Source of the DNA: Marinilabilia salmonicolor
Lineage (GTDB): Bacteria > Bacteroidota > Bacteroidia > Bacteroidales > Marinilabiliaceae
Reading direction: 5' to 3'
NCBI RefSeq assembly: GCF_003003035.1
Contig: NZ_PVTS01000024.1
Coordinates: 1-47,060 of the forward strand
Length of the DNA: 47,060 nt
Positions 1 through 47,060 of this stretch are shown here, in pieces. The position numbers were made by a program, and so were the translations under genes. A model generated the notes under the pieces. That model saw only the letters and a program-made list of their open reading frames with translations. It ran no database searches and was not told the DNA's origin. Position 1 is the first letter of the stretch. Each line of letters begins with the position of its first letter.

Positions 1-75
1 ATCCACATCACACCTGCCGAAAATTTCAAAGAACTTTTGCCGCAATTTATTGATAAAAAATTACTCCAGGAATAA
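1..75 (+). CDS. possible C-terminal tail of a gene entering from the left
   Basis: Frame 1 is open from the first base to TAA at 73-75 and reads IHITPAENFKELLPQFIDKK followed by LLQE. The composition looks like an ordinary protein tail, but 24 residues are too few to name a family. It would converge with, and overlap by 15 bp, the truncated deacetylase on the other strand. The minus strand through the same bases is also open beyond the deacetylase stop (FFINKLRQKFFEIFGR), so the strand assignment is uncertain. The sequence left of the window would settle it. Confidence 0.3.
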   Translation: MHITPAENFKELLPQFIDKKLLQE

Positions 76-468
76 GGTTTTGCTGGGGTGGATACCCTTA
101 ACTTTGTAAAACCACGGGTGATGCATGGTGTTGACAATGCCGGAAATGAGAAATATGGTAACGGGAACATGGTGTTTCTTCAGGATGGGAAATATCCCGA
201 AGTTTTCGGCCCATCCGTCATCAAATGTGAGAACCAAAGCCCGTTCAGGGAGTTTAACTTCCTTGCTTTTAATCGATTCGAAGTATGTGGAAAGAGGAAT
301 GATGTTGTATCGTCTTTTCAGGGCAGTGATGGCTTTGTCGAAAAACTGCGACTCCGGTCGATGAAACATCAGGATGGTGGTTTTTTTTCTTTGAAGGGTA
401 TGTCTGATAACCCACGAAATCCCCATTGATCGGAGCCCCGGAGTCAGCAACTTACTTGTAAATGTCAT
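61..468 (-). CDS. polysaccharide deacetylase (NodB-like), truncated
   Basis: The 135-residue product begins like a carbohydrate esterase family 4 (NodB) enzyme, which removes acetyl or similar groups from cell-surface polysaccharides. MFHRPES near residue 35 and LTFDDGW near residue 80 (the first catalytic Asp and metal-binding Asp motif), followed by HHVPVTIFLISG, match the start of the NodB barrel. The H-x3-H metal motif and the rest of the roughly 200-residue barrel are missing because TAA falls at 61-63. The product is therefore probably inactive: either a decaying gene or one broken by a nonsense change. It starts 45 bp after the sensor kinase stop on the same strand, so the two are probably co-transcribed. 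The family assignment is good; whether this is a living gene is doubtful. Confidence 0.6.
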   Translation of the reverse strand: MTFTSKLLTPGLRSMGISWVIRHTLQRKKTTILMFHRPESQFFDKAITALKRRYNIIPLSTYFESIKSKEVKLPERALVLTFDDGWAENFGIFPILKKHHVPVTIFLISGIVNTMHHPWFYKVKGIHPSKTLFLE

Positions 469-512
469 AAATGCGACTGTTGATTTTGTCGGTAAAGATA
501 CTTCTTTTCTCG

Positions 513-2390
513 TCAGACCTCGTTGTTGAGCGGGAAAGAAACTTTAACGGAAGTCCCCTCGCCCCGGGTGGAGGAGAGTTCTATGGTGCCATTGAGCAGT
601 AAAGCGATGCCCCGCGCGTTGGTAAGTCCAATGCCGGCGCCGTCATAAACACGGGTATTGGATTCCACGACTTTGCAGAATTTTCTGAATACCAAATCTG
701 TTTTATCGTCAGAAATCCCGATGCCACTATCGGAGACAATTATTTCGAAATGATGATCCGTACTTCGGCACAACAATGTGACTCCTCCTTTGTCTGTAAA
801 CTTAAAGGCATTGTCGAGCAGGTATCGGATCATGCGTTTCAAAAGTGCAGGATCACTGTAAATGGTCATGTCACAATCATCCGACAATGTCCTGAAAAAA
901 AGATCCGGCTTTTGTTTCCGACGAAATGATTCAAATTCCTGTTTAAGTTCCAGCAGGGCATCCTGAATTTTGAATTGACTCATCCTCACAGGGGCTTGCT
1001 CTTTTTCCAGCTGGGCGAATAGTAGCGTATCTTCTATAAATCTTACCAGTTGATTGCTGTTTTGAGCAATGTGCGAAAAGAAATCTTCCCGCTCCCTCTC
1101 AGTCGATGCGGGATCGGCCATTAGTTCCGAAAATCCCACAATGGCCATTAAGGGTGTTCGAACTTCATGACTCAGATTCTCTAGAAATGAGGATTTTAGA
1201 CTGTCGGATTCCAGTGCCCGCTCTTTTTCACGGCTTAGTTTGTTTTGAGCTGACTTTAAGTCATTGAATGACTTCTGAAGTTCCTCCATCATTTTGTTGA
1301 AGTGGTCTCCCAACTCCTGCATTTCATCCTTTGTTTGTATGTTCGCTCTGGTATCTAAATCCCCATCAGCCGCTCGTCTGAACTTTCGAAGCAGGTATTT
1401 TACCGGTGATGTTACGTTTTTGCTGAAATAGAGTGCCAGCAGGATGGTAATGATAAAGCCTGATAGAAAAACTATGCCAAGATGAAACATGAGTTTGTTG
1501 GCATCGGTGAAAATCTCTTTTCTGGATACAGAAAGAACCACCGACCATCCATTTCGAAGTTGGCTCACTGAGTGTATAAAATTCTTACTGCCGGGGTGGG
1601 GCAGAAGTCTGCTGTCCGTGTTTTCAGGTAGCTGTTTGATGAGTTCAAGGGTCTCGTCAGGCAGAGGCTGACCCCCTGAGGATGAATAAACCAATTCATT
1701 TTTTTCATTCAAAAGAATCAGACATCCGGTATTGAAATTAAAAATGCTGTCGAGGTGATCCTCCAGTTCATGATAAAGAAAATCAGATCCCAGACATCCG
1801 ATCAAGGTGGAATCCACATAAACGGCGCGTGAGTAACTGATGACTTCCATATTCCAGGTTTGCCAGTAGTAGGGGAGCGTCCATATTTCTCCCTGCGTTA
1901 GGGCCCGTGTCCACCAATTCATGGAAGGGTGAAAAAGATCTTTTTCCTGAATGCTGTATTCTTTGCTTCGGTGATAAACACCATTTCCCTTTTTGTCAAA
2001 GAAGCTGATGGTATGCCTTCCCTCAAAGTCTTCCGTGTTAAAAACAATCCACAAACTCATTGGGCGCATAAGGTGGAGGATTTCCCGTAGTTGCGGAGTG
2101 ATTTTTTGTTTGTATCTATTTAGGGAAGCATCGTCCCTGAAGTCGGTTGATTTGTCGAAAGTACTTCTGATAACGGCCTCCAGAGCCATGGAAACTTCTT
2201 CAATGTGGGTGAATTGTTTTTCCACATCTGATGAGGCCAGCCGTGTAATTTGCTTCATGTGGGCCAGTGCATCATTATTGGCTTGTTGACGCGCAAAAAA
2301 TATTCCCGGAACACCGGTAAGAAGCATCGCTGATGCCGTCAGTAAAAGCATCAATATGAGAAGTTTCTTTCTGAATCCGTACATTGGCAC
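513..2390 (-). CDS. dCache-HAMP hybrid-less sensor histidine kinase
   Basis: This 625-residue inner-membrane sensor kinase should autophosphorylate on His and pass the phosphate to an unlinked regulator. Order of parts: TM1 about 8-33; a periplasmic double-PDC (dCache-like) sensor about 34-298 with the WWTRALTQGEIW...YSRAV pattern typical of small-ligand binding; TM2 about 302-324; HAMP about 325-378; a coiled linker; HisKA with H-box NLSHEVRTPL (His408); HATPase with N-box LLDNAFKF (Asn527), G1 DSGIGIS (554-560) and G2 GAGIGL. All catalytic boxes are intact. No receiver domain or response regulator gene is adjacent, so it is an orphan kinase. The ligand cannot be told from sequence. Start: ATG at 2390, with a second ATG two codons later; both precede TM1. 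Confidence 0.88.
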   Translation of the reverse strand: MPMYGFRKKLLILMLLLTASAMLLTGVPGIFFARQQANNDALAHMKQITRLASSDVEKQFTHIEEVSMALEAVIRSTFDKSTDFRDDASLNRYKQKITPQLREILHLMRPMSLWIVFNTEDFEGRHTISFFDKKGNGVYHRSKEYSIQEKDLFHPSMNWWTRALTQGEIWTLPYYWQTWNMEVISYSRAVYVDSTLIGCLGSDFLYHELEDHLDSIFNFNTGCLILLNEKNELVYSSSGGQPLPDETLELIKQLPENTDSRLLPHPGSKNFIHSVSQLRNGWSVVLSVSRKEIFTDANKLMFHLGIVFLSGFIITILLALYFSKNVTSPVKYLLRKFRRAADGDLDTRANIQTKDEMQELGDHFNKMMEELQKSFNDLKSAQNKLSREKERALESDSLKSSFLENLSHEVRTPLMAIVGFSELMADPASTEREREDFFSHIAQNSNQLVRFIEDTLLFAQLEKEQAPVRMSQFKIQDALLELKQEFESFRRKQKPDLFFRTLSDDCDMTIYSDPALLKRMIRYLLDNAFKFTDKGGVTLLCRSTDHHFEIIVSDSGIGISDDKTDLVFRKFCKVVESNTRVYDGAGIGLTNARGIALLLNGTIELSSTRGEGTSVKVSFPLNNEV

Positions 2391-2491
2391 TATTTTGTTT
2401 TTAGTTAGGGGACGAATCTCTAATTTAATGCATTTTGTTTAAAAAAACTAATGATATTTAATGCCAGAAAGAAAAATCCGGGTTGCCTGGT

Positions 2492-2554
2492 GTGCTTAAT
2501 AAGAAAGCGTCAAGTGCAAGCCTAACGCAGCAATTGGCGTTTTCTTTCAAGCAC
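2492..2554. repeat. two-stage hairpin, perhaps a decayed family A repeat
   Basis: GTGCTT (2492-2497) pairs with AAGCAC (2549-2554). Inside it AGAAAGCGTCAA (2502-2513) pairs with TTGGCGTTTTCT (2534-2545), using two G-T wobbles. The 20-nt loop holds gtgcaagcctaacgcagcaa, close to the GCAAG and TAACGCAGCAA blocks of the family A repeats. It lies about 100 bp upstream of the sensor kinase start in otherwise featureless AT-rich DNA; the rest of 2391-2840 shows no gene. Confidence 0.4.
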
Positions 2555-2850
2555 TTTATTATTGATGGAATGGTTTTAACTTTCTGCAATAAATTGTTAG
2601 AATTTTAGAATTTAGAAGTTAGTGACCAACGGGGAGAATTTTAAGAGGCAGAAGAAAAAATATTGACCCAAAAGCCATTTTTCAACATTCTGAAGAAAGT
2701 TTTGCCTGATAAGCAAAAATCTAACTGTATGCTATAATGTTTTGATATAAGACGACTTACAATTCAAGCTAGATAAAAGAAAAACCGTATGACATTGACA
2801 TTCTGAATTCTATAAAAAATATTGGAACAGGTTCATATTACGTGTGGATG

Positions 2851-3000
2851 ATTAGAGATTGCTTCGGGCTGAGCCCTCGCACTGTCAACGCCACGCTGCA
2901 GAGAAGAGGGGAAAAGGGGGCGGCGCTGCCGCCCCCTTTTCCCCTCTCTTTTGTCCAGTGCATTGTCATTGCGAGGGCAACGTCCGAAGCAATCTTAATC
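2851..3000. repeat. palindromic interspersed element P1
   Basis: This is a 150-bp hairpin element. Its ends are imperfect inverted repeats: GATTGCTTCGG...GCCCTCGCA (about 2857-2881) and TGCGAGGGC...CCGAAGCAATC (about 2970-2994). At the centre is a perfect 20-bp stem (2905-2924 with 2928-2947) with loop GCT. End sequences of this kind (GATTGCTTC...CGCAATG) are, as I recall, common in REP/MITE-like elements of many bacteria. The 78-codon ORF across it looks spurious. It directly abuts a partial family A end (2998-3057). Confidence 0.65.
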
Positions 3001-3057
3001 GTAAATGAGCAATTTGCTGGCAGCGTAACGATGCAAGTTGGACTTTATAGACAAACA
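2998..3057 (+). repeat. partial family A repeat (right end only)
   Basis: Bases 2998-3057 (atcgtaaatgagcaattt, then agcgtaacgatgcaagttgg, then actttatagacaaac) align with the right-hand third of the full copy at 3168-3227. The left part is missing exactly where palindromic element P1 ends, so P1 may have inserted into, or replaced, an older family A copy. It shares its last bases with the flank of copy A1, giving a near-tandem arrangement. Confidence 0.5.
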
Positions 3058-3234
3058 CTATTTAGTGCCTGTCTATAAACTAAGTAAATTCTGTTTTTAG
3101 AGCTGTTTCTGGTCAGAAAGTGCCAGTTGCAAGACTTGCGAAGTCCGAAAATACGGAGTTTACTCATCGTAAATGAGTAATTTTCGGATGAGCGTAACGC
3201 AGCAAATGGTACTTTATGGACAGAAACTACTTAG
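3044..3234 (+). repeat. family A repeat, copy A1
   Basis: The core runs 3080-3234 (155 bp), bounded by CTAAGTAAATTCTG and the inverted CTAAGTAGTTTCTGTCC. It is preceded by a conserved hairpin flank, TTTATAGACA...TGTCTATAAA (3044-3079). Inside are GCAAGACTTGC, a stem TCCGAAAAT (3144-3152) with ATTTTCGGA (3180-3188), and the block GCGTAACGCAGCAAATGG. It matches copies at 9156-9344 and 36482-36669. Its right end contains the ribE stop codon (TAA read from 3233 to 3231). The longest ORF across it is a shadow. Confidence 0.75.
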
Positions 3235-3836
3235 TCTCTGAAATGCAGTAATCTGCTGATGTATTTCCCAATGATATCAAACTCCAGATTTACCACACTT
3301 CCTTCCTTAATCTGGTGGAAGTTGGTGAATTCGTAAGTGTAAGGAATGATGGCCACCGAAAAGCGGTCGTCTTTACTGTTAACCACTGTCAGGCTTACTC
3401 CGTTTACGGTAACAGATCCTTTTTCAACCGTCATGTAACCTTGTCCTGCTTTCTCTTTATCCACATCGTACTGAAAAGTAAAATACCAGCTGCCATCTGC
3501 CTCTTTAACTTCCACACATTTTGCTGTCTGATCTACATGACCTTGCACGATGTGACCGTCCAGTCTGCCATTCATGGGCATGCTGCGCTCCAGATTCACT
3601 TTATCTCCGGGTTTCAGATGACCAAGGTTCGACTTTTCCAGCGTTTCACTGATGGCCGTTACGGTATAGGTATCTTCTTCTTTCTTTACAACCGTCAGAC
3701 AAACACCGTTGTGAGAAATACTCTGGTCTATTTTAAGTTCATCGGTAAACGAACATTTTAATGTGAGATGCACATTTCCTTTTTCTTTTTCTACTGCTGT
3801 AACCGTGGCAGCTTCTTCAACTATTCCTGAAAACAT
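3231..3836 (-). CDS. ribE: riboflavin synthase, alpha subunit
   Basis: Riboflavin synthase dismutates two 6,7-dimethyl-8-ribityllumazines into riboflavin and a pyrimidinedione in the cytosol. The 201-residue length and start MFSGIVEEAA are typical of the family. The two lumazine-binding barrel repeats are visible: residues 1 to about 97 (ISHNGVCLTVV) and about 98-196 (VEKGSVTVNGVSLTVV), with the inter-repeat GHIVQGHVD motif. It stands alone, without other rib genes. The stop codon falls within the end of repeat A1, so the final few residues (HFRD) may come from the element. Upstream, 3837-3928 is AT-rich leader, followed by repeat B1. No FMN riboswitch was recognised. Confidence 0.95.
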   Translation of the reverse strand: MFSGIVEEAATVTAVEKEKGNVHLTLKCSFTDELKIDQSISHNGVCLTVVKKEEDTYTVTAISETLEKSNLGHLKPGDKVNLERSMPMNGRLDGHIVQGHVDQTAKCVEVKEADGSWYFTFQYDVDKEKAGQGYMTVEKGSVTVNGVSLTVVNSKDDRFSVAIIPYTYEFTNFHQIKEGSVVNLEFDIIGKYISRLLHFRD

Positions 3837-3928
3837 AATATTCTTTTTAAATTTATTGAAACAGATATTGTCATGCGTTGTTTTGATATCAAATGAAATG
3901 CTAAATTAGAAACAATTTTTTCAGAACC

Positions 3929-4110
3929 CTAACCCGAACTATTCATAAATTATCTATTACGATGCCCAACCTTCTGCGAAATATGGACATTCTCAATAAA
4001 AATGATTTGAAAATAATTCACTATTTCCTTCATCATTTTTATTTGCGATTGTCACTATTTCTTGATGTTTGAACATCTCATCACGATTTTTCATGAATAG
4101 ATCAGGCTAA
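3929..4110 (-). repeat. family B repeat, copy B1
   Basis: A 182-bp non-coding element in the divergent ribE/OsmC gap. Terminal inverted repeats: CTAACCCGAACTATTCATAAA at the left end, and at the right end, read inward on the minus strand, TTAGCCTGATCTATTCATGAA. Read on the minus strand it contains AAAAATGA...TCATTTTT around AAATAGTgaATTATTT, the nested family hairpin with one swapped A-T pair and one G-T wobble relative to copy B3. It has the same length as B2 and B4. Confidence 0.75.
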
Positions 4111-4141
4111 ATCGTTTAATCAGATTCGAAAAAAAGAACTT

Positions 4142-4549
4142 ATGGATGTTACCGTAAAAAGCCGATACCTCGGTAATCTGAGGGTGGAAAGCACACATCT
4201 TCAGTCAGGAAATAAAATTATTACTGATGCTCCGGTGGACAACCGGGGCAAGGGAGAGGCTTTTTCTCCCACCGACCTTCTCGCAACTTCCCTTGGGAGT
4301 TGTATCACTACGATCATGGGAATAAAAGCGATGGACAATGGAATCGACATTGAAGGAACGGAGGTGGAAATTACTAAAATAATGGCCAGTGATCCCCGGC
4401 GGGTGGCAGAAGTAGTGGTGAAATTCTTTTTCCCGGACAAGGGGTATTCCGAAGAAGACAAGAAACTTATTGAAAGCGTGGCAGGGATAAGCCCGGTTCC
4501 CTTAAGTCTTTCCACCAATTTGAAACAGACTATTCACTTTCACTGGTAA
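4142..4549 (+). CDS. OsmC/Ohr-family protein
   Basis: This 135-residue protein of the OsmC fold belongs to a group that uses paired cysteines to reduce organic hydroperoxides. The family pattern is clear: a first strand segment MDVTVKSRYLG, then GKGEAFSPTDLLATSLGSC (Cys near residue 58) and the central helix MGIKAMDNG. The second resolving Cys expected near residue 120 in Ohr/OsmC is not present (SPVPLSLSTNL), so it fits the YhfA-like OsmC subgroup, whose role is less clear. It ends 18 bp before the next gene on the same strand. The start codon lies about 30 bp from the end of repeat B1, so the promoter may overlap the element. Confidence 0.88.
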   Translation: MDVTVKSRYLGNLRVESTHLQSGNKIITDAPVDNRGKGEAFSPTDLLATSLGSCITTIMGIKAMDNGIDIEGTEVEITKIMASDPRRVAEVVVKFFFPDKGYSEEDKKLIESVAGISPVPLSLSTNLKQTIHFHW

Positions 4550-4554
4550 AAAAC

Positions 4555-4562
4555 TACCTTTG
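4555..4562 (+). promoter_or_regulatory. possible -7 box just before the SDR gene
   Basis: TACCTTTG matches the Bacteroidetes -7 consensus TAnnTTTG and lies 5 bp before the ATG at 4568. If it is used, the transcript would start at or near the start codon, giving a leaderless mRNA. No TTG -33 box is seen at proper spacing, so this may be chance. Confidence 0.22.
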
Positions 4563-4567
4563 TTTTT

Positions 4568-5578
4568 ATGATACTACTTACAGGAGCTACAGGACTGGTT
4601 GGTTCACACATCTTATACAGTCTAACAAAACAGGGTGAGCAGGTAAGAGCTACCTGTCGCCGGCAAAGCACCATCGGAGAGGTTGAGAAACTTTTTCGGT
4701 TTTATGAAAAGGGCGGCGCTGATGAATTGTTGCGACAAGTGGAATGGGTGGAGGCGGATCTTACCGATTATTATTCGCTTGAAGAAGCCCTGGAGGGAGT
4801 TCAATACGTAATTCATGCGGCGGCGATGGTCTCTTTTAATCCTAAAGAGGCACGGAAAATGCTTAAGGTCAATGCGGATGGAACGGCCAATCTTGTCAAC
4901 GCATGTATTGAAAATAAAATTGAGAAATTTTGTTTTGTCAGCTCTATTTCTTCTTTGGGGCGTCATCCCGAGGGAAAGGAAGTGGATGAGCAGGTGGAGT
5001 GGCAGCCGGATGATAACCGTTCTGCTTATTCGCACAGTAAATTTCGTGCCGAGATGGAGGTGTGGAGAGCTTCCAAGGAGGGATTGCCTGTGATTATTGT
5101 TAATCCTTCAGTAATTATAGGACCGGTGGATTGGAAACGAAGCAGTGGCCGTCTGTTTTATTCCGTTCGTAAAGGAATGCCGTTTTACACTACCGGGGTA
5201 ACCGGCTTTGTGGATGTTCGTGATGTGGCCGAAGCAGTTTCTTTACTCATCAGGAGCGATGTGGTTAATGAACGCTTTATTCTCAATGGGGAGAATATGA
5301 GCTTTAAAGATTTTTTCTCTCTGGTGGCACGGGCCTTAAATAAGCGTGCTCCTTTCCTTAAAGCTGGTTATGTTCTTACCGAAATGGGATGGCGAATCAA
5401 TCATACACTTTGTGCTATTTTCGGGAAAGCTCCGGCCATTACTAAAGATACTGCCCGGGCTGCGCACAGCAGGGCTTATTATTCTAACCGTAAGTTTTCT
5501 GAAAAATTCAATTTTTCTTTTCGCACCGTTGACACTTCTGTAAAGGATACTGCCCGGTGGTTTCTTGAAAAAAAATGA
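4568..5578 (+). CDS. NAD(P)-dependent extended-SDR epimerase/dehydratase
   Basis: A 336-residue extended short-chain dehydrogenase/reductase. The Rossmann dinucleotide motif TGATGLVGSH lies at residues 5-14, the VIHAAAMVSF strand near residue 80, the catalytic Ser region VSSISSLG near 123, and the active-site Y-x3-K as YSHSK near 155. The substrate domain follows. Sequence alone does not fix the substrate; dihydroflavonol-4-reductase-like, sugar or sterol-type substrates are all possible. It ends 3 bp before the penicillin-binding protein start, so the two are probably co-transcribed, which suggests an envelope or lipid-modifying role. Confidence 0.85.
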   Translation: MILLTGATGLVGSHILYSLTKQGEQVRATCRRQSTIGEVEKLFRFYEKGGADELLRQVEWVEADLTDYYSLEEALEGVQYVIHAAAMVSFNPKEARKMLKVNADGTANLVNACIENKIEKFCFVSSISSLGRHPEGKEVDEQVEWQPDDNRSAYSHSKFRAEMEVWRASKEGLPVIIVNPSVIIGPVDWKRSSGRLFYSVRKGMPFYTTGVTGFVDVRDVAEAVSLLIRSDVVNERFILNGENMSFKDFFSLVARALNKRAPFLKAGYVLTEMGWRINHTLCAIFGKAPAITKDTARAAHSRAYYSNRKFSEKFNFSFRTVDTSVKDTARWFLEKK

Positions 5579-5581
5579 TAA

Positions 5582-7963
5582 ATGAAGAAGAAAAATAATT
5601 CCGGCGGAAAGCGGGAGCAGGCAAAAAGTTCCGGCCGATTGCAGATAAAGGTTTTAAAATTTTTCCTTAAGCTGTTTCTGGCAGGAATTGCCTTTTTGGC
5701 CGTCTTTCTGTCATTGGTTTACATCGGTTTGTTTGGCCGCATTCCGGCAGAGGAGGAGTTGGCTAAAATAAAGAATTTTGATGCCTCCGAAGTGTATTCT
5801 GCCGATGGAAAGATGATCGGTAAGTATTATATTGAAAACCGACGGAATATTGAAAACAGCAATATTTCCGAGCACGTAATCAATGCTTTAGTGGCCACTG
5901 AAGACAGCCGGTTTTTTGAACACAAAGGGCTCGATTACATAAGTATGGGGAGAGTTTTGGTGCATTCTGTTCTTATGGGCGACAAGGCCCAGGGAGGTGG
6001 CAGTACCATTAGTCAGCAGCTTGCTAAAAACTTGTATCCCAGAAGAGATTACAAATTTTTGTCGCTGCCGGTGAACAAAGCGCGGGAAATGTTTACGGCA
6101 GCTCGTCTGGAGGGAATATACACCAAGGCTGAAATCCTGAATCTTTATCTGAATACTGTTCCCTTTGGGGAAAACATTTATGGTATTGAAGTTGCAGCCA
6201 ATCGTTTTTTTAACAAATCTTCCTCCCGGTTGAAACCGCATGAGGCTGCAACCATTATCGGAATGTTGGCTGCCAATACATTATACAATCCCCGTCTTCA
6301 TCCCGACCGCAGTATCGAGCGGCGAAATATTGTGCTTGACAGAATGGTAACTCAGGGGTTCTTAACTGAGCAGCAGGGCCGGGAATACCGGGAACTTCCA
6401 TTGGGACTCAACTACCGCGTTTTGGATAAAAACAATGGCCCTGCACCTTATTTTATGGAGGTTGTGCGCCGAAGTGCTGAGAAAAAACTGGAAGAACTTT
6501 ACGGGGATTCAATTAATCTTTACAGAGATGGCTTGCGAATCTATACCACTTTGAATGCGCAGTTGCAGGAATTTGCCAATGAGGCTGTTCAAAATCAAAT
6601 GGTTCGTTTACAACAGGATTTTAACCGCCATTGGAAAAACAGAAATCCCTGGGAGGGGCATCCCGAAATTTATGTTACCGCTCTCAAGAATTCTTCCAGA
6701 TATCAGGCCTTGAAAAAGCAAGGAAAGAACGAAGCGGAAATCATGGATGTCATGGAGACTCCGGTTAGTACGGTTATTCTTGAGGATGGAGAAGAGAGGA
6801 CAATTAAGATGTCTCCTGCTGATTCAGTTGCCTGGGCCATCAGTCAGTTGCATGCAGGTTTTTTGGCAGTGAATCCTTCTGATGGTGCAATTTTGGCCTG
6901 GGTGGGAGGCACAAATTTCAAGTTTTTCCCGTATGATCATGTGTTGTCCAGGCGACAGGTGGGAAGTACTTTTAAGCCTTTTGTGTATGCGACTGCCATT
7001 GAAGAGGGCTATGAGCCTTGTGATTATATCAGTAATGAAAGACGTGTTTACCGGCAGTATGATGATTGGTCGCCCTCCAACAGTGATGGGGAACATGATG
7101 GTTTTTACTCCCTGCAGGGGGCACTGATTAATTCAGTAAATACGGTAGCGGCTGAATTAGGCGTGGAGACCGGACCTCATGATGTTATAGAGCTTGCTCA
7201 TGATGCAGGTATCGATAGTGATATGCCTAATGTGCCGTCCGTGGCTCTGGGAACAGCCAATCTTTCATTATTTGAAATGATCAGGGCTTATACAGCATTT
7301 GCGAATTATGGAAACGGGATAGAACTGCAAAGTCTTTTGCGTATTGAAGATGCTGAGGGGAAGCTTCTTTATGAAGCAAAACCAGCTGAATTGCGCGATG
7401 CAGCTTTTGAGGAGAGAACTGCCCGGTATATGGTGCATATGTTGCAAGGGGTTGTTGAGCGTGGAACGGCTCGTTCTTTAAGAAGTGTTTATGGTTTAAA
7501 AACCGATCTTGCAGGGAAAACAGGAACCACCCAGGACAATGCTGATGGTTGGTTTATCGGGTTTTCTCCCGGCCTGGTAGCGGGTGCCTGGGTGGGGGCC
7601 GAAAGCCCCGGAATCAGATTTCGTACCACATCGATGGGACAGGGGGCTTATACCGCCCTGCCTGTTTTTGGACGATTTATGCAAAAGGTGGAGAACTCTT
7701 CGCTTTCGGTGGGTATTGGCAGACGGAGTTTCTATCCTCTGCCGGAAGAGTTGCTGGCTGAAGTGGATTGTCCCGATTTCTCTGAGGAAGATCCGGATAT
7801 GAACTTTTTTGAACGCTTATTTGGCGGTGACAGGGATAAAAAAGAAAAAGATAAAGAAGAAGCAGCTTCAACAGATAGTACGGATGTGAAAAATGATGGG
7901 AGGAAGGATAAGAGCAAGTCGCTTCTCGACCGTATGAAAGATATCTTTCGGAAAAAGGAATAG
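5582..7963 (+). CDS. class A penicillin-binding protein (transglycosylase/transpeptidase)
   Basis: A 793-residue bifunctional PBP1A-type enzyme that polymerises lipid II and cross-links peptidoglycan at the outer face of the inner membrane. Parts: a short basic cytoplasmic N-terminus; TM about 25-50; glycosyltransferase family 51 with ATEDSRFFEHKG (catalytic Glu107) and GGSTISQQLAKN; linker; transpeptidase domain with STFK (Ser462), SVN (518-520) and KTGTT (646-650). All catalytic motifs are intact. The C-terminus is a charged Lys/Asp/Glu-rich tail. It follows the SDR gene by 3 bp. A second class A PBP is encoded at 33828-36179. Confidence 0.95.
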   Translation: MKKKNNSGGKREQAKSSGRLQIKVLKFFLKLFLAGIAFLAVFLSLVYIGLFGRIPAEEELAKIKNFDASEVYSADGKMIGKYYIENRRNIENSNISEHVINALVATEDSRFFEHKGLDYISMGRVLVHSVLMGDKAQGGGSTISQQLAKNLYPRRDYKFLSLPVNKAREMFTAARLEGIYTKAEILNLYLNTVPFGENIYGIEVAANRFFNKSSSRLKPHEAATIIGMLAANTLYNPRLHPDRSIERRNIVLDRMVTQGFLTEQQGREYRELPLGLNYRVLDKNNGPAPYFMEVVRRSAEKKLEELYGDSINLYRDGLRIYTTLNAQLQEFANEAVQNQMVRLQQDFNRHWKNRNPWEGHPEIYVTALKNSSRYQALKKQGKNEAEIMDVMETPVSTVILEDGEERTIKMSPADSVAWAISQLHAGFLAVNPSDGAILAWVGGTNFKFFPYDHVLSRRQVGSTFKPFVYATAIEEGYEPCDYISNERRVYRQYDDWSPSNSDGEHDGFYSLQGALINSVNTVAAELGVETGPHDVIELAHDAGIDSDMPNVPSVALGTANLSLFEMIRAYTAFANYGNGIELQSLLRIEDAEGKLLYEAKPAELRDAAFEERTARYMVHMLQGVVERGTARSLRSVYGLKTDLAGKTGTTQDNADGWFIGFSPGLVAGAWVGAESPGIRFRTTSMGQGAYTALPVFGRFMQKVENSSLSVGIGRRSFYPLPEELLAEVDCPDFSEEDPDMNFFERLFGGDRDKKEKDKEEAASTDSTDVKNDGRKDKSKSLLDRMKDIFRKKE

Positions 7964-7970
7964 CAGATTT

Positions 7971-8023
7971 TCAGGCCGAAGCAGCCGGCATCTCCGAGCC
8001 GGCTGCCTGCACCTGCTGCCTGA
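7971..8023. terminator. GC-rich hairpin between convergent genes
   Basis: GCAGCCGGC (7981-7989) pairs with GCCGGCTGC (7998-8006), loop ATCTCCGA, inside an outer pair TCAGGC (7971-7976) with GCCTGA (8018-8023). It lies between the 3' ends of the PBP gene (+) and mmcQ (-). There is no T-tract on either side, so it may act in mRNA 3'-end stability rather than as a classic intrinsic terminator. Confidence 0.5.
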
Positions 8024-8035
8024 TCGTTGTCGAAG

Positions 8036-8386
8036 TCAGCGGTCGATGCTTTCTCGTTCTTTCCTGGTCATACCTTTCACTACCAGGTCATACGAATCTT
8101 TGGTCCATTGGCGTATTAAATCATCGCTGACCGAACCATCCACTTCAATGGTGTTCCAGTGTTTTTTACTCATGTGATATCCGGGTCTTACTGCCGGGTG
8201 TTGTTCTCTCAACTCTATGGCCTTAGCCGGGTCGCATTTGAGATTTATCCAAAACGGCCCTTCCAGATCGGTTAGTGCAAACATTTTCTTTCCCACCTTA
8301 AAAACCAGTGATGTCTCGTCGAAGGGGAGGTCCTCGGAGGTCGCCGGTAGCGAAAGACAATACTCTCTGAATTCTTCAATATTCAT
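8036..8386 (-). CDS. MmcQ/YjbR-family protein
   Basis: A 116-residue protein of the MmcQ/YjbR (CyaY-like fold) family; its function is unknown, with a DNA-binding role proposed for some members. Family marks are the N-terminal MNIEEFREYCLSLP, the FPFDE-like DLPFDET, KVGKKMFAL, LKCDPAKAIELRE, GYHMSKKHWNTI and the C-terminal SYDLVVKGM. I set the start at ATG 8386. An upstream ATG at 8428 would add 14 residues (MNISGRKLKKRPGY), but those codons lie wholly inside repeat B2 and have no family counterpart. The repeat end abuts the start codon directly, so B2 must hold the promoter/leader or the gene is read from further upstream. Confidence 0.85.
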   Translation of the reverse strand: MNIEEFREYCLSLPATSEDLPFDETSLVFKVGKKMFALTDLEGPFWINLKCDPAKAIELREQHPAVRPGYHMSKKHWNTIEVDGSVSDDLIRQWTKDSYDLVVKGMTRKERESIDR

Positions 8387-8568
8387 GTAACCTGGTCTTT
8401 TTTTAAGTTTTCGTCCTGAGATGTTCAAGTACCAATAAATACGGGCAACCGCAAAGGAAATTGATGAAGGGGATAATAATTTATTCTCAGGTCAATTTTA
8501 TTGAGGACGCCTGTATTTAGCCGGTAGTTGAATATTGTAATAGATAATTTATGAATAATTCAGATTAG
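8387..8568 (+). repeat. family B repeat, copy B2
   Basis: A 182-bp copy flush against the mmcQ start codon. The left terminal repeat is GTAACCTGGTC; the right end is TATGAATAATTCAGATTAG. Its hairpin reads AAATTGA...TCAATTT enclosing GGATAATaaTTTATTC. Compared with B3, one outer inner-stem pair changed from A-T to G-C and another from G-C to A-T, with a G-T wobble between. This changed pairing supports selection for the fold. It fills the yraN-to-mmcQ gap. Confidence 0.75.
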
Positions 8569-8623
8569 GTCTGATTTATCGTTAAAGTCAATCAGGTTCG
8601 TTGTTGTCTGCAGGCACTGCAAG

Positions 8624-8992
8624 TTACGGTGTGGAGTGGAAGGCATCCACGATGTGTTCCATTTCCCACTCCTCATCTTTTTTATTGGGTAACCAACAAA
8701 TCAGGTCAAACCGGGTTTCACAATCCAGTTCATTTTGCATGATGTAGGCTTCTGCGGCGTAAATAATCGCATTTATTTTTGTGGGTGTAAGGCTGTCTCT
8801 GGGGTGCTCGTGAATATCAGAGTCTCTTGTGCGCACCTCTACAATAACCAGTTGATCATCATCCCATGCAATGATGTCAATCTCTTTATGGTCGTAGCGG
8901 AAATTGCGTGCAGCCAGGCGGTAGCCATTGTCCAGCAGGTAGGCTGCTGCTTTATCTTCTCCTTTTTGTCCCAGTTTGTTGTGTCGGGCCAT
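8624..8992 (-). CDS. UPF0102/YraN-family putative endonuclease
   Basis: A 122-residue protein of the YraN family, which has a restriction-endonuclease-like (Holliday-junction-resolvase-type) fold; its biological role is unproven. Visible motifs: GQKGEDKAAAYLLDNGY at the N-terminus, then RNFRYDHKEIDIIAWD and LVIVEVRTR. The Glu/Asp/Glu-x-Arg/Lys residues in EID...EVR are the family's nuclease-like signature. The start MARHNKLGQKGE is the only sensible one. It is followed on the same strand by repeat B2 and mmcQ; upstream lies the 9014-9339 repeat region. Confidence 0.88.
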   Translation of the reverse strand: MARHNKLGQKGEDKAAAYLLDNGYRLAARNFRYDHKEIDIIAWDDDQLVIVEVRTRDSDIHEHPRDSLTPTKINAIIYAAEAYIMQNELDCETRFDLICWLPNKKDEEWEMEHIVDAFHSTP

Positions 8993-9106
8993 TGGTTTTT
9001 TTTGTTTTGGTGAATATGTTAAATTCTTGATAAACCTTAAGGGGGAACTCCGGTTTTAAACTTTGATTTTCCCTGAAACGAACTGATTCTCCGGCTTGTT
9101 TTTGGA

Positions 9107-9154
9107 CTATATAGTTTCTGACCATAAACAGGCCTAAAAATAAATTTCTCCGAC
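9107..9154 (-). repeat. 48-bp mini family A element
   Basis: CTATATAGTTTCTGACC, then ACAGGCCTAAAAATAAATTT, ending CTCCGAC: 48 bp, the same length as the mini copy at 39327-39374 and sharing its start and its ACAGG-CTAAAAATAAATTT interior. The first 17 bases resemble the inverted right end of full family A copies. It is followed directly by the TTTATAGAC hairpin flank of copy A2. Confidence 0.55.
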
Positions 9155-9155
9155 T

Positions 9156-9344
9156 TTTATAGACGGACTCTATATAGTCTGTCTATAAACTAAGTAAGTT
9201 TCTCAAGTTTGCTGTGTCTGTTAAGAAGGTTCCGTTTGCAAGGCTTGCCATTAGCGGAAATGCGGAATTTACTTGAGTAAATGAGCAATTTCCGCTAATG
9301 GCGTAACGCAGTAAACGGGACTTTATGGACAGAAACCATTTAAG
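9156..9344 (+). repeat. family A repeat, copy A2
   Basis: The core is 9190-9344 (155 bp, same length as A1), starting CTAAGTAAGTTTCT. Its hairpin flank is TTTATAGAC...GTCTATAAA. It has the longest central stem of the family: 15 perfect base pairs, GCCATTAGCGGAAAT (9247-9261) with ATTTCCGCTAATGGC (9288-9302). Inside that is a small TTTACT-TG-AGTAAA stem. The end overlaps the stop codon of the LD-carboxypeptidase gene (9340-9342). The yraN-ldc gap holds nothing else. Confidence 0.75.
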
Positions 9345-10251
9345 ATCGGATAAGCATGCCTCCTTCTCTATTAACCTGAATGTGGGTCTGAACACCCATC
9401 AGCAGGGGCTCATTAAGGTCTGCATGTCCTGTGGGGAAATCAAATATTACGGGGTAATCATAGTGTTGAACAGTTTCCATGATTATTTCATTTGCTGATA
9501 AACCAAAAGGTGTTGGTTTGTCGTTCATCTCGGTGAGCTGGCCGACAACCAGTCCGGAGAGGTTTTTAAGTTTTCCGGCCAGTTTCAAGTGTTGCATCAT
9601 TCTGTCCAGATGGTAAAGTTGTTCTCCTACCTCTTCGATAAACAGAATTTTTCCATGCGGATCAAAATCATATTTTGTCCCTGTCAGTGTTGAAAGCAAT
9701 GACAGATTACCCCCGGTAAGTAATCCACCTGCTGTTCCCCATCTGTTTAAGGGATGGGGTGGAGTGTTGATGGCAAAATCTTTTCCGCTTAGCAACTCCA
9801 AAAGGTGTCGGAAATCCTGTTGATTTTTGTCATTCGGTTGAAGGTTTACCGGCATTGGGCCATGTATGGATGCTACATTGTAAATGTTTTGCAGGGCTGC
9901 ATGAAAAACGGTAATGTCGCTAAACCCTACAATCCACCTGGGTTTCCGGGGCATGGCAGAGAAATCCAGTCTTTCAATGATTCTGGAAGTTCCGTATCCG
10001 CCCCTGCAACACCATATTACATCAACTTCAGGATCATTCAGGAACGCCTGCATATCTGTTATTCGTTGTTCGTCCGTTCCTGAAAATTGGTGGTATTCGC
10101 AGGAGGCATATTTCCCTCTGCGGCTTCTGTGCCCGTTGGCTTCCAGAAATTTTTCGGCATCTTCCACCACTTTCAGATCGGTTTTTCCGGCAGGGGAAAC
10201 CAGGCCGAAAAGAGCTCCTTTTTTTATGAAGGGAGGTATGGCAATTGACAT
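9340..10251 (-). CDS. S66-family LD-carboxypeptidase
   Basis: A 303-residue serine peptidase of family S66 (LdcA/MccF type). LdcA enzymes cut the L-Lys/Dap-D-Ala bond of murein tetrapeptides during peptidoglycan recycling in the cytosol. The motifs fit: N-terminal GLVSPAG, CCRGGYGTSRI, the nucleophile loop VGFSDITVFH (Ser), FIEEVGEQLYHLDRM (Glu of the triad) and FPTGHADLNEPLLMG (His of the triad). Length is normal. It is monocistronic, and its stop codon lies at the edge of repeat A2. MccF-like immunity activity cannot be excluded. Confidence 0.92.
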   Translation of the reverse strand: MSIAIPPFIKKGALFGLVSPAGKTDLKVVEDAEKFLEANGHRSRRGKYASCEYHQFSGTDEQRITDMQAFLNDPEVDVIWCCRGGYGTSRIIERLDFSAMPRKPRWIVGFSDITVFHAALQNIYNVASIHGPMPVNLQPNDKNQQDFRHLLELLSGKDFAINTPPHPLNRWGTAGGLLTGGNLSLLSTLTGTKYDFDPHGKILFIEEVGEQLYHLDRMMQHLKLAGKLKNLSGLVVGQLTEMNDKPTPFGLSANEIIMETVQHYDYPVIFDFPTGHADLNEPLLMGVQTHIQVNREGGMLIRS

Positions 10252-10344
10252 ATCTTACTGCTTTGTATATAAGTTTTTAACATCTTTGGTTATCTTTGTG
10301 AAGATAAATAAATCCCTTCAAAAGTACTTGCTGTTGTCCGGATT

Positions 10345-10374
10345 TTTGGAGAAAGTTACGATATAATATATTTG
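10345..10374 (+). promoter_or_regulatory. Bacteroidetes-type promoter of metG
   Basis: TTTG (10345-10348), 18 bp spacer, then TATATTTG (10367-10374). This fits the major sigma-factor consensus TTTG-N17-23-TAnnTTTG of the phylum. It lies about 39 bp before the metG start, in the short gap between two divergent genes. Confidence 0.5.
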
Positions 10375-10412
10375 TTTTCAAGAAAATACACATACCAGAG
10401 ATTGGAGAAATT

Positions 10413-12446
10413 ATGAGTAATTTTAAACGAACACTTGTTACAACTGCCCTGCCGTATGCCAACGGCCCCGTTCATGTGGGTCATTTGGCCGGTGTTTATG
10501 TGCCTGCCGATATTTATGTGAGATACCTGAGGATGAAGGGTGAGGATGTATTGCATATCGGGGGTTCAGATGAGCACGGCGTTCCCATTACGCTTAAAGC
10601 CAGAAAGGAAGGGGTTACACCGCAGGATATTGTGGACAAGTATCACAATCTGATAAAGGACTCGTTTGAGAAATTCGGTATCAGTTTCGATATCTATTCG
10701 CGGACTACCAGTGAAATGCATCATAAAACAGCTTCCGAATTTTTTAAGAAGTTATACGACAACGGCGCTTTTGTGGAAAAGGAGACCGATCAGTATTATG
10801 ATGAGGAGGCCAAACAGTTTCTTGCCGACCGTTACATCACAGGTACCTGTCCACATTGTAACAGCACCGGTGCTTATGGTGATCAGTGCGAGAGTTGCGG
10901 AACTTCTTTGAATGCTACCGACCTGGTAAACCCCAAGTCAATGATTTCCGGGAGTACCCCGGTAATGCGTAAAACCAAACACTGGTATCTTCCGCTTGAT
11001 CAGCACCAGAAATTTTTGGAGAAATGGATTCTGGAAGACCATAAAGAGTGGAAACCCAATGTTTATGGTCAGTGTAAGTCATGGCTCGATTTGGGGTTAC
11101 AACCCCGCGCCGTTAGCCGCGACCTTGACTGGGGAGTTCCTGTGCCGGTTGAAGGCGGTGAAGGAAAAGTGCTTTATGTGTGGTTCGATGCTCCAATCGG
11201 TTACATCTCTGCTACCCGTGAGTTAACACCCGACTGGGAAAAATACTGGAAAGATCCTGAAACACGGCTGATTCATTTTATCGGCAAGGACAATATTGTA
11301 TTTCACTGTATTGTGTTTCCTTCTATGCTGAAAGCCGAAGGTTCTTTTAATCTTCCCGATAATGTACCGGCCAATGAGTTCCTGAATCTGGAAGGAGATA
11401 AGATTTCCACTTCCCGAAACTGGGCAGTATGGCTGCATGAGTATCTGGTTGATTTTAAAGACAAGCAGGATGTTTTACGTTATGTTTTAACGGCCAATGC
11501 TCCGGAAACCAAAGACAACGACTTTACCTGGAGGGATTTTCAGGCACGCAACAACAATGAATTGGTCGCCATCCTGGGGAATTTTGTGAACAGGGCGGTG
11601 GTACTTACCCATAAATATTATGATGGTCAGGTGCCTCTGATTGGCGAAACAGAGCCTTTCGACGTGGAGACGCTGGAGGAGATTCCTGCTTTGGTTACCC
11701 GGATCGAGAAGAGTCTGGATGCTTTTAAATTCCGCGAAGCTGTTCGGGAGGCAATGAATCTGGCTCGACTGGGAAATAAGTACCTGGCAGATACTGAGCC
11801 TTGGAAGCTTCAGAAAACAAATCCGGAGCGGGTAAAAACCATCATGAATATTGCTTTGCAAATCACAGCGAATCTGGCATTGGTTATGGAGCCTTTCCTG
11901 CCTTTTACTGCTCGCAAAATGCGTGAAATGCTCGCTATGGAGGATTTGTCATGGGACAGATGCGGAAAAACAGAATTGTTGAAACCTGCTCATAAAATTA
12001 ATGAGGCTGAATTGTTGTTTGAGAAAATAGAAGATGCCCAGATTCAGGCCCAACTGGAACGTCTGGCAAAGACCAAAACCAGTAATGAGGCCGAAAATAA
12101 GGAAGCAGTACCCGCTAAAGCAGATATCACCTTCGATGATTTTACCAAAATGGACATACGGGTGGGTACGATTCTTGAAGCTGAGAAAGTGGCTAAAACC
12201 AAGAAGTTGCTGAAGATTAAAGTGGATACCGGAATAGATAAACGAACCGTTGTTTCGGGCATCGCTGAGTTTTTTGAACCTGAAAACATCGTAGGACGTC
12301 AGGTCTCTATTCTTGTAAATCTGGCAGCCCGAAAAATTAAGGGTATTGAGTCTCAGGGAATGATTCTGATGGCTGAAGATGCCGATGGCAGGTTGGATTT
12401 TGTAGCTCCCGGAACAAAAATAAAACCGGGATCGGAAGTAAGATAA
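10413..12446 (+). CDS. metG: methionyl-tRNA synthetase
   Basis: A 677-residue class I synthetase that charges initiator and elongator tRNA-Met. Order: HIGH-type motif HVGHLAG near residue 21; Met-binding [13 protein letters not shown]; zinc knuckle CPHC...CESC near 145-165; KMSKS equivalent KISTSRN near 333; anticodon-binding helical domain; and a C-terminal tRNA-binding (Arc1p/EMAP-like) domain from about 570 ([20 protein letters not shown]), which makes it the long dimeric form. Start [19 protein letters not shown] is as usual in Bacteroidetes. It is monocistronic, with its own promoter and a strong terminator. Confidence 0.97.
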
Positions 12447-12490
12447 AGACCAAAAAAAAGCCGCTTGCAAGCGGCTTTTTTTTGGTCTTT
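12445..12490. terminator. bidirectional intrinsic terminator
   Basis: A perfect 46-bp palindrome: AAAGACC, eight A, GCCGCTTG|CAAGCGGC, eight T, GGTCTTT. The GC stem followed by eight T reads as a terminator on both strands. It begins at the metG stop and ends 1 bp before the HU/SPOR gene's stop on the other strand, so it serves both convergent genes. Confidence 0.92.
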
Positions 12491-12491
12491 T

Positions 12492-13457
12492 TTATTCGGC
12501 TAATAGCCAGACATTTTTATAGGCGTCATCCTTGCGGAGAGCAAAAAGTTTTCGGGTTGCTTCTTCCCTGTCAGCAAACGAAAAGAGTGCTATCCGGTAG
12601 CGACCATTGGGGGAGTCCAGAATTTCCGCCTCTGCAAAGCCGTCTTTTTTAAATGCTTCCAGAGTTTGATCTGCTGGTGATTTGTACTTGAAGCTCGCCG
12701 CAATTAAATGAAAAGGTTTTGCATCCCCGGGGAATGTTTCTATCTGTTTGGCCTCCTGTGTCTGCTTGGTATTTGTTTCCTCAAACACCTCAGGGGCGGC
12801 TGTTGTTGTGCCTGTAATTCTAGTTGTTTCATTGCTTTTGGCCGATTCTGCGTTATCGGCCATTAATGAAATCATATTCGAAGTGTCCATTCGATGATGT
12901 TCAGGCATGTCAAGCTTAGGCGAGAAAAGCAACAGCCCTGCAATCATTGCAGCCACGGAAGTCCAGTAACGGGGAGAGCGACTTTGTAACAGTCGGCGCA
13001 CAGGTTCTTCCTGCTTGCGTGTATCTGAGTGATTTCCTGTCAGTGGTTCAAAGTGGAAATCTCCCAGACCGAACGCTGAAGGTAACAGCTGGTTCCGCTC
13101 TATCGGGTTGAACTGCAGATTTCCTAAGGCATCCTTCCGAAAAGATCCAATGCCTTTTAATACCATTGTTTCTCCTTCATCAATCCGTGCCTGAAGATCG
13201 CTTACAAATTCACGGATAATTGTCGAGCCTTCATCCCAGGACTTTTGTTCCCGCTGGATGAGGTGATTGGTGAGAAGTCCATCGTTGTGAGACAAACTGC
13301 GGTTAAAGCCAATTTCTTTTTCCGGTGGCATGAAATGATTCCGCTCGTCCAAAATAGTGGCTGATTTGTAGTTGGCTACAAATCCTCCAAGACCCGGCAC
13401 GATAACGCAGTCGTGCAGGCATAATAAATCCGATATGTGCTTTTCAATGTTCGCCAT
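12492..13457 (-). CDS. HU-CCDC81 / SPOR domain envelope protein
   Basis: A 321-residue single-pass membrane protein. Residues 1 to about 60 (HISDLLCLHDCVIVPGLGGFVANY) and about 65-140 match the paired bacterial HU-CCDC81 domains, which are HU-like DNA-binding folds found in Bacteroidetes. One TM helix lies at about 166-182 (TSVAAMIAGLLLFS). The C-terminus (about 245-321; PFHLIAASFKYKSPADQTL...GRYRIALFSF) is a SPOR domain, which binds denuded septal peptidoglycan. The layout suggests a link between nucleoid DNA and the division-site wall: HU domains in the cytosol, SPOR in the periplasm. That role is inference. Confidence 0.85.
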   Translation of the reverse strand: MANIEKHISDLLCLHDCVIVPGLGGFVANYKSATILDERNHFMPPEKEIGFNRSLSHNDGLLTNHLIQREQKSWDEGSTIIREFVSDLQARIDEGETMVLKGIGSFRKDALGNLQFNPIERNQLLPSAFGLGDFHFEPLTGNHSDTRKQEEPVRRLLQSRSPRYWTSVAAMIAGLLLFSPKLDMPEHHRMDTSNMISLMADNAESAKSNETTRITGTTTAAPEVFEETNTKQTQEAKQIETFPGDAKPFHLIAASFKYKSPADQTLEAFKKDGFAEAEILDSPNGRYRIALFSFADREEATRKLFALRKDDAYKNVWLLAE

Positions 13458-13936
13458 ATTGCAAATTTAATGAATTTATACGCTAAGTGCCTACTTTTGT
13501 TTTAAACAGCTGTTAATAATCTGTTGAAAACTGTGGGCTTTTGATTAAAGTAGAAGGATGTATGCTTTTGGTGATGGCCCTTCAGCCTGTGTTTATGTTT
13601 TTAAAAGGCCGAAGGTCTTTAAGGGGGAATTGTACCCTCCTCTCTCTCATTATTGGTCGCGTCGCGACCAATAATGAGAGAGGGCGTGGGGGATACCTTA
13701 AACCCCAGGACGTTGCCCTGGGCTATTGCTATCAGGCTTTCAGCCTGTTTCCATTTTACCTGTCTTATTTATAAGGTAGGATAGAACATAAAATTGGAAC
13801 AAAATAAAAAAAGGTACAATGAGCCTTTTGTGTTTAGAGGACAAAACATTTCTTACAAAATTAAATGTCGTCAATTGAATTGGTTTTGTTAATTTTACCT
13901 GCTTAAAGGAACCATAAAATAAAGAAAGGGAATCTT
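13458..13936 (+). other. gene-free gap upstream of galE
   Basis: The gap between the divergent HU/SPOR gene and galE. Its middle is occupied by palindromic element P2 (13576-13750). The remainder is AT-rich and should carry both promoters. No clear TTTG/TAnnTTTG pair was found; TTAATTTTAC near 13890 is a weak -7 candidate for galE. The 77-codon ORF through P2 is not believed. Confidence 0.5.
13576..13750. repeat. palindromic interspersed element P2
   Basis: It is bounded by CCCTTCAGCCTG at the left and CAGGCTTTCAGCCTG at the right. The centre is a perfect 19-bp stem (13642-13660 with 13664-13682; CTCTCTCATTATTGGTCGC) with loop GTC. TTTAAGG/CCTTAAA extend the pairing. The right half holds CCCAGGACGTTGCCCTGGG, a small palindrome of a type I recall as frequent in REP-like repeats. 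It is different in sequence from P1 but has the same design of a long perfect stem and a 3-nt loop. Confidence 0.6.
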
Positions 13937-14965
13937 ATGAGCAAAAAGGTTTTAGTAACCGGAGGAACCGGTTACATCGGCTCTCACACTGTAGTAGAGC
14001 TTCAGAATGAAGGTTTTGAAGTGATTATTGTGGACGATTTGTCCAACTCCAATATCGAAGTGCTTGATGCAATTGAGAAAATATCCGGGCAACGTCCTCA
14101 ATTCGAGAAATTCAACCTGGCAGAGAGGGAGAAGACTGATGCTTTTTTTGAAAAATATAATCATATAGATGCCATTATTCATTTTGCAGCATTTAAGGCA
14201 GTTGGTGAGTCGGTGGAGAAACCATTGGAGTATTATCGGAACAACCTGGTATCTCTTATGAATCTGCTTGAAAATATGAAGAGGCACAATGTCCCGAGTC
14301 TGGTCTTTAGTTCCAGCTGTACGGTTTACGGACAACCGGATCAGTTGCCTGTTACAGAATCTACTCCACGCAAACCGGCAGAGTCACCCTATGGAAATAC
14401 CAAAGCTGTGTCCGAAGATATCATGCGCGATTTCAGTCATGCCGCCGAAGGGCTTAACTGTATTGCCCTGCGCTATTTTAATCCCATTGGAGCACATCCT
14501 TCGGCATTGATTGGAGAATTTCCCGTTGGAGTTCCTAATAATCTGGTGCCTTTTATTACCCAGACGGCTGCAGGGTTAAGGGATGAATTGAAAATTTTCG
14601 GAGAGGATTATGATACTCCTGATGGGACTGCCATTCGCGATTATATTAATGTGGTGGACCTGGCAAAGGCTCACGTGGTTGCAATTAACCGTCTGATGGA
14701 GAAAAAGAATAAAGCTGCATACGAATTCTTTAATGTGGGTACCGGTAATGGTTATTCGGTAATGCAATTGGTGAAAACCTTTATGGAGGTAAACGGGGTA
14801 GAGGTAAAATACCAGATTACCGACCGCAGAGCAGGTGATATTGAAAAAATCTGGGCCGACACAACGCTTGCCAATGAAGAGCTGGGTTGGAAAGCAGAAA
14901 AAACGCTAGAGGAAACACTGGCAAGTGCCTGGGCCTGGGAGAAAAACGTCAGAAACATCAAATAG
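13937..14965 (+). CDS. galE: UDP-glucose 4-epimerase
   Basis: A 342-residue extended SDR that interconverts UDP-glucose and UDP-galactose (or the N-acetyl forms) using bound NAD+. Motifs: TGGTGYIGSHTV at 7-18; the IIHFAAFKAVGES block; FSSSCTVYGQ, holding the catalytic Ser/Thr; YGNTK (Y-x3-K catalytic pair); and the substrate block ALRYFNPIGAHPSALIGE. Two bases separate it from the dTDP-glucose dehydratase gene, forming a nucleotide-sugar operon for surface polysaccharide. The start MSKKVLVTGGTGY is unambiguous. Confidence 0.95.
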   Translation: MSKKVLVTGGTGYIGSHTVVELQNEGFEVIIVDDLSNSNIEVLDAIEKISGQRPQFEKFNLAEREKTDAFFEKYNHIDAIIHFAAFKAVGESVEKPLEYYRNNLVSLMNLLENMKRHNVPSLVFSSSCTVYGQPDQLPVTESTPRKPAESPYGNTKAVSEDIMRDFSHAAEGLNCIALRYFNPIGAHPSALIGEFPVGVPNNLVPFITQTAAGLRDELKIFGEDYDTPDGTAIRDYINVVDLAKAHVVAINRLMEKKNKAAYEFFNVGTGNGYSVMQLVKTFMEVNGVEVKYQITDRRAGDIEKIWADTTLANEELGWKAEKTLEETLASAWAWEKNVRNIK

Positions 14966-14967
14966 CT

Positions 14968-16023
14968 ATGGAAAAAACCATTTTAATCACCGGAGGAGCC
15001 GGCTTTATCGGTTCTCATGTTGTTCGGCTTATGGTAAACAAATATCCCGGTTATAAGATCGTGAACCTGGATGCATTGACCTATGCCGGAAATTTGGAAA
15101 ACCTCAAGGATGTTGAGTCAAAGTCGAACTATGCGTTTGTCAAGGCGGATATTACCAATGAGGCAGCTGTGAAAGAGGTCTTTGAGCAATACCAGCCTGA
15201 CGGGGTTATTCATTTGGCTGCTGAATCGCATGTGGATCGATCTATAAGTGATCCGCTTGCCTTTATCAGGTCTAATGTGATGGGAACCGTGAATCTGCTT
15301 AATGCGGCCCGCGCTGCATGGGGAGACTATACCGAAGGCAAGCGTTTTTATCACATCTCTACGGATGAGGTTTACGGATCATTGGGGGCTACCGGATTTT
15401 TTACGGAAGAGACCGCCTATGACCCCAGAAGTCCCTATTCAGCATCAAAAGCCAGTAGTGACCATATGGTGCGTGCGTGGCATCATACCTATAATCTTCC
15501 GGTGGTTATTTCCAACTGCTCCAACAACTACGGGCCCAATCAGTTCCCCGAAAAACTGATTCCTCTGGCCATTAACAATATCAAACACAAAAAAGCGATT
15601 CCCATTTACGGAAAAGGGGAAAATGTTCGTGACTGGCTTTTTGTGGAGGATCACGCTGCAGCAATTGATTTGATTTTTCACAAAGGAGTTAACGGTGATA
15701 CCTACAACATCGGAGGAAATAATGAGTGGACAAACATTGATCTGATTCGTAAGTTATGTGAGGTCATGGACAATGCTCTTGGGCGCGAAAAAGGTGAGTC
15801 TGAAAAGCTCATTACCTATGTAAAGGACAGGGCAGGGCACGATAAACGGTATGCCATTGACTCGGGAAAACTGATGAGTGAATTGGGATGGAAACCGTCA
15901 TTGCAATTTGAAGAGGGCATTGAGAAAACCGTTGACTGGTATCTGAAGAATGAGGAGTGGCTGAACAATGTGCTTTCGGGTGATTATGCCAACTATTATT
16001 CGCAACAATACGATAATCGTTAA
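14968..16023 (+). CDS. rfbB: dTDP-glucose 4,6-dehydratase
   Basis: A 351-residue SDR that converts dTDP-glucose to dTDP-4-keto-6-deoxyglucose, on the way to rhamnose and other deoxysugars. Motifs: TGGAGFIGSHVV at 7-18; the HLAAESHVDRSI block; STDEVYGSLG with the catalytic Asp-Glu pair; YSASKA (Y-x3-K); NCSNNYGPNQFPEKLIP. I chose ATG 14968 (MEKTILITGG). The ORF can be opened at 14887, but those 27 extra codons lie inside galE and have no family match. The other rml genes are not in the window. Confidence 0.95.
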   Translation: MEKTILITGGAGFIGSHVVRLMVNKYPGYKIVNLDALTYAGNLENLKDVESKSNYAFVKADITNEAAVKEVFEQYQPDGVIHLAAESHVDRSISDPLAFIRSNVMGTVNLLNAARAAWGDYTEGKRFYHISTDEVYGSLGATGFFTEETAYDPRSPYSASKASSDHMVRAWHHTYNLPVVISNCSNNYGPNQFPEKLIPLAINNIKHKKAIPIYGKGENVRDWLFVEDHAAAIDLIFHKGVNGDTYNIGGNNEWTNIDLIRKLCEVMDNALGREKGESEKLITYVKDRAGHDKRYAIDSGKLMSELGWKPSLQFEEGIEKTVDWYLKNEEWLNNVLSGDYANYYSQQYDNR

Positions 16024-16042
16024 TTCAGATTTTCTTGAAGAC

Positions 16043-16080
16043 AAAAAAAGAGACGGTGCTTATGGGCCGTCTCTTTTTTT
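16043..16080. terminator. bidirectional intrinsic terminator
   Basis: A 14-bp stem: AAAAAAAGAGACGG (16043-16056) with CCGTCTCTTTTTTT (16067-16080), loop of 10. It has T-tracts on both strands. It lies between the convergent rfbB and glmS genes and can end both transcripts. Confidence 0.9.
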
Positions 16081-16087
16081 GAATCTA

Positions 16088-17926
16088 CTATTCTACAGTT
16101 ACCGATTTGGCAAGATTTCGGGGCTGATCCACATTACAACCTCTCATCACTGCTATCTGATAGGAGATGATCTGCAGGGGCACAACAGCCAGTAAAGGCG
16201 ATAATGCCCTATGGCAACCGGGAATCTCAATCACGTCATCGGCAATTTTGCGGATGGTTTTTTCACCTTCGGTAACGATGGCAACGACCTTGCCGTTTCG
16301 GGCTTTAACCTCCTGAATGTTGCTGATAATCTTTTCATAGGAGTCATCCTTAATGGCCAAAACAAAAACAGGCATGTTTTCGTCAATCAGTGCAATTGGG
16401 CCATGTTTCATTTCAGCAGCCGGATACCCTTCGGCGTGGATGTAGGAAATTTCTTTTAGCTTGAGTGCCCCCTCCAACGCAACAGGATATAATACCCCTC
16501 GTCCCAAATAGAGCGCATTGGTTACATTGGTGTATTTGTTGGCCACATCTTTGATGAATCCTTCGTGCTTCAAAATTTCACGCATTTTTTCAGGAACCTG
16601 AGTCAATGCTTTTACCATTTGCACATAGTCACTGTCTGCAATGTGTTTCTTTCGGTGGCCCAGCAGGAATGCCATCATGGTAAGTACCGTTATCTGAGCA
16701 GTGAAGGCTTTTGTGGAGGCTACTCCGATTTCAATGCCTGCGTGGGTATAAACTCCTGCGTCAGTTTCCCTTGAAATCGAGGAGCCTGCAACATTGCAAA
16801 TGCCCAAAATGGTGGCTTCCGACTGCTCTCTCACCATGCGAATGGCAGCCAGTGTATCAGCAGTTTCTCCACTCTGAGATATGGCAATTACCACATCGTC
16901 ATCATAGATCAATGGTTTTCGATACCTGAATTCAGATGCATATTCTACTTCAACCGGAACACGGGCATATTCTTCGAAAAGATATTCACTTACAAGACCG
17001 GCATGCCAGGATGTACCGCAGGCAAGAATAATAATTCGTCGTGCTTCTATTAGTTTGGGCAGCACATCGAATATACCTCCCAGGAAAATTTTACTGTGAT
17101 CCATGGATATTCGGCCGCGGAAGGTGTCTTCAATGGAAGTGGGCTGATCATGGATCTCTTTGAGCATGAAATGTTCATAATCGCCTTTGTCGATCTGTTC
17201 AATGCTCAGTTCAATCTTTTGAACCTGTGGCGTTTTTATGTCGTTTTTCAGGTTTTTCAGATCGAAATGATCATGGTCCATTACCGCGACTTCCTCATCA
17301 TTCAGAAATACTACCTGGTCGGTGTATTCGATGATTGGGGTGGCATCAGAAGCCATGAAATATTCATTTTCACCGATTCCGATAACCAAAGGACTACCTT
17401 TGCGTGCAGCAATCAGACGTCCGGGTTCATCGGCACAGTAAATAACCAGTCCGTATGCTCCTACCACTTTTGTCAGTGCAAGGCGAACTGCCAGTTCTGC
17501 TGACACTTCCTGCTCGAGGTATATGTTCTCTATAAGATTGGCTAAAACTTCGGTGTCAGTTTCGCTTTTAAAGCTATAACCTCTGTTGGTAAGTTCTTTT
17601 TTGAGGTGACTGTAGTTCTCAATTATTCCGTTGTGTACCAGAATAAATTTTCCGTTCTCCGACTGGTGAGGGTGAGCATTTGTGTCATTGGGTTCACCGT
17701 GTGTGGCCCATCTGGTATGGCCGATCCCGATAGATCCTGAAATTTCTTGTCCTTTTACCAAACCTTCCAGATCCTTTACTTTTCCTTTGCACTTGTAAAG
17801 ATGAGTTTGTTCATTCATCAGTGCTATCCCTGCCGAGTCGTATCCTCTGTACTCAAGTCTCTTCAGACCTTTAATCAATATCGGATAGGCGGTTCTTTCT
17901 CCTACATAAGCTACAATTCCACACAT
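16088..17926 (-). CDS. glmS: glutamine-fructose-6-phosphate aminotransferase (isomerizing)
   Basis: This 612-residue enzyme makes glucosamine-6-phosphate from fructose-6-phosphate and glutamine, the first step to UDP-GlcNAc for peptidoglycan and lipid A. It starts MCGIVAYVG with the N-terminal nucleophile Cys (exposed after Met removal). The glutaminase domain spans about 1-240 (LKRLEYRGYDSAGIA, GIGHTRWATHGEPN, HNGIIENY). Two SIS domains follow (ACGTSWHAGLVSEYLFE, SQSGETADTLAA, GRGVLYPVALEGALKLKEI). It ends with the standard DQPRNLAKSVTVE. It lies 38 bp downstream of the DUF4954 gene on the same strand, so the two are probably co-transcribed. No glmS ribozyme motif was recognised. Confidence 0.97.
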   Translation of the reverse strand: MCGIVAYVGERTAYPILIKGLKRLEYRGYDSAGIALMNEQTHLYKCKGKVKDLEGLVKGQEISGSIGIGHTRWATHGEPNDTNAHPHQSENGKFILVHNGIIENYSHLKKELTNRGYSFKSETDTEVLANLIENIYLEQEVSAELAVRLALTKVVGAYGLVIYCADEPGRLIAARKGSPLVIGIGENEYFMASDATPIIEYTDQVVFLNDEEVAVMDHDHFDLKNLKNDIKTPQVQKIELSIEQIDKGDYEHFMLKEIHDQPTSIEDTFRGRISMDHSKIFLGGIFDVLPKLIEARRIIILACGTSWHAGLVSEYLFEEYARVPVEVEYASEFRYRKPLIYDDDVVIAISQSGETADTLAAIRMVREQSEATILGICNVAGSSISRETDAGVYTHAGIEIGVASTKAFTAQITVLTMMAFLLGHRKKHIADSDYVQMVKALTQVPEKMREILKHEGFIKDVANKYTNVTNALYLGRGVLYPVALEGALKLKEISYIHAEGYPAAEMKHGPIALIDENMPVFVLAIKDDSYEKIISNIQEVKARNGKVVAIVTEGEKTIRKIADDVIEIPGCHRALSPLLAVVPLQIISYQIAVMRGCNVDQPRNLAKSVTVE

Positions 17927-17964
17927 ACTTTACTGGTTCTTGGTTGTTTAGGTGTTGTGAACTA

Positions 17965-19950
17965 TTATATTTGATTTATTTTTTCTCTTATTTGGGTTGC
18001 CAGTTGCTGCTTTTTCTCAATATGGTCGAAAATGTCACGCACTGCGGGATGCTTTTCAAAGGCACCTCTGACCTGTTCAAAGTCGGTATGCCGTACATCA
18101 TCTTCTCCGTCCATTCCAAAGCCGGTTTGAGCTTTCAGCGTAAATTCCTTGCGGGCATCTGTCAGCATCATCTCATCAAGAGAAACAACAGCATTTTTCC
18201 ATTGATTGATGAAATCCAGCAATGCCTCCTTTTCAATGTTTTTAAGGTCAATTCCCATTTCTTCCCGGAATATTTTGACACTCCAGTTCCATACCCAACT
18301 GTAATAATTCTGATGCCATTTTTTATAGATGGCCTGTAGGTCATCGAATGCATTGAGAACGCCTGATTCAATTTTTTCAATCAGCAAAATTACTTCTTCT
18401 TTGGGTACCACCAGGCCGGCCATGTCCACCCAGTCTCCCGAGCCTTCTTCGGTGTCGGGTTTCAGCGTGTCCTGAATCTCCTTGATGTTTTGAAAATCAC
18501 CTTTTTCCAGCTTCTTGAGCAATCCGTTTCCCAGGAACTTCAGAATGCCGATGTTGTACATGTTAATGCCCCGATCCAGTGCTTTGTCTTCAATTTTCAC
18601 ACTGTTGTACATAAAATACTCGGAGGTAATTCCTGAAGTCTTTTTGAGTGTCTGAAGGGTGTGTTTTCCCTTAATCATTTTCTCTACTGAGTAGGGACTG
18701 AGCAGATTGAAGGTGATAAAGTCGAGCTGGTGAGAATCTTTTCGCTTGTCACGTCCCGGCCATTTTCGCGCATCTCTCATTGTCCCGACACTGCGAAGGT
18801 TTACACCGGGGGCAAGATAACTTTCGTCATGATTCTCTATCAAATAGGAGAAGGGAAAGTTGGAGGTGTCCGGGTTGCGGTAATGACGGCCCATTACTAA
18901 TGAAAAAGGACCAATCTTGGCGGGCCACAGGAGGTACGAATCGCTGGTTGTTTTACTTCCGCGTTCCACAACACCCTGGTGTACGGGCCCAAGCTTATAC
19001 ATGTGATTGCTCTGGTTCGATCCGCTTCCGGCGTTTAGAAATGAGTAATAACCGGCAATCAGTAAGGTTGATTTATGGTGCGAAACGGTGTAGGGACCTG
19101 CAAAAATGGAGCAGGCTTCCCCGTGAAATCCCTGACAGTTGGCGAAAAAGACCGAGTTCTCAGCCGAATAGTGTTTCCCAAGGCTACAGCCCTGCCCGAT
19201 AAAACATTTGGAAATAAGGGTGGCGTCGGTAACTTCTGCCCCGCTGGTAGCAATGAAATCTTCGGCGATAACCCCGGGGCCGAAATAGGAGGGATGCTCC
19301 ATCGAACTGTTGATGGTTCCGTTCACCAGTCTGTAAATGCCCTCAACAGTGGCACCCGGTCCTATGTTTACATTCAGAATGGTTCGTGAGTTGATAATCT
19401 TTGCATTTTCCGCAACGGTTCCTCTGTCCGATTTTATATTATGACAGTATTGTTCCACCATCCCGGTGAGTTTCTCAATAAGGGCAGGTCTGTGGCGATA
19501 AAAAGCCATCAGATAGGCCGTGTGTGCAGACAATTCATTGAAGATGGGAACTTCTCGCCCTCCCGCTTCATTCAAAACTGCCACTTTCTGCCCGTTTCCG
19601 AAGGTTGATTCGCCTTCAGTGGTGAGGGCATCCACATTTTCGATTACCACATTATTCCCGATGTTGTAATTGGCAATCTGATTTCTTACCTGGCTGATGT
19701 AAACATTGTTCCCGATGTTGGTATTGTGGATGGTAGCATAGGAGATGCCTGCATGTTTAACCACGCCTCCGGGGAAATTAAATTCCCGGTTAAAAGTTCC
19801 CAGCCGGTTTTTTCCGCTAAAATTGGTGTGCCGAATAAAGGAGGGGTTAAAACCATCCCTGACAAGGATGTCGGACCAATTTGCACAGTAGCAACCCTGT
19901 GCTTCCAGTTTTGTTATTTCTTCAGGTTGCAGGTTTCTGTATTCTGCCAT
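17965..19950 (-). CDS. DUF4954 protein with left-handed beta-helix repeats
   Basis: A 661-residue cytosolic protein of the Bacteroidetes DUF4954 family. The N-terminal two thirds carries hexapeptide-like turns (VYISQVRNQIANYNIGNNVVIENV, split as NVYISQVRNQ and NIGNNVVIEN; also INSRTILNVNIGPGATVEGI and ATLISKCFIGQGCSLG), the left-handed beta-helix fold used by sugar-nucleotide acyl- and nucleotidyl-transferases. The C-terminal third is helical and charged. I know of no proven activity. Its position just upstream of glmS suggests a role around amino-sugar nucleotide metabolism, which is inference only. Length and start (MAEYRNLQPEEI) agree with the family as I know it. Confidence 0.82.
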   Translation of the reverse strand: MAEYRNLQPEEITKLEAQGCYCANWSDILVRDGFNPSFIRHTNFSGKNRLGTFNREFNFPGGVVKHAGISYATIHNTNIGNNVYISQVRNQIANYNIGNNVVIENVDALTTEGESTFGNGQKVAVLNEAGGREVPIFNELSAHTAYLMAFYRHRPALIEKLTGMVEQYCHNIKSDRGTVAENAKIINSRTILNVNIGPGATVEGIYRLVNGTINSSMEHPSYFGPGVIAEDFIATSGAEVTDATLISKCFIGQGCSLGKHYSAENSVFFANCQGFHGEACSIFAGPYTVSHHKSTLLIAGYYSFLNAGSGSNQSNHMYKLGPVHQGVVERGSKTTSDSYLLWPAKIGPFSLVMGRHYRNPDTSNFPFSYLIENHDESYLAPGVNLRSVGTMRDARKWPGRDKRKDSHQLDFITFNLLSPYSVEKMIKGKHTLQTLKKTSGITSEYFMYNSVKIEDKALDRGINMYNIGILKFLGNGLLKKLEKGDFQNIKEIQDTLKPDTEEGSGDWVDMAGLVVPKEEVILLIEKIESGVLNAFDDLQAIYKKWHQNYYSWVWNWSVKIFREEMGIDLKNIEKEALLDFINQWKNAVVSLDEMMLTDARKEFTLKAQTGFGMDGEDDVRHTDFEQVRGAFEKHPAVRDIFDHIEKKQQLATQIREKINQI

Positions 19951-20115
19951 AGTGTGGTGTTTAGTCAGGATATTTTACTGATTAATAAATGTTGTCAGAG
20001 GTTTATACAAAACAGATTCATGCTGCTTTGGCTATCTATTCGGGCTTTTTCACATCAACTTTTTGGTGTGTTTTATATGTGCGAATTTATGAAGAAAATG
20101 TCATAAATGCATAAA

Positions 20116-20147
20116 AAAAGCCTGAACCAAATATGGCCCAGGCTTTT
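20116..20147 (-). terminator. terminator of the V-ATPase operon
   Basis: AAAAGCCTG (20116-20124) pairs with CAGGCTTTT (20139-20147), loop of 14. Read on the minus strand the stem is followed by a run of seven T. It lies 17 bp after the atpK stop and closes the operon. Confidence 0.85.
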
Positions 20148-20164
20148 GCTTGTTTTATTTTCAT

Positions 20165-20623
<459 letters not shown>

Positions 20624-20655
20624 CTAATTTAAAGGTTATTACTTTTAGTCTTAAT

Positions 20656-22482
20656 TTACTGTACTTTTGAAAAAGGTTTGTATTCTTTGCCTCCTCCGAT
20701 AAAACCTGCGTTTTTGTAAAATTCAACGAACGTCAGACGTAAGGGGTGTACAAATGATCCCAGCCCCGACATAAAGATGTTAATGCCGTGTCCGACCAGC
20801 AGGATAACCAGGGTTACCAAAATTCCCACGACCGGAACGTCCGGGGCCATGTCAAAGGCAAGCTGATTGAATACCTGCCCCAAAATGGCACTTGCCAGTC
20901 CTAACGCAAAAAGACGGATGTAGGACAATAAATCTCCGACAACACCAGTGACCATGTTGTAAGTGTCCCACAGACCGGCACCGATATTTACAAAAACGTT
21001 GCGCTTGGGATGGTTAAATACCAGAATCCCCATGGCCGACAAAACCACAAAGCCCAGGTGAAGGGTCCCGAAAAACAGTTCCTCGCCCGGGTTTTGCTGA
21101 TCAAGGAGGTAAAATACTCCTGATGAAACGATGAGTGTAAACCATCCCCAGGTTGCCAGTGAGTAGCCTATCCCGTGCTGAATAATCTGGTTGATCCCCT
21201 TCAGAATCATACCAAAGAGAATCTGAACAGCACCGAAAATTAACGCCAGGTTGAACATCTGATCGTTGTCCAGAAACATACTTTTGGCATCGGCCATGAA
21301 TGCCGGAGGATTTTCAATCAGGTTCATACCAAAGAAAGTACCGGTTATGGCACCGAACAACACCGTAGCCAATCCCAGAAACTGTACAAGTGATAAAATG
21401 GGCCGCATCTTTTTATCGGCTTTGGGTTTGTAAAGCGTTGCTGCTAAAACCAGCAATAAGCCATATCCGGCATCACCCAGGCAGAAACCAAAGAACATCA
21501 TGAAAAATGGAGCAAAAAACGGCGTCATATCCAGCTCTACATAAGCAGGTAGAGAGAATAGCCTGCTCACAGGCTCAAACAATCGTGCAAAGCGGTTGTT
21601 CCTGAGCATGATGGGCGGCTTCTCATGGTTTCTGGCTGCCTCCTTGATGTAATAGATCTCCTGTTGGTCCACCTGGTCTTCCAGTTCCCGGCTTTTTACT
21701 TCGGGCACCCAGGCTTCCACCAGTCTTATTTTTCCTTCTACTTCGTCAACGGTCTGAAATCTTACATTCAATTCTGCAACCTGATCTTCCAGTTCTTCCT
21801 GATATCGGGCAATGAGATTCAGACCTCCTGTCGCAATTCCGTTGAGCTCCTCTTCCAGCGCATCAATTTCCTGTTGTGTGGAGGCAAGCTCTTTTCTTAC
21901 CTCTTCCAGAGTGCTTTCCGGAAGTGTAATCTCATCTACTTCCGTCATCTCTTCCGGAAGCTGCTGATCCTGCTCATCAGTTATCCAGACGAAAAAGCTG
22001 TATCCTTCGTCTTCCGAAATCAACTCCACAGGATATTTCTCCATCCAGGATTTATCAAATTTTGTTTCGGCACAAACCAGGTGACGAATGTTGATGCCTG
22101 CTTCCGAGAGTTTCCGTATGTTTTCCCGTGAAAAATCCCCCCACGGTTTCAGTTGTTTTTCCTCTTTTTGAAGCGCAGAGAGGTGTTGACGGGTTTGTTC
22201 CAGTTTGTTTTCAATTTCCCGGATGCGTTCGTTGAGTTTCTCTCCCGAAGTTTCAGTGATTTTTCCTGATTTTTCTGAGTCTGCATTTTTTTTGCGGACT
22301 TCCAGGTTTTTTAGGGTTTTGGATAAATCGCTGATTTTCCGGTACAGATTCTGCATCTCGGTGGTGGGTTCTTCCTGATGTTCTACGATGTGTGCGACTC
22401 CCAGTTCTTTGAGTTGCTTCAGAAAATCATCGTAGTCAGCATGAAAGACCAGAAACGAATATTTGAACATTGGTACTATCAT
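20656..22482 (-). CDS. atpI: V-type ATPase subunit I (stator, a-subunit homologue)
   Basis: A 608-residue membrane stator that carries the ion half-channels against the K ring. The N-terminal half (1 to about 310) is soluble with two long coiled coils (EIENKLEQTRQHLSALQKEEK split over 95-115; LEEVRKELASTQQEIDALEEE near 195-215). The C-terminal half has about seven TM helices from about 330. The conserved arginine lies in GDLLSYIRLFALGLASA near residue 535. The start overlaps the atpD stop by 4 bp (ATGA), so translation is coupled. Length is close to other bacterial I subunits. Confidence 0.94.
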   Translation of the reverse strand: MIVPMFKYSFLVFHADYDDFLKQLKELGVAHIVEHQEEPTTEMQNLYRKISDLSKTLKNLEVRKKNADSEKSGKITETSGEKLNERIREIENKLEQTRQHLSALQKEEKQLKPWGDFSRENIRKLSEAGINIRHLVCAETKFDKSWMEKYPVELISEDEGYSFFVWITDEQDQQLPEEMTEVDEITLPESTLEEVRKELASTQQEIDALEEELNGIATGGLNLIARYQEELEDQVAELNVRFQTVDEVEGKIRLVEAWVPEVKSRELEDQVDQQEIYYIKEAARNHEKPPIMLRNNRFARLFEPVSRLFSLPAYVELDMTPFFAPFFMMFFGFCLGDAGYGLLLVLAATLYKPKADKKMRPILSLVQFLGLATVLFGAITGTFFGMNLIENPPAFMADAKSMFLDNDQMFNLALIFGAVQILFGMILKGINQIIQHGIGYSLATWGWFTLIVSSGVFYLLDQQNPGEELFFGTLHLGFVVLSAMGILVFNHPKRNVFVNIGAGLWDTYNMVTGVVGDLLSYIRLFALGLASAILGQVFNQLAFDMAPDVPVVGILVTLVILLVGHGINIFMSGLGSFVHPLRLTFVEFYKNAGFIGGGKEYKPFSKVQ

Positions 22483-23081
22483 GACGCCACCTCCATATTT
22501 TCCTGTCTTGTTTTAACAATTTTCTGCGCGGCTTTCGAAAGGTTCTCTTCATCCTCCAGGAATCTTTTGATTTTCCGGATGGCATCCTGAAAGCCGGGAA
22601 TCTGAACTTTCTCGTAGAGGTTAACCTTTTGTGTCGTCTTTTTCCGGGCAAAATCCAGTAAATCCATTTTGCGTTCAAAGACTTCACTTTCCAGGGCTAT
22701 TTCCACCAGCTTTTTCAGAATGGCTATTCCGTCAGGAAACCAGCTTGGCCGCTCAAACATATTGTAATCACGTACTTCAAAATTTACCTTATCCAGAATG
22801 GGTGTCTGAACACCGGCAATTTTTTTGGACGAAAGTTCCACGTCGCTGATGGCAATAAGTGAAGGGTCAAATTCTCCCCACAAACGCATCATGTCATCGT
22901 AGAGACTGAGCTCTTTTTTCAGTTCTTTTTCCAGTTCAGCTGCTTTGTCCTTGGCTTTTTTTACCTCCACACGCAGGGCCGACTCTTTGTTTTTGAGGGT
23001 GGGCAATGCGCGTTCACGGACTTTCAGCTGCTTGGCAAGTAACTGTTGCGATGTTTTATTATATTGAAATTTTATGGCCAC
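22479..23081 (-). CDS. atpD: V-type ATPase subunit D (central shaft)
   Basis: A 200-residue long-helical protein that forms the rotor axle inside the A3B3 head. The N-terminal helix (FQYNKTSQQLLAKQLKVRER) and C-terminal helix (RKKTTQKVNLYEKVQIPGFQ) are the typical antiparallel pair; YEKV.IP is the family signature. It shares 4 bp with atpI downstream and lies about 100 bp after the atpB stop upstream. The symbol follows archaeal/V-type naming and is not the F1 beta gene. Confidence 0.93.
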   Translation of the reverse strand: MAIKFQYNKTSQQLLAKQLKVRERALPTLKNKESALRVEVKKAKDKAAELEKELKKELSLYDDMMRLWGEFDPSLIAISDVELSSKKIAGVQTPILDKVNFEVRDYNMFERPSWFPDGIAILKKLVEIALESEVFERKMDLLDFARKKTTQKVNLYEKVQIPGFQDAIRKIKRFLEDEENLSKAAQKIVKTRQENMEVAS

Positions 23082-23180
23082 GTTACTCCTTTTTTTAGGG
23101 AATTGTTACTCAGATGTAACTGGGCAGTCTTCTCTACTTCCGGCTGCCAATTACTCAGATTTACCAATTCACCGGTTCGC

Positions 23181-24500
23181 TTACTCTTTCCAATACTTAT
23201 CGACCATCTCTTTTTTGAGGCCTACTTCAGCTTTTGAGAAATGTTTGCCAAAAAGTTCCCAACCAATGTCGAGCATGGTATCGGTATCAACATTTACATC
23301 TATTGCCAGCAGTTTCTCGGAGTACGCTTTTGCAAAGTCCAGCGTTCGCTCATCGTAATCTGTCAGGTCAAAACCGTTTTCCAGTTTTGTGCGGGCGTTT
23401 GCGGCATCCGCATAAAGGCGTACCGCGGCATTCATAACCTGTGGGTGATCCTCACGGGTTTGTTCGCCAATTACCAGCTGTTTCAGACGCGAGAGAGAGC
23501 GGAACGGATCCACAATAACTTTTCCGATATCGGTGTCACGACGGAGGAAAAGCTGTCCTTCGGTAATGTACCCTGTATTATCGGGAATTGCATGTGTGAT
23601 ATCCCCTCCCGAAAGGGTGGTTACTGCTACGATGGTGATGGATCCTCCCGATGGAAACTGCACCGCTTTTTCGTAAATGCGGGCAAGGTCGGAATAAAGT
23701 GACCCCGGCATACTGTCTTTCGAAGGAATCTGATCCATCCGGTTGGATACAATACTCAATGCATCGGCAAAAAGCGTCATATCGGTAAGCAGCACCAGTA
23801 CGCTTTCGTTTTTATCCACGGCGAAATATTCAGCTGCTGTCAATGCCATATCGGGCACCAGCAGTCGCTCTACCGGCGGATCTTCTGTGGTGTTTACGAA
23901 ACTTACAATTCGGTCAAGTGCTCCTGCATTGTCGAATACCTGCTTGAAAAACAGGTAATCGTCATTTGATAGCCCCATTCCGCCCAGAATGATTTTGTCT
24001 GCTTTGGCACGCAAAGCTACATTTGCCATTACCTGGTTGTAAGGCTGGTCACTATCGGCAAAGAATGGAATCTTCTGGCCGGAAACAAGGCTGTTGTTCA
24101 GGTCGATGCCTGCAATTCCCGTAGCGATAAGGTGGGAGGGCTGTTCGCGTCGCACCGGGTTTACCGATGGTCCGCCAATTTCACGGATTTCACCTTCAAT
24201 TTCCGGCCCCCCGTCAATTGGATGGCCATACGCGTTGAAGAATCTTCCGGACAATTCGTCGCTTACTTTTAGCTGTGGCGGGTTTCCAAGAAATGTCACC
24301 TCCGCATTAGTTGGGATTCCTTCCGTTCCGGAAAAAATCTGTAAAACCACTTGCTCGCCCACAATTTTTACTACCTGGGCCATCCGGCCATGTACCACAG
24401 CCATCTCGTCGTAACCTACATCTTTTGCAGTTAGCGAAACAGTGGCCTTGGTAATATTGGTCAGTTTGGTATATACTTTTTGAAATGCCTGACTGCTCAT
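23181..24500 (-). CDS. atpB: V-type ATPase subunit B (non-catalytic)
   Basis: A 439-residue regulatory head subunit. It has the alpha/beta ATPase fold (GRFFNAYGHPIDGGPEIEG; NPVRREQPSHLIATGIAGID) but no Walker A lysine: the P-loop position reads SGQKIPFFADSDQPYN, as expected for B. LLTDMTLFADALSIVSNRMDQIPSKDSMPG holds the arginine-containing interface motif SNRMDQIP; PGSLYSDLARIYEKA and TLSGGDITHAIPD follow. Slightly shorter than many archaeal B subunits (about 460). It sits between atpA and atpD in the operon. Confidence 0.95.
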   Translation of the reverse strand: MSSQAFQKVYTKLTNITKATVSLTAKDVGYDEMAVVHGRMAQVVKIVGEQVVLQIFSGTEGIPTNAEVTFLGNPPQLKVSDELSGRFFNAYGHPIDGGPEIEGEIREIGGPSVNPVRREQPSHLIATGIAGIDLNNSLVSGQKIPFFADSDQPYNQVMANVALRAKADKIILGGMGLSNDDYLFFKQVFDNAGALDRIVSFVNTTEDPPVERLLVPDMALTAAEYFAVDKNESVLVLLTDMTLFADALSIVSNRMDQIPSKDSMPGSLYSDLARIYEKAVQFPSGGSITIVAVTTLSGGDITHAIPDNTGYITEGQLFLRRDTDIGKVIVDPFRSLSRLKQLVIGEQTREDHPQVMNAAVRLYADAANARTKLENGFDLTDYDERTLDFAKAYSEKLLAIDVNVDTDTMLDIGWELFGKHFSKAEVGLKKEMVDKYWKE

Positions 24501-24596
24501 ATTTTTTAATCTGAATTGTTTTTAATTAGTACCTTCAGGAAACTTTCTCATCTCTGTTTTTGGAGAGATATTGTACTGACTCCTGGTAAAAAAGAA

Positions 24597-26390
24597 TCAG
24601 ACTGCCTGTGCTTCCTTTTTGGTTTCAACGGCAAACTCCCCGAGCATTTCTTCCAGCTCCTTTTCGTAGGTTTTGAATTTTTCTGAATCAAACTCAGAAT
24701 AATTCATCTGCTTCAGTTGGTTAATCAGGCGCTTGAAGAATTCGCCTACCTGTTCAAAGTTCTTGAATTCGAAGTCAGTGTCTGCTATGTTGAGCACCTT
24801 CTCCAACATATATTTCTGACGTTCCAGTGGTGTGGATGCGTCAATCTTATCAAAAGCATCCTGCTGCAGCACCACAAAGTCAATTAACTCCGCTTTCCAA
24901 AAACGCTGGTGAAAATCAATGGGCACTCCGTCGTCACCAAGGATATTGATCTGTTCATCGGCTTCTTTTCCGCTGAATAATATGTCCTTGGTTTTGAGTA
25001 CATTTTCCAGCCAGTGTTCGCCCATGTTTTTCTCAAGAGATTCCTGAAGCTCCGGGTATTCCAGATATTTTGAATAACTATCGATGGGGTCGATGGCCGG
25101 GTAGCGCTTGCTGTCTGCTCTGTCCTGTGACAACCCGTAGAAACAGCGTGCTGCTTTGCGGGTATTTTCGGTTACCGGTTCTTTCAGGTTACCTCCTGCA
25201 GGCGAAACGGTTCCGATAAATGTGATGGAGCCGGTTTGCTCATTGTTCAGATATACAAATCCTGCCCGTGAGTAGAAATTGGAAATAATGGCCGACAAAT
25301 CCATGGGGAATGCGTCGGGCCCCGGAAGTTCTTCCAGTCTGTTGGACATCTCCCGAAGTGCTTGTGCCCAACGTGATGTGGAGTCGGCCATCAGCAACAC
25401 CTTAAGGCCCATTGCCCGGTAATACTCTCCCAGCGTCATGGCTGTGTAAACTGATGCTTCCCGTGCGGCTACCGGCATATTGGAGGTGTTGGCAATGATG
25501 GTGGTTCGTTCTATCAGCTTACGTCCTGTTCTCGGGTCATCCAGTTCGGGGAATTCCTTGAAAATTTCCACAACCTCGTTTGCTCGTTCTCCACATGCGG
25601 CAATAATAACGATGTCAGCTTCGGCCTGCTTGGAAATGGCGTGCTGAAGCACGGTTTTTCCGGTTCCAAAAGGTCCGGGGATAAATCCGGTACCTCCTTC
25701 GGTAATGGGGTTGAGGGTATCAATACACCGAACCCCTGTTTCAAGCAATTTGAAAGGACGTGGTTTTTCTTTATGGGTTTTAATGGGCACTTTTACAGGC
25801 CATTTTTGTACCATGTTCACCGAAACGGAATTGCCATCTTTATCCTCAAGAACAGCAATTTCATCATCTACCGTGTATTCTCCTTCTTTCGCAATAGACT
25901 TTATAGTGAAGGTGCCTTCCAGCTTAAACGGAACCATGATGCGGTGAGGCATCTGGTTTTCTTCAACTTCACCCAACCAGTCACCGGCGATTACTTCGGC
26001 ACCTTTTTCTAACAATGGTTTGAAGTTCCACTTTTGCTCACGGTTCAGTGGATCGGTATAGTCTCCTCTTTTTAGAAAGACGCCTTCCATCTTATCCAGG
26101 TCATTCTGCAATCCGTCGTAGTTGCGGGAGAGCATTCCCGGTCCCAGCGTTACTTCGAGCATGTGCCCCTCAAAATCAACCTTGCTGCCGGGTCTTAATC
26201 CCCGGGTACTTTCAAATACCTGCACATAGGCCTGATCTCCGGTCACCTTAATGACTTCTGCCATCAATCGCTCTTTCCCGTGGGTGATGAAGCAAATCTC
26301 ATTTTGTCCCACCGGTCCGTCCACATCCACCACTACCAGGTTGGCAATGATGCCGGATACTGTTCCGGTTGTCTTATCGTTTTTTTCCAT
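24597..26390 (-). CDS. atpA: V-type ATPase subunit A (catalytic)
   Basis: The 597-residue catalytic subunit that hydrolyses or makes ATP. Parts: N-terminal barrel 1 to about 70 (GTVSGIIANLVVVDVDG); the bulge (non-homologous) region typical of V-type A, about 115-195; Walker A GPFGTGKT at 239-246 (Lys245); the catalytic Glu region AACGERANEV; Walker B-type VLLMADSTSRWAQALREMS; LEELPGPDAFPMDLS; C-terminal helical domain. The Thr in GPFGTGKT replaces the more usual Cys or Ser. The start lies 17 bp inside the upstream DUF2764 gene, so the two are translationally coupled. Confidence 0.96.
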   Translation of the reverse strand: MEKNDKTTGTVSGIIANLVVVDVDGPVGQNEICFITHGKERLMAEVIKVTGDQAYVQVFESTRGLRPGSKVDFEGHMLEVTLGPGMLSRNYDGLQNDLDKMEGVFLKRGDYTDPLNREQKWNFKPLLEKGAEVIAGDWLGEVEENQMPHRIMVPFKLEGTFTIKSIAKEGEYTVDDEIAVLEDKDGNSVSVNMVQKWPVKVPIKTHKEKPRPFKLLETGVRCIDTLNPITEGGTGFIPGPFGTGKTVLQHAISKQAEADIVIIAACGERANEVVEIFKEFPELDDPRTGRKLIERTTIIANTSNMPVAAREASVYTAMTLGEYYRAMGLKVLLMADSTSRWAQALREMSNRLEELPGPDAFPMDLSAIISNFYSRAGFVYLNNEQTGSITFIGTVSPAGGNLKEPVTENTRKAARCFYGLSQDRADSKRYPAIDPIDSYSKYLEYPELQESLEKNMGEHWLENVLKTKDILFSGKEADEQINILGDDGVPIDFHQRFWKAELIDFVVLQQDAFDKIDASTPLERQKYMLEKVLNIADTDFEFKNFEQVGEFFKRLINQLKQMNYSEFDSEKFKTYEKELEEMLGEFAVETKKEAQAV

Positions 26391-27237
26391 AGGTCAATGT
26401 GTATTCTTCGGGGAATTCAAATCCCGACTTCAATTCACTAAATAATTTTTCAAACATTTCACGGCCTTTCTCTGGATCCAGATTTATCCATCGCTCAGCA
26501 ATGAAAAGCTTCTGAACAAAGGCCAGTACTTTTTCAATGGTAAAATAGTTGAAGAAGGTTTCTTCTTCCACAAAATGCCATTTTTGAATATCCAGCTTTA
26601 ACTCACGATCGGTGATGTTATCCATCTCGAAAATCTGGAGGAGATCCTCAATGTGTTCTACCTCCGATTTCAGGCCGAAATCTCTGGACCGGCTTTTTTT
26701 GAGAGCTTCAGTGACTTCATTGTTTCCAATGAGTGCCTGTTCAAATTGTAGCTCGTGTTTTCGCCCGTTAAGTGCGGTGAGTACGTTGGCGGTATCTTGT
26801 TGATATTTTGTCAGTTGCCGGACGAAAGTGTTGGAGTTTTGGTGTAGATGTTCATAGTATTCGGCACTGAGTTGCCGGGCTGCTTCCACTCTGCTTCCGG
26901 GAGCGTCCTCTCCGTGCATCGTAAGTACAAATTCGTAAAGGTAATGAGGCAGTTCTTCAGTGTCTGCGGATTGTGCCAGCTTTCTGTCTGCCAGTGGTTC
27001 CAGTTCTTCTTTACTGAAATTGCCGCGGGAATCCCACTCTTTATCCTCTTCAAAGAAGAGATTGAGCAGGTTTTCGTGGTCGAAAGGCAGATAGAATAGC
27101 TTTAATAAAGCATAATCTTTGTTGGTTAACTCATCTGCCATCATATCTCTGAAATCGGTGGAGGTAAAAGAGAGTTTCTTTTCCTCCGGAACCAAATCAG
27201 GTAGTCCGGCGACAAGATAGTAGTATCCTTTCGACAT
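26374..27237 (-). CDS. DUF2764 protein of the V-ATPase operon (possible stalk subunit)
   Basis: A 287-residue, mostly helical, acidic cytosolic protein. It starts MSKGYYYLVAGLPDLV and matches the DUF2764 family, which as I recall is found between the E and A genes of V-ATPase operons in Bacteroidetes and some other phyla. It lacks a TM segment, P-loop or signal peptide. The operon has no recognisable subunit C (AC39/d-type, about 320 residues, helical). This gene is the only candidate for that slot by length, fold class and position, but I see no decisive shared motif. It follows atpE by 2 bp and overlaps atpA by 17 bp, so it is made together with the enzyme. Confidence 0.8.
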   Translation of the reverse strand: MSKGYYYLVAGLPDLVPEEKKLSFTSTDFRDMMADELTNKDYALLKLFYLPFDHENLLNLFFEEDKEWDSRGNFSKEELEPLADRKLAQSADTEELPHYLYEFVLTMHGEDAPGSRVEAARQLSAEYYEHLHQNSNTFVRQLTKYQQDTANVLTALNGRKHELQFEQALIGNNEVTEALKKSRSRDFGLKSEVEHIEDLLQIFEMDNITDRELKLDIQKWHFVEEETFFNYFTIEKVLAFVQKLFIAERWINLDPEKGREMFEKLFSELKSGFEFPEEYTLTYGKKR

Positions 27238-27239
27238 AT

Positions 27240-27851
27240 TTATTTCTTTTCAAACAACAATTCAGTGGATTTGGGACGTAGATAGGCTTTAAAGAAGTTG
27301 TTGAAGTCTTCATCGGTAAAGCTTATGACATAGCTTCCATCGGCCGGACCTACCTTAAATCCTGATTTCATGTTTTTAGAAAAGGAAAGTTGGAGACCTT
27401 TGTTTAAATGGTTGGCCAGTTGCTTTTTGAAATGGTCCTCCATCTCTTTGCGCTGACTTTCCGGAAGAATGACTTCGAGATCCATACTCTCTTTCTTGAT
27501 CCATCCGTCAATGGTTTTTTCAATCAGATTTCCCAGGTATTTCTTGTCTGAAAAAAGTTCTTTGGTAGAGGGCTCCACTGCCTCCATGGTAACCAAACCT
27601 GCAATGTCTTGTTTGAGGGCTGCCATCGATTGCTCCAGAGCCATCTTCATCTCCGATTCCACATGCTTTTTTATTTCTTCGGCTTTCTTTTCAGCATCTT
27701 CTATGGTTTGTCCGGCTTTCTTTTTGGCCTCCTTTTCTATTGCAGAAGCCTTCTCACGAGCTTCCTTCAGGATGGCTTCTGCTTCCTCATTGGCTTTCTG
27801 GACCCCTTCGTTGTATATCTTTTCGGTAAGGTCCTGAAGTTTTTTTGTCAT
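27240..27851 (-). CDS. atpE: V-type ATPase subunit E (peripheral stalk)
   Basis: A 203-residue stator subunit. The N-terminal half is one long charged helix rich in Ala, Glu and Lys (EEAEAILKEAREKASAIEKE near 20-40), which would pair with a G/H-type partner. The C-terminal half is the globular domain that grips the head, ending SYVISFTDEDFNNFFKAYLRP. It is the first gene of the operon. No G/H subunit gene accompanies it. The promoter should lie in 27852-27960; TATTTTAG with an upstream TTG at 20 bp spacing is a weak candidate. Confidence 0.88.
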   Translation of the reverse strand: MTKKLQDLTEKIYNEGVQKANEEAEAILKEAREKASAIEKEAKKKAGQTIEDAEKKAEEIKKHVESEMKMALEQSMAALKQDIAGLVTMEAVEPSTKELFSDKKYLGNLIEKTIDGWIKKESMDLEVILPESQRKEMEDHFKKQLANHLNKGLQLSFSKNMKSGFKVGPADGSYVISFTDEDFNNFFKAYLRPKSTELLFEKK

Positions 27852-28119
27852 AGTTTCAATTTTTATGGTGAAGAAACGACTTTTGTTCCAATAGTTTTTG
27901 CGTTTTTTAATTCCTCTAAAATAGGTTTTTTAGAAATATCATACAAGTCCTGACATGGGGGGGTGTTTTGGTTTTTTTCACAGGACAAAACAGTAAGTGT
28001 TTGCAGGATAAGGGTTTGAGCTTAGGGAAGTTTCTGTATATGTAAAAGTAAGCATTTCTGCTGAAATTACTGAGGTGTCAAAAATCGATGCTGAAAGGGT
28101 TGTGGCTGTCGGAAACAAA

Positions 28120-28157
28120 AAAAGCCTTGAGTCGGGGAGGTGACGCAAGGCTTTTTA
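28120..28157 (-). terminator. terminator downstream of the DUF4270 gene
   Basis: AAAAAGCCTTG (28120-28130) pairs with CAAGGCTTTTT (28147-28157), loop of 16, with a T-rich tail on the minus strand. It separates the DUF4270 gene from the V-ATPase operon. The rest of 27852-28209 shows only AT-rich DNA with the operon promoter region. Confidence 0.85.
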
Positions 28158-28209
28158 TATGAATTTAAGAGTTTATGTTTTTACAAAATCTTAACAAACA
28201 TTCAGGGTT

Positions 28210-29670
28210 TTAAAGGGTGTCAATGCTGACTTCCTTAATTCTGATTTTAGGATTGGGATTTTCCGGATCATCAGAGTTCTTTAATAAAACTTTCCAGGGA
28301 TATGATGCCGGATCAGGTGTGGAAAGATAGTAAGGACCTCTTAAGTCTTCTTTTTCCACCATCATTCGGAACGATTCCTGGTACATACGGAAAGTGTATG
28401 TTCCGGTTTCCTCCTCAAAATCTCCACCGGTAAAAGCCGGTGACCATTCACTGGTATCAGAGATATTGTAACTATAGCCTGGTTGTACATATTGATCATC
28501 CTCCTTTTTGTACAACCTCAGGGCTTGAGCTGCCGGAGAGAAAAAGTTCTCATCTTTATAATACTGACTTGTGGTATCTGCTTCAAATATTATGTCCACT
28601 GCACTGATTCCGCTGTATTCATTGTTTTTCTCAGTATCCAGTTTTTCTTTCCAATGACTGAAAAGGTTTACCGGGTCTCCGTCTTCATTGACTACTGTGA
28701 TGTCGTTAAAGTCAATTTCAACCATACTTCCGGCCATTCCCTGTGCAATCAGGTGTTCGGCTTCCTTATCGTTAAATGTTACCGCTTCCTGATTGTTGTG
28801 CGTAAATCGGTTGACCCTGACACACTCCAGGTTAATCGGGAAGGTGTAGGATGTTTGAACAGTGTCCACCACTTCATTGGCATTGTCAGCCGTGTCGATA
28901 ACATAATATGAATAATACATTTTCATATTTGAAAGGTCATCGGTAAGGCTTAATTCAATTAAGGAACCGGGTGATTCCGGGTCGGCCGGTTCGGACTGGA
29001 TAAACAAACTTCCGAAAGTTTCTCTGAAAGCCTTGCGGTCAGTCATTATTGAATCATTGAGCTCAAAGACTTCATTGGCAACTTCGTCATCAAGTCTAAA
29101 CTGCCACACATTGGCATAATCGTTTTGAACCCATGAGGTATCTGCCAGTCCGTCGTTGGCACTCTTCACAATGGTGGCAATCGGTGTTTCATCATAAAGA
29201 CCATCTACCGGCATGTCGGAATAATAGGTTTCCGTCATTGATAATGGTGCGTTAAATCTATGCACACTTATTTCGTGCTTTGCTTCCTTGTACCCGATCC
29301 ACCATTCTTTGTAGTAAGCGAGGTTGAGTACCAGGGAGTCAATGAAGTACTCTCTTATTTCGCTGCTTTTATTTAGTTTGCCAATTCGTTCCCCCAGATT
29401 AATTTCCGTAATGAAGGAAGCTTCCGTAGGGCCGGTGAACGGATCATTGACAGAGCCCAGTATCGAATAGCCGGGATCGCTTGAGATTAGTTTGACCGGA
29501 TCATAATTTTGTCCCATAAGGCGCGAAGTGGCATCGGTTCCGGTGAAGATATCCTCCGTGGGTAAAACATCCAGCCCAAGGGTTCCTGATTCTTCTTTAC
29601 AGGACGAGAAAATAGCAAGTGTTGCCAGAATTATGGGCGTGAATTGCCGGAGACTTCTTTTGTTCAGCAT
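28210..29670 (-). CDS. DUF4270 outer-surface lipoprotein
   Basis: A 486-residue predicted lipoprotein: MLNKRSLRQFTPIILATLAI then FSSC with a lipobox Cys and Lys-Glu-Glu after it. The first acidic stretch after Cys resembles the Bacteroidetes lipoprotein export signal, so it may reach the cell surface. The mature part begins GTLGLDVLPTEDIFTGTDAT, the hallmark of DUF4270 (beta-rich, function unknown). The reading frame opens at 29694 (MTKTDWIF), but the start at 29670 gives a proper signal peptide. It lies 40 bp after the starch-synthase-like gene on the same strand and ends at a strong terminator. Confidence 0.85.
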   Translation of the reverse strand: MLNKRSLRQFTPIILATLAIFSSCKEESGTLGLDVLPTEDIFTGTDATSRLMGQNYDPVKLISSDPGYSILGSVNDPFTGPTEASFITEINLGERIGKLNKSSEIREYFIDSLVLNLAYYKEWWIGYKEAKHEISVHRFNAPLSMTETYYSDMPVDGLYDETPIATIVKSANDGLADTSWVQNDYANVWQFRLDDEVANEVFELNDSIMTDRKAFRETFGSLFIQSEPADPESPGSLIELSLTDDLSNMKMYYSYYVIDTADNANEVVDTVQTSYTFPINLECVRVNRFTHNNQEAVTFNDKEAEHLIAQGMAGSMVEIDFNDITVVNEDGDPVNLFSHWKEKLDTEKNNEYSGISAVDIIFEADTTSQYYKDENFFSPAAQALRLYKKEDDQYVQPGYSYNISDTSEWSPAFTGGDFEEETGTYTFRMYQESFRMMVEKEDLRGPYYLSTPDPASYPWKVLLKNSDDPENPNPKIRIKEVSIDTL

Positions 29671-29710
29671 AAAAATCCAGTCTGTTTTGGTCATTTAAAA
29701 TTATCGAACG

Positions 29711-30511
29711 TTACAATTGGTCATAAAACTCATTGTAGGCATCCATGTATTTGTCCTCGGGCTGATATTCCAGGAATGGTTTGCCCGACTCTTTGATGTA
29801 TTTTTCAATTTCCGGGTTTATCTTTTCCGATCCCTGAATGATGGCATCTGAATTGTCTATTGCCAGTTTTGTAAGGGTAACAAAGTTGGCGGTATCCAGA
29901 ACCTTTACATCATCATCCGTTATACCATCAAGTTTTGCTTTTTCCTTAATTTTTGGATCCAGGTCATTGGTGAAATCATCATCAAAAACGGAATAGACTA
30001 CTTTGGAATTTGCAAAGTAGGGATCGTCATTCATGGTCTTTTTGATGTAAAGTGGTGCCAGTGCAGTAAACCAGCCCTGACAGTGCACGACATCCGGCGC
30101 CCATCTTAATTTCTTGGTGGTTTCCAAAACCCCGCGGGCGAAAAAGATGATGCGCTCATCGTTATCTTCAAATTCCTTGCCATCATCGTCAATGATGGTA
30201 TTTTTTCTCGAGAAATAATCTTCATTGTCGATAAAATACACCTGCATGCGGGCTGCCTGAATAGAGGCTACCTTGATAATGAGCGGGTGATCGGTGTCAT
30301 CGATAATCAGATTCATCCCTGAGAGACGTATCACTTCATGGAGTTGATTGCGTCGCTCATTGATGTTGCCAAAACGTGGCATGAAAGTTCTGATTTGTTT
30401 TCCTCTTTCCTGAATGCCCTGAGGTAGATTCCTGCAAAGTGCCGACATTGTGTTTTCGGGCAGATAAGGGGTTATTTCCTGTGAGATGAATAAGACCTTG
30501 TTATTTTCCAT
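29711..30511 (-). CDS. starch/glycogen synthase N-domain protein, active site lost
   Basis: A 266-residue protein with only the N-terminal Rossmann domain of family 5 glycosyltransferases (FISQEITPYL, MPRFGNINERRNQ, APDVVHCQGWFTALAPLYIK). The ADP-glucose-binding K-x-G-G-L near the N-terminus is replaced by PENTMSALC, and the C-terminal GT-B domain is absent. It therefore cannot be an ordinary glycogen synthase. As I recall, the same short form sits opposite panC in other Bacteroidales, which argues for a conserved non-catalytic role rather than decay. It is probably co-transcribed with the DUF4270 gene. Confidence 0.78.
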   Translation of the reverse strand: MENNKVLFISQEITPYLPENTMSALCRNLPQGIQERGKQIRTFMPRFGNINERRNQLHEVIRLSGMNLIIDDTDHPLIIKVASIQAARMQVYFIDNEDYFSRKNTIIDDDGKEFEDNDERIIFFARGVLETTKKLRWAPDVVHCQGWFTALAPLYIKKTMNDDPYFANSKVVYSVFDDDFTNDLDPKIKEKAKLDGITDDDVKVLDTANFVTLTKLAIDNSDAIIQGSEKINPEIEKYIKESGKPFLEYQPEDKYMDAYNEFYDQL

Positions 30512-30963
30512 TTTTTCAAGGATATATTAAGATAAATATTTTACAAAAGTACAAAAAATATGCTATCCCCCCAAAGTTGTTTGTGGGGGTAGAATCGCTT
30601 TTGCTCTGGTTTTCAGGGAAACACATTTTTGTTGGGCCGGATTGCTGAATGATCTTCTATTATTTTTGAATTGTTTGGTTTAGCTGTGGTTAAGTTGGTC
30701 AGCGTCACCATTTAAGATGAATGCATAGGAGGCTGGAGTGGTTGCTGACAGGCCGGTTTTGAATCTGAGTTTTCGAATAATGTAATTGTTTATCAGGTGG
30801 TTGGATGCCTGAGGATAATATTTGAGGATTTATGCAGTTTAGGTTGGGAATTATTATTTAATTTGCTCCTTTTTTGGGAAAAATCGGAATTAGTATCGAC
30901 CGGGCCGCTTCAGGCAGGCAAGCTTAATAAGAAAGGTATTGCCGGGTTTATATTTTATGTGAT
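30512..30963. other. divergent promoter gap with a C-rich hairpin
   Basis: A 452-bp gap between the starch-synthase-like gene (-) and panC (+). At 30564-30591 TATCCCCCCAAA pairs with TTTGTGGGGGTA around a GTTG loop (one mismatch, one wobble), about 53 bp upstream of the minus-strand start. Otherwise nothing is recognised. TTTATATTTTATG just before panC is a weak -7 box. GCTTAATAAGAAAG at 30924-30937 repeats 14 bases found at 2494-2507. Confidence 0.4.
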
Positions 30964-31818
30964 ATGGAGCTGATAAAAACAAAACAGGAACTGAATATTA
31001 AAATTGCTCAGCTGAGAAAAAAGAATAAAACCATCGGCTTTGTTCCTACTATGGGGGCATTGCATCAGGGGCATTTGTCATTGGTTGAGTCCGCAGGCAA
31101 GCATTGTGATGTGGTGGTGGTAAGTATTTTTGTTAATCCGAACCAATTTAACGACCCAGGCGACCTGGAACGCTATCCGCGTGACCTGGAAAAGGATATG
31201 GGCCTTTTGGAAAATACGGCATGTGAACTTCTGTTTGCCCCGGCTGTTGAAGAAGTGTATCCTGAATCGGATGAAAGGGTTTTTGATTTTGGAGAGCTGG
31301 ACAAAGTAATGGAAGGAGAGCACCGGCCCGGGCATTTTAATGGTGTGGCCCAGGTGGTAAGCCGGCTTTTTGAGATGGTGAAGCCGGATAAAGCGTTTTT
31401 TGGTCAGAAAGACTTTCAGCAACTGGCCATTGTTCGGGAGATGGAGCGTCAGTTGAATTTAGGCATTGAAATTGTAGCTTGTCCTATTGTACGTGAATCT
31501 GACGGACTTGCAATGAGCAGCCGAAATACGCTTTTAACAAAAAAACACAGAAAAAGTGCCCCCTTGATAGCCAAAACTTTAAAGGAATCTTGTAATTTTG
31601 ACCCCTTTAAAGATATTGCTGAAGTAAAAGAATATGTTATCAGGAATATCAATGGGGATGAAAACCTTGAAGTTGAGTATTTTGACATAGTGGACGGCGA
31701 TACCTTAAAGGCGGTTGACAGATGGGCGGATAGCCCTTATATTGTAGGGTGTATTGCGGTTTTTGCAGGGGAAATCAGATTGATTGACAATATAATTTAT
31801 AAGAATCCGGAAGCATGA
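30964..31818 (+). CDS. panC: pantothenate synthetase (pantoate-beta-alanine ligase)
   Basis: This 284-residue enzyme joins pantoate and beta-alanine with ATP to make pantothenate, the coenzyme A precursor. Nucleotidyltransferase motifs: FVPTMGALHQGHLSL (HIGH-type HQGH), VSIFVNPNQF, AEHRPGHFNGVAQVV-like GEHRPGHFNGVAQVV, FFGQKDFQQLAIV and the KMSKS-type MSSRN. Length is standard. Its partner panD follows 197 bp downstream on the same strand, supplying beta-alanine. Confidence 0.97.
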   Translation: MELIKTKQELNIKIAQLRKKNKTIGFVPTMGALHQGHLSLVESAGKHCDVVVVSIFVNPNQFNDPGDLERYPRDLEKDMGLLENTACELLFAPAVEEVYPESDERVFDFGELDKVMEGEHRPGHFNGVAQVVSRLFEMVKPDKAFFGQKDFQQLAIVREMERQLNLGIEIVACPIVRESDGLAMSSRNTLLTKKHRKSAPLIAKTLKESCNFDPFKDIAEVKEYVIRNINGDENLEVEYFDIVDGDTLKAVDRWADSPYIVGCIAVFAGEIRLIDNIIYKNPEA

Positions 31819-32015
31819 AATGGTGCTGTTGTCATCGCTTTCAGAGATCCGGGTCAGGACAGCTAACCGGTTGATCGATTGCTTTTGACAAAGGTTGGAA
31901 GTTTTCCGGTTTGGTGATTGAGAGAGAAATTGGTATTTTTCTGATTAATGGGCTTTGGGAGTTTTTGTTTAAAGAAAGAAGAGACTTCCTGCCCGGTAAA
32001 GTAAATTGAATTCAG

Positions 32016-32366
32016 ATGAACGTTGAGGTTGTAAAATCTAAACTGCACAATGTAACGGTTACCGAAGCCAATCTTAATTATGTTGGTAGTATCACCATCG
32101 ACTCAGAATTGATGGAGGCTGCCAATATTATTGAGAATGAGAAGGTACAGGTGGTTAACAATAACAATGGGGAGCGCCTGGAGACTTATGTCATTAAAGG
32201 TGAACCCGGTTCGGGTGTGATTTGCCTGAATGGAGCAGCAGCCCGGAAAGTGGCTGTTGGTGATATTGTTATTATCATCACTTATGCTTCCATGCCGTTG
32301 GATGAAGCAAAAGCTTACAAGCCGGTGTTTGTTTTTCCGGACACGGCTACCAATAAGCTGATTTGA
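32016..32366 (+). CDS. panD: aspartate 1-decarboxylase
   Basis: A 116-residue pyruvoyl enzyme that decarboxylates aspartate to beta-alanine. The self-cleavage site is Gly24-Ser25 in NYVGSITID; Ser25 becomes the pyruvoyl group. [16 protein letters not shown] and the C-terminal [20 protein letters not shown] are family signatures. It is followed by its own terminator. Its grouping with panC gives the last two steps of pantothenate synthesis; panB is not in the window. Confidence 0.97.
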
Positions 32367-32392
32367 CAGAGAAATCTTTTATGTAGAATATG

Positions 32393-32414
32393 AAACCCCG
32401 GGAGACCGGGGTTT
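32393..32414 (+). terminator. intrinsic terminator after panD
   Basis: AAACCCCGG (32393-32401) pairs with CCGGGGTTT (32406-32414), loop GAGA, followed by TTT ATT. It lies 26 bp after the panD stop and separates it from radA. Confidence 0.87.
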
Positions 32415-32460
32415 TTTATTGGCTGAAAATTTTTAAGTTTGTTTCAAAATATGAATGATC

Positions 32461-33831
32461 ATGGCCAAGACTAAAACTGTTTTTGTTTGTCAGAATTGTG
32501 GTGCAGAATCGCCCAAATGGGTGGGTAAATGTTATGCCTGTGGCGAATGGAATACCTACGTGGAAGAGATATCCATTACCGGGAAAACCAAAGATAAACG
32601 TTTGTCGCTTTCATTGGGTAATGATAAACAGAAGCCGGTGTCGGTTTCCTCTGTTACGGTGAGTGATATCCCTCGTATTGATACGGGCATTGTGGAGCTC
32701 AACCGGGTGCTGGGGGGTGGCATTGTGCCAGGGTCCCTGGTGCTGCTTGGCGGAGAGCCCGGTATCGGGAAATCCACACTGGTGCTGCAGATGGCCATGA
32801 AACTTTCAAGCCAGAAGATTCTCTATGTTTCGGGAGAAGAAAGCCCCCAGCAAATAAAGCTTCGTGCCGACAGATTAAGTGACCTGAACGGCGATCATTG
32901 CCTTTTGGTCGGAGAGACTTCTCTGGAGCAGATTTTGATGCACATAGAGAATGTAAATCCTGGCTTTGTGGTCATTGATAGTATTCAGACTATGGAACGT
33001 GAGGCAATTGAATCGGCTCCCGGAAGTGTATCCCAGATTAGGGAATGTACTGCCGCCATTCTTAAAGTTGCCAAAGAGAAAAATATCCCTGTTTTGTTGA
33101 TTGGACACATTAATAAAGAGGGGAATCTTGCCGGGCCAAAGGTGCTGGAGCACATTGTGGATGTGGTACTGCAATTTGAGGGCGACCGACAGTATATGTA
33201 CCGGATATTACGCTCTGTGAAGAATCGGTTTGGCTCAACTTCCGAAATAGGGATTTTTGAAATGCAGAGTGACGGACTCAGGGAGGTGAGTAATCCATCG
33301 GAAATGCTTTTGGCCCAACATGAGGAAGATATGAGCGGAATCGCCATTTCGGCGGCCATGGAAGGAATCCGTCCTTTTATGATTGAGGTGCAGGCTCTGG
33401 CAAGTACGGCTGCCTATGGAACACCGCAGCGTTCTTCCACAGGGTTCGATCTCAGACGGTTGAATATGTTGCTTGCCGTTTTAGAAAAGCGTGCCGGATT
33501 TAAACTGGCGGCCAAAGATGTCTTTTTAAATATTGCCGGGGGCCTCAAGGTGAGTGACCCTGCCATTGATCTTGCCGTGGTGACATCTGTGTTATCTTCC
33601 AATACAGATCTGACTGTCCCGCGTGGCGTTTGCCTGACGGGAGAGGTGGGCCTGTCAGGAGAGATAAGGCCTGTAACCCGCATTGAGCAACGGGTGAGTG
33701 AGGCTGAAAAGCTCGGCTTTAAGTCTATTGTGGTGCCCCGGTACAATAGAGGTTTTAATCCGGAAGCTTATGGGATAAAGGTGGTGCAGGCCTCCAAAAT
33801 TGAGGAGGCCTTCAGGTTTCTTTTTGCTTAG
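32461..33831 (+). CDS. radA: DNA repair protein RadA
   Basis: A 456-residue DnaB/RecA-type ATPase that drives branch migration in recombination. N-terminal zinc finger CQNC...CYAC; Walker A GGEPGIGKST near residue 97; Walker B VVIDSIQTM; the RadA signature KNRFGST; and a C-terminal Lon-like domain (MIEVQALAS, LTGEVGLSGEIRPV). I start it at ATG 32461 (MAKTKTVF), the third codon of the open frame from 32455. It ends 4 bp inside the facing PBP gene, so the two convergent genes overlap without a terminator. Confidence 0.96.
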   Translation: MAKTKTVFVCQNCGAESPKWVGKCYACGEWNTYVEEISITGKTKDKRLSLSLGNDKQKPVSVSSVTVSDIPRIDTGIVELNRVLGGGIVPGSLVLLGGEPGIGKSTLVLQMAMKLSSQKILYVSGEESPQQIKLRADRLSDLNGDHCLLVGETSLEQILMHIENVNPGFVVIDSIQTMEREAIESAPGSVSQIRECTAAILKVAKEKNIPVLLIGHINKEGNLAGPKVLEHIVDVVLQFEGDRQYMYRILRSVKNRFGSTSEIGIFEMQSDGLREVSNPSEMLLAQHEEDMSGIAISAAMEGIRPFMIEVQALASTAAYGTPQRSSTGFDLRRLNMLLAVLEKRAGFKLAAKDVFLNIAGGLKVSDPAIDLAVVTSVLSSNTDLTVPRGVCLTGEVGLSGEIRPVTRIEQRVSEAEKLGFKSIVVPRYNRGFNPEAYGIKVVQASKIEEAFRFLFA

Positions 33832-36179
33832 AAAAATTCGTCTTCCGGAACGATTGAGTCTCCACCTTCCAGCGCCTCTTCGTCAGCGGTTATGTTTTCA
33901 TCCGGACAGTCCAGATTTATGTTGAAATTGACCGGTTCTTCAAATTTGTCTTCCTGTGTAATCGGGATTTCTTCGTCTTCGTAAACTTTATTCATGTAAA
34001 GGGCCCATATTGGTAATGCAGTGTTGGCTCCCTGTCCCATACCAATATTGTCGAAGTGAATATCCCGGTCCTCGCCTCCTACCCAAACGCCGGTTACCAG
34101 ATTGGGGGTAACCCCCATGAACCAGCCGTCGGAGTGATTTTGTGTGGTGCCTGTTTTTCCTCCGATCTGGGCATCAAACTGATACCTGAACCGAAGTCTT
34201 CGACCGGTTCCCTGGTTGATAACTCCTTCCAGTAAATTAATCATCAGGTAAGCAGTCTCTTCGCTCAGGACCTCTTCTTTGCGTGGTGAGAAATTGGCCA
34301 CCACATTTCCATACCGGTCTTCTATCCGGGTTACCAACAGGGGTTTTACGTTTACCCCTTTATTGGCGTAGGTACAATATCCCGATACCATTTCATCCAG
34401 ACCGAACTCGGGAACTCCCAACACAATTGATGGTACCGGATCCATGGGGCTTTGGATGCCCAGATCATGAATGATGTTTACCACTGCCTGGGGGTTGAAC
34501 TGTTTCAATATCCAGGCGGTAATGTTGTTGTTTGAGTTGGCCAGTCCCCACTTGAGAGAGACCATCTCTCCGGCACGGCTCGACCCCGAATTTCTGGGGG
34601 TCCAGGTCTGGCCTGTGATGAGGTTAAATGTTTGGGGGATATTGGGGACCATATCGCAGGGGGTTAGTCCTTCCTGCATGGCCAATGTATAGACAAACGG
34701 CTTGATGGTGGAACCCACCTGACGTTTTCCCTGAGACACCATATCATATTTGAAATGCTGATAATTGGGGCCTCCGATGTAGGCTTTTACGTGTCCTGAT
34801 TGGGGATCCATGGAAAGCAGACTGGCTCTGAGAAATGACTTATAATAATGTATGGAGTCCAAAGGAGACATAACAGTATCAATATTGCCCTGCCAGCTGA
34901 AAACCTCCATCTCCACAGGTTCTTCAAAGGCTTGACGGATCGAATCTGTGCTAAAACCTGCATTTTTCAGATTCCGGTAACGATCCGAGTTTCTCATGGC
35001 GCGGTCGATGATGTTCTCGTATTGTTCCTGCGTAATCTTGCTGGTAAAAGGGGCTCTTGACCGGCCTTCTTTTTCTTTAAAAAACAGCGGTTGGATTTCT
35101 TCCCCGATATGCTGTTTTACGGCATTTTCCGCATAAGTCTGAAGGCGGCTGTCGATGGTTGTGTAGATTTTAAGTCCGTCGCTGTAGATGTTGTATTTGG
35201 TTCCATCGGCTTTCAGGTTTTTATTGGTCCATCCGAAAAGAGGGTCTTCCAGCCATGCAATGCTGTCTTCAATGAATTGTTGTTCCTGCCAGGATGCATA
35301 GTTCTCCCGCTCCGGCTTCTCAGCAGATAGCTTTAATCTCAGATGTTCCCTGAAGTAAGGAGCCAGGCCATGAATGTGATCATCACGCTGAAAGCGGATG
35401 TTCAGGGGCAGGGTTTTCAGACTGTCAAATTCCTCGGGGGTGATGTGGCTGGCTTTCTGCATCTGCGAAAGCACAATGTTTCTTCTGTTTTGCGTGATGT
35501 CAGGTCTCCTCAACGGATTATAGAGTGAGGGGTTTTGCAACATCCCAATGAGGGTTGCTGCTTCTTCCACACGAATGGAGTCCATGGGCTTGCTGAAAAA
35601 AGTATGTGCGGCGGATTCAATACCATAGGCTCCGTATATGAACGGAGCTTTGTTGAGGTACATGGTAAGGATTTCCGGCTTGGTATAACTTCGTTCGAGT
35701 TTTACCGCTATAACCCACTCTTTGAGCTTTTGAAGACTTCTTTGCCAAAGATTACTGGCCGGATCGTGAAACAAAAGTTTGGCCAGCTGCTGCGTTATTG
35801 TACTACCTCCTCCGGAGCTTTTCTCTCCCATGAGAATAGTGCGGAATAGTACCCTCGCAAGCCCGCGGGAGTCTATCCCGGAATGTTTGTAAAACCGGAT
35901 GTCCTCAGTTGCAATCAATGCATTTATGACGTTTGGATTCAGATCATTGTAGTTGACATTGGTCCGGTTTTCATGAAAGAATTTTCCCAAAACTTCCTGA
36001 TCTGACGAATAGAGAATGGTAGCCAGGTTGCTTTTGGGGTTTTCCAATTCCTCAAAGCTGGGCATAAACCCGAGTGCCCCTTTGGATATCAAAAAGAAAA
36101 GTAAAACAACAAAAACCACGGCCCCAATGAATAGACCGTACAACCAGCGTAACGTTTTTTTTAACCCACCTTGTGCCAT
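33828..36179 (-). CDS. class A penicillin-binding protein (second copy)
   Basis: A 783-residue bifunctional peptidoglycan synthase. TM about 12-32; glycosyltransferase 51 domain with ATEDIRFYKHSG (Glu92) and GGSTITQQLAKLL; transpeptidase with STIK (Ser490), SNN (549-551) and KTGTT (675-679). All active sites are intact. It is clearly diverged from the one at 5582-7963 rather than a recent copy. The C-terminal tail is acidic (DEEALEGGDSIVPEDEFF), the reverse charge balance of the other PBP's lysine-rich tail. It overlaps the 3' end of radA by 4 bp. Upstream lies repeat B3. Confidence 0.95.
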   Translation of the reverse strand: MAQGGLKKTLRWLYGLFIGAVVFVVLLFFLISKGALGFMPSFEELENPKSNLATILYSSDQEVLGKFFHENRTNVNYNDLNPNVINALIATEDIRFYKHSGIDSRGLARVLFRTILMGEKSSGGGSTITQQLAKLLFHDPASNLWQRSLQKLKEWVIAVKLERSYTKPEILTMYLNKAPFIYGAYGIESAAHTFFSKPMDSIRVEEAATLIGMLQNPSLYNPLRRPDITQNRRNIVLSQMQKASHITPEEFDSLKTLPLNIRFQRDDHIHGLAPYFREHLRLKLSAEKPERENYASWQEQQFIEDSIAWLEDPLFGWTNKNLKADGTKYNIYSDGLKIYTTIDSRLQTYAENAVKQHIGEEIQPLFFKEKEGRSRAPFTSKITQEQYENIIDRAMRNSDRYRNLKNAGFSTDSIRQAFEEPVEMEVFSWQGNIDTVMSPLDSIHYYKSFLRASLLSMDPQSGHVKAYIGGPNYQHFKYDMVSQGKRQVGSTIKPFVYTLAMQEGLTPCDMVPNIPQTFNLITGQTWTPRNSGSSRAGEMVSLKWGLANSNNNITAWILKQFNPQAVVNIIHDLGIQSPMDPVPSIVLGVPEFGLDEMVSGYCTYANKGVNVKPLLVTRIEDRYGNVVANFSPRKEEVLSEETAYLMINLLEGVINQGTGRRLRFRYQFDAQIGGKTGTTQNHSDGWFMGVTPNLVTGVWVGGEDRDIHFDNIGMGQGANTALPIWALYMNKVYEDEEIPITQEDKFEEPVNFNINLDCPDENITADEEALEGGDSIVPEDEFF

Positions 36180-36222
36180 CTGATATTTTATATTTTAATT
36201 TCTGAAGTAATTTGTTCAATTT

Positions 36223-36391
36223 CTTAACCTGGTTTCTTTATGAGATGTTTAAATGCTAATAAATTCGGACAACCGCAGAGAAAATTGATGAAGGAAATAG
36301 TGAACTATTTTCAAGTCAATTTTTTGAGGACGCCTGAACTTAGCAGGTAGTTGAACATCGCAATAGATAATTTATGAATAATCCAGGTTAT
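36223..36391 (+). repeat. family B repeat, copy B3
   Basis: A 169-bp copy; relative to B4 it lacks 13 bp near its left end, and the rest aligns almost base for base. Left terminal repeat CTTAACCTGG, right end AATAATCCAGGTTA. The nested hairpin is AAAATTGA (36281-36288) with TCAATTTT (36316-36323), enclosing AAATAGT-GA-ACTATTT (36295-36310). It lies 44 bp upstream of the PBP start codon, in the region where that gene's promoter should be. Confidence 0.78.
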
Positions 36392-36481
36392 TACCTGCAA
36401 AACTTATTCCGTTTTGGATTGGCTGTAAAAGTACGAAAAAAGACGGAATCAAAATGTTTGAGACACTATATTAGAGGCTGG

Positions 36482-36669
36482 CTTATGAACAGACCCTATT
36501 TAGTGCCTGGCAATAAAGTCGGGAGAATGGTAATTGGAGCTGTGTCGATTCAGAAAGTTGTGTTTGCAAGGCCTGGCATTCCCTGAAATGCGAAGTTTAC
36601 CTGAGTAAATGAGGAATTTTCGGGCAGGCGTAACGCAGTAAATGATACTTTATGGACAAACTTTTTTAG
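36482..36669 (+). repeat. family A repeat, copy A3
   Basis: The most diverged full copy. The left hairpin flank is CTATTTAGTGCCTGG; TGTTTGCAAGGCCTGGCATT precedes the stem CCCTGAAAT (36581-36589) with ATTTTCGGG (36616-36624), then GGCGTAACGCAGTAAATG and ACTTTATGGACAAAC. Its left CTAAGTA end is degenerate. It begins 90 bp after B3 in the same orientation. Unlike A1 and A2 it does not touch a stop codon. Confidence 0.68.
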
Positions 36670-36818
36670 CGAACGTACCACCTGTGGGGTTATCTTGCCC
36701 TTAATAACGGAGATGTATCCGGATTAATTGAGATTCGGAAAAAATATTTATATGTGTGTAAGTGTGTTGTTGGTCAGTGTTTTGAGTGTTTTTATGTTGT
36801 GGAGCAGTCGTGAGTCGC

Positions 36819-36850
36819 TTGATTGCTGTTAACAATATTTTATAAATTTG
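36819..36850 (+). promoter_or_regulatory. candidate topA promoter
   Basis: TTG (36819-36821), 21 bp, then TAAATTTG (36843-36850), a perfect TAnnTTTG -7 box, 48 bp before the topA start. The spacing is at the long end of the usual range. Confidence 0.42.
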
Positions 36851-36898
36851 GCCCCAAGTTTTATTATAATGCGTCGCATTAGAACCAAATAATCGAAG

Positions 36899-39334
36899 AT
36901 GGCGAAAAAAGAGAAGACAACAGAAGAGAATCTGGTTATTGTAGAGTCGCCTGCAAAGGCCAAGACGATAGAGAAGTTTCTGGGAAAGGGGTTTATGGTG
37001 AAATCCAGTTTTGGTCACATACGTGATTTGGCAAAGAAAGATTTTGGTATTGATCTTAATCATAATTATCAGCCTCAATACATCGTTTCGGAAGATAAAA
37101 AGGAAGTGGTTCGGGAACTGAAATCACTGGCCAAAAATGCTGATACGGTGTGGCTTGCTTCCGATGAAGACCGCGAGGGAGAGGCAATTGCATGGCATCT
37201 TAGTGAGGTGCTGGAGTTGTCTCAGGAGAAAACACGAAGGATTGTGTTTCATGAAATAACAAAGGAGGCTATCCTTTCGGCCATTGAATCTCCCAGGGCT
37301 ATCGACGATAATCTGGTGAATGCGCAGCAGGCCCGCAGGGTACTGGACCGACTGGTAGGGTTTGAGCTTTCTCCGGTGCTGTGGAAAAAAGTAAAACCTT
37401 CCTTGTCAGCGGGTAGAGTTCAGTCGGTGGCTGTAAGACTCCTGGTGGAGCGCGAAAGAGAAATCTTCGACTTTAACGCAGAATCAGCATTTCGGGTGTC
37501 TGCCATTTTCACCATCGATGAAGGAGGGAAGAAGAGTGATTTTAAAGCTGAACTGAATCATCGGTTTAAGACACTGGAAGAGGCAAAAGCTTTTTTGAAT
37601 AGTTGTGCGGGAGCTGACTTTAAGGTAAATTCTGTTGTTAAGAAACCTTCAACAAAAACTCCGGCTGCGCCTTTTACTACTTCCACACTGCAACAGGAAG
37701 CTGCCCGGAAGCTCGGTTTTAGCGTGGGACAAACCATGTCGGTGGCTCAAAAGCTTTATGAGGCAGGTAAGATTACTTACATGAGAACGGATTCGGTAAA
37801 TCTTGCCAAATCGGCTGTTAGTGCTGTTGCATCTGCCATAACTTCTGAGTTCGGAGAGAAGTATGTGAAGGTTCGGCAATATCGAACCAAATCGAAGGGA
37901 GCCCAGGAAGCGCACGAGGCCATCAGGCCAACCTATCCTGACAATCCATCGGTTAGCGGGTCTGCCCAGGAACAGAAACTATATGATTTAATATATAAAC
38001 GTACAATGGCTTCTCAGATGAGTGATGCTCTTATAGAGAAGACTACTGTTAATATAGGTGTTGGCGCAGAGAAACATCAGTTCGTCGCCACCGGAGAGGT
38101 TGTGAAGTTTGATGGTTTTCTGAAGGTATATATTGAATCGTCTGATCAGGAAGAGGACGAAGAGTCTGCAACTTTTTTGCCGGCCACGAAGGAAAACGAT
38201 GCACTGACCCTGAAAAAACTGGAGTCGCGTCAAAGGTTTTCCCAGAAACCACCCCGATATTCCGAAGCAAGTTTGGTGCGTAAGCTCGAAGAGCTGGGGA
38301 TTGGACGTCCTTCCACCTATGCACCAACCATCAGTACCATTCAGCAAAGGGGGTATGTGGTCAAGGAAGATCGTCCCGGCACCCCACGTGCTTATCAATT
38401 CTTGTGGCTTGAAGGGGGAGCAGTAAAGCATGAGGAAAGATCGGAGATGGCCAATGCAGAAAGAAATAAACTTTTCCCTACCGATATAGCCATGGTTGTA
38501 AACGACTTCCTGGTTAGCTATTTCCCTAATGTCGTTAGCTATGATTTTACTGCCAGAGTGGAGCAGGAATTTGATGAAATAGCCCTGGGAAATCTGGGTT
38601 GGCAGAAGGCCATTGATGAGTTTTACAAGCCTTTTCATCAGCAGGTGGAAGAGACACTGGAAAAATCGGATCGAACAACCGGAGAACGGGTATTGGGAAC
38701 CGACCCTAAAACAGGAAAACCTATCAGTGTTCGTATCGGACGGTTTGGGCCAATGGCTCAGCTGGGGAGTTCCGATGATGAGGAAAAACCACGATATGCA
38801 CCTCTCACCCGCGAGCAGCACCTTGAAACAATAACGTTGGAGGAGGCTGTTAAGTTGTTTGATCTTCCACGGGATCTGGGCACTTATGAAGATAAGAAAG
38901 TAGTGGTTGGTGTTGGTCGTTTTGGTCCGTATGTCCGGCACGACGGGAAATTTGCCTCTTTGAAGAAAGGGGTGGACGATCCGATGACCATTGATCTGGA
39001 TCGGGCCATCGAACTTATTGAAGAGAAAAGGGAACGAGACAATAAAAAATACATTAAATCGTTTGAAGAGGACAAGGATCTTCAGGTGCTTAACGGTCGA
39101 TGGGGACCTTATATCAGTTACAAGAAGAAAAACTATAAAATTCCTAAGGACACCGAGGCTGCCGATCTGAGTTATGATGATTGCCTAAAGCTTATTGCAG
39201 AGGGAGATAAAACAAAAAAAACGAAGAAAGGGAAAACTTCAAAAACTTCCGGCACAAAGAAAACAACTAAAAGTGCTTCGGCGGGTAAAAAGAAGGGTTC
39301 TTCAACTTCGAAAACGACAAAAAAAGCTAAGTAG
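36899..39334 (+). CDS. topA: DNA topoisomerase I
   Basis: An 811-residue type IA topoisomerase that relaxes negative supercoils. TOPRIM domain at the N-terminus (NLVIVESPAKAKTIEKFLG; acidic ASDEDREGEAIAWH); catalytic Tyr in ITYMRTDSVN near residue 297; LSAGRVQSVAVRLLVERE and YAPTISTIQQRGYV. Instead of zinc fingers the C-terminus has three short repeats (SVRIGRFGPMAQLG, VVVGVGRFGPYVRHDG, LNGRWGPYISY) and then a Lys/Thr/Ser-rich basic tail likely to bind DNA. The stop TAG lies in the CTAAGTAGTTTCTGTCC end of a mini family A repeat, so the tail's last codons border the element. Confidence 0.96.
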   Translation: MAKKEKTTEENLVIVESPAKAKTIEKFLGKGFMVKSSFGHIRDLAKKDFGIDLNHNYQPQYIVSEDKKEVVRELKSLAKNADTVWLASDEDREGEAIAWHLSEVLELSQEKTRRIVFHEITKEAILSAIESPRAIDDNLVNAQQARRVLDRLVGFELSPVLWKKVKPSLSAGRVQSVAVRLLVEREREIFDFNAESAFRVSAIFTIDEGGKKSDFKAELNHRFKTLEEAKAFLNSCAGADFKVNSVVKKPSTKTPAAPFTTSTLQQEAARKLGFSVGQTMSVAQKLYEAGKITYMRTDSVNLAKSAVSAVASAITSEFGEKYVKVRQYRTKSKGAQEAHEAIRPTYPDNPSVSGSAQEQKLYDLIYKRTMASQMSDALIEKTTVNIGVGAEKHQFVATGEVVKFDGFLKVYIESSDQEEDEESATFLPATKENDALTLKKLESRQRFSQKPPRYSEASLVRKLEELGIGRPSTYAPTISTIQQRGYVVKEDRPGTPRAYQFLWLEGGAVKHEERSEMANAERNKLFPTDIAMVVNDFLVSYFPNVVSYDFTARVEQEFDEIALGNLGWQKAIDEFYKPFHQQVEETLEKSDRTTGERVLGTDPKTGKPISVRIGRFGPMAQLGSSDDEEKPRYAPLTREQHLETITLEEAVKLFDLPRDLGTYEDKKVVVGVGRFGPYVRHDGKFASLKKGVDDPMTIDLDRAIELIEEKRERDNKKYIKSFEEDKDLQVLNGRWGPYISYKKKNYKIPKDTEAADLSYDDCLKLIAEGDKTKKTKKGKTSKTSGTKKTTKSASAGKKKGSSTSKTTKKAK

Positions 39335-39374
39335 TTTCTGTCCAGAGACAGGACTAAAAATAAATTTTGCTTAG
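39327..39374 (-). repeat. 48-bp mini family A element at the topA stop
   Basis: CTAAGTAGTTTCTGTCC, AGAGACAGG, ACTAAAAATAAATTTTGCTTAG. The first 17 bases are identical to the inverted right end of copy A1, and the final GCTTAG is the inverted left end. The whole interior of the 155-bp core is missing. It has the same length and interior as the mini copy at 9107-9154. The topA stop codon TAG is at its positions 6-8. A TTTATGAACAGACT flank follows. Confidence 0.62.
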
Positions 39375-39444
39375 TTTATGAACAGACTTTAAGTAGAGCA
39401 ACCGTGCAATCTGAAAGTATTAATTTTAAATATTAAATTGTCTG

Positions 39445-40614
39445 GTGGAAATCAGTAATTACATAGAGCCTGTTAAATTGAACAGGGTTTCTTATCAAGG
39501 GATTGCTGACGAGGAAACACTGGGAAATGACATATTGTTTTTTGATGGAACGGCCCAATGGTTTTTGGATAAAAAATTTGACGTAGCCATACTGGGTGTT
39601 CCCGAAACCAGAAATTGCCAACGGGCAGTTTCTTCTGAAGCCCCCGGTATTATTCGCAGATGGCTGTACGGGATGAGGAAAATTTCTTCCGGAGATGTCA
39701 TTGCTGATTTGGGCAATGTTAAAGGAAATAGTCTTAAGGATCGTTACATTGCGCTTCAAGAGGTTGCCGAGTATCTGGAACAGCAGAATGTTGTGGTTTT
39801 AGTTCTCGGAGGTTCTCAGGATTTGACGGTTCCTCTTTGCGGGGTTTTTCCAAAAACGGCAAGGAAGTTTAACCTTACAGTGGTTGATTCGTTTATCGAT
39901 CTGGTGCCGGCAGACGACGATTATTCAGAAGAAACCTTTCTGAATAAGCTGATTGCTGATTATGGCCCCGAAAATATAGAGGATTTGAGCCTGTTGGGAT
40001 GCCAGAATTATTATTGCAGCAGCCGGCAGGAGCAGGTTTTGAGCGACCATTATTTTCGGTTGGCCCGATTAAAGGAGCTCAGAAATGAGAACATTGAAAC
40101 GGTTGAAGTATTTTTGAGACAGTCAGATGTTTTGAGTTTCGATTTTTCGGCGATCAGGGAAATGCCGGTGCTGCCGGGAGGAAATAAAATGCCAAACGGA
40201 TTTTCTGAACTTGATGCTTGTCGGATCTTATGGTATGCCGGAGCTTCTGATGTTCTGAAGATTACAGGACTTTTTAATTTGCCGGCAGGAAATTCTGAAG
40301 GCGAGGAGTACGGGCCGCTGGGAGCGCAGATGTGTTGGCATTTTTTGGAAGGAAGGGGCGCCAGGTGCGGGGATTACCCGCTAAGGTCTTTTCAGGATTA
40401 TGAATTAAAGGCAGTTTACCTGGAGGAGTTTGATGCTTCTTTGAAATTTTACCATAATCCGGCTAACGGCAGATGGTGGTTGATGATACCGTACGGCGAC
40501 AATGAGCGGTTGATCCCATGTTCCGGGAAAGACTATAAGGATGCTGTAGCTAAAGAATTACCTGCCTTGTGGTGGCATTTCTTTATGAAGAACTCTAACC
40601 TGGATTATTCATAA
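39445..40614 (+). CDS. arginase-fold protein with degenerate metal site
   Basis: A 389-residue protein of the ureohydrolase (arginase/agmatinase/formimidoylglutamase) superfamily. Fold marks: VVLVLGGSQDLTVPL, FNLTVVDSFIDLVPADD, SDVLSFDFSAIREM. In active enzymes these would read GG-x-H, D-A-H-x-D and S-x-D-x-D. Here the first His is Gln, the second motif is DSFID, and the last metal Asp is Ser/Ala. Binuclear Mn binding and hydrolase activity are therefore unlikely. Start is GTG 39445. It lies between topA and the type IX secretion genes, a neighbourhood I recall from other Bacteroidetes. Its last five residues and stop (NLDYS) are encoded by the end of repeat B4. Confidence 0.82.
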   Translation: MEISNYIEPVKLNRVSYQGIADEETLGNDILFFDGTAQWFLDKKFDVAILGVPETRNCQRAVSSEAPGIIRRWLYGMRKISSGDVIADLGNVKGNSLKDRYIALQEVAEYLEQQNVVVLVLGGSQDLTVPLCGVFPKTARKFNLTVVDSFIDLVPADDDYSEETFLNKLIADYGPENIEDLSLLGCQNYYCSSRQEQVLSDHYFRLARLKELRNENIETVEVFLRQSDVLSFDFSAIREMPVLPGGNKMPNGFSELDACRILWYAGASDVLKITGLFNLPAGNSEGEEYGPLGAQMCWHFLEGRGARCGDYPLRSFQDYELKAVYLEEFDASLKFYHNPANGRWWLMIPYGDNERLIPCSGKDYKDAVAKELPALWWHFFMKNSNLDYS

Positions 40615-40776
40615 ATTATCTATTGCGATGTTCAACTTCCTTCTAAATTCAGGCGTCCTCAAAAAATTGATTCGAAAATAGTTCACTATTTCCTGTATCA
40701 ATTTTATCTGCGGTAACCTAAATTTATTGGCATTTAAACATCTCTTAACGATAACTGATGAAGAAGCCAGGTTAAG
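40595..40776 (-). repeat. family B repeat, copy B4
   Basis: 182 bp. Left end CTAACCTGGATTATTCATAAA, right end CCAGGTTAAG. Read on the minus strand it matches B3 closely, with the hairpin AAAATTGA...TCAATTTT around AAATAGT-GA-ACTATTT identical to B3. The first 20 bases are coding: they supply the C-terminal codons and TAA of the arginase-like gene. It fills most of the gap before porP. Confidence 0.78.
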
Positions 40777-40950
40777 AATGGAAATAAATAGAAGAATTAT
40801 TTTAGTTTCTTAATGAAAAACGAAACCTTTACCGGCCAAATATAGTATATGGACTTAGCTTTTTGCGTAGATAATATACGTTCTTTTGATGGAGACAAGG
40901 GCCTGTCAAGTAAGCAAATAGGGGTTTTGCGTGGAGGTGGTAAGAAAACA

Positions 40951-41919
40951 GTGTCACCTATTTTTAACAAAATAAAAAGTAGGAGTTTTGTTTTTTTTCT
41001 TTTATTTTGCATTTCCTCCGGACTTTACGCCCAATTTGACCCCATGTTTAGTCAGAACATGTTTAACCATTTGAACACCAACCCGGGATATGCCGGGAAC
41101 AGTGGAAAGATGAATGTTGTTTTGATGAACCGCAATCAATGGACGGGATTGGAAGGAGCTCCGGTTACAACGGTAGCAGGTGCTGATGCAGCCTTGAATT
41201 TATTTGGCAAAAAGGTTGGTGTCGGACTGGAAGTGATGAATGATGACATCGGCTTTTTTAACAACCTGATGATCAGATTGTCATTCGCACGAAGATATTT
41301 ACTGGGAGAAGGAGAGTTAGGTATTGGAATTTCAACGGGAATTCTAAGTCAGAGTTTTGATGGCTCCGGAATTGAAATCCCCGAAAGCGATTACCATGAT
41401 CCCAATGATCCGATGGTGCCTTCTGAAAAAATCAGCGGGTTTGCACCGGATTTTGGATTAGGAGCCTTTTACCAGGGGCCCGGATGGTATGCAGGAGCTG
41501 GAGTTCAACATTTATTTTCTCCTGAACCAAACTTTCAGGATGATTTTTACGTATATGTGCATCGTTCTCTGTTTTTAACGGGAGGATACCTGATAAATCT
41601 GGAAGAACGAAACTTTGATCTGGAACCTTCCATCTTTTTCAGACAGGGTGGAGGAAGCTGGCAGGCAGATTTGAATCTGAATTTGCACTTCCGGGAAAAG
41701 TATTGGGCCGGACTGACCTATCGATATCAGGATGCAGTGGTTTTATTGGCCGGTCTGAATTTGAAAAATGGAATAAGAGCCGGATACAGTTACGATATTA
41801 CCACATCGAAACTGTCAAATACCGGAAGCAGCGGATCGCATGAAATAATGATAGGTTATTCTTTTGATTTGAATATCAATAAGAAACAAAAAAGATATAA
41901 GAGTGTCAGATTTTTGTAG
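40951..41919 (+). CDS. porP: type IX secretion PorP/SprF-family outer membrane protein
   Basis: A 322-residue beta-barrel protein of the PorP/SprF family, which links the type IX secretion ring to the outer membrane or to specific cargo. Signal peptide SRSFVFFLLFCISSGLYAQF is cut at YAQ|F. The mature start DPMFSQNMFNHLNTNPGYAG is the family signature; amphipathic strands and a GxxGxSYD end follow. The open frame begins at ATG 40849, which would put 34 odd residues before the signal peptide. GTG at 40951, preceded by GGAGGT at 40933-40938, gives a normal signal peptide, so I prefer it. First gene of the porP-gldKLMN operon. Confidence 0.9.
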   Translation: MSPIFNKIKSRSFVFFLLFCISSGLYAQFDPMFSQNMFNHLNTNPGYAGNSGKMNVVLMNRNQWTGLEGAPVTTVAGADAALNLFGKKVGVGLEVMNDDIGFFNNLMIRLSFARRYLLGEGELGIGISTGILSQSFDGSGIEIPESDYHDPNDPMVPSEKISGFAPDFGLGAFYQGPGWYAGAGVQHLFSPEPNFQDDFYVYVHRSLFLTGGYLINLEERNFDLEPSIFFRQGGGSWQADLNLNLHFREKYWAGLTYRYQDAVVLLAGLNLKNGIRAGYSYDITTSKLSNTGSSGSHEIMIGYSFDLNINKKQKRYKSVRFL

Positions 41920-41952
41920 AAAATTAGAACAAAATAGATTATCCGAAATACT

Positions 41953-43281
41953 ATGAAGAAAGTACTTGCCCTGAGTGTCATCGTAGTCACAGTTTTAAGC
42001 GGATGTGGTCAGTCCGGCGGCGGAGAGTTGGTCGGAGTATCCAGAAAAGCGGCTTTTTATGAGCCTGATCCTTATGGTATGCTATTTATACCGCAAGGCA
42101 GTTTCAATATGGGCCCGGCAGACGAAGACCTCGCTTATACTATGAGTTCCCAGAAACGGACCATGTCGGTTCCGTCATTCTGGATGGACGAAACCGAGAT
42201 TACCAACTCCGAGTATCGTCAGTTTGTTTATTGGGTTCGGGATTCCTTAGCCCGCCGATTGTTAGGCGAGCAGTTCGAAGAATTCATTATTGCCGAGGAT
42301 GAGTTTGGTAATCCAATTGATCCTCCATTCCTGAATTGGGATGAGCCTATTGACTGGCGAAATGAAGAGTATTCTGCCATTTTGGAAGAGATGTTTCTTC
42401 CTGAGAATGAGCGCTTCTTCCGTCGGAAGGAGATCGATACCCGGAAGTTGGTCTATGACTACCAGTGGGTTGATCTTCAGCAGGCAGCTAAAAAAACCAA
42501 CCGGTACAACTATGAAACCAAGGAGTATGAGGGGATGGCTTACGATAAGGATGGGCGTGAACGTGAAATCACCGATCGCTCCGCTTTTATCATGAGCGAC
42601 CAGGTTCTGGTATATCCCGATACACTCGTGTGGGTGGCTGACTTTACCTATTCGTTCAATGAACCATTGACCGAAAAGTATTTCTGGCATCCCGGATTCG
42701 ATGAGTATCCTGTGGTTGGGGTTACCTGGAAGCAAGCAACTGCTTTTGCCATCTGGCGCACCAACCTGCTTAACGATTATCTGATCAGTAAAGGGGAGCC
42801 TGTGGTAAGTAACTATCGTTTGCCCAGTGAAGCTGAGTGGGAATATGCTTCCCGAGGCGGTCTGGATCAGAACAAATATCCCTGGGGAGGATACTATACC
42901 CGTAATAATCAGGGGTGTTTTCTTGCCAACTTTAAGCCGCTCAGGGGACGTTATGGCGATGATGGTGGAATGTACACCATGTCTGTAGCCAACTTTGCTC
43001 CCAACGATTTTGGACTGTTCGATATGGCCGGAAACGTTGCCGAATGGACGTCAAGTGCTTATGACGAGTCATCTTACGGATTTATGCATGACATGAGTCC
43101 TACCTATAAATATAATGCCCGCCCGGAAGATCCTGAAGTGATGAAGAGAAAAGTTATCAGAGGTGGATCCTGGAAAGATATCGGGTATTATCTGCAGAAT
43201 GGTATTCGCACTTATGAATATCAGGATTCAGCAAAGTCATATATCGGTTTCCGATGTGTGCGTGATTTTATCGGAGGTTAA
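41953..43281 (+). CDS. gldK: type IX secretion lipoprotein GldK/PorK
   Basis: A 442-residue outer-membrane lipoprotein that, with GldN, forms the periplasmic ring of the type IX secretion and gliding machine. The signal ends in LSGC (Cys18). The body is a formylglycine-generating-enzyme (FGE-sulfatase) fold: FIPQGSFNMGP, FWMDETEITNSEYRQFV, YRLPSEAEWEYASRGG, FDMAGNVAEWTSS, VIRGGSWKD and IGFRCVRD. The catalytic FGE cysteines are not evident, as in other GldK proteins. It lies 33 bp after porP. Confidence 0.95.
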   Translation: MKKVLALSVIVVTVLSGCGQSGGGELVGVSRKAAFYEPDPYGMLFIPQGSFNMGPADEDLAYTMSSQKRTMSVPSFWMDETEITNSEYRQFVYWVRDSLARRLLGEQFEEFIIAEDEFGNPIDPPFLNWDEPIDWRNEEYSAILEEMFLPENERFFRRKEIDTRKLVYDYQWVDLQQAAKKTNRYNYETKEYEGMAYDKDGREREITDRSAFIMSDQVLVYPDTLVWVADFTYSFNEPLTEKYFWHPGFDEYPVVGVTWKQATAFAIWRTNLLNDYLISKGEPVVSNYRLPSEAEWEYASRGGLDQNKYPWGGYYTRNNQGCFLANFKPLRGRYGDDGGMYTMSVANFAPNDFGLFDMAGNVAEWTSSAYDESSYGFMHDMSPTYKYNARPEDPEVMKRKVIRGGSWKDIGYYLQNGIRTYEYQDSAKSYIGFRCVRDFIGG

Positions 43282-43312
43282 ATTTTAGGATTGGAAAAGA
43301 AAAAATATTGTT

Positions 43313-44293
43313 ATGGGTCTTTCGGAATTTGTACAAAGTCCTGCCTATAAAAAGGTAATGGGTAAAGTTTACGGATGGGGTGCTGCACTTGTACTGGCTG
43401 GTGCCTTGTTTAAAATTCAGCACTATCCGGGTGCCGGACCGATGCTGTTGGTTGGAATGGGAACAGAAATTGTAATCTTCTTTCTTTCAGCATTTGAACC
43501 ACCGCATGAAATGCCCGACTGGAGTTTGGTTTATCCCGAACTTGTAGGTCTTGAGCCCAACGAAGATCGTGGAAGACACAGAGGTGGCTCCGGTGGTGGT
43601 GGAGGAAGCGATTTGGCTGCTCTTATCGAAAGCGGAACGCTCGAGCCAGAAATTGTAGAGAAATTAAGCCAGGGTATAAAGAAGCTTTCTGCCACTACAG
43701 GTCAGTTGGCCGATTTGAGTGATGCTTCACTGGCTACCGAGAGTTATTTGCAGAGCATGAAGATGGCATCTGAGTCGGTATCCAAATTGTCCAATTCTCA
43801 GGCAAAAAGTGCTCAGGAACTTGAATCATTGAGTTCGAGCTATGGGGAAACAGCCCAAAAAATATCTACCGGAGGTCAACAGTTGGCAGATGGAATGGCC
43901 GCGGCAGGAAATAATCTTGTGAAGGATATTGAATCATCAGGTCAGGCCTTGGTTAGCTCTTATCAGTCCCTGAGTAAATCGATGAATGAAAATGCCGGTC
44001 AATTGGCAACAAACTCAGAAAGTTATAAAGAGCAATTGAGTGAAGCAAATAAACAGCTGGCGGCTATTAATTCTGTTTATGAAATGCAATTAAAAAGTAT
44101 TTCCGAACAGATGGAAGCTTCTAAAAGCGTTACTACCCAGCTGGGAAGTATTGATCAGGAATTCAGGAAATCAGTTGAAGAAGCCAAAACTTACCAGGAA
44201 GAATTGGGTAAGTTGAATCAGAATATTTCTGAACTCAATACCATTTATGGCAATATGCTGAGCGCCATGAATATGGGGAGTAAACAAAATTAA
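43313..44293 (+). CDS. gldL: type IX secretion motor protein GldL/PorL
   Basis: A 326-residue inner-membrane protein; with GldM it forms the proton-driven motor. Two TM helices at about 18-34 and 42-61. Tyr20, Lys34, His37 (LFKIQHYPG) and Glu52 (GMGTEIVIFF) line up with the TM residues reported as important in Flavobacterium GldL. A Gly-rich linker (SGGGGGS near 95) leads to a long helical cytoplasmic tail rich in Ser, Gln and Glu (about 110-326). The motor residues are kept although I cannot tell if the cell glides. It begins 31 bp after gldK. Confidence 0.95.
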   Translation: MGLSEFVQSPAYKKVMGKVYGWGAALVLAGALFKIQHYPGAGPMLLVGMGTEIVIFFLSAFEPPHEMPDWSLVYPELVGLEPNEDRGRHRGGSGGGGGSDLAALIESGTLEPEIVEKLSQGIKKLSATTGQLADLSDASLATESYLQSMKMASESVSKLSNSQAKSAQELESLSSSYGETAQKISTGGQQLADGMAAAGNNLVKDIESSGQALVSSYQSLSKSMNENAGQLATNSESYKEQLSEANKQLAAINSVYEMQLKSISEQMEASKSVTTQLGSIDQEFRKSVEEAKTYQEELGKLNQNISELNTIYGNMLSAMNMGSKQN

Positions 44294-44329
44294 TCAGGAA
44301 AGTAATAACCTTAAAGACCTATTTGTGAT

Positions 44330-45883
44330 ATGAGTGGTGGTAACTGTCCTGAAACGCCGAGACAAAAGATGATCGGAATGATGTATCTTTTCCTGACGGC
44401 AATGTTGGCTCTCAATGTTTCAGGAGAACTTCTTCAGGCTTTTCAACTGGTAGATAGCAGTATCAGAAAAACCATCGAAACGATGGAGAATAAAAACAGT
44501 CTGTTATATTCTGATTTTGAAAGTGCATATGCCACTAACGAGAAGAAAGTTAGTGATCAATATCATAATGCTCTTGAAGTAAAGGCGGAAGCTGACAGTT
44601 TATTTAAACATATACAGGATTTAAAAACGTTAATTGTCCAGACAGCTGATGGTCCTGAGGCAACTCCTACACAATATACTTCTTTGGATAATCAGGATAT
44701 TGCTGCACAGTTAATGATTACCGAAAGAGGCGGGGCCAGAAGTAAAGAGTTGAAAGAACATTTGATTCACTATCGTGACCTTTTGAGTGAAATGGTTGAC
44801 CCCGCGGATACAGCCCTTCTTAATGCTCTTGAAAGAACACTGACTCCTAAAGATCCTCCGCGATCGGAAGGAGAAGGTCGCAGTTGGGAGAGTGAAAAGT
44901 TCGAGCATTTGCCAATGTCTGCAGTTATGGCTCTTATGAGTCAGCTTCAAAGTGAAGTCAGGAATATGGAGTCAGATATGATTAGGTATCTGTATGGCAA
45001 AATTGATGAAGGTTCCTTCAAATTTAACAGTGTGGAGGCTATCGTGATACCTCGTTCGGAGTATGTGATTCGCGGTGATGAATATTATGCGGAAATTATG
45101 CTTGCGGCTAGAGATACCACTCAACCGCCAATTGTGACTGTGAATGGTGAAGAGTTGCCCATTAATAATGGTCGTGGAATTTTAAGAATTCCAGCAAATT
45201 CCACCGGCGAAAAGGAATGGAGCGGCGAGATTGCCGTAATGGGACCTGATGGAACTTATACGCGACGACATGTGACCGGATCTTATCTGGTGTCGCAACC
45301 GGGTGTGGTTATTTCACCAACTAAGATGAATGTATTCTATGTTGGAGTTGAGAACCCTGTAGAGGTTTCTGTTCCAGGGGTTCCTAGTGAAAACCTGAAT
45401 GTTAGAATTACCAATGCAAGAATGAGAAAGGTTCGAGGGAATGAATTTTCCGTATCTCCGAATGCGAATTCAGCAGGGAAGCAAGCCATTGTAAGTGTGA
45501 GTACCACCTTAAACGGGCAAACGCAAAACCTGGGGAGTCAACCTTTCCGTATTAAACGGGTTCCTGACCCTGTTGCAACAGTTGCAGGGATGCGTGGAGG
45601 TGGTATCGGCAAAAACCTTTTGCTGGCTCAACGAGCAGTTATAGCCAAGATGGATAATTTTGATTTCGATCTTAGATTTAATATTACTAATTTTAGAATT
45701 TCTACAATCAGAGATGGATATCTTCAGTTTGTGGATAGTGAAAGTGGAGTAATTACCACTGAACAAAAAGATTTGATTCAAGGCGTCGGAATTGGGGGTG
45801 TTGTTCTGTTTAACAACATACAGGCCAAAGGGCCTGACGGCTCTACACGTGACCTTGGATCGCTTAGTTTTACAATTCAATAA
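44330..45883 (+). CDS. gldM: type IX secretion motor/periplasmic shaft GldM/PorM
   Basis: A 517-residue protein with one N-terminal TM helix (about 14-33; MIGMMYLFLTAMLALNVSGE) inserted in the GldL bundle and a long periplasmic part made of a helical domain and three Ig-like domains that reach the GldKN ring. The family start CPETPRQKMIGMMYLFLTAM is present. The C-terminal domain includes RVPDPVATVAGMRGG. Length matches GldM. Gap to gldL is 36 bp and to gldN 27 bp. Confidence 0.95.
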   Translation: MSGGNCPETPRQKMIGMMYLFLTAMLALNVSGELLQAFQLVDSSIRKTIETMENKNSLLYSDFESAYATNEKKVSDQYHNALEVKAEADSLFKHIQDLKTLIVQTADGPEATPTQYTSLDNQDIAAQLMITERGGARSKELKEHLIHYRDLLSEMVDPADTALLNALERTLTPKDPPRSEGEGRSWESEKFEHLPMSAVMALMSQLQSEVRNMESDMIRYLYGKIDEGSFKFNSVEAIVIPRSEYVIRGDEYYAEIMLAARDTTQPPIVTVNGEELPINNGRGILRIPANSTGEKEWSGEIAVMGPDGTYTRRHVTGSYLVSQPGVVISPTKMNVFYVGVENPVEVSVPGVPSENLNVRITNARMRKVRGNEFSVSPNANSAGKQAIVSVSTTLNGQTQNLGSQPFRIKRVPDPVATVAGMRGGGIGKNLLLAQRAVIAKMDNFDFDLRFNITNFRISTIRDGYLQFVDSESGVITTEQKDLIQGVGIGGVVLFNNIQAKGPDGSTRDLGSLSFTIQ

Positions 45884-45910
45884 GAATTTGAATAGAAAAA
45901 ATATCTTACG

Positions 45911-46813
45911 ATGAGAAAACAGCTTCTTATAATGTTTTTGCTTGGAGCTTTTGGATTTGGATCTCTGAATCTTTCGGCTCAAAGGAATGATGACAATCTT
46001 CCTATTGACGGGTTGTTTGAGAAACAACATGTGGTGAACAGAAAACCTGTTCCATATCCCAGTATCAGGGAAGCTGATGTGTTGTGGGCCAAAAAGATCT
46101 GGAGAATCATTGATCTGCGGGAAAAAATGAACTTGCCATTGTACTATCCAACCACTCCTATGGATGATCGTTACAGTTTGATTGATCTGATGCTCAAAGG
46201 TGTGGTAGGTGAAGTAGGAGATGGCCAGCTTGGCGATATTACCGCTTTTTCTGCCTTCTCAGAAGATGAATTTAAAGTTCCTTTAGAAAGCGAGGATGAC
46301 ATTCTGAAGAACCTGGGTGCCGGTACCCGCACCGTTATGATTGAACAGGAAGACGGTACTATGGCCGAACAAACGGTTGTTGAGGGTGCTAAAACCTATG
46401 AAGTGAAGCAGATTATGGTTAAGGAAATCTGGTATTTTGATCGTAACTACTCACGCCTTGATGTGCGAATTCTTGGACTTTGTCCTATTCGGGAGTCCCT
46501 GAATGAAGATTTGGGGGAAGCTGCAGGTGCTGAAGGAGGTGTAGTTAAAAACAAAGCATTCTGGGTTTATTTTCCTGAAATAAGGGATCTTTTTGCGCAA
46601 TACGAAGTGTTTAATCCAATGAACGATGCACAGCGCAGAAGTTTTGACGATATATTTATTAAGAGATATTTCGGTAGTTATGTTGTGCAGGAAGCTAACG
46701 TATTTGATAACAGAACGATTGAGTCTTATACTGTAGGAAAAGAAGCTGTCCTTGAGTCTAAGCGAATTGAAAATGAAATTTTCCAGTGGGAACATGATCT
46801 TTGGAAATTCTAA
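45911..46813 (+). CDS. gldN: type IX secretion ring protein GldN/PorN
   Basis: A 300-residue periplasmic partner of GldK. Signal peptide LLIMFLLGAFGFGSLNLSAQ is cut after SAQ. The mature part has the family patterns VLWAKKIWRIIDLREKMNLP, RYSLIDLM, VKEIWYFDRNYSRLDVRILG and FWVYFPEIRDLFAQYEVFN. It is the last gene of the operon and is followed by a strong terminator. Confidence 0.95.
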   Translation: MRKQLLIMFLLGAFGFGSLNLSAQRNDDNLPIDGLFEKQHVVNRKPVPYPSIREADVLWAKKIWRIIDLREKMNLPLYYPTTPMDDRYSLIDLMLKGVVGEVGDGQLGDITAFSAFSEDEFKVPLESEDDILKNLGAGTRTVMIEQEDGTMAEQTVVEGAKTYEVKQIMVKEIWYFDRNYSRLDVRILGLCPIRESLNEDLGEAAGAEGGVVKNKAFWVYFPEIRDLFAQYEVFNPMNDAQRRSFDDIFIKRYFGSYVVQEANVFDNRTIESYTVGKEAVLESKRIENEIFQWEHDLWKF

Positions 46814-46833
46814 AAAGATATTCTCATCCTAAT

Positions 46834-46866
46834 AAAAAACCCGGATTGTTTAAGTCCGGGTTTTTT
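46834..46866 (+). terminator. terminator of the type IX secretion operon
   Basis: AAAAAACCCGGA (46834-46845) pairs with TCCGGGTTTTTT (46855-46866), loop of 9, then further T. It lies 20 bp after the gldN stop; A- and T-tracts make it able to work in both directions. Confidence 0.9.
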
Positions 46867-46893
46867 TGTGTTTTGTTATCTGATGTTTATAGA

Positions 46894-46989
46894 TTATTCT
46901 CTTCCAAATTCTGTTTTGATATCGTTTGTGAATTGTCTGATTTGCTGCTCATTTTCTTTGGGACACCTGAGTTCCGCACTTTTTTTCAT
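46894..46989 (-). CDS. possible small protein, unrecognised
   Basis: ATG at 46989 to TAA at 46894 encodes 31 residues: MKKSAELRCPKE, NEQQIRQF, TNDIKTEFGRE. It is charged and helix-like and has no motif I recognise. It faces the gldN terminator. One arm of the GGGACACC inverted repeat lies inside it. It could be a small gene or chance; nothing here proves translation. Confidence 0.25.
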   Translation of the reverse strand: MKKSAELRCPKENEQQIRQFTNDIKTEFGRE

Positions 46990-47059
46990 GTAAAAAACTT
47001 AACTTTCATTAAATCAAATTTTTAATGTATTTTTAGGTGTAAATTTGGGTGTCCCAGAG
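46956..47059. repeat. inverted repeat near the window end
   Basis: CTTTGGGACACC (46956-46967) and its inverse GGTGTCCCAGAG (47048-47059) match at 11 of 12 positions, 80 bp apart. It could be element ends, an operator pair, or the edge of a mobile element beyond the window. Confidence 0.35.
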
Positions 47060-47060
47060 G

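Follow-up and report, generated by a model that had tools for sequence, protein, structure and literature searches.

Element B of Marinilabilia salmonicolor, a miniature inverted-repeat element with IS1380-type ends and a covarying, strand-polarized hairpin fold

REP/BIME sequences are dispersed palindromes with strand-specific structure that are moved by Y1 transposases, a REP element being a short palindrome with a tag tetranucleotide and a Y1 (RAYT) transposase. The insertion sequences (IS) of the IS1380 family are related to the eukaryotic piggyBac transposons, and their transposases, which contain a DDE domain, move double-stranded DNA. Porphyromonas gingivalis, host of one of the miniature inverted-repeat elements (MITEs) considered here, belongs to the Bacteroidales. 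According to the relevant section of a report on piggyBac elements (PMC10813416), their duplications are TTAA and rarely CTAA/TTAG, and IS1380 serves there as an outgroup. The bacterial MITEs that form hairpins include ERIC/RU-1, YPAL/RU-2 and NEMIS/Correia; in those parts of a review that treat them (PMC2229807), the orientation of ERIC is described as crucial for its effect on mRNA, and 5'-TA-3' at the termini is given its own column in a table. Excerpts on the BrickBuilt MITE of P. gingivalis (PMC4596501; named in PMC5771137) state that it contains a minisatellite. From palindromes alone it is difficult to say whether the hairpins of bacterial MITEs merely result from end symmetry or are RNAs under selection.

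The stretch of M. salmonicolor DNA analyzed here (47,060 nucleotides; hereafter the window) contains four copies, B1 to B4, of an element termed B, which are 160–174 bp long and have matched inverted ends and no transposase. Element B resembles ERIC, YPAL and NEMIS, as outlined in the review sections (PMC2229807), in its size class of 100–200 bp, its mostly intergenic location and its combination of terminal repeats with a target duplication; those elements yield transcripts with long stem-loops, as B is proposed to do. It differs from them, in a comparison made by description and not by sequence, in its IS1380-type ends, its YTAR duplication and its Bacteroidales hosts. A tested strand polarity and a constancy of structure across families further set B apart from the enterobacterial and Neisseria hairpin MITEs as they appear in those sections. 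BrickBuilt and B, likewise compared by description and not by sequence, are both Bacteroidales MITEs, the minisatellite being mentioned in the BrickBuilt excerpts. Like REP/BIME, B is a dispersed palindrome with strand-specific structure; unlike REP/BIME, it has a 4-bp duplication and the ends of a DDE-type IS, and its size also argues against a REP element. With the IS1380 subgroup of the order it shares the terminal CCTGNWTWATTCATRA and YTAR flanks, but it lacks a transposase and has an interior that does not derive from the IS examined. No account of B was found in the open-access literature on IS1380, MITEs and Marinilabilia repeats, in the sections of those texts that were available.

An earlier note on this DNA had described a nested hairpin at 36281–36323 on the forward strand, within B3. 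Folding and pair counting gave the nested hairpin described there, with an outer stem of 9 bp, an inner stem of 8 bp, a TGAA loop and a free energy of -12.5 kcal/mol. The letters of the four copies also agree with the pairings listed there: inner pair 1-16 is A-T in B1, B3 and B4 and G-C in B2; inner pair 6-11 is G-C in B3 and B4, G-T in B1 and A-T in B2; inner pair 2-15 is A-T or G-T; and one T-A pair of the outer stem is A-T in B1. The hairpin is therefore real, but its coordinates were drawn too narrowly. The 43 nucleotides are the apex of an element of ∼174 bp that folds on itself over its full length, and the RNAalifold consensus places 53 of 53 pairs in one unbranched hairpin spanning B, with a two-sided change present in at least one instance at 21 of these 53 pairs.

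Element B is a dispersed, non-autonomous MITE. Its termini are matched inverted ends, CCTGNWTWATTCATRA, within 4-bp YTAR target duplications, which in the window are perfect in B1 only. B1 (174 bp, positions 3933–4106, reverse strand) lies between TTAG and TTAG, read as CTAA/CTAA on the forward strand, and the corresponding locus of a sister genome, the closest one of the same genus (79–91% identity over aligned blocks of more than 700 bp), is a clean empty site with a single CTAA as compared with two in the window. B2 (174 bp, 8391–8564, forward strand) has the flanks GTAA/TTAG, an imperfect duplication, and B4 (173 bp, 40599–40771, reverse strand) has TTAA/TTAG, with one mismatch; both are likewise absent from the sister genome at the same places, in less clean alignments, and that genome has a private B copy of its own. 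B3 (160 bp, 36228–36387, forward strand) is flanked by TTAA (36224–36227) and TTAT (36388–36391), and its left arm is ∼14 nucleotides shorter than in the rest of the family.

Larger numbers of copies were collected with a covariance model. Of its hits, 150 of 151 and a further 120 were aligned, and removal of opposite-strand duplicates left 149 copies, 147 of them unique. The four bases preceding CCTG and following CAGG were mostly YTAR in those copies whose ends are intact (98 of 147), and in these 98 the left and right flanks matched at a mean of 3.59 of 4 letters, as compared with 2.82 expected from column frequencies; flank columns 2-180 and 5-183 also covaried in a tree-based test. Size and ends, target duplication, dispersed copies, presence/absence polymorphism and ends in common with autonomous IS are thus all found for B. 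That B is instead a non-mobile RNA gene or regulatory RNA that came to be multiplied through chance, with no transposon involved, is very improbable: conserved loops and covarying stems do form an Rfam-like pattern, but the copies occupy dispersed intergenic sites with target duplications, share their ends with an IS and, at the B1 locus, are matched by an empty site that would have to be a precise deletion.

In its own genome B occurs in at least 40 places (BLAST with B3, best 40 of 78 candidates), of which 37 aligned over near-full length and three partial ones were excluded; a search with the end pattern, which gave 109 matches as compared with 3 for a reversed control, indicated further copies. 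Among 61 kin genomes, own included, 15 carry B by BLAST, three of them weakly, with a single short match each. Across the order, B was found by covariance model in 14 of 295 genomes, with copy numbers that are all minimum values, derived from at most the best nine candidates per genome. Beyond the host family, the lengths among the matches listed are mostly 181–184, flank bases included, the exceptions being 61, 112, 130, 131, 179 (at a contig start), 197, 240 and 245. An exact core pattern of B retrieved 57 stretches, with Marinilabilia, Geofilum, Natronoflexus, Alkalitalea and a Bacteroidales metagenome bin as named carriers. BLAST against plasmids and phages gave no match, and the exact core pattern was absent from viral contigs.

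Copies of 231–244 bp were also present, with an apical insert in six cases (loci L104, L107, L108, L117, L120 and L123) and an inner-arm insert in one (L133). These larger variants were considered as ancestors of B and rejected, as they carry apical inserts of ∼50–60 bp and are not a source. The insert contains AACGAG...CGAGTT...CGACCATAA and is perhaps a third small mobile hairpin. The ends of B were also seen around other interiors, namely a 245-bp near-perfect hairpin (L193:1342–1586), a 112-bp form (L173:1285–1396) and a 58-bp form (L061:3047–3105), and as 32-bp head-to-head pairs with almost nothing between them (genome G000, contig C10:93865–93896, C8:84599–84630 and C1:291914–291945).

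The YTAR target and the CC-start of the ends are taken here to point to the IS1380 family as the source of the mobilizing activity. A search of 34 chosen genomes with the NF033539 model gave 11 IS1380 loci over the cut-off, in eight genomes. At three of these 11 loci, one of them in the own genome, an inward-facing pair of B's ends was found 1.5–1.7 kb apart, at no more than three mismatches per end; no such pair occurred in 3300 mononucleotide-shuffled sequences. An intact member of 453 amino acids, which matches PF13701 at 1e-140 and scores 347 bits with NF033539, for which the cut-off is 180, gave matches in 15 of 393 genomes when used as the query. Both B-type ends were present in eight IS at 53% identity or more to this member, two of them among the earlier three; at the same level of identity six more loci had one end (several of these are incomplete or close to the end of a contig), one had neither end, and one had weak outward matches only. 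Since looser end pairs were found at three of five loci at 32–34% identity, related ends extend further into the IS1380 family.

These shared ends suggest that a transposase of this IS1380 subgroup likely mobilizes B in trans. The subgroup IS of the own genome is broken, its transposase lying in three ORF pieces; only four of 23 B-bearing genomes have a PF13701 match over the cut-off, and in the hand-picked set of 34 genomes the IS1380 model passed its cut-off in three of 23 genomes with B and five of 11 without B. B therefore seems either to outlive its helper or to be served by another transposase with the same ends. A search by eye for an autonomous partner near partial end matches, covering ORFs of at least 120 amino acids in ten stretches of six relatives, revealed no transposase; two of the ten stretches hold shorter elements with B's ends, and the others hold single ends or rearranged pieces. 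Derivation of B from an IS1380 element by internal deletion was rejected, only ∼16–20 terminal bases being held in common with the three IS as judged by eye. In the portion of a report that describes it (PMC3281130), one IS1380 member makes a 5-bp duplication, so the 4-bp duplication is a matter of the subgroup and not a rule of the family.

The paired changes that the earlier note had read from four copies were also found in larger collections. In the 37 near-full-length copies of the own genome, the covariation score was 0.318 as compared with 0.179 ± 0.006 in shuffles that ignore relatedness, and none of 500 shuffles reached 0.318; 95.3% of paired cells held a pair, as compared with 30–52% when the arms were slid. 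For tests that take descent into account, 130 of the 147 copies, with lengths of 176–190, were aligned with MAFFT without the use of structure, and 82 were kept at less than 95% identity. Events were counted on the branches of a FastTree tree, and in the corresponding simulations the substitutions of each column were retained and placed independently on the tree. Two-sided Watson-Crick changes in the 82 non-redundant copies numbered 59 (mean of 20 random tie-breaks), whereas the 60 simulations with independent columns gave a mean of 6.8 and a maximum of 14.

In an R-scape-like tree test, the scores of the 53 pairs added up to 1281, as compared with a null mean of 3 and maximum of 102 in 60 runs, and 12 of the 20 top-scoring column pairs belonged to the structure of B. 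At the strict all-pairs level (E < 0.05) no single pair passed in this test (threshold 89, observed maximum 73), and the same was true of an earlier version of the tree null. With only the structure's own pairs under test, nine of 53 passed (ten of 53 in the earlier version), with six of 53 in the subset of 60 host-family copies and three of 53 in the 22 distant copies. A kink-turn considered for the CCGCAGA/GAGG loop was rejected, since columns 69-118 show the covariation of a standard pair.

The preference for G-T over A-C on the forward strand of B3, noted from the wobbles of the four copies, was likewise borne out in many copies with strand-symmetric pair lists, at a ratio of 3.6. Within the whole element (69 symmetric pairs, 82 copies; means of 20 random tie-breaks), steps from Watson-Crick pairs to G-T numbered 191 versus 74 to A-C, and return steps numbered 104 from G-T versus 8 from A-C. 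The ratio of 3.6 compares with 1.4–2.7 in 60 simulations, and across three gap penalties it ranged from 3.6 to 3.9, the simulations (40 each) reaching at most 2.4. The simulations of B themselves lean to G-T, with a mean ratio of 1.7–1.8; column composition thus accounts for part of the raw excess, and an expectation of 1:1 would overstate the polarity. Unpaired columns were roughly balanced, with 35.3 C-to-T versus 30.6 G-to-A changes and 14.0 A-to-G versus 15.3 T-to-C changes per 1000. Counts of 172:45 and 223:94 were set aside, because ties between ancestral states had been broken alphabetically in obtaining them.

A second dispersed palindromic element of the genome, family A, served as the comparison. 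It is ∼160 bp long, is matched by BLAST at least 46 times in the genome (best 40 of 168 candidates scored) and lies in the window at 3045–3237, 9107–9331, 36483–36658 and 39327–39399. Its ends are like TGCCCGTCTATAAA/TTTATGGACAGACA and its flanks like CTAATTAG, which resemble a longer target duplication; in the sister genome a family A copy is inserted beside the B4 site. The same procedure applied to 26 non-redundant copies gave 29:17 forward and 10:4 return steps, a ratio of 1.9 that falls inside the family's own simulations (0.9–3.0, three settings). Family A thus shows a mild lean to G-T within its null, and B is clearly outside its null. One-strand pair lists were rejected, as they inflate G-T (family A: 27:8 with the forward-strand fold, 14:21 with the reverse-strand fold, 28:23 for the union), and so was an initial arm alignment of family A with poor structure, in which an A-C lean (26:34, returns 2:19) became a mild G-T lean once the score was maximized. 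The minimum free energy was lower on the B strand in 81 of 82 copies, but this was set aside as evidence, since it also holds for 26 of 26 copies of family A and is common to copies through their descent.

These data bear on the possibility that B is a MITE and nothing more, its symmetry arising from a transposase that binds both ends together with arm-to-arm correction or copying, so that selection would act on no folded strand. Such end symmetry fits the two-sided changes found among the terminal repeats (CTGG/CCAG, CTGC/GCAG and CTGA/TCAG), the polarity is weakest in those repeats (65:37), and family A shares both the G-T lean and the lower free energy. Nevertheless, a strand-blind process predicts no G-T excess of the kind by which B exceeds all of its simulations, and the polarity persists in the interior, at 158:57; these subset counts, with 59:11 in distant families and 81:37 in the own genome, use the alphabetical tie-break and so lean somewhat towards G-T. 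The loop letters and the near-constant length are, moreover, conserved far beyond the terminal repeat. Symmetry of this origin is thus an unlikely explanation of the fold. Selection on one folded strand, as the earlier note had proposed, is supported by compensatory changes in excess of shuffles and simulations and by the G-T polarity.

Conservation of unpaired letters was seen around CCGCAGA, opposite YGAGGACG, and at AGTTTTCGTYATGAGA, opposite CGNAATAGATAATTT. These letters persist in many copies of families whose helices changed sequence, and in the distant families conservation was 0.78 in unpaired versus 0.70 in paired columns. Fixed loop letters with changing helices would be the usual pattern for a structured RNA.

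By a simple ORF call, B copies are intergenic: 123 have genes on both sides, one lies inside an ORF and two have no gene on one side, 21 of the 147 copies having been excluded for too little flank. The genes around the 123 copies are arranged as 39 ++, 30 --, 36 divergent and 18 convergent, and because this orientation is nearly even, the selected strand is not simply that of one mRNA sense. The downstream gene has the same sense as B in 75 of 123 cases (p = 0.019), a mild bias for which the greater length of divergent regions may account. Of the 57 copies in own and related genomes that have a same-sense ORF upstream, 11 have this ORF ending 5–10 bases within the model match. A stop codon, TAA or TAG, is contained in the YTAR duplication and may make insertion of B at gene ends harmless. 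One copy in a distant genome (L164:500–682) lies between a tRNA gene and a 16S rRNA gene and has the same sense as these two. The Bacteroidetes-type promoter box, TAnnTTTG, was not conserved inside B, being present in at most five of 82 copies at any one place. No Rfam family reached its cut-off in the window, nor over B in seven loci, where the only match was MIR6440 on the other strand (29.5 bits versus 95). Beside one B copy, a V_AS9 match (L171:1137–1239) came near the Rfam threshold (47.6 bits, cut-off 50).

Strand polarity is blind to the difference between RNA and DNA, and the same strand of B could in principle be selected as a DNA hairpin when single-stranded, on the lagging strand, during DNA uptake or as a transposition intermediate. 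G-T is the better tolerated mismatch in DNA too, and the near-even gene orientation agrees with a role that does not depend on transcription. The terminal sequences, the 4-bp duplication and the matching IS, by contrast, indicate a DDE transposon of double-stranded DNA and not one of the Y1/HUH type, and on balance we consider this origin of the signal improbable, if a little less so than symmetry without selection. The specific suggestion in the earlier note of a single-stranded DNA hairpin recognized by a transposase is not favored, because the IS1380-type ends, the 4-bp duplications and the PF13701 domain of the matching IS point to DDE transposases, which are taken to move double-stranded DNA.

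RNA is accordingly named here as the likeliest form in which one strand of B would be selected. We consider it probable, though by no means certain, that B is an IS1380-type MITE whose interior is one hairpin and of which the RNA of one strand is transcribed and under selection. In the mechanism proposed, an IS1380-family transposase encoded elsewhere would cut B out and paste it at YTAR targets, as the common ends suggest. The interior is a single irregular hairpin of near-constant length, its helices changing by compensatory substitutions with G-T steps favored on one strand. Transcription of that strand, through read-through or in another way, would expose the hairpin to selection as RNA. 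By analogy with ERIC and NEMIS, the hairpin would most likely render insertions tolerable to, or of use to, transcripts in which they lie, through processing, stability or protection. A stronger reading, in which B is a transposon-borne structured RNA, of near-constant size and with conserved internal loops, that is carried through Bacteroidales genomes between IS1380-type ends and whose fold is itself selected over family-level distances, with the MITE as its vehicle and a function for element or host, is put forward more tentatively and is the less probable of the two.

Measured against simulations and with two palindromic families treated alike, the polarity test found a polarized signal in one of them, B. 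If the proposed reading is correct, a conserved RNA fold travels with an IS1380-type element across families of the Bacteroidales, and the function of that fold would be directly testable in culturable Marinilabilia.
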